In this document: positions 1-64,000 of the stretch, in pieces
How the letters are laid out: the number at the start of each line of letters is the position of its first letter
How positions within the stretch are numbered: the stretch's first letter is position 1
Assembly (NCBI GenBank): GCA_913058345.1
Contig: CAJXQR010000006.1
Coordinates: 62,001-126,000, forward strand
DNA length: 64,000 bases
Direction of reading: 5' to 3'
From: an uncultured Gammaproteobacteria bacterium
GTDB taxonomy: Bacteria > Pseudomonadota > Gammaproteobacteria > Pseudomonadales > Porticoccaceae
Notes under the pieces: generated by a model
What the model was told of the DNA's origin: nothing
Database searches by the model: none
The model's input: the letters and a program-made list of their open reading frames with translations, nothing else
Translations under genes and position numbers: made by a program

Positions 1-2
1 CG

Positions 3-1469
3 TTGCATGAATCACAACGTCAAACTGATTTGCTCAGCCAGGAAATCAATGCACACGAAAAAACTGACCGGGCTCTGCAAGAAGCAAAAGATATGGCTGA
101 TGCCGCCAATCAGGCAAAAAGTCGCTATTTGTCGGGTCTCAGTCATGAGCTTAGAACACCGCTCAATTCAATGCTAGGTTACGCACAGTTGCTGGAAAAA
201 GATGTCAGCTTAACGACCGAGCAGACCAAAAAGGTTCGTTTGATACGTGGCAGTGGTGATCACCTGGCTGATCTTATCGAGGGCTTGCTGGATATTTCAC
301 GGATAGAAGCGGGTCGGCTTGAGTTACACCGTGAGCAGGTGCCACTGCAAGAGCTACTGGAAGAATTAACCGAGATGTTTCACCAGCAGGCTCGGGCGAA
401 GGGTATTCGTTTTGAATATATTGTCAGTAATAACCTGCCGGATGTTGTCATCGCTGACCGAAAGCAATTGCGCCAAATCTTGATTAACCTGTTATCGAAT
501 GCCGTCAAGTATACCCAGCAAGGCACCGTTACCCTGGCTGTGCGCTACCGCAACCAGGTGGCGGAATTTACCATCAGAGATACCGGGGTTGGTATTGAAG
601 CTCACGAATTTAACCGTATATTTCGGCCGTTTGAGCGCATTCGAAAACCTGGTTTTCCGCAAGCTCCCGGTACCGGCCTGGGTTTGACGATCAGCCAATT
701 GCTGACCGATATCATGGGGGGTGATATTTCGTTCGATAGTGTGCCCGGAAAGGGTAGTACCTTTCGCTTATCGCTGATGTTATTTAGCGTTTCTGAACCC
801 ACTGTGCGCGTGCAGTCAGATCGGCGGATAGAATCTTATAGCGGTGAACAAAAGACACTGTTGGTGGTCGATGATGACGCCTCGCACAGGGGATTGATCA
901 GCGAAATTTTATCGCCGTTGGGCTTTGTGGTTTTGGAAGCACCGGATGCCTACGCCTGTCTCGATATTCTCGACAGTACAGACGTGGAACTGTTATTTCT
1001 GGATGTATCGATGCCGGGCATGGATGGTTGGGAACTCGCCAAACGTTTACGCAAAGAGGGCATTCGAGCGCCGATTATTATGATTTCTGCGAATGCACTA
1101 GAGAGCGAAGAACACGTTCGCCTTAATGATGATTACCTCATCAAACCGATTCGGGATAACGCCGTGTTGGACAAAGTAGCTTCGGCGCTGAATTTGCAGT
1201 GGTGTTACGAAACCGACTTGGATCAGAGTGTGGACATTACTGAGTCAATGCAGGTCACGCGTGTCGATTTGTTTCATGGCGTCAGCGAGAGTGACTGCCG
1301 TGAATTAATCGAGATGGCGGAGCTGGGTTTTATTGAGGGCTTGGAAAGAGTGCTCAAGCGATTGGAGAAAAACGACGAAACCGAACGTTTCGTCGCGTTG
1401 ATGCGTCGCCATCTGGGTCGATATCAATTTGCAGAGATCGTTTCTATTAATAAAAAGGCATTGTTGTAA
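3..1469 (+). CDS. Hybrid sensor histidine kinase/response regulator, 5'-truncated
   Basis: This is the C-terminal 488 residues of a hybrid kinase; the frame is open at the window edge, so the sensor part is missing and residue 1 is not a real start. Visible in order: a coiled stretch, the HisKA H-box SHELRTP with phospho-acceptor His48, the HATPase N-box around Asn166, the G1 box DTGVGI (193-198), the G2 box GTGLGL (223-228), then a receiver domain from about 284 with acidic residues Asp290-292, phospho-acceptor Asp334 and Lys381. About 100 residues follow the receiver without a recognisable domain. It overlaps the next response regulator by one base (TAATG), so the two are translationally coupled and probably form one phosphorelay. 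The signal it senses cannot be told from this fragment. Confidence 0.93.
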   Translation: MHESQRQTDLLSQEINAHEKTDRALQEAKDMADAANQAKSRYLSGLSHELRTPLNSMLGYAQLLEKDVSLTTEQTKKVRLIRGSGDHLADLIEGLLDISRIEAGRLELHREQVPLQELLEELTEMFHQQARAKGIRFEYIVSNNLPDVVIADRKQLRQILINLLSNAVKYTQQGTVTLAVRYRNQVAEFTIRDTGVGIEAHEFNRIFRPFERIRKPGFPQAPGTGLGLTISQLLTDIMGGDISFDSVPGKGSTFRLSLMLFSVSEPTVRVQSDRRIESYSGEQKTLLVVDDDASHRGLISEILSPLGFVVLEAPDAYACLDILDSTDVELLFLDVSMPGMDGWELAKRLRKEGIRAPIIMISANALESEEHVRLNDDYLIKPIRDNAVLDKVASALNLQWCYETDLDQSVDITESMQVTRVDLFHGVSESDCRELIEMAELGFIEGLERVLKRLEKNDETERFVALMRRHLGRYQFAEIVSINKKALL

Positions 1470-2377
1470 TGATCATTAACGAGTCAAAGGGGGTCGTGCT
1501 GGTTGTCGATGATTCCGCTGAATCCCTGGGTATGCTCAACACTGCCTTGGTCGATGAGGGCTATACCGTCTTTGTTGCGATGGATGGCGAACAAGCTCTT
1601 GCGATTGCCGGGCGTATGGTGCCAGACATTGTCTTGATGGACGCGATTATGCCGAACCTGGATGGCTTCGACGCATGTCGGGAGATGAAAAAGAGTAGTG
1701 AGTTGAGCGATGTTCCGGTCATTTTTATGACGGGACTTGACGATACCGAACACGTGCTAATGGGACTGCAGGCCGGCGGCGTTGACTACATTAATAAACC
1801 GATAAATTTGGACGAATTTTTAGCTCGGGTTAAGGTCCATTTGAATAATTCCAGGCTCACACGCAGTGCACGTAGCGCTCTGGATGAAATAGGTCAGTGT
1901 GCTTTGGCTTGCGATATTCATGGTCAAATTGTCTGGGCTACAGTCAGTGCTCGCAAGGTGTTGGCGGCTATCAGTCATGATAGCGATTGGGTAGACATAC
2001 AATTGCCTGGACAATTGCGTTATTGGTTATCACACAATTTGATCAAAGACAGTGTGTTGTGCCTGGACGGTCTCGATAAACCACTCCAGGTCCGCTTTCT
2101 TGGGCGCCCATCCCCCGGTGAGTACTTACTGCGATTACTGGATAATGACGAACTCAGCGCACGTAATGCGCTACGTGAACAGTTTGGACTCACTGAGCGT
2201 GAAGCGGAAGTCTTGTTTTGGCTAGCGCGTGGCAAAACAAATCGAGAAATAGGACAAATATTGTCGAGGAGCTCCCGTACAATCAATAAACATCTCGAGC
2301 AGGTTTATAAAAAAATGGCGGTGGACAACCGAACGAGTGCTGCGGCTCTTTGCCTGCAATACTTAAATAGCCACTAA
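1469..2377 (+). CDS. LuxR-family response regulator (REC + HTH)
   Basis: A 302-residue DNA-binding response regulator, the likely output partner of the hybrid kinase just upstream. The N-terminal receiver has the acidic pair Asp14/Asp15, phospho-acceptor Asp58 (LMDAIMP) and Lys110 (INKPI). A middle region of about 100 residues (roughly 130-230) has no family I recognise. A LuxR-type helix-turn-helix follows at about 237-295, with the typical LTEREAEVLFWLARGKTNRE start. Its ATG shares a base with the stop of the kinase gene. Targets are unknown. It is convergent with the symporter gene downstream. Confidence 0.93.
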   Translation: MIINESKGVVLVVDDSAESLGMLNTALVDEGYTVFVAMDGEQALAIAGRMVPDIVLMDAIMPNLDGFDACREMKKSSELSDVPVIFMTGLDDTEHVLMGLQAGGVDYINKPINLDEFLARVKVHLNNSRLTRSARSALDEIGQCALACDIHGQIVWATVSARKVLAAISHDSDWVDIQLPGQLRYWLSHNLIKDSVLCLDGLDKPLQVRFLGRPSPGEYLLRLLDNDELSARNALREQFGLTEREAEVLFWLARGKTNREIGQILSRSSRTINKHLEQVYKKMAVDNRTSAAALCLQYLNSH

Positions 2378-2391
2378 AATAAATGTGGCAT

Positions 2392-2489
2392 TAAGGTTTC
2401 ATCATCTATTTCCCGGGTCATTTATTTCAATGGTATTAATTTTTTGATGGTCTTCATTGAGAAAGAAACCCGGTGTTCTCTGACCTTAA
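2392..2489. terminator. Nested inverted repeats between convergent genes
   Basis: In the 121-base gap between two convergent genes there are two nested inverted repeats, TTAAGGT/ACCTTAA (2392-2398 with 2483-2489) and CCGGGT/ACCCGG (2413-2418 with 2468-2473). The enclosed loop is about 50 bases and includes a T run at 2440-2445. This could act as a shared transcription end, but it is not a classical short-loop terminator. Confidence 0.3.
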
Positions 2490-2498
2490 ATAATCGAT

Positions 2499-3956
2499 TC
2501 AATTGCCTGTGGTTTTTTTCTCAGCGGTCGTTGAGATAGTCAACACATCTTCGCCGGTCTCTTCGCAAATAAGCTCTCGCTGTTGCTCTGCAGTGATCTC
2601 TTCACTGTGACTCAGTTTACTGCCCACCCATAGATCCATCATCTTTGCCGCGACCAGATCACCACTGACGTTGATGGCGGTGCGGCTCATATCAAGAATT
2701 CGATCTACGCCCATGATCAGCGCGATACCGGCAGCGGGAATGCCCACCGTGCTCAACACCATCGACAAAATAACAATACCGACACCGGGTGTTGCCGGTG
2801 CGCCAATAGAAGCACCTACTGACGTGAGCACAATTAATGCCATCCCTCCCAGGCCAATATCAATACCGAAAACCTGTGCCAGAAAAAGTGCTGCGACGCC
2901 CTGGTAAAGGGCTGTGCCATTCATGTTAATAGTGGCGCCCAGTGGAATAATAAATTGGGCCACTGATGGTCTTACCTTGAGTTTTTCCTCCGCTGTTTTA
3001 ATCGACAACGGCATCACGGCGGCGGAACTGGAGGTGGAAAACGCGAGCAGTAATACTTCTTTTACATCTTTGATGAAGGGTAGGGGCTTCTGTCGAGCAA
3101 AGACAAAAAGAACCACGAGGTAAACGCAAAACATCAGTAACAAACCGAATAGAACGGTACCCACGTAGACCGCCATACCCAACAAGGCGTCGAGACCGAG
3201 TTTCGCGGTCAGCTGGGCGAGCAGACCAAACACCGCTATGGGTGCCAGCCGCATCGCCCAACTTACGACGGTCATACAGACTTCCTGCAGCGAGCCCATG
3301 AGGTCGAGCAGCGGTTTAGCCTGCGCGGGCACCATCATCACCAGTGCGACACCTACCACCATGGCGAAAATTACCACCTGTAGCATATTATTTTCGACCA
3401 TGGAGGTCAGTGGATTGGAGGGAAGCAGCGTGATGACTTTTTGCGGCAGCTCATACAGATTAAGCGCTTCTGGTGCTATTGCGCCAATTGTTGCAGGAGC
3501 ACCCAGGGTGGCTTGTAGCGCCTGGCTGTCAATATAGGTGCCGGGTTTTATGAGCGATGCTACCGTTAATCCAATAATAATGGCCAGGGCTGTGGTAACG
3601 ATAAAAAATAGCACCGCACGTAAACCAATTTTACGCAGTTGTTCCAGGTCTTCCGTGGCCGCCAGGCCGCGGATGATGGAGGCAAACACCAGGGGTATGA
3701 CGATCATTTGAATTAAGGCAAGAAACAGCTTGCCGGGAAAAGCCAGCCAGTCGCTGGCAGTGGCGGCCGTCGCGGGATCCACCCAGCCAACGCTGGGGCC
3801 AATAATAATGCCCAGGCTAATACCCAGCACCATGCCCACCATCACCTGCAGCCACAGACGGCCACGAATGAGGGATTGCAGATAGGTGTTGAGATATTTT
3901 AGAGAGCGGGGATAAAGCACATCCAGCGCAAGGATCTTTTCTTTTTTTCCCACCAT
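2499..3956 (-). CDS. Dicarboxylate/amino acid:cation symporter (DctA/GltP-type)
   Basis: An inner-membrane secondary transporter of the sodium/proton:dicarboxylate symporter (SDF/DAACS) family, importing C4-dicarboxylates or acidic amino acids. Multiple hydrophobic helices are visible, with the hairpin motif STSSSAAVMPLSIK, the NMNGTALYQG motif of TM7 and the terminal DRILDMSRTAINVSGD segment of TM8/HP2. I chose the ATG at 3956 (485 residues): it has an AAGGA sequence nine bases upstream, whereas a start at 4031 would add 25 non-conserved residues. It lies on the same strand after fumC and acnA, with a gap of about 100 bases, which suits uptake of malate, fumarate or succinate feeding the TCA cycle. 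Substrate choice within the family is not decided by the sequence I can see. Confidence 0.9.
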   Translation of the reverse strand: MVGKKEKILALDVLYPRSLKYLNTYLQSLIRGRLWLQVMVGMVLGISLGIIIGPSVGWVDPATAATASDWLAFPGKLFLALIQMIVIPLVFASIIRGLAATEDLEQLRKIGLRAVLFFIVTTALAIIIGLTVASLIKPGTYIDSQALQATLGAPATIGAIAPEALNLYELPQKVITLLPSNPLTSMVENNMLQVVIFAMVVGVALVMMVPAQAKPLLDLMGSLQEVCMTVVSWAMRLAPIAVFGLLAQLTAKLGLDALLGMAVYVGTVLFGLLLMFCVYLVVLFVFARQKPLPFIKDVKEVLLLAFSTSSSAAVMPLSIKTAEEKLKVRPSVAQFIIPLGATINMNGTALYQGVAALFLAQVFGIDIGLGGMALIVLTSVGASIGAPATPGVGIVILSMVLSTVGIPAAGIALIMGVDRILDMSRTAINVSGDLVAAKMMDLWVGSKLSHSEEITAEQQRELICEETGEDVLTISTTAEKKTTGN

Positions 3957-4059
3957 GATTTTAATTCCTTTTTGCAGAGCGTAGCCTGACATAGCTTGTA
4001 CGGTCGAGCCGCCAGCCATCCTGTGTCGCAAAGGGTCTCATTAAATTAAAGATCTTCGT

Positions 4060-5463
4060 TTAATTACCAGGACTCAACATTAGTGCAGGGTCGATGAGCT
4101 GGTCGACCTCATTCGCGGACAAGAATTTCAATTCCAGTATCGCGGCTTTGATACTAAGGTTTTTTTCTAAGGCCAGCTTTGCCGCAGTCGCGGCTTTATC
4201 GTATCCAATAACAGGTGACAGTGCCGTGACGAGCATCAATGAGCGATCAACATTTCTTGCTAATTGTTGATCATTTGCTTGCAGCCCTTCGATACAATTT
4301 TTGGCAAAGCTCTGCATGCCATCCGACAGTAAATTGAGGGATTCGAGCAGATTATGGATGATAAGCGGCTTAAACACATTGAGTTCCAAATGGCCCTGGC
4401 TGCCCGCCACACCAATGGTTGTATCGTTGCCCATGACCTGTGCAGCGATCATCGTGAGTGCTTCCGTCTGGGTGGGGTTCACCTTGCCCGGCATAATGGA
4501 GCTCCCCGGTTCGTTTGCTGGCAGAAGTAACTCTCCCAGGCCGCACCTTGGTCCGCTGCCCAGTAGGCGTAAATCGTTGGCGATTTTAAACAGCGCTGTT
4601 GCTAATAGGCGCAAACGGCCGTGTAGATCAACCAGCGCATCATGGGCGCTGCTGGCCATGAATTTATTAGGGGCGGAATAAAAGTCGATACCGCTGAGTT
4701 GACTAATTTTACTGGCGACATCGGCCGCCCAGGTTTCGGGGGTATTGAGGCCGGTACCGACTGCACTGCCTCCGAGAGCAAGCATTTTTAAAGACATCTG
4801 CGTTGCACTGATTTGGGTGCGGGCATAATCAATTTGGCTGACGTAGCCGCTGAACTCTTGACCCAAGGTGATGGGGGCGGCATCCATCAAATGGGTGCGC
4901 CCGATTTTGATCAGCGAATGAAACTCCTGGGCTTTTTGTACGAGTGCATCGTGTAATACATTGAGGGCAGGCAGTAATTCTTGCTGTAATCGTGACAGCG
5001 CACTGACATGCATCACGGTGGGGAAAACGTCGTTGGATGACTGGGAGCAATTGACGTGATCGTTTGGGTGGACAGGGTGTTTTGCGCCTCGGTCTGCACC
5101 CATGAGTTCATTCGCGCGATTTGCGATGACTTCATTAAAATTCATATTGGTCTGGGTGCCGCTGCCGGTTTGCCACACCACCAGCGGGAACTGCTGGTCA
5201 TGTTGCCCGGCAATAATTTCATCGCAGGCCTGACAAATGGCATCGCAGAGGGGGGCGGGCAGGGTGCCTAGATCCTGGTTGCATAAAGCAGCGGCTTTTT
5301 TTACCAGCGCGAAACTGCGAATAAATTCACTGGGAAAGGTCTGGTGGCCAATATCGAAATTAGCGAGGGCGCGCTGGGTTTGGGCACCCCATAAGGCACT
5401 ATGGGGTACATTGACCGTTCCCAGGCTGTCGCTTTCCTGTCGTGAGTCCGTGGCGACGGGCAC
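4060..5463 (-). CDS. fumC: Class II fumarate hydratase
   Basis: Fumarase C, the iron-independent homotetrameric enzyme that interconverts fumarate and L-malate in the TCA cycle. At 467 residues it has the usual length. The three conserved regions of the fumarase/aspartase superfamily are present: GSGTQTNMNFNEV, the GRTHLMDA segment with the catalytic-region His, and the mobile loop GSSIMPGKVNP with the active-site Ser. The start is a GTG at 5463 preceded by GGGAG seven bases upstream. It begins 11 bases after the aconitase stop on the same strand, so acnA and fumC are very likely co-transcribed. The absence of an Fe-S cluster makes it the form typically used under oxidative stress or iron shortage. 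Confidence 0.97.
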   Translation of the reverse strand: MPVATDSRQESDSLGTVNVPHSALWGAQTQRALANFDIGHQTFPSEFIRSFALVKKAAALCNQDLGTLPAPLCDAICQACDEIIAGQHDQQFPLVVWQTGSGTQTNMNFNEVIANRANELMGADRGAKHPVHPNDHVNCSQSSNDVFPTVMHVSALSRLQQELLPALNVLHDALVQKAQEFHSLIKIGRTHLMDAAPITLGQEFSGYVSQIDYARTQISATQMSLKMLALGGSAVGTGLNTPETWAADVASKISQLSGIDFYSAPNKFMASSAHDALVDLHGRLRLLATALFKIANDLRLLGSGPRCGLGELLLPANEPGSSIMPGKVNPTQTEALTMIAAQVMGNDTTIGVAGSQGHLELNVFKPLIIHNLLESLNLLSDGMQSFAKNCIEGLQANDQQLARNVDRSLMLVTALSPVIGYDKAATAAKLALEKNLSIKAAILELKFLSANEVDQLIDPALMLSPGN

Positions 5464-5474
5464 AGTTATTCTCC

Positions 5475-8129
5475 CTATTTAATTTGATCCAGGACGTAAT
5501 TCAAAATACCGCCCGCACGAAAATAATTGAGCTCATTGTCGGTATCGATTCGGCAGAGCAAACTGCATGTCACCTGTTCCCCGTCACTGCGAGTTACCGT
5601 GAGAGTGAGGTCTTTGCCGGGCTGGAGTGATTTTATACCGGTGATGGAAATGGTCTCACTGCCATCGAGTTTGAGGGTTTTACGGTTATCCAGACCCTGG
5701 AACTGTAAAGGGAGGACGCCCATACCAATCAGGTTTGAGCGGTGTATACGCTCAAAGCTTTCGGCTATCACGGCTTGTACGCCGAGTAAGCGCGTGCCTT
5801 TGGCAGCCCAGTCGCGACTAGAGCCCGTGCCGTATTCTTTGCCGGCAAATACGATCAGTGGTGTATTGTTTTTCTGGGAGCGCATTGCTGAATCATAAAT
5901 AGGCATGGGCTCACCGTCGGGAACTGAACGGGTGAAGCCGCCTTCAATGCCGGGCACCATCTCATTTTTAATACGCACATTGGCAAAAGTGCCTCGCATC
6001 ATCACCTCGTGGTTGCCGCGGCGTGATCCATAGGAATTAAAATCTTTAACGGCCACACCATGTTCTTGAAGATACTGCCCGGCGGGACTGTCGGGGGCGA
6101 TGGAGCCGGCCGGTGAGATATGGTCGGTGGTGACAGAGTCTCCAAACAGCGCGAGAATACGAGCGTTGTCGATGTCGTCAGTAGCCTGGCGTGCCGCACT
6201 AAAAAACGGTGGATGCTGAATATAGGTGGAAGTGGGCGACCACTGATAGGTTTTTTCGGGTGGTATTTTAATACTTTTCCAGGCGTCATCACCGCTGAAT
6301 ACGTCGGCATAGCGGCTTTGGAACATACTGGCGCTGACCTCTGCGACCGCTGCGGCCACTTCGGTGTTACTAGGCCACAGGTCTTTCAGGTAAATATCCT
6401 GGCCATTGGCGCCCTTACCAATGGGGTCCGTCGTGAGGTTAATGCGTGTAGTGCCCGCCAGTGCGAAGGCAACGACTAAAGGTGGCGACACCAACCAGTT
6501 AGCGCGCACTTTGTTGTGGATACGGCCTTCGAAATTACGGTTGCCTGACAGCACCGATGATACGGTTAAATCCCCGGCTTCGATGGCAGCGTCGATTTCT
6601 GCTGGTAGTGGGCCCGAGTTGCCTATACACGTGGTGCAGCCGTAACCCACCAGGTTAAAGCCCAGTTGGTCAAGGTAGGTCTGCAGGCCCGCTTTGATTA
6701 AATAATCAGTGACTACTTTTGAACCCGGCGCGAGGGAGGATTTAACCCAGGGCTTGCGCTGTAAGCCTAAGTCGATGGCTTTTTTGGCCACCAGGCCGGC
6801 GGCCATCATCACGGAGGGGTTCGAGGTGTTGGTACAAGAGGTGATGGCAGCAATCACAACATCACCATGACCCAGCTGGTAGTCGGTGCCTGCTACGTTA
6901 ATCTCTGTGTCTGGCGCTTTCTGGTCGGCAAGTATCTCTTCCATTTTCTCGTGAAGTTGTGACAGTGCAACGCGATCTTGCGGCCTCTTTGGTCCTGCAA
7001 CGCTTGGGACGACCTGGCTGAGATCTAAAGCAAGGGCGCTATTAAAAACAGGGTCAGGGGTATTACTGTCGCGCCACAAGCCCTGAGCTTTGGCGTAGGC
7101 CTCTACCAGTTCAATGGTGTGGCTGTCACGCCCGGTTAAGTTGAGATAGTTGAGTGTTTCCTGGTCAATGGTAAAAAAACCACAGGTCGCGCCGTATTCA
7201 GGCGCCATATTTGCAATGGTTGCTCGGTCTGCCAGGGGTAAGTGGTCGAGTCCATCGCCATAAAATTCGACAAATTTTCCCACCACGCCATGGGCACGTA
7301 ACATCTCGACCACGGTGAGTACCAGATCGGTTGCGGTCACGCCTTCTTTTAATTTGCCCGAAAACTTAAAACCCACAACGTCTGGAATCAGCATAGTGAC
7401 CGGCTGACCGAGCATCGCTGCTTCAGCCTCAATGCCGCCCACGCCCCAACCCAATACGCCCAGGGCATTGATCATGGTGGTATGACTGTCGGTGCCAACA
7501 AGGGTATCGGGATAGGCATACTTTTCCCCGTCGACTGTGTTTGTCCAGACTGATTTGGCGAGATACTCCAAGTTGACTTGATGGCATATGCCGGTTCCGG
7601 GGGGCACAACTCTAAAATTATCGAAGGCAGTTTGCCCCCAGCGCAGGAATTCGTAGCGTTCTGCATTGCGGGCCATTTCGATAGCGACATTTTCCTCGTA
7701 AGCGGAAGGCTGGGCGAATTTATCGACCATGACGGAATGGTCAATGACCAGGTCAACGGGTGTCAGTGGGTTGATTAATGCAGGGTCTTTGTTTTGCGCA
7801 ACGAGAGCATCGCGCATGGCTGCCAGGTCGACTACCCCCGGCACGCCGGTAAAATCTTGCATCAATACGCGTGCTGGACGAAAGGCTATTTCTCGCTCGA
7901 CCTCGGTCGTTGCTGTGTGATTAGCCAGGGCGATAATGTCTTCTTTGGTGACGCTATTGCCATCTTCACCGCGCAGTAAATTTTCAAGTAGCACTTTGAG
8001 AGAGTTGGGAAGCTTTTCTAGCTCAAGCAGTCCTTCGTTAGCAAGTTTCTGTAGGCTAAAGTAGTGATAGTGGTCGTTGCCTACACTGAGCTGAGCTTTT
8101 GTATTAAGACTATTGTTGCTATTGTGCAT
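5475..8129 (-). CDS. acnA: Aconitate hydratase A
   Basis: Aconitase of the AcnA/IRP1 class, 884 residues, converting citrate to isocitrate in the cytosol. The three cluster-ligand cysteines lie in the motifs [11 protein letters not shown] and [15 protein letters not shown]. The C-terminal swivel domain carries the [14 protein letters not shown] and [13 protein letters not shown] segments. The ATG at 8129 has GGGAG upstream at good spacing. It leads an apparent operon acnA-fumC, with the dicarboxylate symporter further downstream. Having AcnA rather than only AcnB suits a stationary-phase or oxidative-stress role, by analogy with enterobacteria. Confidence 0.97.
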
Positions 8130-8441
8130 GAGAGACTCCCGTGGATTGTCAAGTTAGTCAGCGCATAAGCGCCAGCGACCAGCCAGGTCAAAGCTTGTAA
8201 TGTAATCTAAACTGAAACCTATCATTAAGACCGACGAGGTACCAGTTGAAATGAGGGTCGTGGAAGTTTTATTGACAAGACGGTGTATTAAGGGTCAGTG
8301 GACACTCATCTAAAAAATTCCAGTTATCAAAACCATCATGGTGAAATAAGTGGCGGTGGTAATATAAGTGCTCGCCATTGAATAAAGCTGTCCTGTGCAT
8401 GATTGGTGGTATTGATTGTTAAGTTGATTGGTATAACAAGT
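8130..8441. other. Non-coding gap upstream of acnA
   Basis: This 312-base gap separates acnA from the DUF4112 gene, both on the minus strand. It must hold the acnA promoter. I saw no convincing open frame, hairpin terminator or repeat in it. Confidence 0.5.
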
Positions 8442-8921
8442 TCAAAAAATCAAGTGAAATAAGCTCGATAAAACAAAGAATGTGAGCCAGAAAATTAAGG
8501 CTAATGATCCGGCAGCAATGAGTAGAAAAACTGCAAGGCTAAATTGACTTTTCTGTCTGGTTTGGCTTGGTTTGTTTTCGTAATTATGAATCAGTTTTAC
8601 ATTCCTATGGTTAGCTTTAAATGCGATATCAAAAAGATCACCAACAACAGGAATCGCGCCTACAATCGTATCTAGACCTATATTAATGAGCATTTTTGCA
8701 ATGACTACGGCGGGAATTCCACGTTTAATTGCTTGTAGTACGATATAGCTGGATATCGCTCCAGAAGTTAAATCCCCGATCCCAGGAATAAAACCTAATA
8801 ACCCATCAAGCCCGACTGTCCATTTTGTACCTGGAATTCGAATCGAGCTGTCGAGATACCATGCCAATCTGTCGAGTGTTTTTAGTTTTACACCTGGTCT
8901 AATAGGCTGTTCTTTTTTCAT
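8442..8921 (-). CDS. DUF4112 domain-containing membrane protein
   Basis: A 159-residue protein of the DUF4112 family. The family core is seen as LDRLAWYLDSSIRIPGTKW, followed by two glycine/proline-rich repeats, DGLLGFIPGIGDL and GAIPVVGDLFDIAFKAN, and a strongly hydrophobic C-terminal helix (about 130-157) that should anchor it in the inner membrane. The function of the family is unknown. In this window it is the first of a run of small envelope and stress-type genes, but its promoter region lacks the sigma-54 motif found at several of its neighbours. Confidence 0.85.
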   Translation of the reverse strand: MKKEQPIRPGVKLKTLDRLAWYLDSSIRIPGTKWTVGLDGLLGFIPGIGDLTSGAISSYIVLQAIKRGIPAVVIAKMLINIGLDTIVGAIPVVGDLFDIAFKANHRNVKLIHNYENKPSQTRQKSQFSLAVFLLIAAGSLALIFWLTFFVLSSLFHLIF

Positions 8922-9505
8922 ACTAAATAGGCGCTTTTAGTGAGTAAGTTTAAGAACCCCTGGTTTATGAAATAGCCATAAGGTTGTTGAAAAAATGTGT
9001 TTGAGCCTATCGACATGCTCGAAATGTTACTATTTGTGCTTCTTTGATCGGGTTGCAAGTATAAGACAGGGCGAAACCTCATTAAGCCAATATATCTCAT
9101 GACCATGCTTATAGCATGATGTTTTCACTGAAATAATCTTTTTTAACTATTCTTAACAGCCTTTTTCGATATTCGCCAATATTATCGAGAAATGGCTACA
9201 GGGTGTAGGTGGCTCATTATCTGGTCTGTGGTCAGGGTTTTTGTGAGCTCTCTATGAAGGGCTTTGTCATTGGGGTCGAAGTCCTTGGTAGCATCACGTA
9301 ATCATTTTTCGTTAAATACTTGCTATTGGGCAAGGCGACAAATGAAGGCTAACGCTTTTGTGAATGGGCCTCTCTAAAATGACTTACTGGTTAAGAACGA
9401 ATTGCTTGGTCATGAAACCGAAATAAGTGTGTTGGCGAGGTTTGTAGTCTTTGTTGTAGGCTGCCAAAGCCCTGAGGACTTTGGCAGCCAAGGATGAGCA
9501 ACTAC
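8922..9505. other. Long non-coding gap
   Basis: This stretch of 584 bases has no gene I can support. A 62-residue minus-strand frame ends four bases inside the DUF4112 start but has no protein-like composition. A minus-strand stretch around 9190-9300 reads as polar protein without a start codon and could be a decayed gene, but I recognise no family. Confidence 0.4.
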
Positions 9506-9661
9506 TTAACTTGCCGATTCTTCAATTCGTTCGCCACTTTCTTCAATATCTTCGCCAATGCCCTCAATCGTATTGCAGCCTGACAAAATGAAGAGCAAAC
9601 CGACAAAAAAAGCGGCTCGAGCTTTCAGCGTAATCTCGTTGCTAAATGTTAGTTGGTTCAT
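9506..9661 (-). CDS. Entericidin-like small lipoprotein
   Basis: A 51-residue lipoprotein precursor. A charged N-terminus is followed by a hydrophobic signal segment and the lipobox LSGC, with the lipidated Cys at residue 29. The mature part is only about 22 residues, acidic, with a repeating I/G-E-x-I-E pattern (GIGEDIEESGERIEESAS), as in the entericidin A/B family. Such proteins are small envelope lipoproteins of poorly understood function, implicated in E. coli in stationary-phase bacteriolysis and osmotic response. It lies 46 bases downstream of csbD on the same strand, so it is probably transcribed from the csbD sigma-54 promoter. A second lipoprotein with a similar acidic tail is encoded at 17050-17232. 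Confidence 0.85.
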   Translation of the reverse strand: MNQLTFSNEITLKARAAFFVGLLFILSGCNTIEGIGEDIEESGERIEESAS

Positions 9662-9707
9662 AAATAACACCATTTATAAGGCTGTTCAAGAGTAGTTGAC
9701 TGTGTGA

Positions 9708-9908
9708 TTAATTATGTTTATTGATGAATTCGTCTGCCTCCTTCTCAGCTTCATCTTTTGACTTCCCATATCGCTCTTGTAGCATGCCAGCAAGTTTCTC
9801 GCGATTACCATCGATCACATCTAAATCATCGTTCGTGAGTTTGCCCCATTTTTTCTGAACATCACCTTTCAGTTGTTTCCATTTTCCTTCCAATATATCT
9901 TTGTTCAT
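9708..9908 (-). CDS. CsbD family stress protein
   Basis: A 66-residue, highly charged soluble protein matching the CsbD family along its whole length, from [19 protein letters not shown] to a C-terminal acidic helix. Family members are general-stress proteins induced under SigB in Bacillus and as YjbJ in enterobacteria; their molecular role is not known. Here it is the first gene of a two-gene unit with the entericidin-like lipoprotein. A strong sigma-54-type promoter lies about 70 bases upstream, and phased 11-bp repeats lie further upstream. Confidence 0.93.
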
Positions 9909-9978
9909 AACAACACTCCTACCTAATAGTTACGTTTGATGAATCACACCGTCGGTCGCACAGTGCTTATTAAGTGAT

Positions 9979-9996
9979 AAGCAACTTAAGTGCCAA
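9979..9996 (-). promoter_or_regulatory. Sigma-54 promoter for csbD
   Basis: On the minus strand this reads TTGGCACTTAAGTTGCTT, essentially the sigma-54 consensus (TGGCAC-N5-TTGC), with GG and GC separated by exactly ten bases. Transcription would start near 9970, giving a leader of about 60 bases before the csbD ATG. A sigma-54 activator is encoded at 19122-20471. Confidence 0.85.
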
Positions 9997-10932
9997 GTCG
10001 GAGATGAGCTTATGAGCTATGTGTTGTGTCGATTTTTTAGTCTACCAATCAGATCTGTTGAAATTATTACAGCTGATAAGAATTAATTACAATTTTATGG
10101 GGGTGTTTTTTGGCGCTGAGGTCGTGCTTGTAGCTATGTGAAGACTATGTATGGTCTATGTAAGGTTAATGTGTAGTCAGTGTGTGATTTATGTGTATCT
10201 TATGTGTGGTTTATGTGTAGGAAAAGAATAATGGACAGAAGGGTGATGTGGTGTTTCAGTGAAATACTTTGTTACAAGTAATCTGTATTCTGTTCAAGAT
10301 CGTTCAATACCATCAGGGTTTGCGGCCTGTTTTTTCAAGGAATCCGAGCTCTCGCTAAAGTAAAGGCGAATTTTGGTGGTCAAGCAGTCAATGAGGAATT
10401 TAGTTATAGATGACAAGTGAAGGTAGTGCGAAGTTCAGGATACGTTTAAACGCTTAAGATGATAGTCGATCGACAGCAGCGATGCTGATCTTATAAGAAG
10501 CAGTTGCTGGATCAATCTGCTAATAAAAGGTTCTGAAAACTTTGCGTGGTAGTTTTTTCTAATCGTCGATAGCCCGGTTCTTCTTCGTGAATCGAGGCAG
10601 ATCGATGGCATTAAAGCTTGAAGACGGTACATCCACGATTAATTCATGTCCGTTCAGTTCAGTGATCTCGTTTGCGATCGTACGTCTGGTGATGAGGTGT
10701 CATTCAAGTCGATCTTTTTTATTCGTTTTCTCACAACCATAAAAAATTATATGGGTCTAATATTTAGAGTCCGATAGGAATTGTTATTGAGTTCCCTTGC
10801 GCTACCGGCTGAATTTGAGATGGTGTATTATAATGAAACGATAAACGCGATGTCGCATGTCTCGGATAGCGCTGACCACCGCAAGCATAAAGAAAAAATA
10901 GCTACAGAATTTATGAGAAATCGAGATAAGCC
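9997..10932. other. Long non-coding region holding phased repeats
   Basis: More than 900 bases separate the csbD promoter from the MscS gene. Apart from the 11-bp repeat array at 10136-10223 I see no supported gene; a 65-residue minus-strand frame at 10435-10632 has no recognisable features. A TATAAT sequence lies near 10829 upstream of the MscS gene and could be its -10 element, but no good -35 is spaced correctly. Confidence 0.45.
10136..10223. repeat. Eight tandem 11-bp repeats (ATGTGTaggtt type)
   Basis: Eight consecutive units begin at 10136, 10147, 10158, 10169, 10180, 10191, 10202 and 10213, exactly 11 bases apart. Seven start ATGT and one GTGT; the consensus is roughly ATGTGTaggtt. 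Conservation is in the first five or six bases and decays in the rest. A period near one helical turn would put every copy on the same DNA face. The array sits about 140-230 bases upstream of the csbD sigma-54 promoter, where activator sites usually lie. Confidence 0.85.
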
Positions 10933-11805
10933 ATGAGTTTTTTTTCACCCTTATATGAAAAATTTGAAAGCATGTGGGTTGGTTTTGTTAAACTTTTGCC
11001 TATGCTAGCAATAGCAGTCTTTGCAATTATCCTTACTTGGTTTTTTGCTAAACTTCTCTCTGGGTTGTTAAGGAAATCTCTTTCTAAATCTAAAATCAGA
11101 AAATCTTTATGTGAGCTTTTTGTCACTCTATTTAAGGTTCTAATCTGGACCTTCGGTATTTTGATTGCCGTTACTATTGTTTTTCCAAGCCTTACCGCAG
11201 GGAAATTGTTGGCTGCGTTAGGATTGGGCTCAGTTGCAGTGGGCCTCGCGTTCAAGGACATATTTGAAAATTTTTTTGCAGGCATTCTCATTATGCTGAG
11301 AAAACCCATGCGCATTGGTGATTTCATTGAATGCGAAGGGATACAGGGAAAAGTAGAGCTTATCTCTGTTCGAGAAACGTATTTGCGTAGGACAGATGGC
11401 CAGCTTGTGTTGGTTCCCAATAGCTTCCTATTTAAGAACCCTTTATTGATTTTGACAGATCTAGAGCTTAGACGATTTGATATTGTTGTTGGGGTTGCTT
11501 ATGGCGAGGATGTTGCTAAAGCTCAGACTGTCATCATGCGTGCTGTAAAATCACTCGATAAAATAAATTACGATAAACCTGTTGAGGTTTATGCCCGGGA
11601 GTTTAATTCGTCATCTATCGATTTCACCGTCCGGTGGTGGGCGGAATCTACTCCTCTTGGGATGCATGAGTCCAGAGACCAGGTGGTAACGGCTATTAAA
11701 GAAGCTCTGGATAAAGAGAATATCGAAATTCCTTTCCCCTATCGTACGCTCACCTTTAAAGAGCCCTTGAGTATTGAAAATAAAGCACAATCAGCTGTCA
11801 ACTGA
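10933..11805 (+). CDS. MscS-family mechanosensitive channel
   Basis: A 290-residue small-conductance mechanosensitive channel of the inner membrane, which would release solutes on hypo-osmotic shock. Three N-terminal hydrophobic helices are visible. The pore-lining TM3 is the Ala/Gly-rich segment LLAALGLGSVAVGLAFKDIF (about 94-113), followed by the beta-domain signature MRIGDFIECEGIQGKVE and the alpha/beta C-terminal domain ending with IEIPFPYRTL. The length matches E. coli MscS (286). It stands alone between long gaps and is distinct from the second MscS-type gene at 28309-29166. Confidence 0.95.
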   Translation: MSFFSPLYEKFESMWVGFVKLLPMLAIAVFAIILTWFFAKLLSGLLRKSLSKSKIRKSLCELFVTLFKVLIWTFGILIAVTIVFPSLTAGKLLAALGLGSVAVGLAFKDIFENFFAGILIMLRKPMRIGDFIECEGIQGKVELISVRETYLRRTDGQLVLVPNSFLFKNPLLILTDLELRRFDIVVGVAYGEDVAKAQTVIMRAVKSLDKINYDKPVEVYAREFNSSSIDFTVRWWAESTPLGMHESRDQVVTAIKEALDKENIEIPFPYRTLTFKEPLSIENKAQSAVN

Positions 11806-12174
11806 GCAGTTAATTCTAGTGTTCCTGTTGCACTAGACACAGGCTAATGATACGTGCAATAGTGAGCGTAAGTGATGAAAAAAAGGCAGGCAAACAGGTT
11901 ACTGCGCTGCCTTTTTCCTCTTGAGCATTGTTCAGTAGATGCTTTTTCCGTTGATAACACCACGGCTAGTCAGCTTTAAATGATCGTTGAATTTGTACTT
12001 CATAAGGTTACTGAGCTGAGGGCTTCCTGAGTTAGGTTAAATTTGGTCTAGTGTTTATGCAATGAGTCATGAGGCTTGTTCTACCCATTAGGCAAAATTG
12101 TTAGTAAACCCGGTTAAGGTAAGCAACGAGCCTGGCAAAAAATTTTACACAAATGAGTGGGGTTGGAAGAGAGA
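11806..12174. other. Non-coding gap before the Anbu gene
   Basis: This gap of 369 bases contains the terminator at 11880-11916 and must contain the promoter of the Anbu-transglutaminase pair. No sigma-54 motif with correct spacing was found in it. No further gene is supported. Confidence 0.5.
11880..11916 (+). terminator. Intrinsic terminator after MscS gene
   Basis: A ten-base inverted repeat AAAAAGGCAG/CTGCCTTTTT encloses a 17-base loop, with the T run forming the 3' arm. It begins 75 bases after the MscS stop. Because the 5' arm carries the matching A run, it could work in both directions. Confidence 0.65.
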
Positions 12175-12897
12175 ATGACATTTTGTGTGGCAGCAAAGGT
12201 GGATTCTGGGTTAGTTGCTCTGGCGGATACACGTATTGTTAAAGGCAATGAACAAAGTAATAAGGGTAAAGTTGCTCATGTTGATCATTTTGGTGGCAGC
12301 TTATTCTTCATGACGTCAGGCTTGCGATCGGTGCGGGATAAGACCTCAATTTACTTTGAAGCTAGTCTTGCTGAAAAGCAGAAAGGGGAAATATGCCATC
12401 TGTTTGAAGCCGCTAATTTATTTGGTGAGTGTCTTCGGCGAGTTAAGGAAGAAGATGGTGCATCACTATCTGCAGCTAATCTTTCTTTCAACCTGCATGC
12501 AATTATTGGTGGTAAATTTTCTGGCGATGAAACACCGTACTTGTTTTACATTTACCCTCAAGGGAATTGGGTAGAGGCAACCTCTGATGCTCCCTATCAC
12601 ATGATTGGGCAAACATCTTATGGTAAGCCAATACTTGATCGCCTATTGAATCCATCTTGCTCGCTATCCGAAACCCTGGCTCTTTTATTTTTAGCCTTTG
12701 ATGGTACGCGAGCCAGTGTTACCGATGTTGGGTTCCCTATCGATTGTCTTGTGTTGGATGGAGATTCTGGTGCCTTGAAACGGCAGCGTTTCTCAATGGA
12801 TGATTTGCGAGAAACCACCCATTGGTGGACGAACACATTGCAATCAGCTCTTGCCAGTTTTCCTCTGGAGTGGTCGAAAGATCTTCTTAAACCTTAA
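12175..12897 (+). CDS. Anbu-type proteasome-like peptidase (copy 1)
   Basis: An N-terminal-nucleophile hydrolase of the Anbu (ancestral beta subunit, COG3484) family, related to 20S proteasome beta subunits. I place the start at the ATG at 12175, giving MTFCVA, because the family needs a Thr directly after the initiator Met as nucleophile and GGAAGAGAG lies just upstream; the longer frame starts at a GTG six codons earlier. After Met removal Thr1, Asp17 (ALADTR) and a Lys near 31 are present. The conserved core IYPQGNW, YGKPILDR is shared with the second copy at 39894. It is followed 15 bases later by a transglutaminase-fold gene. Family members form open-ring or helical assemblies; the natural substrate is not known. 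Confidence 0.9.
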   Translation: MTFCVAAKVDSGLVALADTRIVKGNEQSNKGKVAHVDHFGGSLFFMTSGLRSVRDKTSIYFEASLAEKQKGEICHLFEAANLFGECLRRVKEEDGASLSAANLSFNLHAIIGGKFSGDETPYLFYIYPQGNWVEATSDAPYHMIGQTSYGKPILDRLLNPSCSLSETLALLFLAFDGTRASVTDVGFPIDCLVLDGDSGALKRQRFSMDDLRETTHWWTNTLQSALASFPLEWSKDLLKP

Positions 12898-12912
12898 GGC
12901 GGGAGCCTCTAT

Positions 12913-13746
12913 ATGACTCAGGTCCATGTTGCCTCGGAATTACTTTACCGCGTTACTGCCCCCACCAGTTTCATATTTAACATTGCATCTGCCACCACTG
13001 ACTGTCAGACAGTTGATGAGGAGAGCCTCAGCATTTCGCCGCAGATTGGGTACAGTTGGTGTGAGTTAAATGATTATGGTTCTCGAGGCATTCGTTTAAA
13101 CGTTCAACCTTGCGATTTAAGAGTAGCCTATACAGCAAAAATTTCACTGCTTCCAGAAGTGGCTCCTCCAAAGGTATTAGATGAGGTCGATCACCCGGAA
13201 CTGCCGGTCGACGTGTTGCCTTTTTTGAACCCCAGTCGCTACTGTGAGTCTGATCAGTTGGGGCAGTTTGCCTGGCGTGAGTTCTCAGGAGTACCTTCAG
13301 GACACACGCGAGTACAGGCTGTGGCAGATTGGGTGAATAAAAATATATCTTATATATCAGGTACTACTGACGTATCTTCCAGTGCGCGGGATGTTTTAAT
13401 CCAGCGCACGGGTGTTTGTCGTGACTTTGCTCATGTGAGCATTACTCTCTGTCGAGCACTGGGTATTCCCGCTCGCTATGTCTCCGGCTATGCTGTTGGA
13501 TTGGAGCCACCCGATTTTCATGGTTTCTTTGAAGCGTATCTCCATGATCGATGGTATTTGTTTGATGCCACGTACATGGCACCCGTCAGTGGACTTGTTA
13601 GGATTGGTGTTGGACGAGATGCAGCAGATACTTCTTTTGCAACAATAGTAGGTCAGGCCCAGCTTCTCTCAATGTCGGTAGATGCTCATTCTAATCAAAC
13701 TGTTGATCAGACTGGTCAAGGAGGAAATGCTGTTTCCACAGCATAG
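12913..13746 (+). CDS. Transglutaminase-like protein paired with Anbu
   Basis: A 277-residue protein with a transglutaminase-like (COG1305) cysteine-protease fold. The N-terminal half (1-110) is a beta-rich domain, as in bacterial homologues. The catalytic triad is complete: Cys169 in TGVCRDFAH, His203 in DFHGFFEAYL and Asp218 in LFDATY, with the characteristic GIPARYVSGY stretch between. No signal peptide is seen, so it is probably cytosolic. A GGGAG lies upstream of the ATG and only 15 bases separate it from the Anbu gene, so the two form an operon. It could cut or form amide bonds; which one cannot be told from sequence. It resembles the protein at 49872-50762. Confidence 0.92.
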   Translation: MTQVHVASELLYRVTAPTSFIFNIASATTDCQTVDEESLSISPQIGYSWCELNDYGSRGIRLNVQPCDLRVAYTAKISLLPEVAPPKVLDEVDHPELPVDVLPFLNPSRYCESDQLGQFAWREFSGVPSGHTRVQAVADWVNKNISYISGTTDVSSSARDVLIQRTGVCRDFAHVSITLCRALGIPARYVSGYAVGLEPPDFHGFFEAYLHDRWYLFDATYMAPVSGLVRIGVGRDAADTSFATIVGQAQLLSMSVDAHSNQTVDQTGQGGNAVSTA

Positions 13747-13959
13747 CTGTCTCGTTGTCGATGAATAGTACGGGTGCCTTAAATCGGTGATGATGATTTA
13801 CGGCCATTAGAATGCTTAAAGCTGATAAATAATAATCAATCACGCTTGTTGATTGAATTGCCAATAACGATAACAAGGTTTACCTTACAGTGTTCGGTGA
13901 CAAAGTTTATGGCTTTATTGCAGTAAACCTATAGCAGATATTTTATGAGACAAGCAGTC

Positions 13960-13985
13960 GATATGAGAAGACTCTCTTATCTTTT
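13960..13985 (+). terminator. Terminator-like hairpin
   Basis: GATATGAG pairs with CTCTTATC (one internal mismatch) across a six-base loop, followed by TTTT at 13982-13985. It could end transcription of the Anbu-transglutaminase operon, although it lies 214 bases after the stop. Confidence 0.4.
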
Positions 13986-14001
13986 CGAAAGCCATAATTA
14001 A

Positions 14002-14078
14002 ACGCGACGTCTGTATGAACACTTGCGAGGAAAGTGTTCATTATCTGGGTATCAACTGCGAAGACGTCGCGTGTTTTT
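14002..14078 (+). terminator. Two-tier hairpin with U-tract
   Basis: A perfect ten-base outer stem ACGCGACGTC/GACGTCGCGT (14002-14011 with 14063-14072) encloses a perfect nine-base inner stem TGAACACTT/AAGTGTTCA (14016-14024 with 14032-14040). The outer stem is followed by GTTTTT. This could be a terminator, or the 3' end of a structured small RNA. Confidence 0.55.
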
Positions 14079-14102
14079 CAGTTAACTCTTTTACTTTATA
14101 AT

Positions 14103-14154
14103 CGGCCTGAGAGAATAGATGGGTGCTGCCTCTTCTTTCAGTTTTCTCAGGCCG
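14103..14154. repeat. Perfect ten-base inverted repeat
   Basis: CGGCCTGAGA at 14103-14112 is the exact reverse complement of TCTCAGGCCG at 14145-14154, with a 32-base loop and no T run on either side. It lies 62 bases beyond the DUF1328 stop and may protect or end that minus-strand transcript. Confidence 0.45.
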
Positions 14155-14216
14155 GTTAGCCGGTTATAAAGCAGACGATGCTGTTCGCCTTATGTAGATA
14201 AGGTTGATGATAGCCT

Positions 14217-14384
14217 TTATAGCTTTGGAGGTCTGCGACCCATGATAAAAAAAACGACTGCCAAAATAAGTCCTACCACGAAAAGAATCCATGCGACTTC
14301 GGATGCAATTGCAGCAACACCTGTTAGGCCAAATATACCAGCTACAATAGCGACGACGAGAAACATTAAAGCCCAATAAAACAT
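14217..14384 (-). CDS. DUF1328 (YtjA-like) small membrane protein
   Basis: A 55-residue protein matching the DUF1328/YtjA family: two hydrophobic helices (about 3-22 and 29-48) joined by the Gly/Ala-rich turn GIFGLTGVAAIA and ending in the basic tail GRRPPKL. AAGGAG lies seven bases upstream of the ATG. The family is widespread in proteobacteria, integral to the inner membrane and of unknown function; some members respond to osmotic or envelope stress. A sigma-54-type promoter lies about 55 bases upstream. A longer frame overlapping it on the same strand is a false frame. Confidence 0.92.
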   Translation of the reverse strand: MFYWALMFLVVAIVAGIFGLTGVAAIASEVAWILFVVGLILAVVFFIMGRRPPKL

Positions 14385-14437
14385 TGTAATCTCCTTCAGG
14401 GTGAATATTGATTGTTAAAACACGTGTTGTCTAACTT

Positions 14438-14454
14438 AAGCAAGAGTCACGCCA
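14438..14454 (-). promoter_or_regulatory. Sigma-54 promoter for DUF1328 gene
   Basis: Minus-strand sequence TGGCGTGACTCTTGCTT has GG and GC separated by ten bases and keeps the TGGC and TTGCTT blocks of the sigma-54 consensus. The expected start site is near 14429, about 45 bases before the ATG. It ends in the same TTGCTTA as the csbD promoter. Confidence 0.72.
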
Positions 14455-14838
14455 TTTTTTCTAATCGATGGTATTTAATTGGTTTGCCAGTTGCCTGTCT
14501 TGTTAATACTTTCAGATTACTTCATTAATTTAATAATGAATTGTGTATTTCTTCTAACTGTTAAACGCACAGAGTAAAGAATTTTTATGCGCTTTAGTAA
14601 TTTTTTCTAGAAACAATGTAATAGTTGCACGGTTTCTAGGTTTTTGTCAGCGAGGTTAATATGCGACTCTATACAATTAGGGTGGTATCAGGTTTAGATG
14701 AAGTCGTCTTTTCCAGCGGCGGCATCAGGGTGATACATACTTTTGGTAATTAAGGTAAATATTGAGAGGACTTTACACCCAAAGTACACAAAACGCGTCT
14801 AGGTGGATTGCTCTATCCTAGATGTTGTCGACTAATTG
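14455..14838. other. Non-coding gap
   Basis: This gap of 384 bases lies upstream of the DUF1328 promoter and downstream of the phospholipase-D-type gene. A weak hairpin, TCTAGG/CCTAGA near 14798-14822, may end the minus-strand transcript of that gene. I found no supported gene or array. Confidence 0.4.
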
Positions 14839-15984
14839 CTATAACTCATGGCGAAATAAATGCGCAAAGGCTTCTTTGATGCGAACCCAGTTTGACCTTT
14901 TTTTCCAGTGTTTGAGATCGATTGGTAGACTCTTTTCAATATCCTCTTGATAATCCGAGCTAAGGGTGTCAACGGTTTCCTGGTCATCAATAACGAGGCA
15001 AATCTCCTCATCTTTGGACATGGAGCGGTGGTTCATGTTCGCCGAGCCGACCGCGGCAATATGGTCATCGATTAGTATAACTTTTGCGTGCATCATCGTT
15101 GGCTGGTAACAGAATATCTCTATTCCAGCCTCCAATAGCTTTTTAAAGCTTGCTCGACCACCGAGCTGAGAAAAACGCGAATCGCTATTTTCGCCAGGTA
15201 TTAGCACTTGCACAGCGACACCCTTTTCTGCGGCTTTACAGAGAATATTTGTCAACACCTCATCGGCGACGAAATACGCAGTGGCGATGGAAACTTTGTG
15301 CTCGGCACTGGCGATAAGAGTTCGAAAGAGGAGGGCAATTGTGCTCCAGTTTATTGATGAAGGTGAGGCAAGCATGAGCACTCTGACATTACCCACGTTT
15401 GGCAGTTTTGGGTAATCAGGGATTTTTAAGTTAAAAGAGCTATCTGATTCACTCCAATTGGTGATAAAGGCACTATGGATAACTTTGACTGCGGGACCTT
15501 TAATGCGAAAGTGAGTATCCCGCCACTCGGAGGCATTGCGGGCATTTCCTTCCCACTCTTGCGCAATCCCCACTCCACCAGTAAAAGCAACGCTGGAATC
15601 GCAAACAAGAATTTTTCTATGGGTGCGATTGTCAAGTTTCCATATTTTCCAACGAGCTATAGGTCTGAAGCGCTCTACCTGGACACCGTGTGCTTGCATT
15701 TTTTGGATCAACTCGCTGCGCATGGGGTAAGAGCCGAACGCATCCAGTAATACTCGGACTTTTACACCTGCGGCAGCACGTTCACCTAAGGCATCGGCAA
15801 ATTTTACGGCAATGTCCCCTTGCCAATAGACGAAAGTCAAAAAATCAATGCTGTCTCTTGCGGCAGATATCGCCTGTAGCATTGCAGGAAATATTTCATC
15901 ACCGTTGCGTAGAACATCTATGGTGTTGCCATTGATAAAAGTCGTTCCCAATACGGTTTCTAATCTATTGCTTAAGCTGTTCAC
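14839..15984 (-). CDS. Cardiolipin synthase-like phospholipase D protein
   Basis: A 381-residue enzyme with two HKD phospholipase D motifs: His122-Lys124-Asp129 in THRKILVCD, and His299-Lys301-Asp306 in MHAKVILIDD. Each is followed by the usual Gly/Ser-rich stretch (FTGGVGIA; VGSANMNHRS). It has no N-terminal membrane helices, so it resembles ClsB/ClsC rather than ClsA. The likely reaction is transfer of a phosphatidyl group between phospholipids to make cardiolipin at the inner membrane, which fits the osmotic-stress neighbourhood. Other PLD-fold activities cannot be excluded. Confidence 0.88.
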   Translation of the reverse strand: MNSLSNRLETVLGTTFINGNTIDVLRNGDEIFPAMLQAISAARDSIDFLTFVYWQGDIAVKFADALGERAAAGVKVRVLLDAFGSYPMRSELIQKMQAHGVQVERFRPIARWKIWKLDNRTHRKILVCDSSVAFTGGVGIAQEWEGNARNASEWRDTHFRIKGPAVKVIHSAFITNWSESDSSFNLKIPDYPKLPNVGNVRVLMLASPSSINWSTIALLFRTLIASAEHKVSIATAYFVADEVLTNILCKAAEKGVAVQVLIPGENSDSRFSQLGGRASFKKLLEAGIEIFCYQPTMMHAKVILIDDHIAAVGSANMNHRSMSKDEEICLVIDDQETVDTLSSDYQEDIEKSLPIDLKHWKKRSNWVRIKEAFAHLFRHEL

Positions 15985-16262
15985 TACTTTTCCTTGTTTT
16001 GTGTAGGCGAGTTAGGGCTGTGAATCCCTATCACGGGATAATTAAACGCTCGAGTGATTTAATCTTAATCATTTCTTTGCACATGTCTGTATTTTTTGCA
16101 TGCGGTTCGCAGCGCTATGGCGTTTTCCTAAGAAAGGCTTGCTGCTAAGGGTTCTTTCCTCATTAATTTCTGGCGAGTAATTTTTACCAGCGCTAATGTA
16201 AATTTTACCTGTTCTTCGTACTTTTAATCTTGAGGTGCTTACTCCTCAAGCGTTCTTTATAT

Positions 16263-16280
16263 TGGCATACAAAGTGCTTT
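16263..16280 (+). promoter_or_regulatory. Sigma-54 promoter for BON operon
   Basis: TTGGCATACAAAGTGCTT has GG (16264-16265) and GC (16276-16277) exactly ten bases apart and matches TGGCA-N6-TGC of the sigma-54 consensus. The start would be near 16289, about 60 bases before the BON start codon. Confidence 0.7.
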
Positions 16281-16283
16281 GTA
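16268..16283. promoter_or_regulatory. 16-bp palindrome over the -12 element
   Basis: TACAAAGTGCTTTGTA is a perfect seven-base dyad around a central TG. It overlaps the -12 half of the sigma-54 promoter, so a dimeric repressor bound here would block it. The protein is unknown, and the dyad could be coincidental. Confidence 0.45.
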
Positions 16284-16350
16284 CTTGTGTGTGACGTTGA
16301 AAATGAATGTCCGCTAAAAATTCTACAGGATAAAAAATATGGAGACCTTT

Positions 16351-17019
16351 ATGAAAACAACTAAGACTCGCATTTTTTCAACTGCGACTGCAGCAGTATT
16401 TTGTTCCGCATTGGCTATGCCAGTTTTTTCGGAAACAAGCCATCAGGATCGTAGCGCAGATTCTAAGTATAAGGAGCAAAGGGATCACAAATCTACTCAG
16501 TCCGAAGATAGATATGATGTTTCCAAGCCCGATTTAAGAAACGCCTGGCTTGAAGGCAAGCTGGAAACAGCTTTGCTGGTTAACCGTCATCTCAACAACT
16601 TTACTATTGATAACGAAGTACGCAATGGCAAAGCAACCCTGACAGGATCTGTGGAGTCCGAGGTTGACAAGGAACTTGCCGAGCAGGTGGCGCTTAGCAT
16701 TGAAGGTGTCGAAGATGTTGACAATCAATTGAAAGTAGATCCAGAGAAGGCTAAATCTCAGCGGGAAAGGTCTTCTCGCGAACGTTCTTTTTCACAGAAA
16801 TTTGATGATATGACCACCACTGCTGCAGTGAAGAGCAAACTGCTTGCCAATCAAAGTACTCACGGTCTTGATATCAACGTCGATACGGTTAATAGTGTTG
16901 TCTCTTTAAGTGGTGACGTGGCTACCACTGAAGAAAAGCAACTTGCTGAAAAAATTGCTGGAAATACGGACGACGTCCGAAAAGTTAAAAACCTGCTAAA
17001 AGTCAAACCTAAAAGCTAA
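16351..17019 (+). CDS. Periplasmic protein with two BON domains (OsmY-like)
   Basis: A 222-residue secreted protein with a Sec-type signal peptide (MKTTKTRIF, hydrophobic stretch, cleavage near AMPVFS). A charged linker is followed by two BON domains, roughly 60-130 and 145-220, each with the GxVxLxGxV-type core (GKATLTGSVES; NSVVSLSGDVA). BON proteins bind phospholipid surfaces; OsmY and DolP are relatives that support the envelope under osmotic stress. I prefer the ATG at 16351 because GGAG lies six bases before it; an ATG at 16339 would add four residues. It leads a transcription unit with the lipoprotein 30 bases downstream and has a sigma-54 promoter upstream. Confidence 0.9.
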   Translation: MKTTKTRIFSTATAAVFCSALAMPVFSETSHQDRSADSKYKEQRDHKSTQSEDRYDVSKPDLRNAWLEGKLETALLVNRHLNNFTIDNEVRNGKATLTGSVESEVDKELAEQVALSIEGVEDVDNQLKVDPEKAKSQRERSSRERSFSQKFDDMTTTAAVKSKLLANQSTHGLDINVDTVNSVVSLSGDVATTEEKQLAEKIAGNTDDVRKVKNLLKVKPKS

Positions 17020-17049
17020 GCCACATCAATTATCAGGATGAGTTAAAAA

Positions 17050-17232
17050 ATGAAAACGAACAAAATTTTGCCCGTAGTATCTTTGAGTTTTCTCTTGTCT
17101 CTTGGCCTCTTGGCCGGTTGTGAAGACGATAGCCCGGCTGAAAATCTCGGTGAGAATGTCGAGGAGTTAGGTGAAGACGTGCAAGAAGGCGCTAACGATG
17201 CTGGTCGAAGCATCGAAGATGCAATGGATTAA
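17050..17232 (+). CDS. Small acidic lipoprotein
   Basis: A 60-residue lipoprotein precursor: signal segment, lipobox LLAGC (lipidated Cys24), then a strongly acidic 36-residue tail containing ENLGENVEELGEDVQEGAND. The tail's E-x-x-G-E-D-V/I-E spacing resembles the entericidin-like protein at 9506-9661, so the two may be distant relatives. It follows the BON gene by 30 bases and should share its promoter. The function is unknown; the context points to the envelope under stress. Confidence 0.8.
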   Translation: MKTNKILPVVSLSFLLSLGLLAGCEDDSPAENLGENVEELGEDVQEGANDAGRSIEDAMD

Positions 17233-17276
17233 CCTTCTTTTAAATAAATTTTATGATTTTCATTTTATTTGGGTCA

Positions 17277-17312
17277 CCGACAGCAAGCCAGTCACGGCTG
17301 GCTTGCTGTCGG
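17277..17312. terminator. Perfect 15-bp hairpin
   Basis: CCGACAGCAAGCCAG and its exact reverse complement are separated by a six-base loop TCACGG. It is very stable but has no T run on either side. It lies 45 bases after the lipoprotein stop, so it may stabilise or partly end the BON-lipoprotein mRNA. Confidence 0.6.
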
Positions 17313-17397
17313 TAGGCTCCTATCAATCGACAGCACGACTAATGACTAATAGAGTGTCTGTTAAAAAACCATAAATCCTATTGTTAAGGAAACCGTT

Positions 17398-17706
17398 ATG
17401 ACTAGCAAAACTCAAAAAGGCGATACTCAAGAAGCCCAGGTGACACTGACCGACAAAGCGCGAGATACGGCTCATGGGGTTGTGGATAAAGTCGCTTTGA
17501 CCGCTGCCGAAATCGAGAAAAACGCTCGTGAGGGATCAAAAATGACAGAGCAAAAAATCACCGAAATAGCGAAAGATGCTCAACAAAAGGGGCAGGCTTA
17601 CCTAGGTAAGACGACCAACTATGTTCAGAAAAATCCCCTTAAGGCTTTAGGCATAGCAGTCGCCTCCGGTTATCTTCTCTCAAAATTGGTAAGCAATAAA
17701 GAGTAA
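17398..17706 (+). CDS. YqjD/ElaB-like (DUF883) membrane-anchored protein
   Basis: A 102-residue protein with a long charged helix (about 15-75) and a C-terminal hydrophobic anchor after the family-typical NPLKALGIAVASGYLLSKL. This layout matches the DUF883 family (YqjD, ElaB, YgaM), whose E. coli members associate with ribosomes and the inner membrane in stationary phase. It is followed after two bases by a YqjE-like gene and then a small basic protein, reproducing the enterobacterial yqjD-yqjE-yqjK order. Family assignment rests on architecture more than on strong identity. Confidence 0.75.
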   Translation: MTSKTQKGDTQEAQVTLTDKARDTAHGVVDKVALTAAEIEKNAREGSKMTEQKITEIAKDAQQKGQAYLGKTTNYVQKNPLKALGIAVASGYLLSKLVSNKE

Positions 17707-17708
17707 CA

Positions 17709-18158
17709 ATGTCCACGTCCAGCCGCGAAACCCAGCAGAACCTGAACGAGAAGGCAGATCATACTACTTCAGTTGGTGGCCTTGCAGAATCAAACGCTGA
17801 TTTATTGGAATCTGCAGTAGCTCTTTGGTCGGTTTTAGTCAGTCACGCTTCGGCAACTGTTGATGCGTTTAAACTGGATATTAAGCTTGCTACCTCTAGT
17901 CTCATAGCTTTGCTGGTCACTGGACTGGTTATAGCAGCATTGCTACTGGGTTTATGGTTTTTGGGTATGGGGTTGATTTTTGCGGGCTTGACTGCGCTTC
18001 AGGTCCCAATGATTGTAGCATTGCTGCTAATAGTCTCAATGCAATTGACTTTGCTGTTCTGTTGTTGCCGTTTTGCTAAGCGCATGCTGAGAAACCTTAA
18101 TTTTCAGGCTGTCCGAGCAGCACTGTCTACTACGGCCGATTCTGAGATAGAGCGATGA
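17709..18158 (+). CDS. YqjE-like phage-holin-family membrane protein
   Basis: A 149-residue protein with a polar N-terminus (1-45), an amphipathic segment, and two adjacent transmembrane helices (about 60-87 and 92-120) rich in Leu/Ile/Gly. This fits the YqjE/holin-X (DUF1469) family, which is widespread outside phages and of unknown function. It starts two bases after the YqjD-like gene and overlaps the next gene by ATGA, so the three are a tight operon. Confidence 0.78.
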   Translation: MSTSSRETQQNLNEKADHTTSVGGLAESNADLLESAVALWSVLVSHASATVDAFKLDIKLATSSLIALLVTGLVIAALLLGLWFLGMGLIFAGLTALQVPMIVALLLIVSMQLTLLFCCCRFAKRMLRNLNFQAVRAALSTTADSEIER

Positions 18159-18460
18159 TAGATAACATAACAAAGCTGGAAAAACAGGTCCGCATAGCGT
18201 CGCTAGAAAATCGGTTCCGGCGTCATAATATGGCGGTTAAGGGTCATTTATTAGGTCGCGCGGCTAAAAGGACTGCTGCACAGCCCCTCGTTTTGGGAGC
18301 TGGATTCGTTGTTGGGTTTTCTTTCGGTCTTCTGGAAGCACATCAATGCCGTGAACGTGTTGTCTCGGTCAAGAGACGTGGGTTTATGAGCAAGATACTT
18401 TCATTGGGCTTAAGCTATGTTATCCATTCAAACCGTTTTGGTGATCAGGACTCTGGTTGA
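18155..18460 (+). CDS. Small basic protein, YqjK position
   Basis: A 101-residue protein overlapping the YqjE-like gene by four bases. It has a charged helix (about 1-45), a short hydrophobic segment LVLGAGFVVGFSFGLLEA, and a basic C-terminus. I recognise no family by sequence; its place in the operon is that of yqjK in enterobacteria. It is probably peripheral to or inserted in the inner membrane. Confidence 0.65.
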   Translation: MIDNITKLEKQVRIASLENRFRRHNMAVKGHLLGRAAKRTAAQPLVLGAGFVVGFSFGLLEAHQCRERVVSVKRRGFMSKILSLGLSYVIHSNRFGDQDSG

Positions 18461-18867
18461 GGGTTGATCTGTAAGGAGAGAGGAGGAGATTTCATCGTTG
18501 GTTCGTACAGTAATCCTTGAATGAGGTCTCAGTAGTCCTTGAGTAAGGGCTTCCAGCAGCATTAGAAAAGGATTGATAACAAGGGCTGCTCGGGAATATG
18601 GCAACTTCGATTGTTTGATAGTGTTGACGACCTGATATTTAAGAACGCAGGTACAGGCAGAAGCATTGTCTTTATGCATGGCGTAGTTAGCGTTACCTGC
18701 CGCGGTTATACCGAGCTCTATCTGTTGAGGCCGCCGCTCTATAGATTGAGGTTATTGGCAGGGTTGGTTAAGTGGGTACTCATCAAGTGTAGCTGTGCTC
18801 AGTTCAATCGGTCGATGAATGGTTAAAAGAAGCTGCAGTCAAATGTAAAATTGCTGGAGGAGAGAAG
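18461..18867. other. Non-coding gap
   Basis: This gap of 407 bases lies between the YqjK-position gene and the PRC-barrel gene. A 71-residue frame at 18611-18826 has no start context or recognisable composition. I see no sigma-54 motif with correct spacing and nothing else to report. Confidence 0.4.
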
Positions 18868-19116
18868 TTGACCCCTAATATTGTACTGTACAATTTGGCT
18901 GACACGTATGTGTTTACTGTTTCCGGCGAGCGCGTTGGTAGCATCAATGAGCTGCTGCTAGATCCCCATACGGGTATCGTGAGGAGTATACGTCTAAGGA
19001 CTGAGACTCGGGAAACCATCAAATTACCGTGGTCGGGGATGCGCTTTGATAAATCACGGCAGACCTTTTTTCTCACATCTATTGGTGAGATAGTTGTTGA
19101 TCAACAAAACCACTAG
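18868..19116 (+). CDS. Small PRC-barrel-like protein with TTG start
   Basis: An 82-residue soluble protein with beta-strand character and a PRC-barrel-like core (VSGERVGSINELLLDPHTG, then a run of alternating charged and hydrophobic residues). The start is a TTG at 18868, chosen because GGAGGAGAG lies immediately upstream; no ATG in frame gives a sensible protein. PRC-barrel proteins occur in ribosome maturation, photosynthetic reaction centres and many stress contexts, so the role is open. It is convergent with the sigma-54 regulator, only five bases away. Confidence 0.65.
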   Translation: MTPNIVLYNLADTYVFTVSGERVGSINELLLDPHTGIVRSIRLRTETRETIKLPWSGMRFDKSRQTFFLTSIGEIVVDQQNH

Positions 19117-19121
19117 CCAGT

Positions 19122-20471
19122 TTATTCTTCGTAACTGTTCAATTTGTTGTAAAGTGTTTTCAGGGAAACACCTAGCTGGTCAGCCGTTTTTTTCTTATCT
19201 CCGTCGCTGGCGTCAAGCGTGACGAAAATGAGTTTTTTCTCTGCATCCTCAAGGGAGCTGCCTACAGGAACGCGCAAATAGTCCTCATTATCTTCAAAGT
19301 CCATGTGCTCGTTGGGAAAGTGTTCAGTGTCTAGCGTCTCATTCGCAAGTATATAGGCACGCTCCATAAGGCTTTTCAATTCTCGAACATTGCCCGGCCA
19401 TGAATATTCGCTGACGAGTTTTTTATAGCTGTCAGAGAGGTGCTTCTGGGTTCCATTTTTTTCGTTGAATTCATTGAGGAAATATTGCGCCAGACCGACA
19501 ATGTCGCGCCCTCGATCCCGCAACGGCGGCATATGCAGTGGAAACTGTGCAATACGGAAGTACAGGTCTTTGCGTAGCAAGCCTTGGTGAATGGCCTCCA
19601 AAGGATCTCTGTTAGTTGCCGCGATGATGCGCACATCCGAGGCTACGTTTCGCTCTCCACCTACTCGACGAAAATTTCTGCATTCTAATACCCGTAGAAA
19701 TTTTACTTGCGTGTCCATCGGCATTTCACCGATCTCGTCTAAAAATAATGTTCCCCCAGCAGCCTGCTCAAAATAGCCAATACGTTTTTTATCTGCACCA
19801 CTGAAACTGCCTTTCTCGTGGCCAAATAGTTCACTTTCAACCAGCTCTGGAGGAATGGCTCCGCAGTTCATGGCGATAAAGGGATTGTCGCAGCGTTCTG
19901 ACTGCTGATGGATTGTTTGAGCCGCCAGCTCCTTACCTGTACCACTTTCGCCGATCAGTAATACCGACGCATCGGTGGCAGCCACCTTGCGAATGGTGCG
20001 GTACAGTTTATACATCGCTTTCGAGCTACCGCGCAGCAAGCCGAACTGATCTAGCGAGCAATTGTTATGTTCGGCCCTCTGTTTCTCTTCTAAAGCGTTT
20101 AGCTCCCTCATCAGGTCGCTGAGGAGATCAGTGACAAATTCGAAATTAAGGGGTTTACAGAAAAAATAGGTGGCACCCTGCTTAATAGCGGCACTTGCTG
20201 CGATGGGGTCATCCTCAGTGTGTATTATGGCAATATCGACATCGATTAACCGAGGGTGCTTTAGCAGGTCGAGATTGTCATCCTCTATCAAATCGAGTGA
20301 TAGAAATGCAAATTCGAGATTGGTGACGATGTTAAGGGTGTCTTTTAGTTCGCCCATTGTTCTACAGGTTAAGCTAGTAAAACCAATCTCTTCCATCAAT
20401 GAGCCTAATGCAGAGCAGTGCTGGTGATCTGTATCGGCAATAATGCAATAAACAGGCGCTTCCTGTGGCAT
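19122..20471 (-). CDS. Sigma-54-dependent response regulator (NtrC family)
   Basis: A 449-residue enhancer-binding protein. The receiver domain (1-125) keeps Asp13, phospho-acceptor Asp60 and Lys106 but is otherwise divergent (SLDLIEDDNLD in place of the usual MPxxDG). The AAA+ domain has Walker A GESGTGK (174-180), Walker B TLFLDEIGE (241-249) and the sigma-54-contact loop GSFSGA (221-226) instead of the standard GAFTGA. A Fis-type helix-turn-helix ends the protein (KKTADQLGVSLKTLYNKL). No histidine kinase is adjacent. It stands among small stress genes, three of which have sigma-54 promoters, so it is the obvious candidate activator for them. Confidence 0.95.
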   Translation of the reverse strand: MPQEAPVYCIIADTDHQHCSALGSLMEEIGFTSLTCRTMGELKDTLNIVTNLEFAFLSLDLIEDDNLDLLKHPRLIDVDIAIIHTEDDPIAASAAIKQGATYFFCKPLNFEFVTDLLSDLMRELNALEEKQRAEHNNCSLDQFGLLRGSSKAMYKLYRTIRKVAATDASVLLIGESGTGKELAAQTIHQQSERCDNPFIAMNCGAIPPELVESELFGHEKGSFSGADKKRIGYFEQAAGGTLFLDEIGEMPMDTQVKFLRVLECRNFRRVGGERNVASDVRIIAATNRDPLEAIHQGLLRKDLYFRIAQFPLHMPPLRDRGRDIVGLAQYFLNEFNEKNGTQKHLSDSYKKLVSEYSWPGNVRELKSLMERAYILANETLDTEHFPNEHMDFEDNEDYLRVPVGSSLEDAEKKLIFVTLDASDGDKKKTADQLGVSLKTLYNKLNSYEE

Positions 20472-20625
20472 AGTGGGTTTTTCCCTGGCTGATAGCTAAA
20501 TACTATATATTAATTACTGTGGAATAATACGTTGGTGTTTAAACAACGCAATCATTATTAGCCAAAATTTATTGATCAGGCGAGCTTGAGTTTTCTTGGC
20601 GCAACATCGCCCAATTAATCACATA

Positions 20626-21885
20626 CTAACCTCCATTAGTTATCGCTAGCATCGCTGTTTTCTCTTCGTCCAGGGAGAGTGCGGCTACTGCTCGGGTCTG
20701 CGCCATTTGAGCATGATCCAGGGCCGCAGCCTGAATGCCTTTATCTCCCATTACCGCCAAGCTATGCAACGCTTTTTGCAAACGTATGGCCACCTCAACT
20801 ATTCCTGCACCATCGCGTGCAATCGCTGTAAAGGCATCGTCAAACATATCTCTAGGTGACAACTCAGGAACCTCAATATCTTTATATTTAACGGGCGGTT
20901 GGGTTTCTGAATGATCGCCCCATTGGCTGAGCAATCTCACCAGAGAGCCAATGACGTTAATGGCCGTACCTGGATCATTGACCGCTGGTGAAAGGGCCTT
21001 GCCGGCGATTTCAGATAACACAACCAAGCCAAATCGAGGATCATCGGCGAAAGTGCGCTGTCTACCTACAATAAATGCATTTTTTACTTTTTCAAGGTCT
21101 AGCTCGTCAAGAGTGTCCCCAATGTTTTCGTTTTCTGACCAGACGTAGGCCATAATTTTATCCGGTGTACAGAAGGTGCCTGGCAAGCTGGCAATGCGGA
21201 TTTTAATGTTATTTTTTTCAGCATTCTCCTGGAGTGACGCCATGTCAATACATTGAAGGTAACCAATGGCCTGGGTAAACACTGGAGTAAAGCCTTGGTG
21301 CTCAGCACTTATTGGGATACCACCGAGGCGGCGTATTTGTTTGCGGCGCCGTAAAGCCTGGCACGTGGCTTTTTCAACAGTTTCAATGGTGGTCTGAATA
21401 CGGCCTAGACGAGCGATCCTGTCCAACCAGCGAACGAAAGTCAGAATAACTAAGGCAAAAACCATCAGTGTCAGAACAAACAAAGCAAACCGAGCTGCGC
21501 GCTCAAAGTAGCCATTTTCCAGGGCGATTAGCCCCACAACACTGTAAATGAAAGAACCAATAAACGCCGATAAGGCATTCTGTGACACGTCATCTGCGAT
21601 TACCAATGAAAACGAACGCGGTGTTGCCCGACTACTGGCTGCCGCATAGGAGGTCACCATCGTGCCAACGGCAAATGTAGCAATCATCAACATACTGGCA
21701 GACATAGTCGATAGCAGGGTGTTGATGGACTCTTCACGAATATCAGGCACAAATTCGCCCAACTTTGTCCCGTCGGCGGTCTTCGTGAGGAAGACCCCGG
21801 CAATCGAAATTAAGCACATGAGCAGTGGCCTGATCCACAATTGCTCCCCGAGACGTTCTCGTAACAAGCGGAAGCGATCTTTCAT
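20626..21885 (-). CDS. DUF2254 membrane protein
   Basis: A 419-residue protein matching the DUF2254 family. Four hydrophobic helices occupy the first 170 residues, including the family segment MLMIATFAVGTMVTSYAAASSRATPR. A long soluble part follows, with FADDPRFGLVVLSEIAGKAL and NDPGTAINVIGSLVRLL. Its function is unknown. It lies 52 bases downstream of the MgtC-family gene on the same strand, suggesting co-expression and a role in membrane or ion homeostasis. Confidence 0.9.
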   Translation of the reverse strand: MKDRFRLLRERLGEQLWIRPLLMCLISIAGVFLTKTADGTKLGEFVPDIREESINTLLSTMSASMLMIATFAVGTMVTSYAAASSRATPRSFSLVIADDVSQNALSAFIGSFIYSVVGLIALENGYFERAARFALFVLTLMVFALVILTFVRWLDRIARLGRIQTTIETVEKATCQALRRRKQIRRLGGIPISAEHQGFTPVFTQAIGYLQCIDMASLQENAEKNNIKIRIASLPGTFCTPDKIMAYVWSENENIGDTLDELDLEKVKNAFIVGRQRTFADDPRFGLVVLSEIAGKALSPAVNDPGTAINVIGSLVRLLSQWGDHSETQPPVKYKDIEVPELSPRDMFDDAFTAIARDGAGIVEVAIRLQKALHSLAVMGDKGIQAAALDHAQMAQTRAVAALSLDEEKTAMLAITNGG

Positions 21886-21937
21886 TAAAACGTATTCTCC
21901 CGACGTGAATTTCGCTCGACCAATAATTTAAGAAGCT

Positions 21938-22369
21938 TTATTTGTTCGTATCTTTCTTTAAGTGGTCAGAAAACTGGAAGATCAAAAAACCGACCAGAGA
22001 CAAAACGATACCAATTTCATAACGTTGGTAGGCGACCGATAAGCCAATGGCCCCTGTTAGCCAGATACCTGCCGCAGTAGCGGTTCCCGATGCACCGGAG
22101 TTGGTTTTGATAATAGAGCCGCCGCCGATAAACCCCATGCCGGTGATAATGCCGTACATGACTCTCGCCTCTGCGTCAGAACCTTCATAGACGCTCATGC
22201 CAACCAGCATAAAGGCACAGGAGGCAATGGTAACCAATGGGAATGTGCGAAGCCCTGCTCCCTCAGACCGATGCTCCCTGTTGATGGCGATAGGCAGCGC
22301 CAATATGAAAGCGATGCCGAGTTGAAACAAGTGCTGCCAGATCGTTTCCAGACTAATGTCAAATAACAT
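21938..22369 (-). CDS. MgtC/SapB family membrane protein
   Basis: A 143-residue inner-membrane protein with four to five helices and the family motifs ALPIAINREHRSEGAGLRTF and GIITGMGFIGGGSII. It corresponds to the membrane domain of MgtC without the C-terminal cytosolic domain. In pathogens MgtC is needed at low magnesium and inhibits the F1Fo ATPase; short environmental members such as this one have no settled function. It is the first gene of a pair with DUF2254. Confidence 0.92.
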   Translation of the reverse strand: MLFDISLETIWQHLFQLGIAFILALPIAINREHRSEGAGLRTFPLVTIASCAFMLVGMSVYEGSDAEARVMYGIITGMGFIGGGSIIKTNSGASGTATAAGIWLTGAIGLSVAYQRYEIGIVLSLVGFLIFQFSDHLKKDTNK

Positions 22370-22764
22370 ATTTTTTCCGTATCAAAATTACCGACAGCTA
22401 GCTCCGGGTAACACGATAAAATGATGTTATTCCCTCGCAGGCTTGCGAGAGTCTTTTAGAATCCCACAAAAAGAACGTGATTTTAACGCTAATCACATGG
22501 CTAATTATAGAAATTGTCCTTCCAATTCACTCGGTTAATCTTGCTGCCTGCCAAGCACTTGCCTTGCGTGATGAGGCGACGGTCCATTCTACTCCCATTC
22601 ATCCCACACGTCGATCAAACAAGCCTTTTCTTCCCTAACGGTATTAGTTACTCAACTGTTGAAAATCCAGACTTGCGAGCCAGGCTGAAACCTAACATTA
22701 GGGCGGACCCTGTACCGTCTTGAATTAAGTTTTCTATTCTGGGCGATGTATCAATGGTCAATGG
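22370..22764. other. Gap between mgtC-like gene and tamB
   Basis: This gap of 395 bases holds the promoter for the MgtC-DUF2254 pair, a small hairpin CTCGCA/TGCGAG at 22434-22449 with no good T run on the minus strand, and part of a 7-bp tandem repeat at its right end. No gene is supported. Confidence 0.45.
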
Positions 22765-22778
22765 TCAATGGTCAATGG
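22751..22778. repeat. Four tandem copies of TCAATGG at the tamB stop
   Basis: Four perfect 7-bp units run across the tamB stop codon (22765-22767). On the coding strand they read ATTGACC repeats, and any copy number of two or more leaves the same C-terminus (YTIDH then TGA). The repeat therefore does not switch the reading frame. Confidence 0.85.
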
Positions 22779-25700
22779 TATAGAGGATATCTATGCCTGA
22801 GTTCTCGCCACTTTCGCCTTTTAGTTGCCAATGCTTACTGATCTGGTAATGGAGATTAAAAGTATTGATTGCCTTGATGAGCCCGACGCCGTAGCCGACA
22901 TACAGGCGAGGTGTCAGGTGGCGGCCCATGACTAGCGAGGCCTGGTCCCCAGTGTCGTTGGAATCAATACGCATCTCGTCCATGCCAAAGCGATTGCCCA
23001 AGCTGCGCGCTATTCGATCGCCGCCACTTAAACCGAGCGCCAGTGCCGCCTGGACCATCATATCCCCATCTTCCGATGAGGCTCCTTCCATTGGGCGACC
23101 GAGCAAGAGGTAAGACAGCGTATCTGTTTCACCCATGGCGGGATCGGAGAATAATTCTATCTGGGGGTTGTTGAGGTTGCCCCGCAACTTCACTCCAGCG
23201 GTCACCTGGTTAATGTGGCGTACGGCTCGCACATCTATACCGGGGTTACTCGGCGGGCCACCACTAAAAATGAAACTTCCCTGTTCGATATCGAGGCGTT
23301 GGCCGTAGGCCCGATAGCGCCCTTCAGGGATGGTGATTTCGCCTCTTGCCCGAGTGGACTGCCCAGGTTCATCTTGTAGTAACAAACTGCCACCGAAGCG
23401 TCCTTCAAACCCGTAGCCGTAAAAATGAACTCGATCTCCCAGTGTCAGGCGAACCTTACTGGTAATCGCCCACCTTTCTATCGGGCCAGGTTCGGCGCCG
23501 AGAATGATGGCGTCGTCAGAGACTTGCGCGGCAGTGGTAATATCTTTGGGTTGCAGCCGAGCGTAGGGAATCCGTATATCACCGCTAATATTAATAGTAC
23601 GTTTTTGCACGTTAATTAGTAGATCGGGGGATACGTGTAATTGCGCTTCAGGAATCTGAGCTACTGTAACGTCATCTCCTTTAATAGAGATCTCAGTGGG
23701 CCATCCGCGAGATTTATCCAGTGTGGTTTTTCCGTTGACCACAAGGAGGCCTTCGCCAGACCGTGCTTTGAGCTGAAAATTCATTTTTTCCGGGGTGCCG
23801 TTTTGGCTGAGCAGGCTAAGCCGGTCAATCGTCAGACCCAGACGGGGAATGCGTAGCGAACCATCGATAAGTCTGGCGCTGCCTTTTAGCTCAGGTCTGG
23901 CCAATGTGCCGCTGGCTTTAAAATCCAGAGCGACCTGACCGCGCAGGTCTTGTATCTCGGGTATCAGGGCTGCTACCAGACCGAGGTCATGCGCGTTTAG
24001 TTGAGCATTAGCACGTAAGGCCTGATGGGTAGAATCTAGCCCGGGCAATTGCGCGCCCGGCAGTTCGGCTTCGACGTGCAAGCGGTCTCCATTGCCCATT
24101 GCTAATTCGGCACTGCCCTTCAGTCCTTTCTCGCTCAGAAGGAGAGTGACCTGGCCGCCATGATAATCCCAGTGGTCGCGTTCGCCCTCCAATATCGGGT
24201 AGTGCACGACGCCTTCTGGTAACTGAAGGCTCACTTGCCCGAGGAGTCTCTGGTCCTGGATGTTGAGTTTTGCTGAGGCATTTAGTCTTCCGTCAACCTT
24301 TAGATCCGCTGGCAACCACCTGCGAAACAACAACAAAGAAAGCCTGTCGATAGTCAGTTCGGATTGCCAGCTTGACTGTTTTTTTACCCATGATGTACAG
24401 AGTTTGGCCTCCTGACTGTTTTTCCAGCAAAGGGTGTCGGTGGAGAGGGTGTCGAAATCAACACTCAAGAAGCCAGGTGCCTCAAGCTGCCAGTCGTTGA
24501 ACGGCTGGCTTTGAATATCGGCGCGTGTGATCAGCCCTTGCCAGCCCTTGCTGGTGGGCCGGCCTTCAAATTCGAGTTGTACACTGGCCGGGCCCGCAAC
24601 CGCATCGACCTTGAGATGACGAGTGCCGCCGTCGATTGTGAGTGACTGTATGGCTTGACCCTTGAGTAACAGTGCCTGGGTCGCCAGTTCGATCTCAGTG
24701 TCGTGCCAGTGAAACAAATCGACCGCAAGCTGGCCCTCAATAGCGCCTATTTGATAATCGGGTATCGACAAATGCTTGCCGTTTACAGCGGCCTTTATGA
24801 CAGGTTTTTCCCGTGAGCCGGTCAGCGAGCCTTGTGCCTCAAGCTGTCCTTTTGCTTGAGGATACAGCGCGCCGATATCGGTGGCGCTGATATGCCACTT
24901 GAGTGTTGATGACTCGCCTATTTTCCCCTGAGCGCTAACGCGTGCCAGGCCCGATGAAAAGTTCAGATGACTGAGGTCCAGACTGCCGCTTTTGGATACT
25001 GAGTTTTCCGGGGCCTTTTCTTCGGCACTCGTGCTGCTCCAGGTAAAGCGACTGTTCAACGAGACAGGGTAATCGCGTAGCTGGCCACTCAGGTTTTTGA
25101 TGTCAATATCGCTTATCAAGCGACCTTTATCGATATGGCCGCTGCTAGTGACTGTACCGTTGAGCTGTCCCGGCCATTGGGGCCAGAGCTTGGCGGGATC
25201 AAGATGGACGGTGTTTATTTCAGCTTCCCAATTTAGAGAGGGAGCCCAGTTAAGCTGGCCGGCGGCCGTGGTTTCACCCCCCAGTGCGGCGACATGCAGT
25301 GATTGGACCGTGAGCCCGTTGCGATCGCCTTCTGCCTGTACTGACCACGTGGAAGGTGGAGCCTGTGGCCAGGGCTTGTCAGTTGTTAGCGCTATTTTAT
25401 AGCGATCAAGATTGCCCTCGAACGAAGCCTTTCCGCTAGCACTGTCAAACCAGGCGGTTTTTTGTATTGGCCAACGCAGGTTTTGCCAGTTCAGCGTTAG
25501 CTTGAGGTCGCCGCCATCGGCACCGGGTCGCCAGTGACCGTGGCTGTTGAGCTGCGTTTGATTTTGTGAGGCACGCATGTTGAGGTGGTCGATTTTAATG
25601 CGCTTGTCACTGAGGCGCTTGAGAGCAAAGCTGGCATCAAAGGGGCCAGAGTCAGGATAATCGCCCTGTAGAGTGCCTGATAATGTTGCCGTTTCAAGGT

Positions 25701-26550
25701 CGCCTTTTGAATCGAGCTTGAGTGATCCCTGCAGTGCGGGCCACTCAGTACTCCCTTTGCGCAGGTCAAAGTTGCTGATATTTGCACTGGCTTGCCAGCT
25801 GAGCTTGTCCAGAATGTCGTGAAGTGTCGCCTCCAGTGACAGAGTGAGCGCGCCATTTACTGCTTGTGTTACCTGAGTAGTTTTCAGGCTTCCAGTGAGC
25901 TGACCTTGCCCTTGAACTATGGCTTTCGAGGGCAGGCGGGTCTGCCATTCGATATCCAGATTGTGGCGATACTGCCTGGTGGGCCGCAAGCTTCCTGCGA
26001 TGTTGATCGTAAAATCATCGCTTTCAAAGGCGAGTTCTTCAATGCTGACTTTCCCGAGTAGTGCACTTGCGCTGAGCCGGGCTTGTCGTAATGTAAATTG
26101 CTCATTACCCTGATTCAGCGTGATGCCTTCAACCAGTACCTGCTCCAATGTTAGCCGCCAGGGCAACTGAATATCGGGTAGCGAGATGGCTTTTTTGGTG
26201 TCGTCAGTGTCAGTAACTGTTGGAGGTAACTGGATCTCGAGAGAGCTCACCTGCACTCGGTGAATATCGACCCGGGTGCCCAATAAAGCAGTCGGTGACC
26301 AGTCGAGGGTGATCTGATCGGCTGTCACCGACCCCTGATCGAATCGGTATACCAACCCTTTAATGGAAATTGGTCCGGTCAAGCGCCCCTCTATTTCTTC
26401 GATAGTGAGCGCAGCGGGCAAAAAAGGTTTTGCCTGTCGGTAAGCCCAGCCCAGACCGCTGTTTGTCGTGCTTAACCAGCTTGTCAGCAGAACCGCCAAC
26501 AGCAGTAACGCTAGCAAAAGGCGCCTGAGCAATTTCATTCTCGGCTTCAC
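22765..26550 (-). CDS. tamB: Translocation and assembly module inner-membrane subunit TamB
   Basis: A 1261-residue AsmA-like protein anchored by one N-terminal helix (about 7-27) and spanning the periplasm with a long beta-rich groove. The C-terminal DUF490 domain is clear: GRYRAYGQRLDIEQGSFIFS, GIDVRAVRHI and DTLSYLLLGRPM. TamB works with the outer-membrane TamA in inserting some outer-membrane proteins, and relatives move phospholipid between membranes. The start is a GTG that overlaps the tamA stop as GTGA; an ATG four codons later is an alternative. The length is typical for the family. Confidence 0.96.
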   Translation of the reverse strand: MKPRMKLLRRLLLALLLLAVLLTSWLSTTNSGLGWAYRQAKPFLPAALTIEEIEGRLTGPISIKGLVYRFDQGSVTADQITLDWSPTALLGTRVDIHRVQVSSLEIQLPPTVTDTDDTKKAISLPDIQLPWRLTLEQVLVEGITLNQGNEQFTLRQARLSASALLGKVSIEELAFESDDFTINIAGSLRPTRQYRHNLDIEWQTRLPSKAIVQGQGQLTGSLKTTQVTQAVNGALTLSLEATLHDILDKLSWQASANISNFDLRKGSTEWPALQGSLKLDSKGDLETATLSGTLQGDYPDSGPFDASFALKRLSDKRIKIDHLNMRASQNQTQLNSHGHWRPGADGGDLKLTLNWQNLRWPIQKTAWFDSASGKASFEGNLDRYKIALTTDKPWPQAPPSTWSVQAEGDRNGLTVQSLHVAALGGETTAAGQLNWAPSLNWEAEINTVHLDPAKLWPQWPGQLNGTVTSSGHIDKGRLISDIDIKNLSGQLRDYPVSLNSRFTWSSTSAEEKAPENSVSKSGSLDLSHLNFSSGLARVSAQGKIGESSTLKWHISATDIGALYPQAKGQLEAQGSLTGSREKPVIKAAVNGKHLSIPDYQIGAIEGQLAVDLFHWHDTEIELATQALLLKGQAIQSLTIDGGTRHLKVDAVAGPASVQLEFEGRPTSKGWQGLITRADIQSQPFNDWQLEAPGFLSVDFDTLSTDTLCWKNSQEAKLCTSWVKKQSSWQSELTIDRLSLLLFRRWLPADLKVDGRLNASAKLNIQDQRLLGQVSLQLPEGVVHYPILEGERDHWDYHGGQVTLLLSEKGLKGSAELAMGNGDRLHVEAELPGAQLPGLDSTHQALRANAQLNAHDLGLVAALIPEIQDLRGQVALDFKASGTLARPELKGSARLIDGSLRIPRLGLTIDRLSLLSQNGTPEKMNFQLKARSGEGLLVVNGKTTLDKSRGWPTEISIKGDDVTVAQIPEAQLHVSPDLLINVQKRTINISGDIRIPYARLQPKDITTAAQVSDDAIILGAEPGPIERWAITSKVRLTLGDRVHFYGYGFEGRFGGSLLLQDEPGQSTRARGEITIPEGRYRAYGQRLDIEQGSFIFSGGPPSNPGIDVRAVRHINQVTAGVKLRGNLNNPQIELFSDPAMGETDTLSYLLLGRPMEGASSEDGDMMVQAALALGLSGGDRIARSLGNRFGMDEMRIDSNDTGDQASLVMGRHLTPRLYVGYGVGLIKAINTFNLHYQISKHWQLKGESGENSGIDILYTIDH

Positions 26551-28286
26551 AGGTCGGGCCCAATGCTGATGTGTAGTCTCCAGGGGCGGTCATCGCGGCT
26601 CATGGCCGTGGCTAGGTCAAGACGAACCGGACCAACCGGTGAGCGCCAACGAACACCCAGGCCGGCGCCTCTTTCCAGCTTGTCGTCAAAACTATCCATG
26701 GCATTGCCGACATCGTAAAACATGGCGACAGCCCACTTATTATTCAGGCTGTGTTCCAGTTCAATACTGCCGACCATCAAATGGTTACCGCCGATCACCT
26801 CTCCCGTGTCGTCTTTAGGGCCGAGTGATTGGTAGCTAAAGCCCCTTACGCTTTGAGCTCCACCGGCAAAAAAGCGCACCGAAGAGGGCAGCTGTTGAAA
26901 ATCCTCTGTCCAGGTAGTGGCTATTCTGCCACGAGTAATAAGGCGGTTACTCTGGCCCAGACGATTAATAGCCTTGATGCCTCCATGGAGCTGCAAAAAA
27001 CTTACATCAGATAAAAGGTCTTCGCGGGCACCGCGTAGTCCGATGTCGAAACGTATGCCATCAAAGCTTGTGATGACCTTGTTTCCCCAGGAACGAGTCC
27101 AGTTAACGCCTGGCATCAACAAAGTTGATTCACCTCGATCACTCCCGACCACAAACTCTTCAACCTGATAATTAATGAACAGGGATTCACGCCAGGGGCC
27201 GCGATTGCGGTTGAGGTTGGCACCGATGGTGCGCACTGTGCTGTCGCTAACATCGGTTTTTTCGTTAACTTGACCGATGTTGTAGATAATTTGATCGGTA
27301 CGGGGGTTGAGCACCGGTACCCGATAACTGGCGCTGAGGCTATAGCCAATTTCAGACACCTTGGCTTCGCTGTTTAAGCGATGCCCACGGTCGTTGATAC
27401 GTGGCATCTCCCAATGAAAGCTGGTGCGGGCGCCAGTGTCGGTGCCGTAACCGAGCCCCACGCCATAGCGATGCGGTTTGCGCGGTGTTAAAGCGACCGT
27501 AACGGGGATTTCGGCGGTTTCAGCTTGTGGCGGGCCTGGCGACACTTCAACCGTTTGAAAGTAGTTACTGTCATTGAGCGCCTGCTGCAAGTCGATAAGC
27601 GCTTCGTAGCGATAAGGCGAGCCCTGCTCGAAGGGAATGTAGCGTTGTAGCAGTTGCGGCTCCAGTAAATCCTGTTTTAATTGGACTGCGCCAAAGCGAT
27701 AACGGCGGCCGCCCTCGTAGTGCAAAGCAATGCGGGCTTCATAAACTTCCAGGTCAATGACCACACGGTGTTCAGTAAAGCGGGCATCCACGTAGCCTCG
27801 TTCGGTCGCAAGCAGAGCTAAATCAGATTTGGTGCGCTCGTAGTCGAGATGGTTGAAGTTACCACCTTTATGTAGGGGGATTTTATCGATTAGCCGTTGA
27901 AACTCGGTGTCTTGCCCCATCTCTTTGCTGATGGCGAAGTCAAATTCACCGATAGGTATTGGCGGACCTGGGTCAACACGATAGCTGGCTTGCCACTGAT
28001 CATCTGATGTCTGTGTCAGTTCCGTCTTCACCTCCGGACGATAATAACCAAAGGGCTGGAGGGCTCGGGTGATTTCCAACGGTGCTTTTTTATGAAGTCG
28101 GCGTAGGCGACCCTCACTCATTAGAGGGTGCTCTTTCTGTTGCTCAAGACTGAGAAACAATCGGACGTTGTCCTCTAAGGTTTTCTCAACGCCAGTGATA
28201 TCGATATCGATCGTCAATTGCGCGGATGAAACGGGTGACAACAGACAAAGTAAGAGCACCAGCCCCAGCCGCTGTATTATAGGCAT
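26547..28286 (-). CDS. tamA: Outer-membrane assembly protein TamA (Omp85 family)
   Basis: A 579-residue outer-membrane protein with a signal peptide (cleavage near SSA), three POTRA domains (about 22-265) and a C-terminal 16-strand barrel. The Omp85 signature VRFFAGGAQSVRGFSYQSLG and the final WRLHISIGPDL strand are visible. It pairs with TamB, whose gene overlaps its stop. It is preceded by an MscS-type gene with a gap of only 22 bases, so it sits in a longer envelope operon. Confidence 0.96.
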   Translation of the reverse strand: MPIIQRLGLVLLLCLLSPVSSAQLTIDIDITGVEKTLEDNVRLFLSLEQQKEHPLMSEGRLRRLHKKAPLEITRALQPFGYYRPEVKTELTQTSDDQWQASYRVDPGPPIPIGEFDFAISKEMGQDTEFQRLIDKIPLHKGGNFNHLDYERTKSDLALLATERGYVDARFTEHRVVIDLEVYEARIALHYEGGRRYRFGAVQLKQDLLEPQLLQRYIPFEQGSPYRYEALIDLQQALNDSNYFQTVEVSPGPPQAETAEIPVTVALTPRKPHRYGVGLGYGTDTGARTSFHWEMPRINDRGHRLNSEAKVSEIGYSLSASYRVPVLNPRTDQIIYNIGQVNEKTDVSDSTVRTIGANLNRNRGPWRESLFINYQVEEFVVGSDRGESTLLMPGVNWTRSWGNKVITSFDGIRFDIGLRGAREDLLSDVSFLQLHGGIKAINRLGQSNRLITRGRIATTWTEDFQQLPSSVRFFAGGAQSVRGFSYQSLGPKDDTGEVIGGNHLMVGSIELEHSLNNKWAVAMFYDVGNAMDSFDDKLERGAGLGVRWRSPVGPVRLDLATAMSRDDRPWRLHISIGPDL

Positions 28287-28308
28287 GCAGGTTCTCTAAA
28301 CCATAACG

Positions 28309-29166
28309 TTATAACGGGTCTGACGATTGAGCATCAACCGTTGTGATGGGGAAGGGCTCTGTCACGCTGCCAGTGTAGAGGGTGACATGGGGGAAGGGGA
28401 TCTCAACGCCCTGTTCGTCAAAAGCGCTTTTTATCTCGCCATAGATACTGTTTTTCAAATCGAGAAAATTTTCCCGTTTGGCCCAGACGGAGAACTGAAT
28501 ATCTAACGATGAAGCGCCAAAGCCCTGGAATATATAGCGTGGTTTTGGCTCCTCCAGGCAAAGCGGGTTTTTGTCGGCGACCTCCTCCAGTATTGCTCGT
28601 ACTTTTTTGAGATCTTCTTTGTAAGCAACACCCACAAGCAGGTCTGCTCGACGAATGGGAAAGCGTGTCAGCGTAGTGACTTCTGATTTAATCAGTGATT
28701 CGTTGGGAATACGCACAAACAGATTGTCAAAGGTGCGTAGCTTGACTGAAAGTGGGTCAATGGAGAGGACTTCGCCAGTGGTGGTGCCAACACGAATCAC
28801 ATCACCCACCGTGAAGGGGCGCTCGGCGACCAGAAACAAACCGCTGATGAGGTTGGACGCCGAGGTTTGAGAAGCAAAGCCGATTGCCACACTGAAAATG
28901 CCTGCCGCACCGAGTAGTACGCTGAGATTAAACCCCAGCTGGTGCAGTGCCGTCACTAAAAAAAGAATCAGAATGGAATAATAACTGCCTCGTTTGAGCA
29001 CCATGGCGCGGTGGCTGTCTATCTTTTTACTGGCGATTTTGGTGAGCCCAGAACTGGCTAATTTAGCGATCACCAGACCAATAACAACGACAATGAGCGC
29101 TCGAGTTACCGCCCAGAGCTTTTCGCTGCTAAGGAAGTTGAGAATGTAATTCCAATACTCGCTCAT
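28309..29166 (-). CDS. MscS-family mechanosensitive channel (second copy)
   Basis: A 285-residue small mechanosensitive channel with three N-terminal helices, the pore helix VLLGAAGIFSVAIGFASQTS, the beta-domain motif FTVGDVIRVGTTTGEV and a C-terminal domain ending in VEIPFPHVTLY. I chose the ATG at 29166 because GGAG lies six bases upstream; an ATG at 29172 touches the GGAG directly. It belongs to a run PsiE, CPA2 antiporter, DUF432, MscS, TamA, TamB with small gaps, linking turgor control and envelope assembly. Confidence 0.94.
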   Translation of the reverse strand: MSEYWNYILNFLSSEKLWAVTRALIVVVIGLVIAKLASSGLTKIASKKIDSHRAMVLKRGSYYSILILFLVTALHQLGFNLSVLLGAAGIFSVAIGFASQTSASNLISGLFLVAERPFTVGDVIRVGTTTGEVLSIDPLSVKLRTFDNLFVRIPNESLIKSEVTTLTRFPIRRADLLVGVAYKEDLKKVRAILEEVADKNPLCLEEPKPRYIFQGFGASSLDIQFSVWAKRENFLDLKNSIYGEIKSAFDEQGVEIPFPHVTLYTGSVTEPFPITTVDAQSSDPL

Positions 29167-29185
29167 AACCATCTCCGTAGCATAT

Positions 29186-29995
29186 TCAATTGAATACTGC
29201 GTTAAACGCGCGGATTAATACCCCTGCATTGGCTGTATTGCGGGGTGTGCTCAATAGTTCTGGAGATTCTGCCTGTTTTGGCGCTTTGTGATCTATTTTT
29301 AATTCCGCCATATCGCCATGCTTACCTCGAATTAATGTCACCCTGGGAGTCCACAGCTGCCCGTTAGCGCAGGTATAGAGCGATAACAGTGGCGCGGGTA
29401 AATTGAGTCGCTCGACAGTGAGCGTGGTATCCGCCTGATTGCGTATCAGCACGGGCGTTATCGCCCGGTGTGTTCGTTGCGGCAACTCTGATAAATTGAT
29501 ACGGCAGTGGGTGGACGAGGCGTAACAGAGCTCGCCCTCGAGTGTGGAGGGGCCAAACCAGGTATCCGATGGCCGCTGGATGGCCACTTCTTCCAGCACG
29601 GTGGCTGGTGACGTTTCGAGCGCTAATTCAAGCCATAGTGGTGAACTGACGTAGAGAGTCACTCCCTCACCAGCGGTGAGATTAAAAGGAACCCGTGGGC
29701 GGGAAATAATGGGACGATCAGCGAGTCGAGGAGTCAGGGTCAGTCGCTTGACCATCTTGCTGAAAATATAACGCGAATGCTTATCTAGTGCTTCCGGTCG
29801 TTGATCGGTAGGTTGAAATTCCCAGGTCGTATCGTCCTTATCAAAATCGACGGTTCGCTGATGGCCTATGTGCCACTCGCCCTCCAGACAACGCACCACA
29901 AGAGTCAGCGGCCCAATGCGCCACTGCAAACTTTGTTCGATGGGTAGCGTAAAACTGCCCCACCAGTGAGGGGGTCTGTCAATTTTTATCGCCAT
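29186..29995 (-). CDS. DUF432-like protein beside MscS
   Basis: A 269-residue soluble protein, rich in beta strands and without signal peptide or membrane helix. From its layout and its place next to an MscS gene I assign it tentatively to DUF432, a family of unknown function. Visible features are a Trp-rich start (RPPHWWGSF), a central PLWLELAL segment and a conserved-looking LYTCANGQLWTPRVTLIRG near the end. GAGG lies seven bases before the ATG at 29995; the longer frame to 30019 adds eight residues. It starts 19 bases upstream of the MscS gene and is probably its accessory. Confidence 0.6.
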   Translation of the reverse strand: MAIKIDRPPHWWGSFTLPIEQSLQWRIGPLTLVVRCLEGEWHIGHQRTVDFDKDDTTWEFQPTDQRPEALDKHSRYIFSKMVKRLTLTPRLADRPIISRPRVPFNLTAGEGVTLYVSSPLWLELALETSPATVLEEVAIQRPSDTWFGPSTLEGELCYASSTHCRINLSELPQRTHRAITPVLIRNQADTTLTVERLNLPAPLLSLYTCANGQLWTPRVTLIRGKHGDMAELKIDHKAPKQAESPELLSTPRNTANAGVLIRAFNAVFN

Positions 29996-30090
29996 GATTT
30001 TTCCTCTGGGCGGGTGCATATGTTGCGTGACTTAAAAAGGTGATAAGTCAACGCTATTTTGCGCATCAGTATTTGTATCAATATCGACAG

Positions 30091-31299
30091 CTATAGTGAG
30101 TTTACATTCCGTCTGTTTTTCAACAAATGTTTGACCAACATAATCCAGCCTGGACTAATAAGAAGGGTAAGAGAAATGACCGCAATCGTCATTTGATAGC
30201 CGTAATCGGAAATAATATGTGCTTGAATACCCACAGCAGCCAATACAAAGCTAAATTCTCCAATCTGGGATAGCAGTGTGCCTGCATACAAGCTGTCTGC
30301 CCAGTTTTCTCCGAGCAAATAAAGTATCAGAGCATTAATGAAAGTATTGGCGACGACTGCGAGCAGTACGAGGATCCCGACCTGAAACCAGTGGAATTGT
30401 ATAAAACTAAGATCAACCAGCATGCCGATTGAGACAAAAAAGAGCGCCACAAACAACACACGGAAGGGCTCCAGGCTTTGATGTACCCAGTGAGTTTCCT
30501 TGGCGGCACCGATAATCATCCCCGCCACAAAAGCCCCCAGGGCTGTAGACAGCCCCGCTAAACCGGTTAATAACGATAAACCCAGGCAGACTGACAAAGC
30601 GGCGAAAACATGCATCTCATTATCGTTGCCTATCAGTTTACTGAGGGGCAGGTGTAGCGTATTTTTTATGGCGATATGGGCAACAATAGCGACAATAATC
30701 AATGCGCCAAAGATCTGGAAGACTGCGTTTGTGGGTTCAACCCCGGTGTTGTCGCCAAACGCGGCGAGAATGATGAGCATCGGAATAATCGCCAGATCCT
30801 GGGCGAGTAAAATGGCGAGTACATTTTGGCCAACCTTAGAGTCAAATTCCTTCCAGTCCTGAAGTAGCTTGAGTACAACGGCTGTGCTGCTAAGACTAAT
30901 CACAAAGCCAATAAGAATAATACGCTGCAGAGGCCAGTCCATTAGCCAGCCCAATGGCCAGACACAGGCGACACTGATAAGGATTTGTGCCAGGGTGCCA
31001 AGTACTGCAATTTTCCAGTTGTCGATGAGTTTTTTAGGGGAAACTTCCATGCCAATAAAAAAAAGCAGCATGACAACCCCTATCGCCCCAAAGCGTGCCA
31101 GCGTTACATCATCTGTTACCAGTGCAACCCCGTGGGGGCCAAGAATAACGCCCGCAACGAGATAGCCAACAACATGAGGCTGATTGAGCTTGCGCAATAG
31201 CAATCCCAGCAACAAGATGGCGAGAATAGCTCCCACCAGATAGGGCATCACCGGGTCTAAATGTATAGGGCGTTTCCTGGGCGGGTAATAGGCGGCCAA
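30091..31299 (-). CDS. CPA2-type cation:proton antiporter
   Basis: A 402-residue inner-membrane antiporter of the CPA2 (KefB/NapA-like) family with about 12 helices. Typical segments are QPHVVGYLVAGVILGPHG, ISLSSTAVVLKLL and ILLAQDLAIIPML with the ion-site Asp, followed by GAFVAGMIIG. There is no TrkA-N nucleotide-binding domain, so it is not a complete KefB/KefC. Potassium or sodium exchange cannot be told apart here. The frame opens with a TTG at 31299 lacking a clear ribosome site; an ATG at 31248 is a plausible alternative start. Confidence 0.9.
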   Translation of the reverse strand: MAAYYPPRKRPIHLDPVMPYLVGAILAILLLGLLLRKLNQPHVVGYLVAGVILGPHGVALVTDDVTLARFGAIGVVMLLFFIGMEVSPKKLIDNWKIAVLGTLAQILISVACVWPLGWLMDWPLQRIILIGFVISLSSTAVVLKLLQDWKEFDSKVGQNVLAILLAQDLAIIPMLIILAAFGDNTGVEPTNAVFQIFGALIIVAIVAHIAIKNTLHLPLSKLIGNDNEMHVFAALSVCLGLSLLTGLAGLSTALGAFVAGMIIGAAKETHWVHQSLEPFRVLFVALFFVSIGMLVDLSFIQFHWFQVGILVLLAVVANTFINALILYLLGENWADSLYAGTLLSQIGEFSFVLAAVGIQAHIISDYGYQMTIAVISLTLLISPGWIMLVKHLLKNRRNVNSL

Positions 31300-31357
31300 T
31301 GAATTAGAGACGGTTGGCGTTTATCCCTTACATGCATTGCCCATGGAATGCACCCCT

Positions 31358-31855
31358 TCAAGGTTCTTTAACTGACGTGATAGCCCCAGAGGAGTCTGAA
31401 TTGGATTTGGTTGTTGGTTCTTTGCCGCGCTGGAAACTGATGGCGCAGGCGACGCGTATTAACCCTAGTGCCAATAGTAAGGCGCTGAGCGCATAGGTGG
31501 CCTGTGTGTCGAGTCGGTGGTGGAAAAGCTCAATCATGATATGGCGCAGTACAAATACGATACCGGCATCGATAACGGGTGTCAGCCGTAAACGGTGCGA
31601 CGTAAAATATTCGGCTAACGAGCGAGATAATTCGATAAGAACAAACAGCGTCAATACATCGGTGAAAATATGCAAATAGCTTCCGGTAATGCCGCCGGCT
31701 TGAATTAAGGTGCCAACCTGAAAGAATAAACGCACCACGCCGATAATCATGATGACCGTGATGAACAAGAGAATAACCGCAAATATCAGACCGGTGACTG
31801 AGTCGTAGATTTTTTTAATCTTTTCTTGCAACGATAATGTATCGAGTTTGCTCAT
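31358..31855 (-). CDS. PsiE family membrane protein
   Basis: A 165-residue protein with four hydrophobic helices and the PsiE-family segment LTLFVLIELSRSLAEYFTSH, followed by VIDAGIVFVLRHIMIEL. PsiE was found in E. coli as phosphate-starvation-inducible; its biochemical role is not known. It is the first gene of the minus-strand envelope run that ends with tamB, with 58 bases to the antiporter gene. Confidence 0.88.
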   Translation of the reverse strand: MSKLDTLSLQEKIKKIYDSVTGLIFAVILLFITVIMIIGVVRLFFQVGTLIQAGGITGSYLHIFTDVLTLFVLIELSRSLAEYFTSHRLRLTPVIDAGIVFVLRHIMIELFHHRLDTQATYALSALLLALGLIRVACAISFQRGKEPTTKSNSDSSGAITSVKEP

Positions 31856-32414
31856 AGGTAAGAGAGTCCAATTTTGGGCTTGCTGTGAGTTGATAGGTTG
31901 ACCGCCTGGATTTATTTACAATAAAAAATTTAGCGGTGTTCAGCATTAAAAATCTAGCGCTCAAACTTATGGAAGGGTGCCGTGGAGCTTTGCTTCAGTA
32001 TTTCCTCAAAGTAGGGTGACCGCAGTACTAGTGGGTAAATTTGGAAAACAATGATGGCGCTATTGAGACCAGTTTCAATGGTAGTAAGGAGCAATATTAA
32101 GTCAAATTAACGGCTCATCATAATGTATTGGCGCCATTGGTACGAAAGAAAGTGGATCATGCCAACTGCACTGTCGAGCCGTACCACAACCTAACTCGGC
32201 AACCCTGTTAAACCGGTGTCAGTAATTTATCTTGGTGAAATGACTTTTCAGTGTACTATCGATAAACCACTAGAGCTGATAGGCGTTTTTGCTGCATATT
32301 TTTCAAGGTGATGTTCCCAAAGGTTTATGCCCCCTAAAGATAGTGCCTCGCTGTATGACGAATTCGATAGAGTTTATTTTCGCCAAATCTACTAAGAAAG
32401 AGGGCTAATTAAGC
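31856..32414. other. Divergent promoter region
   Basis: This gap of 559 bases lies between the PsiE (minus) and CorA (plus) genes and must contain both promoters. I found no supported gene, repeat or strong hairpin in it. Confidence 0.45.
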
Positions 32415-33386
32415 ATGATTAAAACACGGTTATTTTTATCCGGTGAAATGCAAGTGGGTGGGGTGGAGCTCATCGCGACCTGGCGCGATCACCCAGACTC
32501 AGTCATCTGGGTCGATCTGGTCGAGAACCAACAAGCCACCGAAGCTGAGTTTTTAGAGCGTGAATTTGCTATCCACACGCTTGCTATTGAGGACGCTCAG
32601 CGCGAGCGACACCCACCAAAGATTGAAGCTTTTAGTGACTACACGTTTATTTTATTAAAAGGCTTGTCTGCTGACTCCAAAGATATCGACTTCGACACGA
32701 TTCAGTTGGCATTGTTTGTCGGCGAAAGTTTTTTGATAACGCGTCATAGTGGCGCCTCAAAAAGTATTAATCGTCTGGAGGCACATCTTGAGAGCCAGAG
32801 TGATGTGACGGAATACAGCGATTTGTCCAAGTTGGCGCTGCTATTGTGCCGTATGGTGGTTGATCGATATCTGAATATTTTGCTGGCGCTTGAACCTCGT
32901 CTCGAAGAACTTGAAGAATTGATGCTGGAGCATTCCGACGACAATATGTTGGCAGAATTGATTGGCTACAAAAGTGACCTGAAAAGGCTCGGTCGCTTTG
33001 CAACCTATCACGAACAGTTGTTCAGAACGCTTCGGAATAAAACCTTTCCCGGTTTCAGCGACAGTGACCGCACCCATGAGGTTATCGATGTTTGGGAGCA
33101 ACAAGAGCGGACCTGTAGCCTTTCTCTGCTGTACTATGAAACCGCGTCGGATTTAATAGACGGCTATATCTCTATTGCTTCACACAGACTGAATCAGATT
33201 ATGAAAATACTGACGATTATTACGGCAGTATTTGTGCCTCTCAGTTTTCTTGCCGGTATCTATGGTATGAATTTTGAAAACATGCCGGAGCTTCATTCTC
33301 GGTCGGGATATTTTATTCTATTAGGGGTGATGGTGACGATCGCGACGATCTTTTTAGTTGCCTTTAGGAGAATGAAGTGGCTATGA
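32415..33386 (+). CDS. CorA-family magnesium/divalent cation channel
   Basis: A 323-residue CorA-type pentameric channel: a large acidic cytosolic domain (1-260) and two C-terminal helices. The selectivity motif GMN is at 284-286 in YGMNFENMPEL, between the helices, and the protein ends in a basic RRMKWL. It carries Mg2+ and often Co2+ or Ni2+ across the inner membrane; ZntB-type Zn2+ transport is a less likely alternative. It begins a group of divalent-cation genes that continues with MgtE and a CNNM protein. Confidence 0.95.
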   Translation: MIKTRLFLSGEMQVGGVELIATWRDHPDSVIWVDLVENQQATEAEFLEREFAIHTLAIEDAQRERHPPKIEAFSDYTFILLKGLSADSKDIDFDTIQLALFVGESFLITRHSGASKSINRLEAHLESQSDVTEYSDLSKLALLLCRMVVDRYLNILLALEPRLEELEELMLEHSDDNMLAELIGYKSDLKRLGRFATYHEQLFRTLRNKTFPGFSDSDRTHEVIDVWEQQERTCSLSLLYYETASDLIDGYISIASHRLNQIMKILTIITAVFVPLSFLAGIYGMNFENMPELHSRSGYFILLGVMVTIATIFLVAFRRMKWL

Positions 33387-33419
33387 ATTCTGCTCTTCTC
33401 TGGTAGAACAAGAGGTCAT

Positions 33420-33442
33420 CAGGGCCTGTTCGGCGGGCCCTG
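33420..33442 (+). terminator. Short GC-rich hairpin after corA-like gene
   Basis: CAGGGCC pairs with GGCCCTG across a nine-base loop, 33 bases after the CorA stop. No real T run follows, so termination here is uncertain. Confidence 0.4.
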
Positions 33443-33619
33443 TTAGTTGCTCCTTTATACACCCCGCAGCTACGATCAAGACTACCAGGGACGGACTTTC
33501 TATTCAGTGAACAAATAAGTGGCTAAACCTAAGGCATAGTGCAATCATGGCATAGAACACAGAAATGCAAACCACCAACCGGTGGCAATTGACTGACAGG
33601 GTTTGGGAGTGGCATTCGT

Positions 33620-34384
33620 ATGCTGTCGGATTTAATAAAAAGTCATCCTGAAATTCTGGCAATAGTGATTGCCCTATTGGGCTTTCTGGTCGCGGGACTG
33701 TTGTCGCGATTGCTCGATCGCTGGTGGACTTCACTGGAGGGCTATCTCCGCCACCGAGCCCCAGCGCGGCTAGAGCACTTTGATTTGAAAGTGTTGCGAC
33801 AGGTACTGCGCGCCGTCCTCTACTACGGCACCCTGTTTCTTTTCCTGCTCACCGCGCTGCAAACACTGCGAATCTCGGTGGCAAAAGAGTGGATTTCCGT
33901 TCTGCTGCTCTACGTCCCCCAGCTCATTCTGGGCGCGCTAATCATACTTTCCGGCTACCTGGCCAGCGTTGTCATCCGCAGCCTGCTGGCAAAGTTGATG
34001 GGCGTAAGCTCGGACAATCTAGCGCCCCGGTTTGCGCAATTACTGATCATCACAACCGCAGTGCTGACCGGTCTCGCCCAAACCTCGATTAATATTTCCT
34101 TCATCTCGAATGTGATGGTCATGTTACTGGCGTTCTTTTTCGGCGGGCTTTCTCTGGCCTTCGCGCTGGGTAGCCGACCCTTGGTGGAAAACCTTCTGGC
34201 CAGACGGGCGATGGACCGTTATCGGATAGGAGACACCGTGCGGATCAGGGATGCTCAGGGCAAGATTATCGAGATTTTAAGCACCGCCGTTGTTCTGGAA
34301 ACAGCGGAGGGCTTGCTGACAGTCCCCACGGCCGCCTTTGTCACCGCCGACACGCTCTTAATCAAGAACGAGGAGCACGAATGA
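33620..34384 (+). CDS. MscS-like membrane protein, short form
   Basis: A 254-residue membrane protein with an N-terminal helix, two or three further helices (about 65-85, 93-115, 130-160) and an MscS-like pore segment LLAFFFGGLSLAFALGSRPL followed by a short beta domain (RIGDTVRIRDAQGKIIEI). It stops there, without the C-terminal alpha/beta domain of full MscS channels. It overlaps the next gene by ATGA and is the first of three coupled genes that end with MgtE, so it may be part of a magnesium or osmotic system. GGGAG lies about ten bases before the ATG. Confidence 0.8.
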   Translation: MLSDLIKSHPEILAIVIALLGFLVAGLLSRLLDRWWTSLEGYLRHRAPARLEHFDLKVLRQVLRAVLYYGTLFLFLLTALQTLRISVAKEWISVLLLYVPQLILGALIILSGYLASVVIRSLLAKLMGVSSDNLAPRFAQLLIITTAVLTGLAQTSINISFISNVMVMLLAFFFGGLSLAFALGSRPLVENLLARRAMDRYRIGDTVRIRDAQGKIIEILSTAVVLETAEGLLTVPTAAFVTADTLLIKNEEHE

Positions 34385-35196
34385 CCGAACCGCTTGATCC
34401 GCTAGTGCTGCAGTTCGCGTCTGATCGGCCCGACGAAATGGCGGCACTGCTCGCCAGCAGTGAACTGCGGGAATTATCGGACGTGCTGGAAAGCCTGCCG
34501 GTGTCGATTGCGGCCACGCTCGCGGCACGGTTACCTAGCTGGCAACTCACCAGCCTGCTTAGCGAGATCGAACCCGCCCTCCTCGCTCGCTTACTGATGG
34601 CCGCCAAAACAGACGAAGCGGTGGCGCTGGTATCTCACCTGAGCGAATCCCGCTACGCCCGCGTCCTCGAATCAGTGCCTGCACCGGAACGCCAGCCGCT
34701 CTTCGAATTGCTGGAGTTCCCCGCCTACAGCGTGGCGTCTCTGGTAACCACGGAGTTTATCCGCGTCTCGGAGAACACCAGCTGCGAAGCCTTCTGTGAG
34801 CAACTGTCAGCCAGCGACAATACCCACCCACGACCGGTGCTGGTGGTTGATCAACAGGGCAAGTACCGCGGTACGGTCAGTCTGCTGGCTGTTTATGCTC
34901 GCAAAAATCGCTCGCAGCTAGTCGGCCAGATCACCGCGCCGGTTGAGCCGCTTAACGGCAAAATGGCAGCCAGTCAGGCGATTACCGCCAAACAATGGAT
35001 GAGGCACGCGGAATTACCGGTGGTCGACAGCCGTCACCGCATCCTGGGCGTGGTCAAACGGGCCTCACTGGAGCGCGTCAGGAATGATGCTGCGCCCATG
35101 GAATTTAACGTCGAACGGGTTCTGGCAGAACTCGCCAGCGCCTATTTAAATCTCTGCGCTCGGATACTCGAGTCAGTCTTCGGACGATCGAAATGA
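34381..35196 (+). CDS. Stand-alone MgtE_N/CBS protein
   Basis: A 271-residue soluble protein. The first 125 residues form a helical superhelix like the MgtE N-terminal domain (repeated LLASSELRELSDVLESLP-type helices). They are followed by two CBS-like modules (about 130-240, with RPVLVVDQQGKYRGTVS and LPVVDSRHRILGVVKR). It has no transmembrane part, so it looks like the cytosolic regulatory half of MgtE encoded separately. Both ends overlap neighbouring genes by ATGA, with the complete MgtE immediately downstream. It could modulate gating of that MgtE. Confidence 0.8.
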   Translation: MTEPLDPLVLQFASDRPDEMAALLASSELRELSDVLESLPVSIAATLAARLPSWQLTSLLSEIEPALLARLLMAAKTDEAVALVSHLSESRYARVLESVPAPERQPLFELLEFPAYSVASLVTTEFIRVSENTSCEAFCEQLSASDNTHPRPVLVVDQQGKYRGTVSLLAVYARKNRSQLVGQITAPVEPLNGKMAASQAITAKQWMRHAELPVVDSRHRILGVVKRASLERVRNDAAPMEFNVERVLAELASAYLNLCARILESVFGRSK

Positions 35197-36479
35197 GCCT
35201 GCAGGACGAACTCCGCGAGTATTTTGTACGGGAGCACCCCCGCGATGCCGCGCTCGTCGTCGAACGACTGGACCAGGTACCTGAGAAGCTGGAGCAGTTA
35301 TCGACCAAAAGTTTTACGCGGCTGCTAGAGCAGATCGACCCCGGCCTGTTGCAGTCGCTGTTTTTATCCATAGACCTTGAACGCCAGGCTAAGGTATTAA
35401 CTTCGGCGAGCATCCGCACGGCGTTGTTGATTTTACGCAGCCTGCCAGAAGACAAATTGATGGCCGCGCTGGATCATTTACCGTCGGGGGTGCGTAAGGA
35501 ATACCTGGAACTGCTCGAGTTTCCAGAGCATACCGCCGGCAATTTTATGGACCGGCTGCTGGCGCGCTTTCGCGCTGACCAGACCGTGGGCGAGGCGCTG
35601 GCAGAGCTACGGGCATCTAAGGCAAAGCGGGTGCGTTCGCTTTATGTCGTCTCCGATGACGACCTGCTCGCCGGCCGTGTCGACCTTCAGGATATGGCGC
35701 TGGCAGAACCTGACACCCTGATGTCGGATTTGGTCAACGAGGTATCGGAGGTTGCCGAGTTAACCTCCACCGAAGCGGATCTGGTGGCCTTGTTCGACCG
35801 CAGCCGGGTCGATTCCATCCCGGTCGTGGACCAGGACTTTAAACTGCTGGGTATTGTTCGTTATGGCAACCTTTTCCAGGCCGCCGAAGAGGCCGCCACC
35901 GCCGGCATCCAGCGTATGGTCGGCGCCAGTGCCGACGAACGCGCGCTGTCCACACCGGTGTTCGCCGTTAAACGGCGCTTAGTCTGGCTCCACGTTAACC
36001 TGATCACTGCTTTTCTCGCCGCGGCAGTGGTCGGATTGTTTGAATCAACCATCGCCCAGTTCACCGCGCTTGCCATACTCCTGCCCGTCGTCGCGGGGCA
36101 ATCGGGTAATGCGGGGTCACAGGCGCTGGCCGTTACCATGCGGGGCCTGGCACTGCGAGAGATTAGCACCCTGCAATGGCGTGCGGTCTTGTCCAAGGAG
36201 GTCCAGATTGGGCTAATCAACGGCACCGCCCTGGCGCTGACCTGCGGTCTGGGGGTTTGGGCCTGGAGCCAATCCTGGGGGCTGGCCCTGGTGATCGCCA
36301 TCGCCATGATCGTGGCGATGATTATGGCGGGCATTTCGGGGGCACTGGTGCCCATGGTGCTGTCGCGACTGGGTCAGGATCCTGCCACTGCCTCCTCCAT
36401 TATTCTCACCACGGTGACGGATGTCACCGGTTTCCTGGTTTTTCTCGGCACCGCCACCCTGTTGTCGGGGATTTTATAG
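35193..36479 (+). CDS. MgtE-family magnesium transporter
   Basis: A 428-residue Mg2+ channel: an MgtE_N domain (1-120), two CBS domains (about 125-250) and five C-terminal helices (about 275-428). The pore region has LPVVAGQSGNAGSQALAVTM, and TTVTDVTGF near the end carries Asp410, equivalent to the Mg2+-coordinating Asp of TM5. It is slightly shorter than typical members (about 450). It is the last gene of a three-gene operon joined by ATGA overlaps. The region reads GC-richer than the flanking genes. Confidence 0.94.
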   Translation: MSLQDELREYFVREHPRDAALVVERLDQVPEKLEQLSTKSFTRLLEQIDPGLLQSLFLSIDLERQAKVLTSASIRTALLILRSLPEDKLMAALDHLPSGVRKEYLELLEFPEHTAGNFMDRLLARFRADQTVGEALAELRASKAKRVRSLYVVSDDDLLAGRVDLQDMALAEPDTLMSDLVNEVSEVAELTSTEADLVALFDRSRVDSIPVVDQDFKLLGIVRYGNLFQAAEEAATAGIQRMVGASADERALSTPVFAVKRRLVWLHVNLITAFLAAAVVGLFESTIAQFTALAILLPVVAGQSGNAGSQALAVTMRGLALREISTLQWRAVLSKEVQIGLINGTALALTCGLGVWAWSQSWGLALVIAIAMIVAMIMAGISGALVPMVLSRLGQDPATASSIILTTVTDVTGFLVFLGTATLLSGIL

Positions 36480-36537
36480 CTCTTTATAGCCCAGGCTGCC
36501 ACGACGACAGACACGAGGGGCGGGTTGAAAAAGGTAC

Positions 36538-37788
36538 TTAGTCTCTCTCCTCTTCTTCGCTTTCTTGATCGTCGTCCCCTGTTCGCGGATCCAGCTGCAG
36601 GGCGCCCTGGGCTGCCGCCGTCGTCACCGCACGAAATTTGGAATGGTGTTCGACCGCCGGTTGACGCGATTTAATCATCAGCACTACTGCCACCCCGCTG
36701 ATACTGAGAACCACCCCAGGGAATAGAAAAAACGCACCGGAGCCGAACCATTGCATGGCCTGGGCGGTGGCCAGCGGACCGACAATTGAGCCCGAGGCGT
36801 TCATCACCAGCAAGCCCGTGCCCACCTCCAGAAACGACTGGTTGCCAATATGGTCGCTGGCGTGGGCAAGGCACAGCGCCTGTATCGGCATAACAAAGGC
36901 ACCAAAAAAGAACATCACCGCCGGAATACCGGACACCGGCAGCAGAAAGGCCATCACCGAGACCAGTGCCCCGGCGAACATAATCGAGACAATCACCACG
37001 CGCCGGTCCATTCGGTCAGACAATCGACCGAGGGGCAGCAACGAGAGAGCGCCACCAATAATTCCCAGCGCCATCATCAAACTGATGAGCGGAACATCCA
37101 TGCCGACCTGAAGCCCATAGGCCGGCCCCAGGGCGTAATAAACCGACGCGACCATTCCGGCGACAAAGGCACCCAGGGCGGCGGCGCGCGATGTGTGAAT
37201 AACCAGCAACGGCGAAAAGGTGGCACCGGGTATCTGCGCTGGCTGAGTGGTGCTGCTGACACAGATGGGAATCGCCGCCACCACAACCAGCAGCGCAGAA
37301 ATAATAAACAGGTGTTGGGTTTCCAGCGGCGCCACATTCAGCAACAGCTGCCCCCCCGCCAGGGCAGTCAACACAATCGCCGTATAAGTGGCCAGCACTG
37401 CTCCGCGGACATGATCCTCGGTTTTTTCATTCAGCCAGCTTTCAATCACCAGATAAAGGCCGGAAATCGCAACGCCACAAAAAAAGCGCAGCAGGAGCCA
37501 GACAGCAAACTGGTTGAACAGTGCCAGTACCAGCACGGCCGCCGTCATCAGGGCCGTCAACGTGGAAAAACAACGGATATGCCCAATGCGACTGACCAGC
37601 CCTGGAATCGTAAAACAACCGAACAGAAAGCCGCAGAAATAAACCGAACCAAGAATACCGACGTAGAGACTATCCCAGCCGGCCAGCTCAGCCCGCAAAG
37701 GTATCAGTGCCAGCTGTAAGCCATGGCCAGTCAGCAGAAATGCTACGCCGAGCAGCAAGGTGGATAATCTGAGGACGCTAGCAATCAA
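36538..37788 (-). CDS. MFS transporter (YcaD-like)
   Basis: A 416-residue major facilitator protein with 12 predicted helices, the LSDRMDRR loop motif between the halves, and WLNEKTEDHVRGAVLATY as in YcaD-type MFS proteins. It ends in an unusual acidic tail (DDDQESEEEERD). The start is a TTG at 37788 without a clear ribosome site, so the exact N-terminus is unsure. The substrate is unknown. It is convergent with the MgtE operon and shares its higher GC content. Confidence 0.85.
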   Translation of the reverse strand: MIASVLRLSTLLLGVAFLLTGHGLQLALIPLRAELAGWDSLYVGILGSVYFCGFLFGCFTIPGLVSRIGHIRCFSTLTALMTAAVLVLALFNQFAVWLLLRFFCGVAISGLYLVIESWLNEKTEDHVRGAVLATYTAIVLTALAGGQLLLNVAPLETQHLFIISALLVVVAAIPICVSSTTQPAQIPGATFSPLLVIHTSRAAALGAFVAGMVASVYYALGPAYGLQVGMDVPLISLMMALGIIGGALSLLPLGRLSDRMDRRVVIVSIMFAGALVSVMAFLLPVSGIPAVMFFFGAFVMPIQALCLAHASDHIGNQSFLEVGTGLLVMNASGSIVGPLATAQAMQWFGSGAFFLFPGVVLSISGVAVVLMIKSRQPAVEHHSKFRAVTTAAAQGALQLDPRTGDDDQESEEEERD

Positions 37789-38186
37789 ATGTTTGTGCCG
37801 TAAGAAAATTGATGAACTTCAAGAGAGGTACTCATACAGCGCCCAAATTTTGTCTTACCCCCAGCCGAAGCGACGGCGTGGAGTCATCACGAACCGGATG
37901 ACCGATAGTGTAGCAAAGTCTGTATCCGGTAGAGTATGGAACCAAGAAAACGTAGCGCGATACATGCGCGATTGTAAACAGCGCTGCGGTGGTCTATTGA
38001 GTAAGAATTAATTACCGCAATGTAGCGAGAGCTTATGTATTTGAATACCTTTAAATCACTTACAATCCGAGGAAGCGCAGCGAATCAAAGTGATTAAGTC
38101 AAACTACACTTAATCTGAAGTCCACCGTATCTGCTTGTAGTCAGCGACTGATTTCACTATACAGCCTATTAAATGGAAACCAATTG
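37789..38186. other. Divergent non-coding region
   Basis: Nearly 400 bases lie between the divergent MFS and CNNM genes. An eight-base inverted repeat AATCACTT/AAGTGATT (38054-38061 with 38088-38095) is the only structure I noticed. An 83-residue frame at 37760-38011 does not look like a protein. Confidence 0.4.
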
Positions 38187-39236
38187 ATGGAAGCAGTATC
38201 GATAAGTATTTTGGTGTGGATTGGTATCCTATTTTGTATTGCTCAGTCAGCAATGTTTTCGGGCCTGAATTTGGCACTGTTAAGTATTAGCCGGTTGCGC
38301 CTTGAAGTGGAAGCCGCTGGGGGGAGTCCCGCGGCGATCAAAATTCTAGCTTTACGCAGGGATTCCAATTTTCTATTGACTACCATTTTGTGGGGAAACG
38401 TAGCTGTTAATGTGCTGTTAACTCTGCTATCAAAATCAGTGATGGCTGGGGCTTTCTCCTTCTTCTTTTCAACATTTCTGATTACCTTTATGGGTGAAAT
38501 TATTCCCCAGGCCTACTTTTCTCGTCACGCACTACGCATGGGTGCGCTCCTGGCGCCGGTGCTGCGTCTGTATCAAATTATTCTTTACCCTGTAGCAAAG
38601 CCCTCTGCTTTGATGTTGGATTGGTGGTTAGGTGAAGAGAGCATCCGGTACTTCACGGAACGAGATCTTCATCGAGTGATTCATGAACATATTGATGCTA
38701 AAGAGTCCGACGTGAGTCGTTTGGAAGGAATAGGTGCAATGAATTTTTTGTCGCTGGATGACGTTTCTGTCACCCAGGAAGGTGAAAATATCGATCCTGC
38801 GAGCGTCATTACGTTAGCCATAGAAAATGACAGGCCGGTATTTCCGCCGTTCGAGCGTAAAATAGATGATGACTTTCTAGTTAAAGTGAACCGATCCGGT
38901 AAAAAATGGGTCATTATTGTCGATGATAAAAGCAAGGAGCCTTGTGTGGTATTGAATGCTAATGCTTTTTTGCGGGATGCGCTATTGGGTAAAGAAGCGA
39001 CAACCCCTTATCATTATTGTCATCGACCCATTCTTATCAAGGACTCGCGAGTTTTACTGGGAAAAGTGCTGACACAGCTTAAGGTGTATCCGGTGAATGA
39101 AGTTGATGACGTCATTGATGATGACTTGATCCTCCTTTGGTCGGAGCAGAAGCGGGTGATTACTGGGGCAGATATTCTTGGGCGCTTGTTGCGAGGGATT
39201 TCGCTACGAGATATTCAACCAGTTAGCACCTTGTAA
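38187..39236 (+). CDS. CNNM/DUF21 membrane protein
   Basis: A 349-residue protein with a DUF21 (CNNM) transmembrane domain in its first 160 residues, including AMFSGLNLALLSISRLRLEV and FLITFMGEIIPQAYFSRHAL. A divergent cytosolic part where CBS modules normally lie follows (about 185-340). There is no CorC_HlyC domain. CNNM/CorB relatives export Mg2+ with Na+ or protect against Mg2+/Co2+, which fits the CorA and MgtE genes nearby. I take the ATG at 38187; a TTG one codon earlier is also in frame. Confidence 0.88.
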   Translation: MEAVSISILVWIGILFCIAQSAMFSGLNLALLSISRLRLEVEAAGGSPAAIKILALRRDSNFLLTTILWGNVAVNVLLTLLSKSVMAGAFSFFFSTFLITFMGEIIPQAYFSRHALRMGALLAPVLRLYQIILYPVAKPSALMLDWWLGEESIRYFTERDLHRVIHEHIDAKESDVSRLEGIGAMNFLSLDDVSVTQEGENIDPASVITLAIENDRPVFPPFERKIDDDFLVKVNRSGKKWVIIVDDKSKEPCVVLNANAFLRDALLGKEATTPYHYCHRPILIKDSRVLLGKVLTQLKVYPVNEVDDVIDDDLILLWSEQKRVITGADILGRLLRGISLRDIQPVSTL

Positions 39237-39319
39237 TGCTTATAATAAGAGAATAACTGGCAGCTAAGGATGGTTGTCCTGTTGAAAGAGTTAGTGGATT
39301 TAACAGGCTGGAAGAATAA

Positions 39320-39622
39320 ATGAAAATATTTTTAGGGTTGTTCTTTGTGATTTATTCAAGCTCGATGTTGGCTGCAAGTAGTGAAGAATATTTCTGTATG
39401 AAAGAAAAAGGGTGTAGGGCAGGGGACATCATCATTATTGAGACAAATAAAGTCGGTACTGGAAAAACCTACTTGACAGAAAAAATCGCGAAATACTGTG
39501 ATTTCGATAGATCAATATTTCGTAATGATCTTGATGATCGGAAAGTAAAGGTGGCCTGTGTCTATATGGGTGACACCCGGTCAGATAGAAAAACCCTTAA
39601 GAGTAGTGCTGCTGATGAATAA
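39320..39622 (+). CDS. Small secreted protein of unknown function
   Basis: A 100-residue protein with a Sec signal peptide (MKIFLGLFFVIYSSSMLAAS, cleavage near residue 19). The mature part has four cysteines (in YFCMKEKGC, KYCDFD and VACVY) that could form two disulfides in the periplasm. I recognise no family. It is convergent with the Anbu gene and 83 bases after the CNNM gene, so it might be in that transcript. Confidence 0.7.
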   Translation: MKIFLGLFFVIYSSSMLAASSEEYFCMKEKGCRAGDIIIIETNKVGTGKTYLTEKIAKYCDFDRSIFRNDLDDRKVKVACVYMGDTRSDRKTLKSSAADE

Positions 39623-39893
39623 CGTTTACCTGCTCCATTTTTCGTGCTGTCTAGCTAAGGTGAGCTGTTAAATTCATCAGGTTGATGTTGGCGTGCTGGC
39701 TCCCTTCGTCTATGGCTTAGGCTTTGCGGGCGATACAGCGTTGGGAGGATGAATCGTTAGAGCACGAACGGGCAGATTTTATTTATCTTTCACCGGCTCT
39801 TCTAATTCACTTACACCTCTAATTCACTGGCACGTCGCTCGTTAGTAGGCATTGATAACAAATAGAGTGCCTGCACTTTAAGCGTTCTGTGGC

Positions 39894-40661
39894 TTAGTTA
39901 TTTGGTTGATTCTGAAATTCGTCATTTACTTGATCATGATAGGATATTTCTGCCCACTGTATTGGCGGCAGTGAGCTAAATGCCGCTTTCAGACGTTCAT
40001 CCCAGGCGTGGTTTAAATCATGCAGGTAGTTGCTGTTTTGTTCTAATCGGTAGCGGTGATTTAACAATTGGCTGTCGGTCTCATATACCATCACTTCTAT
40101 TGGCGGTCCGACCGTCAAGTTACTACGCATTGTGGAATCCATGGAGACCAATGCACAGAGCGCGGCCGTATTCAGCTCGACATCGGGATCGATAATCCTG
40201 TCTAAGATGGGTTTCCCGTATTTGCTTTCACCGATTTGTAAGTAGGGGGTATCTACTGATGAGGTAATAAAATTGCCCTGGGGATAGATCATCATTATTT
40301 GATGAGGCGACCCAGCAATTTGGCCTCCAATAATAAAGCTGGCCTCATATATCGAGTCTTTACCGTATTTTTCCTGTTGTGCCACACTGATTTTACCCAC
40401 ATATTCACTCGCTTGATCGAGAGACGAGATAGTCAGTAAGTTGTATTTCGCATGTTCGTTGATGTCATTTTTTATCTGGTTGATAACAGCTTGAGTGGTT
40501 GCCAGATTGCCTGCAGACAACATAACTATCTGACGTTCACCGTCCCGGCCGAAGTGAGACATTTTACTGTAAGTGCTGATCTGGTCGACACCCGCATTGG
40601 TACGAGAGTCGGAGCAGAAAATAATACCTGCTTTAACGGCGATAGCGACACAATACGTCAC
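39894..40661 (-). CDS. Anbu-type proteasome-like peptidase (copy 2)
   Basis: A 255-residue Ntn-hydrolase of the Anbu family. The start is a GTG at 40661 giving MTYCVAIAVK; removal of Met exposes Thr1, with Asp17 (CSDSR) and Lys32 in the expected positions. The core MIYPQGNF and YGKPILDRIIDPD match copy 1 at 12175. AGGAG lies eleven bases upstream. It is divergent from the ATP-grasp/alpha-E/transglutaminase operon, the association in which Anbu genes are usually found. It is thought to cut a product or protein modified by that operon; there is no Pup or AAA+ partner here. Confidence 0.94.
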   Translation of the reverse strand: MTYCVAIAVKAGIIFCSDSRTNAGVDQISTYSKMSHFGRDGERQIVMLSAGNLATTQAVINQIKNDINEHAKYNLLTISSLDQASEYVGKISVAQQEKYGKDSIYEASFIIGGQIAGSPHQIMMIYPQGNFITSSVDTPYLQIGESKYGKPILDRIIDPDVELNTAALCALVSMDSTMRSNLTVGPPIEVMVYETDSQLLNHRYRLEQNSNYLHDLNHAWDERLKAAFSSLPPIQWAEISYHDQVNDEFQNQPNN

Positions 40662-41296
40662 GTTGAGTTGTTCTCCTGAGTTAAAAACGCGGCGACTTTA
40701 CCTTGCATAAGAGAGTAGCAGGGGTGACCCCATAAGGCACATACTTATTTTCGGTGTGCGTAGATGGCATGAGTGAGTAAGAATTTTCGACAGTGTAGGC
40801 TAGTTCGGGAAAGATAGCAGTACTAGCCTTTATAGCGAAAAATGGCGTGCGTAAGATTAGCTCTGTGCTTGCGAGTCAGTCGTTAGCAGCCGCTCCTGGT
40901 CTCTCTTAAAGTACATCCTTGTCTGGGTTGGTTTTTAGTGACGACATTTTAAATAAATATGCTATAACTCGCGATAGCCTAACAGCTTCCCCTACTCATG
41001 GACGCCTGCAGGTTAGCGCTTAGGCGCCAAGCGTATTGTCCGATTGTTGCCTGATGTTTGTATTGGTCTGGGGTTCGCATGCTAACTAAGATAGGATGAG
41101 GAGCATAAGTAAAACGCGATTATTTTATTGTGTGTTTAATGGAGATTAAAAGAGCGTGACGGGTAATGTTGTGGATAGGATTGAGTCGCCTGGTTGTCTT
41201 AGCTTGGTTAAATAGATTTTATTGCTTTATGTTTGGCTTAATAATTGCTTGAGGCTAGAGAGCATACTGATACGCTCGGCAGGGAAAGGGGTATTT
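40662..41296. other. Divergent promoter region of the Anbu locus
   Basis: About 635 bases separate the Anbu gene from the ATP-grasp gene and must drive both. A short GGGGT-G-ACCCC palindrome lies at 40721-40731. A GG-N10-GC match (TTGGTCTGGGGTTCGC near 41065) is too poor for me to call it sigma-54. No further gene is seen. Confidence 0.5.
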
Positions 41297-42751
41297 ATGA
41301 GTATTGATTGGCATGGTTATGATGCGCAGATTTTTTTCGACGAATTAATTAGTAGTCCAGGCAACGCACGGTTGCCGGCTCGGCGTCTCACTTCTCATCT
41401 CAGTAAATTGGGCGATGATGAAATTCAGCTACGCCGAGACATGGCACAGGTTACCATTGAGGAAATGGGGGTGACATTTACGGTCTATTCCGAAGAGGGC
41501 AATATTGATCGTGCTTGGCCCTTCGATATTATTCCGCGCATTATTTCAGCCAAACAGTGGGGAGTGCTTGACTTGGGTTTGCAACAGCGACTCAAAGCGC
41601 TGAATTGTTTTATCGACGATGTCTATCATGAGCAGAACATCGTTAAAGATGGCATTTTTCCAGGGGATATCCTTAAGGACTCCAAGAACTTCCGACCGGA
41701 GTGCGTGGGCGTGTCGCCCCCTTTCGGTGTTTGGGCGAATATATGTGGCACGGATTTGGTGCGTGATGATTCCGGTAAATTTTACGTGCTGGAAGATAAT
41801 TTACGAGTGCCATCAGGTGTTGCTTATATGCTGGAGAATCGCTCGATCACTAAACGTGTATTGCCGGAGTTGTTTGAAAATGACCGGATATTACCCATCG
41901 GTGATTACCCAGCTCGCCTTTTCGACATGCTAGCGGCTTTGTCACCACGCAAGATCAAGAATCCTGAGATCGTTATATTGACGCCGGGTATCTACAATTC
42001 AGCCTATTTTGAACATGCCTTTCTGGCCCAGCAAATGGGTGTGGAGCTGGTCGAAGGTCGTGACCTGCAGGTTTCTGAAGACGACAAGGTGTATATGCGT
42101 ACCATCGGTGGGCTGGAGCGTGTTGATGTCATTTATCGCCGCATAGATGACATGTTCCTTGATCCAGAGTGCTTTGAAAAAAGTTCAGTCCTCGGCGTCC
42201 CAGGACTCATGCGCGCCTGGCGGGCTGGGAATGTAGCGCTTGCCAACGCACCTGGAGCCGGTGTCGCTGACGACAAAGTGGTTTATGCCTTTGTGCCACA
42301 GATGATTGAGTATTATTTAAACGAAAAGCCGATTATTGAAAACGTGAAAACCTGGCTGTGTGATGATCCGGAGCAACGTGCTTATGTGCTGGATAATCTT
42401 GACTCTCTGGTGGTGAAACCGGCCAACGAATCGGGTGGTTACGGTATGTTGATTGGGCCGCATTCAACAAAACGGCAACAGGATGAATTTACTCGACTGA
42501 TTAAAGCTAGTCCTCGTAATTATATTGCGCAGCCGACTCTGAAGCTGTCAGTCTGCCCAACACTGGTGGATGGCGGAAAACTTGAGCCTCGACACCTTGA
42601 TCTACGACCTTTTATTTTACAGGCTGATGACATTTATGTGACCAGCGGTGGCCTGACCCGGGTAGCCATGGAGCGAGGTTCACTGGTGGTGAATTCTTCT
42701 CAGGGTGGGGGCAGTAAGGACACCTGGATTGTCGATACGGAGGCCAGATAA
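41297..42751 (+). CDS. Circularly permuted ATP-grasp protein (COG2308)
   Basis: A 484-residue circularly permuted ATP-grasp type 2 enzyme, predicted to activate a carboxylate with ATP and form an amide or peptide bond. Key segments are VLEDNLRVPSG with acidic Glu166/Asp167 and Asn168, the RRIDDMF motif (281-287), and the nucleotide loop VVKPANESGGYGM with Lys374 and Gly380/381/383. I start at the ATG at 41297 because GGGAAAGGGG lies just upstream; the longer frame adds 25 unlikely residues from a TTG. Its stop shares a base with the alpha-E gene (TAATG). Substrate is unknown. Confidence 0.93.
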   Translation: MSIDWHGYDAQIFFDELISSPGNARLPARRLTSHLSKLGDDEIQLRRDMAQVTIEEMGVTFTVYSEEGNIDRAWPFDIIPRIISAKQWGVLDLGLQQRLKALNCFIDDVYHEQNIVKDGIFPGDILKDSKNFRPECVGVSPPFGVWANICGTDLVRDDSGKFYVLEDNLRVPSGVAYMLENRSITKRVLPELFENDRILPIGDYPARLFDMLAALSPRKIKNPEIVILTPGIYNSAYFEHAFLAQQMGVELVEGRDLQVSEDDKVYMRTIGGLERVDVIYRRIDDMFLDPECFEKSSVLGVPGLMRAWRAGNVALANAPGAGVADDKVVYAFVPQMIEYYLNEKPIIENVKTWLCDDPEQRAYVLDNLDSLVVKPANESGGYGMLIGPHSTKRQQDEFTRLIKASPRNYIAQPTLKLSVCPTLVDGGKLEPRHLDLRPFILQADDIYVTSGGLTRVAMERGSLVVNSSQGGGSKDTWIVDTEAR

Positions 42752-43686
42752 TGCTGTTGTCAACCACCGCGGAGCGCATGTACTGGACGGCTCGCTATCT
42801 GGAGCGCATCGAAAACACCGCCCGCCTGATCAGTGCCTATCACAAGCTCTTACTGGATTTGCCCGGCGGTGTGGACATTACCTGGTATAACCTGATAGTT
42901 CTAAACAGTGGCGAAGAGGCATTTGCCAGTCGCTACAAAAAGCGTGACGAGCGCAACGTGCTTAAGTTCATGTTAGTTGATGAACAAAATGGTTCAACAC
43001 TTTCAGACGTTAAAATACTTCGCGAAAATATTCGAACCAGCCGTGATGTGCTGGCATCTGAAGTGTGGGAATGTGTGAATGAACTCTACCTTTATATAAG
43101 GGACAACAGTCAGCAAGGTTTACTGCGGCGTCAGCGTTACGAGTTTATCGACGGCATTATCAAAAGTTGCCAGCAGATTAACGGGCTGCTATGTGACACC
43201 ACCAGTCATGACGATGTCTGGCAATTTATTCAGCTGGGTAGAAATATTGAACGGGCTGATATGACCACTCGTATTCTCGACGCAGGCGTGTCGGTGTTGC
43301 TGCAACCGGGTGCCGAATTGGCGGTGGATTTATCCCAGGTGGTCTGGGGTCATGTACTGCGCTCATTGAGTGCAAATCTGAGCTACCGCCGCACCATGCG
43401 GGCGAGAATCAGCGGCCCGGAAGTGACCCAGTTTTTGTTAGAAGATGAATATTTCCCTCGCACCTTGCGCTTTTGTCATGATCGTATCATTGAAGCCGTG
43501 CATAAATTACCTGGTCAGAAAAATGTTCTTAAAAAGCTAAAAACCATCAACTCATTTCGTTTCGAAGCAGAATCAGAGCAAGACCTGAATGATAGCTTCA
43601 GAGATTACATCAATGAATTACAAATCCAGCTGCTGGTCTTACATCAGTGTTTTTACGAGAGCTGGTTTGCCTTTGAAGAACGCTAA
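42751..43686 (+). CDS. Alpha-E domain protein (COG2307)
   Basis: A 311-residue all-helical protein of the alpha-E family. The N-terminal signature is AERMYWTARYLERIENTARL; a central QFIQLGRNIERADMTTRIL repeats the same idea, showing an internal duplication of the helical unit. Alpha-E proteins are found almost only with ATP-grasp COG2308 genes and probably form a complex or a scaffold with them; no catalytic motif is evident. It is translationally coupled to the ATP-grasp gene and 39 bases ahead of the transglutaminase-DUF2126 gene. Confidence 0.93.
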   Translation: MLLSTTAERMYWTARYLERIENTARLISAYHKLLLDLPGGVDITWYNLIVLNSGEEAFASRYKKRDERNVLKFMLVDEQNGSTLSDVKILRENIRTSRDVLASEVWECVNELYLYIRDNSQQGLLRRQRYEFIDGIIKSCQQINGLLCDTTSHDDVWQFIQLGRNIERADMTTRILDAGVSVLLQPGAELAVDLSQVVWGHVLRSLSANLSYRRTMRARISGPEVTQFLLEDEYFPRTLRFCHDRIIEAVHKLPGQKNVLKKLKTINSFRFEAESEQDLNDSFRDYINELQIQLLVLHQCFYESWFAFEER

Positions 43687-43725
43687 TTTTGTTTGCATCG
43701 CTATGACTACTGTGAGGAAAGTAAG

Positions 43726-46700
43726 ATGACCATCCGTGTCGCTATTCAGCATGAAACGCAGTATCAATTTGATCGTCCGGTCAAGATGTCACCTCACGTG
43801 TTGCGGTTGCGACCAGCCGTGCACAGCCGGACGCCAATCCACGCCTATACACTTAAAATAGAGCCAGAAAACCACTTTATTAACTGGCAGCAGGATCCTT
43901 TTGGTAACTTTCTGGCGCGCCTGGTTTTTCCTGAGAAAACCAGAAAGTTTTCATTCAAAGTTGAAGTTATCGCCGATCTTGTCGCGATTAATCCGTTCGA
44001 TTTTTTCGTTGAAAAATATGCTGAAAATTTCCCCTTCCAATACGATGAACAATTAAAGACTGAACTCGCTCCGTATCTCGAAGTGACTGAAAAAGGACCT
44101 CTGCTGAAAGAGTGGGTCGCTTCGATCGATCAGGATAAACAAACCATTAATGATTTCCTGGTGGCGCAAAACCAACGTTTGGAAAAAGCGATTGGCTACA
44201 ATATTCGTATGGAGCCGGGTATTCAGAGTTGCGAGCAAACGCTAACGTTGGCGAAAGGCTCCTGCCGTGACACGAGCTGGTTGTTAGTACAGATATTTCG
44301 TCATCTCGGGCTGGCAGCACGTTTTGTCTCGGGTTATCTGGTGCAGTTAAAACCCGATGTCAAACCACTGGATGGCCCTGCAGGGGCGGAGGAAGACTTT
44401 ACCGACCTGCATGCCTGGTGTGAGGTGTACCTGCCCGGTGCCGGTTGGATTGGTCTGGACCCAACCTCTGGTCTGTTCGCAGGCGAAGGCCATATCCCAC
44501 TAGCCTGCACGCCAGACCCCGTCTCGGCAGCGCCTATCGAAGGTTATACGGATGAGTGCGAAACGGAGTTTAGCTTTAGCAATAAGGTTTATCGCATTCA
44601 CGAAGATCCGAGAGTCACCAAGCCTTACAGTGAAGAACAATGGACGCTGATTGACGCCCTTGGCAATAAGGTCGACAGCGAGCTGGAGGCAATGGATGTA
44701 CGTTTGACCATGGGTGGCGAACCCACCTTTGTCTCGGTGGATGATATGGAATCCGCCCAGTGGAATACCGACGCTCTGGGTGCCAAAAAACTAAGCCTGT
44801 CGAAAGATTTACTGCTGCGTTTGCGCAAGCGCTTTGGGCCCGGTGGCGTCCTGCACTATGGGCAAGGTAAATGGTATCCCGGTGAGGAGGTGCCGCGCTG
44901 GGCGCTGGGTTGTTTCTGGCGAGAAGATGGCAAAGCCCTGTGGCAAGATGACAAACTGCTGGCCCGTGTTGACAAAGATTACGGTCACGGCGTTGAGGAG
45001 GCCCAGCAATTTACCGAAACCCTGTGCCGGTCCCTGGGTATTGATGTGGACTACGTACAGCCCGCCAATGAAGATGCGCTTTATTACCTGTGGAAAGAAC
45101 AATCACTACCGGACAACGTTGATCCAGAGAAAGCCGACCTCACTGACAGCCTTGAGCGCAAACGTATTGCCCGTTTGCTGAGCAAGGGGCTTGATAAGCC
45201 CGCAGGTTATGTATTGCCCCTGGCCTGGAATACCAGCACAGAAAAATGGCAGAGCAGTGACTGGCCACTAAAACGAGACAAGTTAGTGTTGTTGCCGGGT
45301 GATTCTCCGTTGGGTTTTCGTTTGCCGCTGGACTCTCTGCCGCTGATGAATAAAGCGGAACAAGCGCAAGCCGAAGTGCCAGATCGTGATCCCTTTGCTG
45401 AACGCAAGCCATTGGCGGATAAGCTGGCTTTAGCGGATGAAGAACTCATTGCCGGGAAACAACCTACATTTTCCCAGACGGAAATTGATGGGCATTTTGA
45501 CCAGCGCACTATGATGCCGGGGGAGGCTGATACAACGATAGGTCAGGACGCCGACCGTAAAAAGTCAACAGCCCCGGTTGAGGTCATTCGCACCGCGCTT
45601 TGTGTTGAGCCGAGAGAGGGCAGGCTGCATGTGTTTCTGCCGCCCCTTAAATTTCTTGAGCACTATATCGAGTTGATCGAGTTGATCGAAAAAAGTGCCC
45701 GCATACAGAAATTGCCGGTCATTCTTGAAGGTTATGAGCCACCGCGCGACCCCCGCTTGCAACGACTTCTAGTGACTCCTGACCCAGGAGTTATCGAGGT
45801 CAATATCCACCCCGCGAATAACTGGCGAGAGCTGGTAGATAACACGCGAATCCTTTATGAGGAGGCACATAAATCTCGCCTGGGCACGGAAAAATTTATG
45901 CTTGATGGTCGTCATACCGGTACCGGGGGCGGCAATCATATTACGCTGGGGGCAGCCGCGCCCATCGATAGCCCATTACTACGTCGCCCCGATTTGTTGC
46001 GTAGTTTAGTGACTTATTGGCAGCATCATCCCAGCTTGTCCTACTTGTTCTCGGGTATGTTTATTGGGCCCACCAGCCAGGCTCCCCGTGTTGACGAGGG
46101 GCGTGACGAGGCGCTGTATGAGCTGGAGATTGCATTTGATCAGATGCCCGAAGGTATTGTTGAACAACCCTGGTTGATTGATCGTCTGATGCGAAATCTG
46201 CTTACGGATATTACCGGTAATACCCACCGCGCCGAATTCTGTATTGATAAGCTCTATGCACCCGGTACCGCCACAGGGCGACAGGGCTTGTTGGAATTTC
46301 GCGGCTTCGAAATGCCACCTCATTACCAGATGGGGCTGGTCCAGGCTTTATTATTGCGCAGTCTTATCGCACGTTTCTGGCGTGAGCCCTACCATAAGCC
46401 TCTGGTGCGATGGGGCACGGCCCTACACGACAAATTTATGTTGCCACACTTTGTCTGGGCAGATATGAAGGATATTATTGAGGATTTACAGAGCCACGAT
46501 ATACCGTTTCAGCTGGAATGGCTGGCTCCTTTCGAGGAGTTCCGTTTCCCTCATTATGGCCGAGTCGCGATCGGTGATATTAACCTGGAGTTGCGCTGGG
46601 CTATTGAACCCTGGCACGTGTTGGGCGAGGAGGTGAGCAGTTTTGGCACAGCCCGTTACGTGGATTCTTCGGTTGAACGTTTGCAGATCAGACTCACCGG

Positions 46701-47160
46701 CTTAACCGATAGCCGCTATGTACTGACCTGTAACGGCCAGCGTGTACAGCTGAGTAATACGGGTAAAAAAGGGGAGTATGTTGGTGGGGTGAGGTACAGA
46801 GCCTGGCAACCACCCTCTGGTTTGCACCCGACCATTGGTGTTCATGCGCCTCTGGTGTTTGATTTGATTGATACCTGGAACGGTTTGGCGATTGGAGGCT
46901 GTAGCTACCATGTCAGCCATCCCGGTGGTCTGAGTTACGACGCCTATCCGGTCAATGCTTTTGAAGCTGAAACACGGCGGGTGAGTCGTTACTACGATTT
47001 TGGCCATACCCCGGCACCGATTAAGGTGCCATCAAGTCAGCAGGCTCTGCGGCAATTTATACCTCATGGGAAGTCACCTCGCCCCATGTCGCCCCCGCCT
47101 TTGCTGCGGGATAATGAATATCCATACACCCTGGATTTACGTAAACACCCAGAGGCATAG
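43726..47160 (+). CDS. Transglutaminase-DUF2126 fusion protein
   Basis: A large 1144-residue protein. Residues 1-290 are a transglutaminase-like unit with an N-terminal beta domain and a complete triad, Cys180 (KGSCRDTSW), His229 (DLHAWCEVY) and Asp245 (GLDPTSG). Residues from about 330 to the end are DUF2126, which begins VRLTMGGEPTFVS and includes TGTGGGNHITLGAA and a glutamate-rich FAWEPW-like core (LRWAIEPWHVLGEE). DUF2126 has been compared with glutamine-synthetase/GCS-like amidoligases, so the protein may both form and cut amides. The ATG at 43726 has AGGA seven bases upstream. It is the third gene of the operon. Confidence 0.93.
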   Translation: MTIRVAIQHETQYQFDRPVKMSPHVLRLRPAVHSRTPIHAYTLKIEPENHFINWQQDPFGNFLARLVFPEKTRKFSFKVEVIADLVAINPFDFFVEKYAENFPFQYDEQLKTELAPYLEVTEKGPLLKEWVASIDQDKQTINDFLVAQNQRLEKAIGYNIRMEPGIQSCEQTLTLAKGSCRDTSWLLVQIFRHLGLAARFVSGYLVQLKPDVKPLDGPAGAEEDFTDLHAWCEVYLPGAGWIGLDPTSGLFAGEGHIPLACTPDPVSAAPIEGYTDECETEFSFSNKVYRIHEDPRVTKPYSEEQWTLIDALGNKVDSELEAMDVRLTMGGEPTFVSVDDMESAQWNTDALGAKKLSLSKDLLLRLRKRFGPGGVLHYGQGKWYPGEEVPRWALGCFWREDGKALWQDDKLLARVDKDYGHGVEEAQQFTETLCRSLGIDVDYVQPANEDALYYLWKEQSLPDNVDPEKADLTDSLERKRIARLLSKGLDKPAGYVLPLAWNTSTEKWQSSDWPLKRDKLVLLPGDSPLGFRLPLDSLPLMNKAEQAQAEVPDRDPFAERKPLADKLALADEELIAGKQPTFSQTEIDGHFDQRTMMPGEADTTIGQDADRKKSTAPVEVIRTALCVEPREGRLHVFLPPLKFLEHYIELIELIEKSARIQKLPVILEGYEPPRDPRLQRLLVTPDPGVIEVNIHPANNWRELVDNTRILYEEAHKSRLGTEKFMLDGRHTGTGGGNHITLGAAAPIDSPLLRRPDLLRSLVTYWQHHPSLSYLFSGMFIGPTSQAPRVDEGRDEALYELEIAFDQMPEGIVEQPWLIDRLMRNLLTDITGNTHRAEFCIDKLYAPGTATGRQGLLEFRGFEMPPHYQMGLVQALLLRSLIARFWREPYHKPLVRWGTALHDKFMLPHFVWADMKDIIEDLQSHDIPFQLEWLAPFEEFRFPHYGRVAIGDINLELRWAIEPWHVLGEEVSSFGTARYVDSSVERLQIRLTGLTDSRYVLTCNGQRVQLSNTGKKGEYVGGVRYRAWQPPSGLHPTIGVHAPLVFDLIDTWNGLAIGGCSYHVSHPGGLSYDAYPVNAFEAETRRVSRYYDFGHTPAPIKVPSSQQALRQFIPHGKSPRPMSPPPLLRDNEYPYTLDLRKHPEA

Positions 47161-47244
47161 TGGGCTTTGCGTCTTAATCCTCCGCTGCAGCTTGGTTTCG
47201 GTATAGAATAGCCGATTCATTGCCCTAATTTGACCGCTTAAAAA

Positions 47245-49872
47245 ATGAATCAGACCCCTCCTAGGCGCGTCCCCTGGCAGCTGCCGCGTCAGCAGCAACA
47301 GGGCCAGCACCAAACGCAAAGTCAGAACGCTGTGTCTGATGAGCTAGCGAGCGCCTTTGCTTATCCTCCTCTGGAAGGCTTCAATGATGAGGTCTACGAA
47401 GATAACGGTGAGCAGCGTGATCATTGGCAATATGTACTGGATAGTCTTGAGACTCTTGGGGCTGAAGCCTTAACGGATCGTCAGCAAAAGGCCTCGCGTA
47501 TTCTCCGCGATGATGGCGCTACTTATAATCTTTCCGCGACCCCGGGCAACCGACAGACCTGGAGTCTCGATCCGGTGCCGCTGCTCATCGAAAGTGAAGA
47601 ATGGAACGGCATCGAGTCGAGTTTGGTCGAGCGTTCAGAACTGTTTGATCTGGTGTTACAGGATATTTATGGGCCGCGGGATCTGATTCGTCACGGTGTG
47701 ATTCCTCCAGAACTGATTTTTAGCCATGCTGGTTTTTTGCGGCAATGCCACGGCATAAAAATCCCCGGAGAGCAGCAGCTTATTTTGCACAACGTCGATA
47801 TGGTGCGTGATACTGACGGACAGATGTGTGTTATCGGTGACCGCACACAAGCGCCCAGCGGCGCGGGTTATGCTCTTGAAAACCGGACGGTGATGTCCAG
47901 GGTATTGCCCAGCCTGTTTCGCGATAGTCACGTCCATCGCCTGTCGTTGTTTTTCCAGGCTTTACGTTTAAAGCTGGCGGCTCTGTGCCCCGGTGACGAT
48001 ATTCCCCATGTGGTGGTGCTGACTCCCGGAGCCTATAGCGAAACCTATTTCGAGCACACATTACTGGCCAATTATCTGGGTTATCCGCTGGTGCAGGGCG
48101 CTGATCTAACAGTGCGTGGTGGCCAGGTCTGGATGAAGACACTGGATGGCCTCAAACGTGTGGATGTTATTCTTCGGCGTCTCGACGATTATTTCTGCGA
48201 TACGGTAGAGCTGCGTAGTGACTCTCAATTGGGCGTTCCAGGTTTGCTCGATGTGGTGCGATGCGGTCAGGTGGTGGTGGCTAACCCGCTCGGTTCAGGG
48301 GTACTGGAACATCCGGCTTTGTTAAAATATTTACCGGCTATTGGCAAACACTTTCTCGGTCGAGAACCCCAATTGCGATCAGTGGAAACTTACTGGTGCG
48401 GTGAAGACAGTGATCGCCAATATGTACTGGATCATTTCGATGAGATGATCATCAAGACCACCTTTCGCCGCAGTGGTGATCACAGTATTTTTGGTAGTGA
48501 GCTCAGTGCCGAGGAAAAACAGGACTGGATGCGAAGGATTGAGACCAAACCGCTGAACTTTGTGGGTCAGCGTTACCATTTACCTTCCACTGCGCCGAAT
48601 TGGTCTCAACAGGGTCTGGTTTCCCGGCCTCTGGTGTTGCGTAGTTTTGCCGTCGCTAATTCGTCTTCTTACACCATTATGCCCGGCGGATTGACACGGG
48701 TTGGTACCGGTGACAATAAGATGATCATCAGCAGTCAGCTGGGCTCAACCAGTAAAGACACCTGGGTGTTGGCGTCGGAGCCTGAAAAGCAGGTTAGCCT
48801 CAACAGGGATAATGGCCTCGTTGTGGGTTCAGGCGCTGACCAGGGCATGCACCTGCCGAGTCGAGTAGCGGAAAACCTGTTCTGGATGGGTCGTTACGCG
48901 GAGCGAGCAGATGCTTCCCTTCGCTTGCTAAGAACGGTATTTATGCAGCTTAACAGCATTGAGCCGCTGTCGGTGTCGGCGCGAGATACCTTGCTGTATG
49001 CGGTCACTCAGGTGAGTACGACTTATCCCGGTTTTATTGGTGGCACCGGGCCGATCACCCTGGCGATCGATAAAGAATTGCTCAGCGTCATACTTGATGA
49101 GACTCGCCCGGGTACGGTGGCTTCGAATATACAAGCGATGCTGGTCAGCAGTGAAGAAGTCAAAGAAATGCTGTCAGCGGACACTCAGCGCGTACTCAAT
49201 GATCTGCGTGATGCACTGGCAGATTTGGATGGGGCCTTGCGCTTGGGTTTAACCTCGGCGCCAGAAGAAGCGTTGGATCCCCTGGTGACCACCCTGTTGG
49301 CTCTGGCTGGGCTGAGTCATGAGAGCCTGGTGCGGGGTACCGGCTGGCGTTTTCTTGAGATGGGCCGCACCCTGGAAAAATCCTATCAAATGACCAGCTT
49401 ACTGCAGTCCACACTGGTTAGCGATCAGTCCGAGAGTGATTTAGCGACAGTACTGGAATCGGTGCTATTAACGTTTGAGATGCTGGTTTCTTATCGTCGG
49501 CGTTATCGTTCCGGTGTTGAAATTACCAGTAGTTTACAGTTGTTGATGATCGATAAGGCCAACCCTCGCTCCCTGCTTTTCCAGTTGACGGCACTGAAAG
49601 AGCATATTGATAATTTGCCGGACACCTCTCATGCCCTGGGTATGAATCCACAGGGCCGTTGCCTTCTCGAAGCGATGACCGCCGTGCAGCTCGCTGACTT
49701 ACACGAAATGGGTGTTTGCGATCAAACCAGTGGCTCCCGGGTCAAACTCGAGCAAGTGCTGGGCAAGGTGCAGAAATTGCTAGGGCGCACAGCGACCTTG
49801 ATTAGTGATAAATACTTTGACCATCGTATCGAACACCAGCAACTAGTGCCTGACCGCTGGGAAGACGAATAA
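47245..49872 (+). CDS. ATP-grasp/alpha-E fusion protein
   Basis: An 875-residue fusion of a COG2308 ATP-grasp (about 60-515) and an alpha-E domain (about 537-865, starting PSRVAENLFWMGRYAERADA). The N-terminus is Gln-rich and probably disordered (RQQQQGQHQTQ). Compared with the separate ATP-grasp at 41297, the nucleotide loop KPANESGGYG has become KTTFRRSGDHSIFG (Lys404), and VLEDNLRVPSG has become VIGDRTQAPSG, while RRLDD is kept. This suggests a catalytically altered or inactive subunit that could partner the active one. It overlaps the following transglutaminase gene by one base (TAATG). Confidence 0.92.
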   Translation: MNQTPPRRVPWQLPRQQQQGQHQTQSQNAVSDELASAFAYPPLEGFNDEVYEDNGEQRDHWQYVLDSLETLGAEALTDRQQKASRILRDDGATYNLSATPGNRQTWSLDPVPLLIESEEWNGIESSLVERSELFDLVLQDIYGPRDLIRHGVIPPELIFSHAGFLRQCHGIKIPGEQQLILHNVDMVRDTDGQMCVIGDRTQAPSGAGYALENRTVMSRVLPSLFRDSHVHRLSLFFQALRLKLAALCPGDDIPHVVVLTPGAYSETYFEHTLLANYLGYPLVQGADLTVRGGQVWMKTLDGLKRVDVILRRLDDYFCDTVELRSDSQLGVPGLLDVVRCGQVVVANPLGSGVLEHPALLKYLPAIGKHFLGREPQLRSVETYWCGEDSDRQYVLDHFDEMIIKTTFRRSGDHSIFGSELSAEEKQDWMRRIETKPLNFVGQRYHLPSTAPNWSQQGLVSRPLVLRSFAVANSSSYTIMPGGLTRVGTGDNKMIISSQLGSTSKDTWVLASEPEKQVSLNRDNGLVVGSGADQGMHLPSRVAENLFWMGRYAERADASLRLLRTVFMQLNSIEPLSVSARDTLLYAVTQVSTTYPGFIGGTGPITLAIDKELLSVILDETRPGTVASNIQAMLVSSEEVKEMLSADTQRVLNDLRDALADLDGALRLGLTSAPEEALDPLVTTLLALAGLSHESLVRGTGWRFLEMGRTLEKSYQMTSLLQSTLVSDQSESDLATVLESVLLTFEMLVSYRRRYRSGVEITSSLQLLMIDKANPRSLLFQLTALKEHIDNLPDTSHALGMNPQGRCLLEAMTAVQLADLHEMGVCDQTSGSRVKLEQVLGKVQKLLGRTATLISDKYFDHRIEHQQLVPDRWEDE

Positions 49873-50762
49873 TGCTGTATCGAATTAAACATGTGACCCA
49901 TTATCAATACGATCAGCCGGTGACGTTGTGCTATAACCACGCTCATCTGATGCCACGGGATACGTATTATCAGCGGTGCATGGAAAGTCATATCAATATC
50001 AAACCCTACCCAATAAGCATTCACGAGCGGACGGATTATTTTGGCAATAAGGTTTGCTATTTTTCGCTGGAGAGCAAACATAGCAGCCTGGATATTAGCG
50101 TCGATAGCAGGGTGTGCCTGGATAACGAGCGAGTTGATCTTGGCGTCGATCTGGATATTGGCAATACCTGCCGCCAGGCCCTGGAAAAATTGCGTACCAG
50201 CATTGATGAAGAGGTTTTCCTCGCGCGGGAATTTATCCTGTGCTCTCCCATGATTAAGCCTTCTGATGAACTGCGAGATTACGCGGCTCCTTTCTTTCAG
50301 GATAATGTCTCGCTACTCAGCGCCGCGCGTGAGTTGACTCGTCATATCTATAATGACTTTACCTACGATCCCAATTCGACCACAGTTGCCACGCCACTCA
50401 AGGAAGTGTTAGAAAAGCGTCGCGGTGTTTGTCAGGATTTTGCACACTTAGCCATTGGTTGTTTGCGGTCTTTGGGTTTCCCCGCCCGTTACGTGAGTGG
50501 TTATCTGGAGACGCTACCGCCGCCCGGCACGGAAAAACTCGCTGGTTCAGACGCATCCCATGCATGGTTTGCAGTTTATTCGCCGGGGGAGGGTTGGTTT
50601 GAGTTTGATCCAACCAACAATAATGTGCCCGGTGATCAACATATCACAACGGCCTGGGGGCGGGACTACTCTGATGTTACGCCCGTACGTGGGGTGATTT
50701 TTGAAGGTGGTGACTCTCAGGTGTTGACGGTATCCGTCGATGTGCAGCGTCTGGAGAGTTGA
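49872..50762 (+). CDS. Transglutaminase-like protein closing the operon
   Basis: A 296-residue cytosolic transglutaminase-fold protein. An N-terminal beta domain with YRIKHVTHYQYDQPV (1-90) precedes the catalytic core with Cys187 (RRGVCQDFAH), His230 (SHAWFAVY) and Asp246 (FDPTNN), and GFPARYVSGYLETLPP between. It has the same plan as the protein paired with Anbu at 12913 and as the N-terminus of the DUF2126 fusion. It starts within the stop of the ATP-grasp/alpha-E gene. Protease, amidase or cross-linking activity are all possible. Confidence 0.94.
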   Translation: MLYRIKHVTHYQYDQPVTLCYNHAHLMPRDTYYQRCMESHINIKPYPISIHERTDYFGNKVCYFSLESKHSSLDISVDSRVCLDNERVDLGVDLDIGNTCRQALEKLRTSIDEEVFLAREFILCSPMIKPSDELRDYAAPFFQDNVSLLSAARELTRHIYNDFTYDPNSTTVATPLKEVLEKRRGVCQDFAHLAIGCLRSLGFPARYVSGYLETLPPPGTEKLAGSDASHAWFAVYSPGEGWFEFDPTNNNVPGDQHITTAWGRDYSDVTPVRGVIFEGGDSQVLTVSVDVQRLES

Positions 50763-50893
50763 GTTATCCGCCTACTTTAAAGCGGTGGATTTGAGTTGAG
50801 CGGGTGGGAATTCTACGGAGGGAAGTTTGCCCTGCCTGGCAAGTTCGATCTGCATGTTGACCCTCATAGAGGTTCATTTCAAGACGGCATAAA

Positions 50894-50909
50894 GCCTTTG
50901 TATAAAGGC
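50894..50909. terminator. Small hairpin between convergent genes
   Basis: GCCTTT pairs with AAAGGC across a four-base loop. Read on the minus strand it is followed by TTTAT, so it may weakly end the NSS transporter transcript. The evidence is thin. Confidence 0.35.
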
Positions 50910-51028
50910 GGGTATAGTCTCCGCCTAACTGATCATAAATCAAGGATGAAGTTAAGGTCAGTAGTATTACGGGTAGATTGCGGGTGAACCTAAGCCTCAT
51001 TTGCTTTTAGTGATAGAGATATTAAACA

Positions 51029-52396
51029 TTAAGATCTAATGTTCTGTACAAACATAAGAATAATTAATACAGGGCAGACAACACGGATATAACCTGGCCA
51101 GATTTTCCAGAACAGGCTATTTTCAGCGGCGGCAAAACCGGTACTGATTTCCCTAAGCAATTTATGGCGATCGAGTACCCAGCCCGCAAACAGACAAAGC
51201 AAGACACCGAGCAGAGGTTGGCTGTATGTTGTCGTGAGAGTAATCACGTTGCTGAACAGTCGGTCAAAGTTGTTGAGAATCAGCAGGCTAAGGCCGAAGA
51301 TGATGCTAGCAACGAAGCTGGTAGCGCAGTTGCGGCTGAGTTTAAATTGTTCGAGTACAAAGGTAACGGGTACTTCGAGCATCGATATTGATGAGGTTAA
51401 CGCGGCGATTGTCAGTAATAAAAAGAAAACCAGACCAATAAAGTCGCCAGCGAAACCGAGGGAATTGAAGAGGCTGGGTAAGGTTTGCAGGATTAAATCG
51501 GGCCCAGCTATAAGTGTATTTTCACTGCTGTAAATGTCAATACCCTGATGCTGGGCGACGAACATAGCCGGAATAATCAGTAGGCCGGCGAGAAAGGCAA
51601 TACCCGTGTCGATTAGCGCAACGTAAGCCCCGGTGAGGGGTAGATTATCAGTTTTACTCACGTAGGAACCATAAATCAACATGGTCCCTACGCCGAGGGA
51701 GAGAGAGAAGAAAGCTTGCCCCATGGCACTGGTCAGCAAACTCGGGTCGGTAATCAGGCTGAAATTAGGTACGAGATAAAGGCGCAGACCCTCCAGCGCG
51801 CCGGGCAGCGTGAGTACGGTAGCGGCGAGCCCGAGCATCAGTAAAACTAAAGCTGGCATGAGCCGGGTTGACCAGCGCTCGATACCTGCTGTAACACCCC
51901 GGGCGACAATACTGGCGGTGAGCAAGGAAAAGAGACCGCAAAAAAGACTATCGCGCAGCAAGCTGGACTCGTTGAACCATCTTGCTGCGCCCACCTGGCC
52001 AGCGGTGTTTGCCAGTGCAGCGGGCACCTGGACCAATAGCCAACTGGCGACGATGGCATAAAAACTGAGAATTAAAGTGGCGACCACCACTCCAAACAAG
52101 CCTATTGCCCGAGCAGTGGTTTTCAGCGACGAGTTCGTCGTTAATTGGGGCAGGGCACCGACCATGTTACGCCGGGTGTGGCGACCGATGACTAACTCTG
52201 CCATTAATGCAGGATAGGCGAGCAAGAAGGTCAGAAGCAGATAAACCAGTACAAAGGCTCCGCCACCATGACTGGCTGTTTGGGTGGGGAAGCCCCAGAT
52301 ATTACCCAGCCCCACAGCCGATCCGGTAGCAGCAGTAATAAAACCGAAGCGTGAGGAAAAGAGCCCGCGTTCGTTTCCCACGTCTTTTACTTGCAT
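51029..52396 (-). CDS. Sodium-dependent transporter, NSS/SNF family
   Basis: A 455-residue LeuT-fold sodium symporter with 11-12 helices. The substrate/sodium site motif GSAVGLGNIWGFP in TM1 is intact, and GGGAFVLVYLLLTFLLAYP follows for TM2. Bacterial members import amino acids or related amines; the substrate is not evident. It lies 31 bases downstream of the crotonase-fold gene on the same strand and is convergent with the ATP-grasp operon. The ribosome site before the ATG is weak. Confidence 0.94.
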   Translation of the reverse strand: MQVKDVGNERGLFSSRFGFITAATGSAVGLGNIWGFPTQTASHGGGAFVLVYLLLTFLLAYPALMAELVIGRHTRRNMVGALPQLTTNSSLKTTARAIGLFGVVVATLILSFYAIVASWLLVQVPAALANTAGQVGAARWFNESSLLRDSLFCGLFSLLTASIVARGVTAGIERWSTRLMPALVLLMLGLAATVLTLPGALEGLRLYLVPNFSLITDPSLLTSAMGQAFFSLSLGVGTMLIYGSYVSKTDNLPLTGAYVALIDTGIAFLAGLLIIPAMFVAQHQGIDIYSSENTLIAGPDLILQTLPSLFNSLGFAGDFIGLVFFLLLTIAALTSSISMLEVPVTFVLEQFKLSRNCATSFVASIIFGLSLLILNNFDRLFSNVITLTTTYSQPLLGVLLCLFAGWVLDRHKLLREISTGFAAAENSLFWKIWPGYIRVVCPVLIILMFVQNIRS

Positions 52397-52427
52397 AGGG
52401 TCAGTTTATGTCGACGCTGGAGACGGG

Positions 52428-53189
52428 CTATTTAAAAATGGGTTTGCGCTTTTCTCGAAAGGCAGTGACGCCCTCTTTGGTGTCGTCATCGAGAAATAGA
52501 AAGGGCATAACGTCTTTTGCGTAGGTTAATTCGTCGCCGCCGAGCTCGCGGTTGTAAATCGATTTAGCGTAGCGGATAGCCATTTGCGGTTTGCTAGCCA
52601 GCTCATCGGCCAGAGCAAAGGCTTGTGTTAACAGCTGCTCGTGTGGCACCACTTTCAGGATTAGGCCTAGGTCTTTCGCTTCTTCGGCACTGAGTTTAGT
52701 CCCGGTCATGCTTAAGTATTTGGCCTGTTGGCGACCGATTAATTTATTAAGCCGTGCAATAGCAAAGCCAGGTAGAAGACCAAGTTGAATTTCCGGAACT
52801 GCAAATTTGGCCTGCTCGGAAGCGATAATAAAGTCGCAGGCGATGGATAATTCAAAGCCTCCGCCAAAGGCGTAGCCATTCACCGCAGCAATGACGGGCT
52901 TGTTGATTTGTTCGGCCAGCGCGAGAATGTCGAGCACTTCGTCAATAAAGTTTTTGGCATAGCTGGGGGTGAATTCGAAGCCGCTGATATCAGCTCCGGC
53001 GCAGAAGGATTTGTCACCAGCGCCAGTCACTATGATGACGCGAATATCGTCGTCATGGCGTGCCTGATCCAGAGCTTTACAAAAGCCCGATCGAATTCCT
53101 GTGCTCAAGGCATTGAGTTTGTCGGGTTCGTTAAAAGTAATAAGGGCGGTAGTGCCGTGTGTTTCATAATTAACGCTGTCAAATTGCAT
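52428..53189 (-). CDS. Enoyl-CoA hydratase/isomerase family protein
   Basis: A 253-residue crotonase-fold protein. The oxyanion-hole segments SFCAGADISGF and GYAFGGGFELSIACDF bind an acyl-CoA thioester. The first catalytic Glu of hydratases is matched in PEIQLGLLPG, but the second is replaced (AKYLSMTG where hydratases have a Glu), so it may be an isomerase or hydrolase instead of a true hydratase. It precedes the NSS transporter gene with a short gap. A role in fatty-acid or organic-acid breakdown is likely; the exact substrate is open. Confidence 0.9.
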   Translation of the reverse strand: MQFDSVNYETHGTTALITFNEPDKLNALSTGIRSGFCKALDQARHDDDIRVIIVTGAGDKSFCAGADISGFEFTPSYAKNFIDEVLDILALAEQINKPVIAAVNGYAFGGGFELSIACDFIIASEQAKFAVPEIQLGLLPGFAIARLNKLIGRQQAKYLSMTGTKLSAEEAKDLGLILKVVPHEQLLTQAFALADELASKPQMAIRYAKSIYNRELGGDELTYAKDVMPFLFLDDDTKEGVTAFREKRKPIFK

Positions 53190-53282
53190 CGAGTTGGCCT
53201 CTCTCTGGGAAGATTTGGACGTTGCATCACTAGGACGAGGTTGTATGAATATGGAATAGTGCTGGAGTAGGATAGTGCAATA

Positions 53283-53320
53283 TTCTCTACCCGGCTGACA
53301 AGCTGTAGCCAGGTAGAGAA
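53283..53320. terminator. Strong hairpin between RND operon and crotonase gene
   Basis: TTCTCTACC/GGTAGAGAA (nine pairs) continues, after one mismatch, into GGCT/AGCC around a ten-base loop. It lies just after the end of the minus-strand RND operon. There is no T run, so it may act as an RNA-stabilising 3' end more than as an intrinsic terminator. Confidence 0.5.
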
Positions 53321-53357
53321 GTGGCAGGAAAAGACTCTTGTGTTTCCAAAGACGTGA

Positions 53358-56300
53358 TTATTTCGCCAGGGTGCTGGAACCCAACCAGCCTTTGATCGTT
53401 TCGAGAAAGCCCTCCAGAATCGAGTAAACCGCAGGCACGACGATGAGTGTCAGCAAGGTGGATGACAGCATGCCTCCGATAACGGCAATGGACAGGGGCC
53501 CATTTGTCTCATGCCCAGCACCAAAGCCCATTGCCGCGGGCAACATAGCGAGGATAACCGTGAGCGAGGTCATTAACACCGGGCGCAGACGAATCGGGCA
53601 GGCTTCGATTAAGGCTGCGTCGATGGCTTTGCCGTCACTGCGCTGCTGGTTGGTCAGGTCGACCAACAGAATCGCATTTTTAGCCACCAGACCAACGAGT
53701 AAGACCAGACCAATCATTGAATAAGTATTCAATGTGTTATCGGTTAACCAGAGTAAGGCGATGCCACCAATCATGGCCAGGGGTTGGGCAGTCATGATAA
53801 TCAGTGGCTGTAAAAACGAGTTGAATTGGCTGGCCAGCACCATGTACAGCAAAATTGTCGCCAGGGTGAAGGCGAAAATCATATTGCTCGCCGTTTTGCC
53901 GAATTCCTCGGCCTGGCCTTTAAAAGCCAAAGTGTAGCCGACCGGCAAAATCTCATCCGACAGTTCTTGGACGGTAGCAATAGCTTCAGCCAAAGGTAGC
54001 TCAGGCTTGCCGTAAAAAGGCGCGGAATAACGCAGGTCGTAGCGCGAAATGGATGCCGGCCCGAGGGTTTCCTCCAGATGGGCAACAGTGTCGATACGGA
54101 TCATGGTGCCAGTGCGTGAGCGTAGATAAATACGGTCGATGTCATCCGCCGATTGAAAATAACTCTCATCGGCTTTTATGCGGACATCATAGCGTTCACC
54201 ATCGCCGGGATCATCGTTATATTTGGCGACGTCCATACCACCGACCATGACGTTGACGGCTTCGGCAATATCGCGACTGGAAAACCCAAGATCGGCAGCA
54301 CGGGTGCTATCGACGCGCAACTGATACTGGGGCAGGGCCAGGTTGAGGTCGAGATCGATATAACCAATGCCATCAACAGCGGCTAATTTTTTTTCAAGTT
54401 CATAGGCAAGACGGGCGACTTCATTCAAGTTGGGGCCATTAATGGCAAATTGCAGCGGCTCGCCACGTTGGCCTCCCATTTTCGGGATGGGTGCGGCAAA
54501 GGCTTTAGCCCCGGGAATAGTGGCAAATTTTTTGGCGAGAATGGCAATGAGTTCTTGCTGGCTTTGCTCACGTTCGGTGGCCGGGGTCATGCGCACAAAA
54601 CCTACGGCGGTGGTGACCTGGCGGCCGCTGGTGCCGAGTCCGAAAAAGGCGCTTGTTATCACGTCGTCGTGCTCGGCCAAAATGGCCTCGACTTCGGCGA
54701 GTCGGCCGCTGGAGTAATCCAGGCCGGAGCCGAGGGGCGTACGCACGATAACCATAAAGCTGGCTTCGTCCTGGTCAGGAGAGTACTCCTTACCGATATC
54801 TTTTAGAAAGAATGTACAACCAAAAACCAGTAGCCAGGTAATGAAAATCACGGTCCAGCGAAAGCGCAGAGCTAGCCTCAGCAATTTGGTGTAGATATTC
54901 TCCATACTACGAAAGCTTCGCTCCAGCCAGTAATAAAGGCCGCCATTGTGTTCTTCAACTTGTAGAAAACGAGAGCAGAGCATGGGCGTCAAGGTCATGG
55001 AGACGAACCAGGAGATTAGTACGCCGACGGTGACCACTACCGCAAAGGAAGAGAAAAACTGGCCGATAACACCACCGAGGAAAATCACCGGCACAAAAAT
55101 AGAGACTAGGGACAGGGTGGCTGCCAGCACCGGAAACACCACTTCGGCTGTGCCATGAATCGCCGCGGAACGGGGGTCTGGGTCAATGGACTCGCGGTGG
55201 CGATAAATGTTTTCCAGCACTACGATGGCGTCGTCAACAACAATGCCAATTAACAAAAGTAGCGCTAACAGGGTCATGGAGTTGAGGGTGTAGCCAAAAA
55301 AGTAAATGGCGGCAATGGAGCCAAATAATGAAATGGGAATGGCAATAGCGATAATAATGGTAGAGCGAATACTTTTAAGAAAGATCCACACGACAAAGGC
55401 CGTTAATACGGTGCCGAGGATTAAATGCTCTTCCAGTGAGCTGACCATGGCGCGAACAAAGAGTGAATCATCGGAAGCAATGGTGAGTTTCATGCCGGGC
55501 GGTAGCTGTGGCCGGATTTCTTCGTTAATACGCCGCATGGCTTCGTCGATGATTTCTACCGTGTTCGCTTCGGCAATTTTAGCAATGCCGAGGCCAACAG
55601 TGGGTTTGCCATTGACTCGCGCCAGGCTACGAGGATCGGCCATACCGTCTTCAACCTCGCCGATATCCCCGAGCTTGAGCGGTGCACCGTCTCGATAGGC
55701 GACCACCAGGTTTGCCAGTTCGCGGGGGTCGTGATACTCCATATCGAGCTTCACCATATGTTCGGTTTCACCGCTGACCAAAAAGCCGCCGGGCATCATA
55801 AAGTGCTCATTTCTCACAGCGGCTAGCACTTCGCCAGTGGTGACATTAAAGGCTGCCATGCTGTCGAGGTTGAGATTGATACGGATTGTGCGCTCGCGTT
55901 TGCCGCCGATTTTTACTTCGCCGACACCATTAATGGTTTCGAGATTTTTCTTGATGATGTTAATGGCGTAGCTGTTGAGCTGCTGCATCGTGCGGTCGCC
56001 TTCCAGTGCCAGCCACATAATGGGTGAGGCGCCGAATTCCAGCTTGGCAACAATGGGGGGATCGGCATCGGTCGGCAACTGGTTGATCACCTGGTTCACC
56101 TTGGATTGCACTTCGTCAAAGGCGACGTTGATGTTTTTGTCCATGTCAAAGGTGATGACGACGCGGGAATTGCCGGGTGAGGAGGTAGAGGAGATATGCT
56201 CGATACCGGGCACTGAGTTGACCGCAGTTTCGATGATGTTGGTAATCGAGGCATCAATCACACTCGGGTTGGCGCCAATCAAGTCGGTCTGTACCGCTAC

Positions 56301-56432
56301 CAGAGGGAATTCAGTGGAGGGGTAGCGATCGACGCCGACCCGTGAGTAGCCGATAACACCAAAGAGGATGAGTGCCGCCGATAGCATGGTTGTCAGCACA
56401 TGCCGATGGATGGAGAGTGAAGGTAGGTTCAC
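53358..56432 (-). CDS. RND efflux transporter, inner-membrane pump
   Basis: A 1024-residue hydrophobe/amphiphile efflux pump of the RND (HAE-1) type, working as a trimer with 12 helices and two large periplasmic loops. Proton-relay residues are visible: the Asp pair in GIVVDDAIVVLENI (TM4) and the Lys in LVGLVAKNAILLVDL (TM10). The N-terminal VDRYPSTEFPLVAV and the porter-domain segments are typical. The start is a GTG overlapping the adaptor stop as GTGA. It uses proton motive force to expel drugs, detergents or fatty compounds; an outer-membrane channel gene is not nearby, so a TolC-like protein elsewhere is expected. Confidence 0.96.
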   Translation of the reverse strand: MNLPSLSIHRHVLTTMLSAALILFGVIGYSRVGVDRYPSTEFPLVAVQTDLIGANPSVIDASITNIIETAVNSVPGIEHISSTSSPGNSRVVITFDMDKNINVAFDEVQSKVNQVINQLPTDADPPIVAKLEFGASPIMWLALEGDRTMQQLNSYAINIIKKNLETINGVGEVKIGGKRERTIRINLNLDSMAAFNVTTGEVLAAVRNEHFMMPGGFLVSGETEHMVKLDMEYHDPRELANLVVAYRDGAPLKLGDIGEVEDGMADPRSLARVNGKPTVGLGIAKIAEANTVEIIDEAMRRINEEIRPQLPPGMKLTIASDDSLFVRAMVSSLEEHLILGTVLTAFVVWIFLKSIRSTIIIAIAIPISLFGSIAAIYFFGYTLNSMTLLALLLLIGIVVDDAIVVLENIYRHRESIDPDPRSAAIHGTAEVVFPVLAATLSLVSIFVPVIFLGGVIGQFFSSFAVVVTVGVLISWFVSMTLTPMLCSRFLQVEEHNGGLYYWLERSFRSMENIYTKLLRLALRFRWTVIFITWLLVFGCTFFLKDIGKEYSPDQDEASFMVIVRTPLGSGLDYSSGRLAEVEAILAEHDDVITSAFFGLGTSGRQVTTAVGFVRMTPATEREQSQQELIAILAKKFATIPGAKAFAAPIPKMGGQRGEPLQFAINGPNLNEVARLAYELEKKLAAVDGIGYIDLDLNLALPQYQLRVDSTRAADLGFSSRDIAEAVNVMVGGMDVAKYNDDPGDGERYDVRIKADESYFQSADDIDRIYLRSRTGTMIRIDTVAHLEETLGPASISRYDLRYSAPFYGKPELPLAEAIATVQELSDEILPVGYTLAFKGQAEEFGKTASNMIFAFTLATILLYMVLASQFNSFLQPLIIMTAQPLAMIGGIALLWLTDNTLNTYSMIGLVLLVGLVAKNAILLVDLTNQQRSDGKAIDAALIEACPIRLRPVLMTSLTVILAMLPAAMGFGAGHETNGPLSIAVIGGMLSSTLLTLIVVPAVYSILEGFLETIKGWLGSSTLAK

Positions 56433-57535
56433 GGTTTATTTACTCCACGGACAGTGACCGGTGAGCCGTCGGTGAGGAAACCCGCACCATTCACGGCGAC
56501 GGTTTCGCTGCCTTGCAGCCCCGCAGTAATTTCGATGTTGGCACCGATATATTCGCCGACTTCTACGATTTGTTGATGGGCGATGCCGTCCTTGATGACA
56601 TACACCACCTTACCGGCTGGACGTAACACCAGTGATGCCTTGGGCACCAGGATCGCATTGTCACGGGTGGCGAGAATGATTTCGCCGGTGACACTGGCTC
56701 CCGGTTGCCAGGGACCCGGGTTGTCGATAGTGGTGAGGATGTCAATGGCCCGATTGCGAGAGCCGACGGTGGGCCTGATTTCCTGGATTGAACTTTCGAC
56801 GGTGAGTTCGGGTGCCATTGGCGACACTAGTCTGAGCTTGAGGCCCAGTGATAATTGATTGGCGAGTGTTTCAGGTAGTGGCAGGCGCGCCCTGAGCTTG
56901 TCAATTTTGGTGATACGAAACAGGGGGGCGCCCACTTTTAGGAAGTCACCGGGGCTGGCTAACTCTTCGTCGACGATACCATCATAGGCTGATAGCACGC
57001 GGGTTTTTGTGAGCCCACGCTGCTTTTGATTGCTTCGCGCCTGACTGGCTTTTAATTGTTCTTCGAGCGAATCTAGCTGCGCCCGAGCCTCATCGTAGCG
57101 GTCGATAGAAATGAGTTTTTCTTTGATCAATCTGTTAAAGCGCTTCACTGTGCGGCGCTGGTTTCTCGTCAGAGCCTCAAGTTGAGCGACCTCGGCATCA
57201 GCAGCCTGGGCGGCGATGGTGTAATCCTCAGTATCGAGCTCGGCGAGTAGCTGTCCGGGCTTGACGCGCTGGCCCGTGACGACAAAGCGACTTAGCAAGC
57301 GACCTTCAACCTCGGCGGCAACTTCGGGGCTGATGATGCTTTCCAGCGAGCCCACGGAGTGTTCGACCACCTCAACGGTGACCGTTTGGGTCTGCGCAGT
57401 ACTGATCAATGTGGCCCGTGGAGCAGGCTTGCTTTTTTCTGACGGCACAGGCTTAGCATCCTGACCGTCACCACACGCTACCAAAAACGCTGTGATGGCG
57501 AGAGCGGGTAGCCAAAGACGAAAATTCGAGGTCAT
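56429..57535 (-). CDS. RND efflux periplasmic adaptor lipoprotein
   Basis: A 368-residue membrane-fusion protein. The lipobox LVAC puts the lipidated Cys at residue 21. A lipoyl half-motif (GSLESIISPEVAAEVEGRLL), a coiled-coil hairpin (about 95-160), a second lipoyl half (RVLSAYDGIVDEELASPGDF) and beta-barrel and membrane-proximal domains follow. I chose the ATG at 57535 with AAGGA six bases upstream; the frame to 57580 would spoil the lipoprotein signal. It joins the pump to an outer-membrane channel and overlaps the pump gene by four bases. Confidence 0.95.
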   Translation of the reverse strand: MTSNFRLWLPALAITAFLVACGDGQDAKPVPSEKSKPAPRATLISTAQTQTVTVEVVEHSVGSLESIISPEVAAEVEGRLLSRFVVTGQRVKPGQLLAELDTEDYTIAAQAADAEVAQLEALTRNQRRTVKRFNRLIKEKLISIDRYDEARAQLDSLEEQLKASQARSNQKQRGLTKTRVLSAYDGIVDEELASPGDFLKVGAPLFRITKIDKLRARLPLPETLANQLSLGLKLRLVSPMAPELTVESSIQEIRPTVGSRNRAIDILTTIDNPGPWQPGASVTGEIILATRDNAILVPKASLVLRPAGKVVYVIKDGIAHQQIVEVGEYIGANIEITAGLQGSETVAVNGAGFLTDGSPVTVRGVNKP

Positions 57536-58087
57536 ATCAATCCTTATCATAAATAGAGGCGCGTAAAGACCGAGCTGCAATAGTTCGGTGAAAGTGGGTC
57601 AAAGCAACTTTGCTGGGTTTTAAAGACACGAACCTGGTGCGTTTGAATCACCTTGCAGCCGTGTCGTCGCGATATTCTGGGATGTCTTTTTTCTTCTCGT
57701 CCAATGGCATTGGGGCGCGTTGGTTTACTTTGCGGCCTTTGGACGAGCTCGCTCGGGCGCGATGGTACCATAGCGTACCCGTGAGTATAAGAGACTTTAA
57801 TTAACGGTAGCTTTGTGATCGGCCAAGTCAAGGTTTTGGCTTGCTAGTTTAGTTGACCCAGAACATTTCCGCCGCTAAATTTCTGGTTGCTAAGGCATTT
57901 TGCCCATGTTTGAATTCAGTTCACAGTTCAGCTTTATTATTACTTTCATGAAACCTCGCTCGAGGCTGCAAAAAAACAGTGTTTGCGAGGTGTTTTGACT
58001 ACGAGCATTGGCCTTATTGATCACAGTATCAAGGGTTGATTCAATTAAGTACTTTTTTTAACCAACTGTTATTTTAAGGAGACACCA
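57536..58087. other. Divergent promoter region
   Basis: About 550 bases separate the RND adaptor (minus) from the hydrolase gene (plus). Small frames occur on both strands but none looks like a protein. No repressor gene, repeat or clear operator was seen. Confidence 0.45.
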
Positions 58088-58876
58088 TTGGCTACTTGGA
58101 AAGAAGAAACGCAAAACCTAGCCGGCTCAGATCTTGTCTTGATTCGAGGCGGTTCTGGCAAACCCTTGCTGGTGCTACACGATGAGCTCGGCTACACGGG
58201 CTGGATGAGCTGGAACGAAGAACTGGCGAAAGACAGAGAATTGATTATTCCCTTACAGCCGGGATTCGGTAAGTCGCCGCGTCAGGATTGGATGTGGCGT
58301 CATCGAGATCTCGCTAATTATTATTTGAATGTGATTCGTGAACTGGGTTTGGAAAAGCCCGATGTATTGGGTTTTTCTGCCGGTGCTTATACCGCTGCAG
58401 AAATGGCCGCTGCAAACCCTGAGTTACTCGGTTCCATCACACTGGTTGGTCCTATGGGCATTAAGCCGGATGAGGGTGAAATTTTCGATATTTTTGCTTG
58501 CACCATTAAGACTTGCTTACGGCAGACAGTATTCAATTACGAGGCTAAAGAGTTCAGCGAAATCTATGGCGGCGAAATGTCACCTGAACAGTTTGAGCTA
58601 TTTGAAGATGCCCGTGCGGAAAGTGCACGCATCGGTTGGGAACCCTATATGTTCAACCCGAGCTTGCCTGAACTGTTACGTAGCGCAAAAAATGCCAAGC
58701 TGCCAACTTTGCTGATTCGCGGTAGTGAGGATGCTGTTGTGCCGCAGGATTGCATCAGAAAATATCACGACGCTTTGCCTCAGGCCGATATCGTCACTAT
58801 TAAGGGTACTGGCCACCGTCCAGAAATTGAAGATAGCGCAGAGTTCGTTGCCGCTGTTAAACACTTCCTTGCTTAA
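58088..58876 (+). CDS. Alpha/beta hydrolase
   Basis: A 262-residue alpha/beta-hydrolase-fold enzyme. The nucleophile elbow is GFSAGAY with Ser97; the acid is in RGSEDAVVPQ and the His in GTGHRPE near the C-terminus. A short loop after strand 3 (PLQPGFGKSP) carries the oxyanion region. It starts with TTG at 58088, supported by AAGGAG six bases upstream. It is followed after 24 bases by a flavin-dependent monooxygenase gene, so the two probably act in one degradative pathway: the monooxygenase could create an ester, lactone or diketone that this enzyme hydrolyses. No signal peptide is present. Confidence 0.9.
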   Translation: MATWKEETQNLAGSDLVLIRGGSGKPLLVLHDELGYTGWMSWNEELAKDRELIIPLQPGFGKSPRQDWMWRHRDLANYYLNVIRELGLEKPDVLGFSAGAYTAAEMAAANPELLGSITLVGPMGIKPDEGEIFDIFACTIKTCLRQTVFNYEAKEFSEIYGGEMSPEQFELFEDARAESARIGWEPYMFNPSLPELLRSAKNAKLPTLLIRGSEDAVVPQDCIRKYHDALPQADIVTIKGTGHRPEIEDSAEFVAAVKHFLA

Positions 58877-58900
58877 TTAAAGAATTGGAGACAAATAGTC

Positions 58901-60226
58901 ATGCAAATTGCACATTTTACTGAACGCCCCGTGCGTTATATCGACGAAGCCCCCGTTCTGCAAAACCGGGCTTTCTTTGGTGTTTCTAATCGTTACATCG
59001 ATCGCGAAAAGTCGGCTCACGACTACAATTTTTACCTCGACGAAGCCTGTTACTGTGAAGAAGTAGGTTTTGATGCGGTAGCTCTTAACGAGCACCATGG
59101 CAACCCTTTTTGCTCGGGTAGTGTGGTCAATATTGAAGCGGCTATTTTGGCGCGTATCACGTCCAAAGCGAAAATAGTGATCATCGGCAACATGTTGCCC
59201 GGTGTTAAGCACCCCTTACGAATTGCAGAAGAGCTCGCGACTATTGACACCATTTCCCGTGGTCGCCTGGTTTCTGGCTGGGTCCGTGGTGCGGGTAGTG
59301 AACAGTTCTTTAATAATGCCAATCCGGCTTATAACCGTGAAATGTTTAACGAGGCCCACTCCTTCATTATGGATTGCTGGACGAAAGAGGGCCCCTGGCG
59401 CTATGAAGGAAAGCATTTTCACTATCGCCATGTAAATCCGTGGGTTAAGCCCTATCAGGAAATGCCCCAACAGTGGATTCCCGGCGTATTGAGTGCTGAA
59501 ACTGTCATGTGGTGTGCTGAGAAACAATACCCCTACCTTGGTTTAGGTACAGCCCTCGGCCCAACGTGTGATTTATGGGATATGTATGCCGACAAATCTG
59601 CCGAGCTGGGTTTTCAGGCTGGCCCTGAGAACTTCGGTTATTTACTGCCTATCTTCTGTGCAGACACAGATGAAAAAGCGCAGGAAATTGGTAAGGGTTT
59701 TGTCTTCGGTGGTGGTCAAAATGCCTTCTCTCGTCCGGAACACACTCTGCCCCCTGGCTATAACTCGAAGAGTGCGATTCGCATGTTGGGGCAACAGCCG
59801 GGTGGTAGCTGGCTGGGCGTGAGTAAAGAGAAACTGATGGCCGGTGCCGATGATAGCTGGGACGCATCGGCTTACGATGCGCTGAAAGCCAAGCTGATTG
59901 CTGGTTACGAAAAGGTTCAAGATAACATGCAAATTGTTGTTGGTAGCCCTGAGACTTGCGCTCAGAAAATCAAGGACATTCTCTCTGTTATTCGTCCTGG
60001 TGTCTTTACCTGCTTTGCCGTACAAGGCAATGTGAGTGATCAAGATAGACTACGCAGTGTTGAGCTGTTGGGTAAGGAAGTATTACCCAATGTCCGTCAA
60101 TTTGCCGACGAAATCGGGCTGTTTGGACCCTTTGATCGCACGCCAGGTAGTGTGAAATTGGCGCCGGGTACTAAGCGTGAACCTGTTGTTGATCGCGAGG
60201 CACTTGCCAAACTGAATTTGCCCTGA
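58901..60226 (+). CDS. LLM-class flavin-dependent oxidoreductase
   Basis: A 441-residue luciferase-like monooxygenase, an (alpha/beta)8 barrel using FMNH2 and oxygen. Family marks are GFDAVALNEHHGNPFCSGS, the KIVIIGNMLPGVKHPLRIAEELATID region and SRGRLVSGWVRGAG. It is longer than bacterial luciferase subunits, with an extra C-terminal tail of about 60 residues. It is operonic with the alpha/beta hydrolase and faces two short-chain dehydrogenases across a terminator, which together suggests oxidation of an alicyclic, terpenoid or steroid-like substrate. The flavin reductase it needs is not encoded nearby. Confidence 0.93.
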   Translation: MQIAHFTERPVRYIDEAPVLQNRAFFGVSNRYIDREKSAHDYNFYLDEACYCEEVGFDAVALNEHHGNPFCSGSVVNIEAAILARITSKAKIVIIGNMLPGVKHPLRIAEELATIDTISRGRLVSGWVRGAGSEQFFNNANPAYNREMFNEAHSFIMDCWTKEGPWRYEGKHFHYRHVNPWVKPYQEMPQQWIPGVLSAETVMWCAEKQYPYLGLGTALGPTCDLWDMYADKSAELGFQAGPENFGYLLPIFCADTDEKAQEIGKGFVFGGGQNAFSRPEHTLPPGYNSKSAIRMLGQQPGGSWLGVSKEKLMAGADDSWDASAYDALKAKLIAGYEKVQDNMQIVVGSPETCAQKIKDILSVIRPGVFTCFAVQGNVSDQDRLRSVELLGKEVLPNVRQFADEIGLFGPFDRTPGSVKLAPGTKREPVVDREALAKLNLP

Positions 60227-60252
60227 TTGTTATTGGGCCATTCAATAGAAAG

Positions 60253-60286
60253 AGCGCCTGCCCGGTTAGGGGAGGCGCTTTTTTTT
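60253..60286 (+). terminator. Intrinsic terminator after the LLM gene
   Basis: AGCGCCT/AGGCGCT forms a seven-base stem with a 13-base loop, immediately followed by eight T residues. It lies 26 bases after the stop and is a clear end for the hydrolase-monooxygenase operon. Confidence 0.88.
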
Positions 60287-60318
60287 GCCTGTGATTGACG
60301 ACCGTCTATCACTAGCCA

Positions 60319-61077
60319 TTAAGCGTCGAGAGAGAAGCCCGCCGTCAATCCACCATCAGCAATAAACTCTGAGCCAGTAGAGTAAGAACTGTCATCGGAA
60401 GCGAGGTACGCTGCCAATGTCGCCATCTCTTCTGGTTGGCCAACACGCCCTAAGGGTACCTTGCCAAAAATGCTATTGACCATTGATTCGTCCATACCGG
60501 TTTGGGTGACCATGGGCGTCAGCACACCGCCAGGGTGAATTGAGTTGACACGAATCTTATCGGGCCCCAGTTCCATCGCAGCAACCTTGGTCATGCCACG
60601 CACAGCGAACTTACTGGCACAGTAGGCGGCACCACCGGTCATGCCGATGAGCCCATCGATGGATGAGATGTTAATGATCGAACCACCGCCAGCATCTTTC
60701 ATGGGCCCGGCCACGGTGCGCATACCGAGAAAAACACCCAGCTGATTGATCTCGATAACTTTCATGTAGTCGGCAACACTACAATCGACCAAGGCTTTAA
60801 CCTGGACAATACCGGCGTTGTTGACTAATACATTCAGCTTGCCAAAACGCTCAAGCGTTTCTTTCACAGCGTCAGCCCAGGCATTTTCATCGGTGACATC
60901 CAGATGAATGTAATGAGCAGCATCACCTATCTCGGTGGCGATTTGCTGACCTTCTTTATCGAGTACATCGGTGATAACGACTTTGGCGCCACGAGCGGCG
61001 AAGAGACGAGCTTCCGCAGCACCTTGCCCCCGTGCAGCGCCGGTAATCAGTGCAACCTTACCCTCTAAGTTACGCAT
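60319..61077 (-). CDS. Short-chain dehydrogenase/reductase (copy 1)
   Basis: A 252-residue classical SDR. The dinucleotide site is TGAARGQG (12-19), an Asp in VVITDVLD favours NAD(H), NNAG is at the end of strand 4, and the catalytic Ser-Tyr-Lys lie in NISSIDGL and YCASKFA. The C-terminus SEFIADGGLTAGFSLDA is nearly the same as that of its neighbour. Many such enzymes act on hydroxysteroids or cyclic alcohols. It is downstream of copy 2 but separated by a terminator, so it probably has its own promoter in the 92-base gap. Confidence 0.93.
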   Translation of the reverse strand: MRNLEGKVALITGAARGQGAAEARLFAARGAKVVITDVLDKEGQQIATEIGDAAHYIHLDVTDENAWADAVKETLERFGKLNVLVNNAGIVQVKALVDCSVADYMKVIEINQLGVFLGMRTVAGPMKDAGGGSIINISSIDGLIGMTGGAAYCASKFAVRGMTKVAAMELGPDKIRVNSIHPGGVLTPMVTQTGMDESMVNSIFGKVPLGRVGQPEEMATLAAYLASDDSSYSTGSEFIADGGLTAGFSLDA

Positions 61078-61118
61078 TGTTTTATCCTTTATTGATTAGA
61101 ATTGTTGTTATAAAAATA

Positions 61119-61148
61119 AAAAAAGCCTGTCACCCGACAAGCTTTTTT
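61119..61148 (-). terminator. Intrinsic terminator between the SDR genes
   Basis: AAAAAAGCcTGTC pairs with GACAaGCTTTTTT (one mismatch) around the loop ACCC. Read on the minus strand it ends SDR copy 2 with a T-rich tail; the A/T arms mean it could also act on the plus strand. Confidence 0.8.
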
Positions 61149-61169
61149 CACGTTCGAGCATGGAGATGT

Positions 61170-61931
61170 TTAGCTATCTAGAGAGAAACCTGCGGTTAAA
61201 CCGCCGTCAGCAACAAACTCTGATCCGGTTGAATAAGAGGCATCATCTGAGGCGAGATAAGCCGCGAGTGTGGCCATCTCTTCGGATTTGCCAATACGAC
61301 CCAGAGGGCTCGCTTTAAACGCTTCTTCCGCCTGTTCTTCGCTCAGGTTAATGTCATTCAGTATTTTTGTTTTCACGCCACCTGGGTGGAGAGAGTTGAT
61401 ACGGATGCCGTGTTTACCCAGCTCTAACGCGGCCACCTTGGTCATGCCACGTACCGCAAATTTACTGGCGCAATAGGCGCTGGCGCCGTACATACCTGTT
61501 AATCCGTCAATTGATGAAATATTAACGATCGAGCCACCACCGGCTGTTTTCATGGGCTCGACAACTTCGCGCATACCAAGGAATACACCGATTTGGTTGA
61601 TATCGATGACCTTGCGGTAGTCTTCTAATGAGGTTTCATGAATTTCCTTTGCCGGTGTGATGATGCCAGCGTTGTTAATCAGCACGTTGAGCTTGCCAAA
61701 TTTTTCAACAGTGGCAGCGACGACGTCTTTCCAACCTTGCTCGCTGGTCACATCAAGGTGCATGTAGGCTGCGCTATCACCGATTTCAGCGGCGACTTGC
61801 TGACCTTCGTCATCCAGTACGTCAGTCATCATCACTTTGGCGCCACGTTCGACAAAGAGTCGCGCTTCTGCAGCGCCCTGGCCACGTGCAGCACCGGTAA
61901 TCAGTGCTACTTTTCCATCTAAAGTTCCCAT
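61170..61931 (-). CDS. Short-chain dehydrogenase/reductase (copy 2)
   Basis: A 253-residue classical SDR closely resembling copy 1 along its entire length: TGAARGQG, Asp in VMMTDVLD, NNAG, NISSIDGL and YCASKFA, and the ending SEFVADGGLTAGFSLDS. The two differ mainly around residues 95-110 and 185-215, the substrate-loop region, which suggests a tandem duplication followed by a change of substrate or of reaction direction. It likely oxidises or reduces a cyclic alcohol or ketone with NAD(H). Confidence 0.93.
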   Translation of the reverse strand: MGTLDGKVALITGAARGQGAAEARLFVERGAKVMMTDVLDDEGQQVAAEIGDSAAYMHLDVTSEQGWKDVVAATVEKFGKLNVLINNAGIITPAKEIHETSLEDYRKVIDINQIGVFLGMREVVEPMKTAGGGSIVNISSIDGLTGMYGASAYCASKFAVRGMTKVAALELGKHGIRINSLHPGGVKTKILNDINLSEEQAEEAFKASPLGRIGKSEEMATLAAYLASDDASYSTGSEFVADGGLTAGFSLDS

Positions 61932-62281
61932 TAATTTTCCCCTGAGTTAATAAATTATAAATGCCAAAAGGCCTGGTTCAGCCTCTGCACATTAGTTGTA
62001 AAGCAGGGGCAATATAGTGGCTTTTGATGAAAAAGGCGAGATACCCGCCTGTTTTATAGATCGCGCTAAAGGCTTCACCCACACTGACGGCGCAGGGTCG
62101 AAGGCAGGGCACGGCGCCAACAGAGCGACTGGCTTAATTGCTCTGTTTTGTAAATTTAGAGTGGAGGTAAGCCCTAGATTAGAGCGCAGTGCTTAGTCAT
62201 GAGGCATATTTTCCAGCTGTACGGTGGTGTAATGCGAGAAAATGTGTGGAGCTAATAGAATTTTATCGGCAAAACAATAGC
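61932..62281. other. Non-coding gap between SDR and porin leader
   Basis: This gap of 350 bases carries the promoter of SDR copy 2 and the upstream control region of the porin. I saw no gene and no clear repeat. Confidence 0.45.
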
Positions 62282-62310
62282 TTAACAATGTGGCATGAGA
62301 ATTGTATGTT
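62282..62310 (+). promoter_or_regulatory. Porin leader promoter, sigma-70 or sigma-54
   Basis: Two readings fit the same place. TTAACA (62282-62287) and TATGTT (62305-62310) are 17 bases apart, a moderate sigma-70 promoter. TGGCATGAGAATTGTAT (62291-62307) has GG and GT ten bases apart, a sigma-54 match weakened by T in place of the -12 C. Both predict a start near 62316. Confidence 0.5.
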
Positions 62311-62317
62311 TGTTGGT

Positions 62318-62406
62318 TAGCGGATGTGTCAAGTTGTCAAACCGTCCGCTATCTGGGCAATGGAGCCCATAGGTCACCCCCTCCCGTGGCCTATGGGCTT
62401 TTTTTT
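62318..62406 (+). promoter_or_regulatory. Porin leader attenuator with hexaloop hairpin
   Basis: Three elements lie between the promoter and the porin. A hairpin TAGCGGA/TCCGCTA is at 62318-62324 with 62345-62351. A five-pair stem TGGGC/GCCCA (62354-62358 with 62365-62369) closes the six-base loop AATGGA, with A at position 1 and G at position 4. An intrinsic terminator AGCCCATAGG/CCTATGGGCT (62364-62373 with 62390-62399) is followed by eight T. The hexaloop stem and the terminator share bases 62364-62369 and so exclude each other, as in ANTAR-controlled leaders. It could also end a free RNA of about 90 bases. Confidence 0.7.
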
Positions 62407-62484
62407 GCCTTGATTTTGCAAATTCAGTCAGCAGCGTTAGCCGCAATAGTATTGCCTGCTGTTCTTAATCCGAGGAGAGTCCGA

Positions 62485-63711
62485 ATGTTGAGCCGTTCAT
62501 TGAATATCACCCCAGCTGCGTTAGGTATTGTTGTACTGGGCTTGTCTGTATCAACACTGGCGAGTGCTCAACCGCTCGCTGATAGTATTAGTCAAGCGAT
62601 TGATGGAGGCGATGTTGCCTTAAACCTGCGTTACCGCTATGAGTACGTTGATCAGGACGGAGCATCAGAAGATGCTGATGCCTCCACTCTGAGGTCTCGA
62701 ATTACCCTGAAATCAGGTGTGGTCAATGGCTTTATGGGCCTGGTTGAAGTCGATAATGTGAGCTATATCGGTAACGATAATTTTAACAATACTGAAAATG
62801 GGAAAACAAACTATCCTGTCGTTGCAGATCCTGATTATACCGAGGTGAATCAGGCTTTTATTCGTTATGCTTTTGACGATAACAATAAGGCAACCCTGGG
62901 TCGCCAGCGTATTAACCACAGTGGGCAGCGTTTTCTCGGCGGTGTTGGCTGGCGTCAAAATGAACAAACCTTTGACGCGGCGAGATTTACTGTCTCACCT
63001 TTGAAGGGCTTAACGGTCGACTACAGTTATATTTGGGATGTTAACCGTATCTTTGGCCCTGAAGGGTCCGATGCCGATTTTGAGGGTGACAGCCACGCAC
63101 TTATTGCTACCTATAAAATTGCTGATGGCCACACCCTCTCTGGTTTTAGTTACCTACTCGACCTTGAAGAAGCTCCGGCCCTGTCGAGCAGCACTTACGG
63201 CCTGGAATACACAGGCGGGTTTGCTCTCAGGGACGGTGTGAGCCTTGGTGTTAACCTATCTTATGCTGAACAAAGCGATTACAAAGATAGTCCTCTCGAC
63301 TATGACGCTGGTTATTACCTTGCAGAGCTAGCCGTTAAAACCAAGCCAGTGACCGTGGCATTGGGGTACGAAGTACTTGAGAGCGATAATGGCATTGGCT
63401 TTAAAACGCCTTTGGCAACACTGCATAAATTTCAGGGTTTCGCCGATAAATTTTTGGTAACTCCTGCTGGTGGGATTGAAGACACCTACGTAAAAGTTGC
63501 CACTAAAATAGCCGGTGTCAAACTCATCGCCTTCTATCACGATTTTGAAGCGGAAACAGGTGGCATGGATTACGGTAGTGAATTCGATTTCATCGCGGCG
63601 TATAAATTTAGCAAGAATTACAGCCTGTCGTTCAAATATGCCGCCTATGAGGCCGATGATTTTTCTACCGATACAGATAAAGCCTGGTTAATGGTGACAG
63701 CAGCGTTTTAG
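62485..63711 (+). CDS. Outer-membrane porin-like beta-barrel protein
   Basis: A 408-residue outer-membrane protein. The signal peptide is MLSRSLNITPAALGIVVLGL with cleavage near ASA-QPLA. The mature part is made of alternating beta strands with many aromatic belts, and the last residue is Phe (AWLMVTAAF), the usual outer-membrane targeting signal. It resembles the alginate-export/DcaP-like porins in layout, but I cannot assign the solute. The ATG at 62485 has AGGAG seven bases upstream; the frame reaches further left but that part is the attenuated leader. A response regulator starts 166 bases later. Confidence 0.85.
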   Translation: MLSRSLNITPAALGIVVLGLSVSTLASAQPLADSISQAIDGGDVALNLRYRYEYVDQDGASEDADASTLRSRITLKSGVVNGFMGLVEVDNVSYIGNDNFNNTENGKTNYPVVADPDYTEVNQAFIRYAFDDNNKATLGRQRINHSGQRFLGGVGWRQNEQTFDAARFTVSPLKGLTVDYSYIWDVNRIFGPEGSDADFEGDSHALIATYKIADGHTLSGFSYLLDLEEAPALSSSTYGLEYTGGFALRDGVSLGVNLSYAEQSDYKDSPLDYDAGYYLAELAVKTKPVTVALGYEVLESDNGIGFKTPLATLHKFQGFADKFLVTPAGGIEDTYVKVATKIAGVKLIAFYHDFEAETGGMDYGSEFDFIAAYKFSKNYSLSFKYAAYEADDFSTDTDKAWLMVTAAF

Positions 63712-63877
63712 TTTGTATTCAGTTTAGTGAATATGGGGCGTGTTTCTCAGCCATGCCAGGCGAATAGTATTCTTCATCTGGCATGTAGCCCCGACATGAA
63801 TAGCGAGACTATTTGGTATTTACTGCCTGTATCCGCAGTAAAAAAAGTGAAGCACCGAGGCCGTAGGGTGGTTTGTA

Positions 63878-64000
63878 TTGGATCTCTCTAGTAACGATGA
63901 AGTTCGCGTGATGCTGGTTGATGATCACCCCCAGCGTGCAGCCATGGTCGAGCAGGCACTCAAAGTTTGTGGGTTTCATATTGTCGCAATGTTGACCAGC
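63878..64000 (+). CDS. Response regulator N-terminus, possibly ANTAR (NasT-like), 3'-truncated
   Basis: The window ends within this gene. The visible 41 residues form the start of a receiver domain: VMLVDDHPQRAAMVEQALKV, then CGFHIVAMLTS. The VDDxxxRAxxxxxAL pattern followed by G-F/Y-x-V-V/I-A is the usual beginning of NasT/AmiR-type ANTAR antiterminators, but the ANTAR domain itself would lie beyond the edge. Possible starts are TTG 63878, GTG 63908 and ATG 63911; AGGGTGG upstream favours the TTG. An RNA-binding antiterminator would fit the attenuator in front of the porin. Confidence 0.65.
   Translation, partial: MDLSSNDEVRVMLVDDHPQRAAMVEQALKVCGFHIVAMLTS

Follow-up and report, generated by a model that had tools for sequence, protein, structure and literature searches.

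The window, that is, the whole stretch of 64,000 nucleotides analysed here (contig C6, 62001–126000), ends 123 bases into a regulator gene, nasT, the remainder of which was read past the edge. On the forward strand, the genes follow in the order porin, nasT, nasS, a second ANTAR leader, nrtA, nrtB and a double nrtC-like gene; the gene upstream of the porin leader lies on the opposite strand. The features of the locus are summarized in Table 1. The region 62282–62484 delimited by an earlier note on this DNA, which was made from the window alone and read the porin leader as an ANTAR-controlled attenuator, covers the promoter as well. The start of a response regulator that it had seen 3′ of the porin (63878 on) is real, and beyond position 64000 the protein ends in an ANTAR domain (PF03861, over the cut-off and the only copy in the genome), which takes the place of a DNA-binding output domain. 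As nasT adjoins nasS, encoding an NrtA-like sensor, inside a nitrate gene cluster, the two genes constitute a NasS-NasT pair. Further downstream, NrtA is assigned to NMT1_2 (Pfam), and the double nrtC-like ATPase scores over the ntrCD cut-off (NCBIfam).

Table 1. Features of the porin leader and of the adjoining nitrate genes.
Feature	Position	Strand	Description
Sigma-54-like promoter TGGCATGAGAATTGTA (–24/–12)	62291..62306	+	direct sequence; same-spacing sites in nearly all orthologous leaders
5′ hairpin, large loop	62319..62350	+	AGCGGAUG (62319–62326) pairs with CGUCCGCU (62343–62350); no canonical P1 hexaloop
P2, predicted ANTAR recognition hairpin UGGGC[AAUGGA]GCCCA	62354..62369	+	5 bp; loop 62359–62364, A at position 1 and G at position 4
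Intrinsic terminator	62363..62406	+	15-bp stem 62363–62377 / 62386–62400; loop 62378–62385, 8 nt; U tract 62399–62406, 8 U
Shine-Dalgarno-like GAGGAGAG of the porin gene	62472..62479	+	direct sequence
Porin	62485..63711	+	408 aa; PF13372 (Alginate_exp), E 1.8e-11, over the cut-off; predicted Occ/OprD-like beta-barrel
nasT	63878..64501 (63878..64000 in the window)	+	207 aa; receiver and ANTAR domains (Pfam)
nasS-like gene	64488–65699 (outside the window)	+	NMT1_2 (Pfam); overlaps nasT by 14 bases
Second leader with terminator, ahead of nrtA	about 65885–65990 (outside the window)	+	

Based on the position of the sigma-54-like element, transcription is predicted to start near 62317. The leader as a whole folds into a structure more stable than all 200 of 200 shuffled sequences (z –4.1), the terminator having a folding energy of –27.4 kcal/mol, and P2, folded alone, –7.7 kcal/mol. 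The 3′ arm of P2 is at the same time the beginning of the 5′ arm of the terminator (common bases 62363–62369), hence the two structures are mutually exclusive. Thus, both structural claims of the earlier note, that the terminator arm also forms a hairpin with the AATGGA hexaloop (A at position 1, G at position 4) and that this hairpin and the terminator cannot coexist, are borne out by folding. The 5′ hairpin with a big loop, described in the same place, is also present; it varies among orthologues, is not conserved as such, and its position shows no enrichment of A1/G4 hexaloops. Scanning of the window and the leaders with Rfam yielded no match to an ANTAR family.

Orthologues of the porin have been identified in 37 of 58 relatives, and 30 porin loci were taken for comparison. 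An A1/G4 hexaloop is present in the leaders of all 14 porins with an adjoining nasT; under the strict rule, requiring both the hexaloop and the terminator, this holds for 13 of these 14, and for none of the ten porins in genomes without an ANTAR protein (Fisher p about 5e-7 for 14/14 vs 0/10, the genomes not being independent). Three of these ten genomes belong to the same genus and encode porins that are 69–75% identical; in these the attenuator is absent, while a sigma-54-like element near the start codon is retained. In one genome (G052) the ANTAR gene is found on another contig, and the module is present at the porin (L040).

A wider sample comprised 80 named loci obtained by a search with the NasT alignment, the closest of the loci fetched by name being Porticoccaceae metagenome bins. 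The porin adjoins nasT in 60 of them, and in 53 of the 56 readable porin leaders we observe an A1/G4 hexaloop with an overlapping terminator (strict rule), each other pair of letters at loop positions 1 and 4 occurring in zero to three leaders. As the site finder demanded A1 and G4, their invariance in its alignment is by construction, and it is these letter-pair counts (53/56 vs 0–3) that constitute the test of conservation, with the reservation that orthologous leaders are related and the counts are not independent events. Two further porin leaders (L126, L132) have the hexaloop and a poor U tract, and the leader of Halioglobus pacificus (L113) breaks the loop rule, having GGC[AATACT]GCC with A at loop position 4. 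The pairing is supported by covariation: in the terminator 95% of cells are paired, with 80 doubly changed cells compared to 25 in shuffles, and in P2, whose 5′ arm lies outside the terminator, there are 11–12 doubly changed cells compared to 4–6. Hence, the hairpin, with A1, G4 and at least 3 bp, is conserved in orthologues, and the hexaloop bases, whose conservation the earlier note had made decisive, are kept in porin leaders beside nasT and absent in ANTAR-less genomes.

These elements recur in unchanged order in the leader of nrtA in this cluster, as TGGCATGTATTTTGTA, GGC[AACGAA]GCC and a terminator. A covariance model of P2 and the terminator, built with this porin leader excluded, matches the window at 62354–62408 (E 3.9e-9) and finds two strong sites in the genome, that of the porin and, at 9.9e-8, that of nrtA, ahead of a third match at 0.0099; the training set of the model includes close orthologues of both the porin and the nrtA leaders, among them one of the porin leader, with the porins 92% identical. 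Scanning of the genome with a simpler pattern, the hexaloop followed by a U tract, produced 11 matches, of which the porin and nrtA leaders alone are taken as real; the sole other match inspected (C9) lies inside a coding sequence. The nirB-nasA genes (contig C7, outside the window) have no hexaloop leader, either by eye or by the pattern, and therefore the regulon is partial. The ANTAR step in this organism seems to guard nitrate uptake rather than reduction, nirB-nasA having no attenuator.

Taken with this architecture, the NasS-NasT neighborhood makes us confident that the porin leader acts as a transcription attenuator of the NasS-NasT (ANTAR) type, responding to nitrate and built with a single hexaloop. 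No second A1/G4 hexaloop, as expected of a dual-hexaloop leader, was found in the leader of this porin, so the module is classed as a single-hexaloop variant. Among the leaders of this clade, A1/G4 hexaloops upstream of P2 occur at the background level (7 of 87 leaders, with other letter pairs in 2–9), and with a fixed linker rule, an upstream hexaloop within 16 nt of P2, only 4 of 97 leaders are retained, none of the 97 if a stem of at least 4 bp is required. As a positive control, 30 ANTAR loci from other Gammaproteobacteria were obtained by a class-wide draw of genomes, and 18 leaders were scored. By the same rule, 13 of these 18 have a P1 located 3–16 nt ahead of P2, the stems being strong, as in GGCAAGCC[AACGGC]GGTTTGCC, so that a failure of the search as the cause of the missing P1 is rejected. 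The earlier note had been right that a canonical second hexaloop is missing, and wrong to count this as a weakness: the absence is a conserved feature of the clade (4/97 vs 13/18). The dual-hexaloop leaders of other Gammaproteobacteria (L154, L156, L158, L174 and others) resemble those considered here in having NasT-like regulators, mostly together with nitrate-transport genes, but differ in the strong P1, which the Porticoccaceae–Halioglobus–Microbulbifer leaders do not have.

The textbook systems would not lead one to expect an attenuator of this form: in vivo, EutV depends on both hexaloops (PMC3369931), and the binding of NasR to a lone P2 is about 12-fold weaker (PMC7496416). On the other hand, in the EutV–RNA structure the dimer contacts a single hexaloop, and the minimal binding motif has been redefined as one hexaloop; the same authors retained P1 as a recruitment hairpin and called for more work on single-hexaloop sites (PMC8934654). 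A second site could, in principle, be hidden in the 5′ part of the leader; either the hairpin with the large loop or a P1 that is degenerate or unpaired, e.g., GACAUUGCA, would then serve as P1 of an ordinary dual-site ANTAR attenuator. A weak GAC[AUUGCA]GUC 5 nt before P2 in three porin leaders (L073, L077, L085), as well as other hairpins at the P1 position in several leaders, would agree with that. Still, we consider it unlikely, given the background-level counts of upstream hexaloops compared to the control leaders, and given that several Microbulbifer leaders, where about 5 nt separate the predicted start from P2, have no space for P1. We rather favor, as the probable though by no means certain explanation, that in Porticoccaceae, Halioglobus, Parahaliea, Microbulbifer and their kin the attenuator has been reduced to one hexaloop, with NasT acting on P2 alone, in some species few nucleotides from the start of the transcript.

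The nearest solved relative of NasT is the response regulator 6wsh/6ww6, which we take to be EutV, and NasS comes closest to NrtA and to NrtC regulatory domains. In the 13 aligned receiver sequences D15 is present in all, and D16 and D60 in nearly all, which could indicate that NasT is phosphorylated by an unlinked histidine kinase as part of a two-component system responding to a signal other than nitrate. However, none of the 13 receivers has the lysine that is expected at the end of beta-5, and nasS lies directly 3′ of nasT, overlapping it, and is followed by the nitrate transporter genes, making this reading very improbable. The absence of the lysine is compatible with an AmiR-like pseudo-receiver and fits sequestration of NasT rather than its phosphorylation. 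Even less credible is that we are dealing with a simple terminator, or with an ErsA- or RybB-type sRNA ending at it, unconnected to NasT: the Rfam matches at 62313–62414 (ErsA, 32.3 bits, and RybB, 23.9 bits) are below the gathering thresholds of 50 and 40 bits, with zero matches at gathering, and are judged to reflect terminator resemblance and not membership in these families, the gene upstream is encoded on the opposite strand, nrtA is preceded by the same module, and the loop bases, the P2 pairing and the terminator position track the presence of NasT and are missing in ANTAR-less genomes.

The attenuator may operate as follows, by analogy with the homologous systems. When nitrogen is limiting, transcription would be initiated at the predicted start by sigma-54 polymerase, probably together with NtrC. 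With no nitrate present, NasS would hold NasT, the terminator would form, and transcription would end before the porin gene. In the presence of nitrate or nitrite, NasS would let go of NasT, whose ANTAR domain would bind the AAUGGA hexaloop and hold the 5′ arm of the terminator in P2, resulting in antitermination and read-through into porin-nasT-nasS. The same module before nrtABC would open the inner-membrane transporter simultaneously, so that nitrate entry through the outer and the inner membrane would respond together, with nasTS placed inside its own loop. Binding of NasT to a leader and nitrate-driven release of NasT from NasS are known from Paracoccus (PMC3795266), and nitrogen-limitation control at initiation of nitrate assimilation has been reported for Klebsiella (PMC5424462). 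NtrC-like dyads with at most two mismatches occur in 37 of 102 leaders and in 2 of 102 shuffled ones; upstream of the porin studied here no clear dyad was found, the best site having four mismatches. Together, the sigma-54-like sites and the family-wide NtrC-like dyads suggest nitrogen-limitation control at initiation.

No solved relative of the porin was found by sequence search. Its AlphaFold2 model (pLDDT 80.9) has OccAB4, OpdO, OccK7 and others as the nearest folds (TM about 0.6–0.7, 14–19% identity), and thus resembles Occ channels, while the Pfam call is Alginate_exp. Judging from the neighboring genes, we infer that nitrate may pass through this porin. As the porin belongs to the nas/nrt nitrate cluster, it extends the nitrate regulon by a step at the outer membrane and brings no new signal to ANTAR control. 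The suggestion that control of a porin extends ANTAR systems is corrected accordingly: the extension does not reach outside nitrate. Two dual-hexaloop leaders of other Gammaproteobacteria (L156, L174) are also located directly before porin homologues beside NasT-like regulators, and hence control of porins extends beyond the clade with single-hexaloop leaders. Among the papers searched, none was found that places a porin under ANTAR or NasT control.

Several features are shared with characterized systems. The NasS-NasT system of Paracoccus denitrificans and its nasA leader (PMC3795266, PMC5424462) likewise comprise a NasT ANTAR regulator, a NasS sensor, and hairpins controlling termination at nitrate genes, with NtrBC involved; its target is, however, the nasABGHC operon, and no report names a porin, whereas here the leaders are those of the porin and nrtABC, and seemingly not of nirB-nasA. 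In Klebsiella oxytoca (PMC7496416) an A1/G4 hexaloop hairpin of nasF also excludes an intrinsic terminator, with nitrate as the signal and Ntr control, but NasR is a one-component protein (NIT-ANTAR), nasF has both P1 and P2 hexaloops, and no porin target has been reported. EutV of Enterococcus faecalis (PMC3369931, PMC8934654) is a receiver-ANTAR protein acting where P2, with A1 and G4 in the loop, excludes the terminator; in contrast to the system described here, which has no canonical P1, it is phosphorylated by EutW and needs P1 with a fixed linker in vivo.

If the reduction to one hexaloop is true, this clade contradicts the view that ANTAR antitermination requires a recruitment hairpin, and bears on the question, open since PMC8934654, whether ANTAR sites with a single hexaloop work in natural systems, given the short time that termination allows. 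With dozens of leaders across the clade having P2 and a terminator and no P1, the recruitment-hairpin model becomes directly testable. Moreover, a porin adjoining nasT and preceded by the hexaloop GGC-AAYGNN-GCC and a U-tract terminator may be used as a marker, which points to a family of Occ-like porins as candidate channels for nitrate across the outer membrane of marine and other bacteria.

A number of leaders deviate from the common scheme. Two nrtA leaders (L076, L133) have GGGT[GATGTT]GCCC, with G at loop position 1, and, together with the Halioglobus pacificus porin leader, are natural loop exceptions that could be used to test which loop bases matter. In Microbulbifer loci (e.g., L117, L124) nasT itself is immediately preceded by a hexaloop leader, and the cluster's second leader precedes a gene for a NarK/MFS-like transporter instead of nrtA. 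Predicted transcripts of six porin leaders (L073, L077, L085, L101, L104, L110) start with (U)GACAUUG; near reverse complements of it, (G)CAAUGUC or UAAUGUC, are found in the nrtA leaders of three of these loci (L101, L104, L110), the sequence being conserved without conserved pairing. In the nirB-nasA region (L060:3598-3615 and 3658-6204) a sigma-54-like site is observed about 50 nt before nirB, with neither a hexaloop nor a terminator.

The terminator loop of the porin leader, CCCCUCCC, is partly complementary to the porin Shine-Dalgarno sequence, and C-rich terminator loops recur in close relatives; this complementarity could add translational control. Finally, six nrtA leaders (L126, L128, L132, L134, L135, L141) keep the hexaloop hairpin, but their downstream hairpin is not followed by a clear U tract; this suggests that these genes are controlled in a different way, such as by pausing, Rho or translation.
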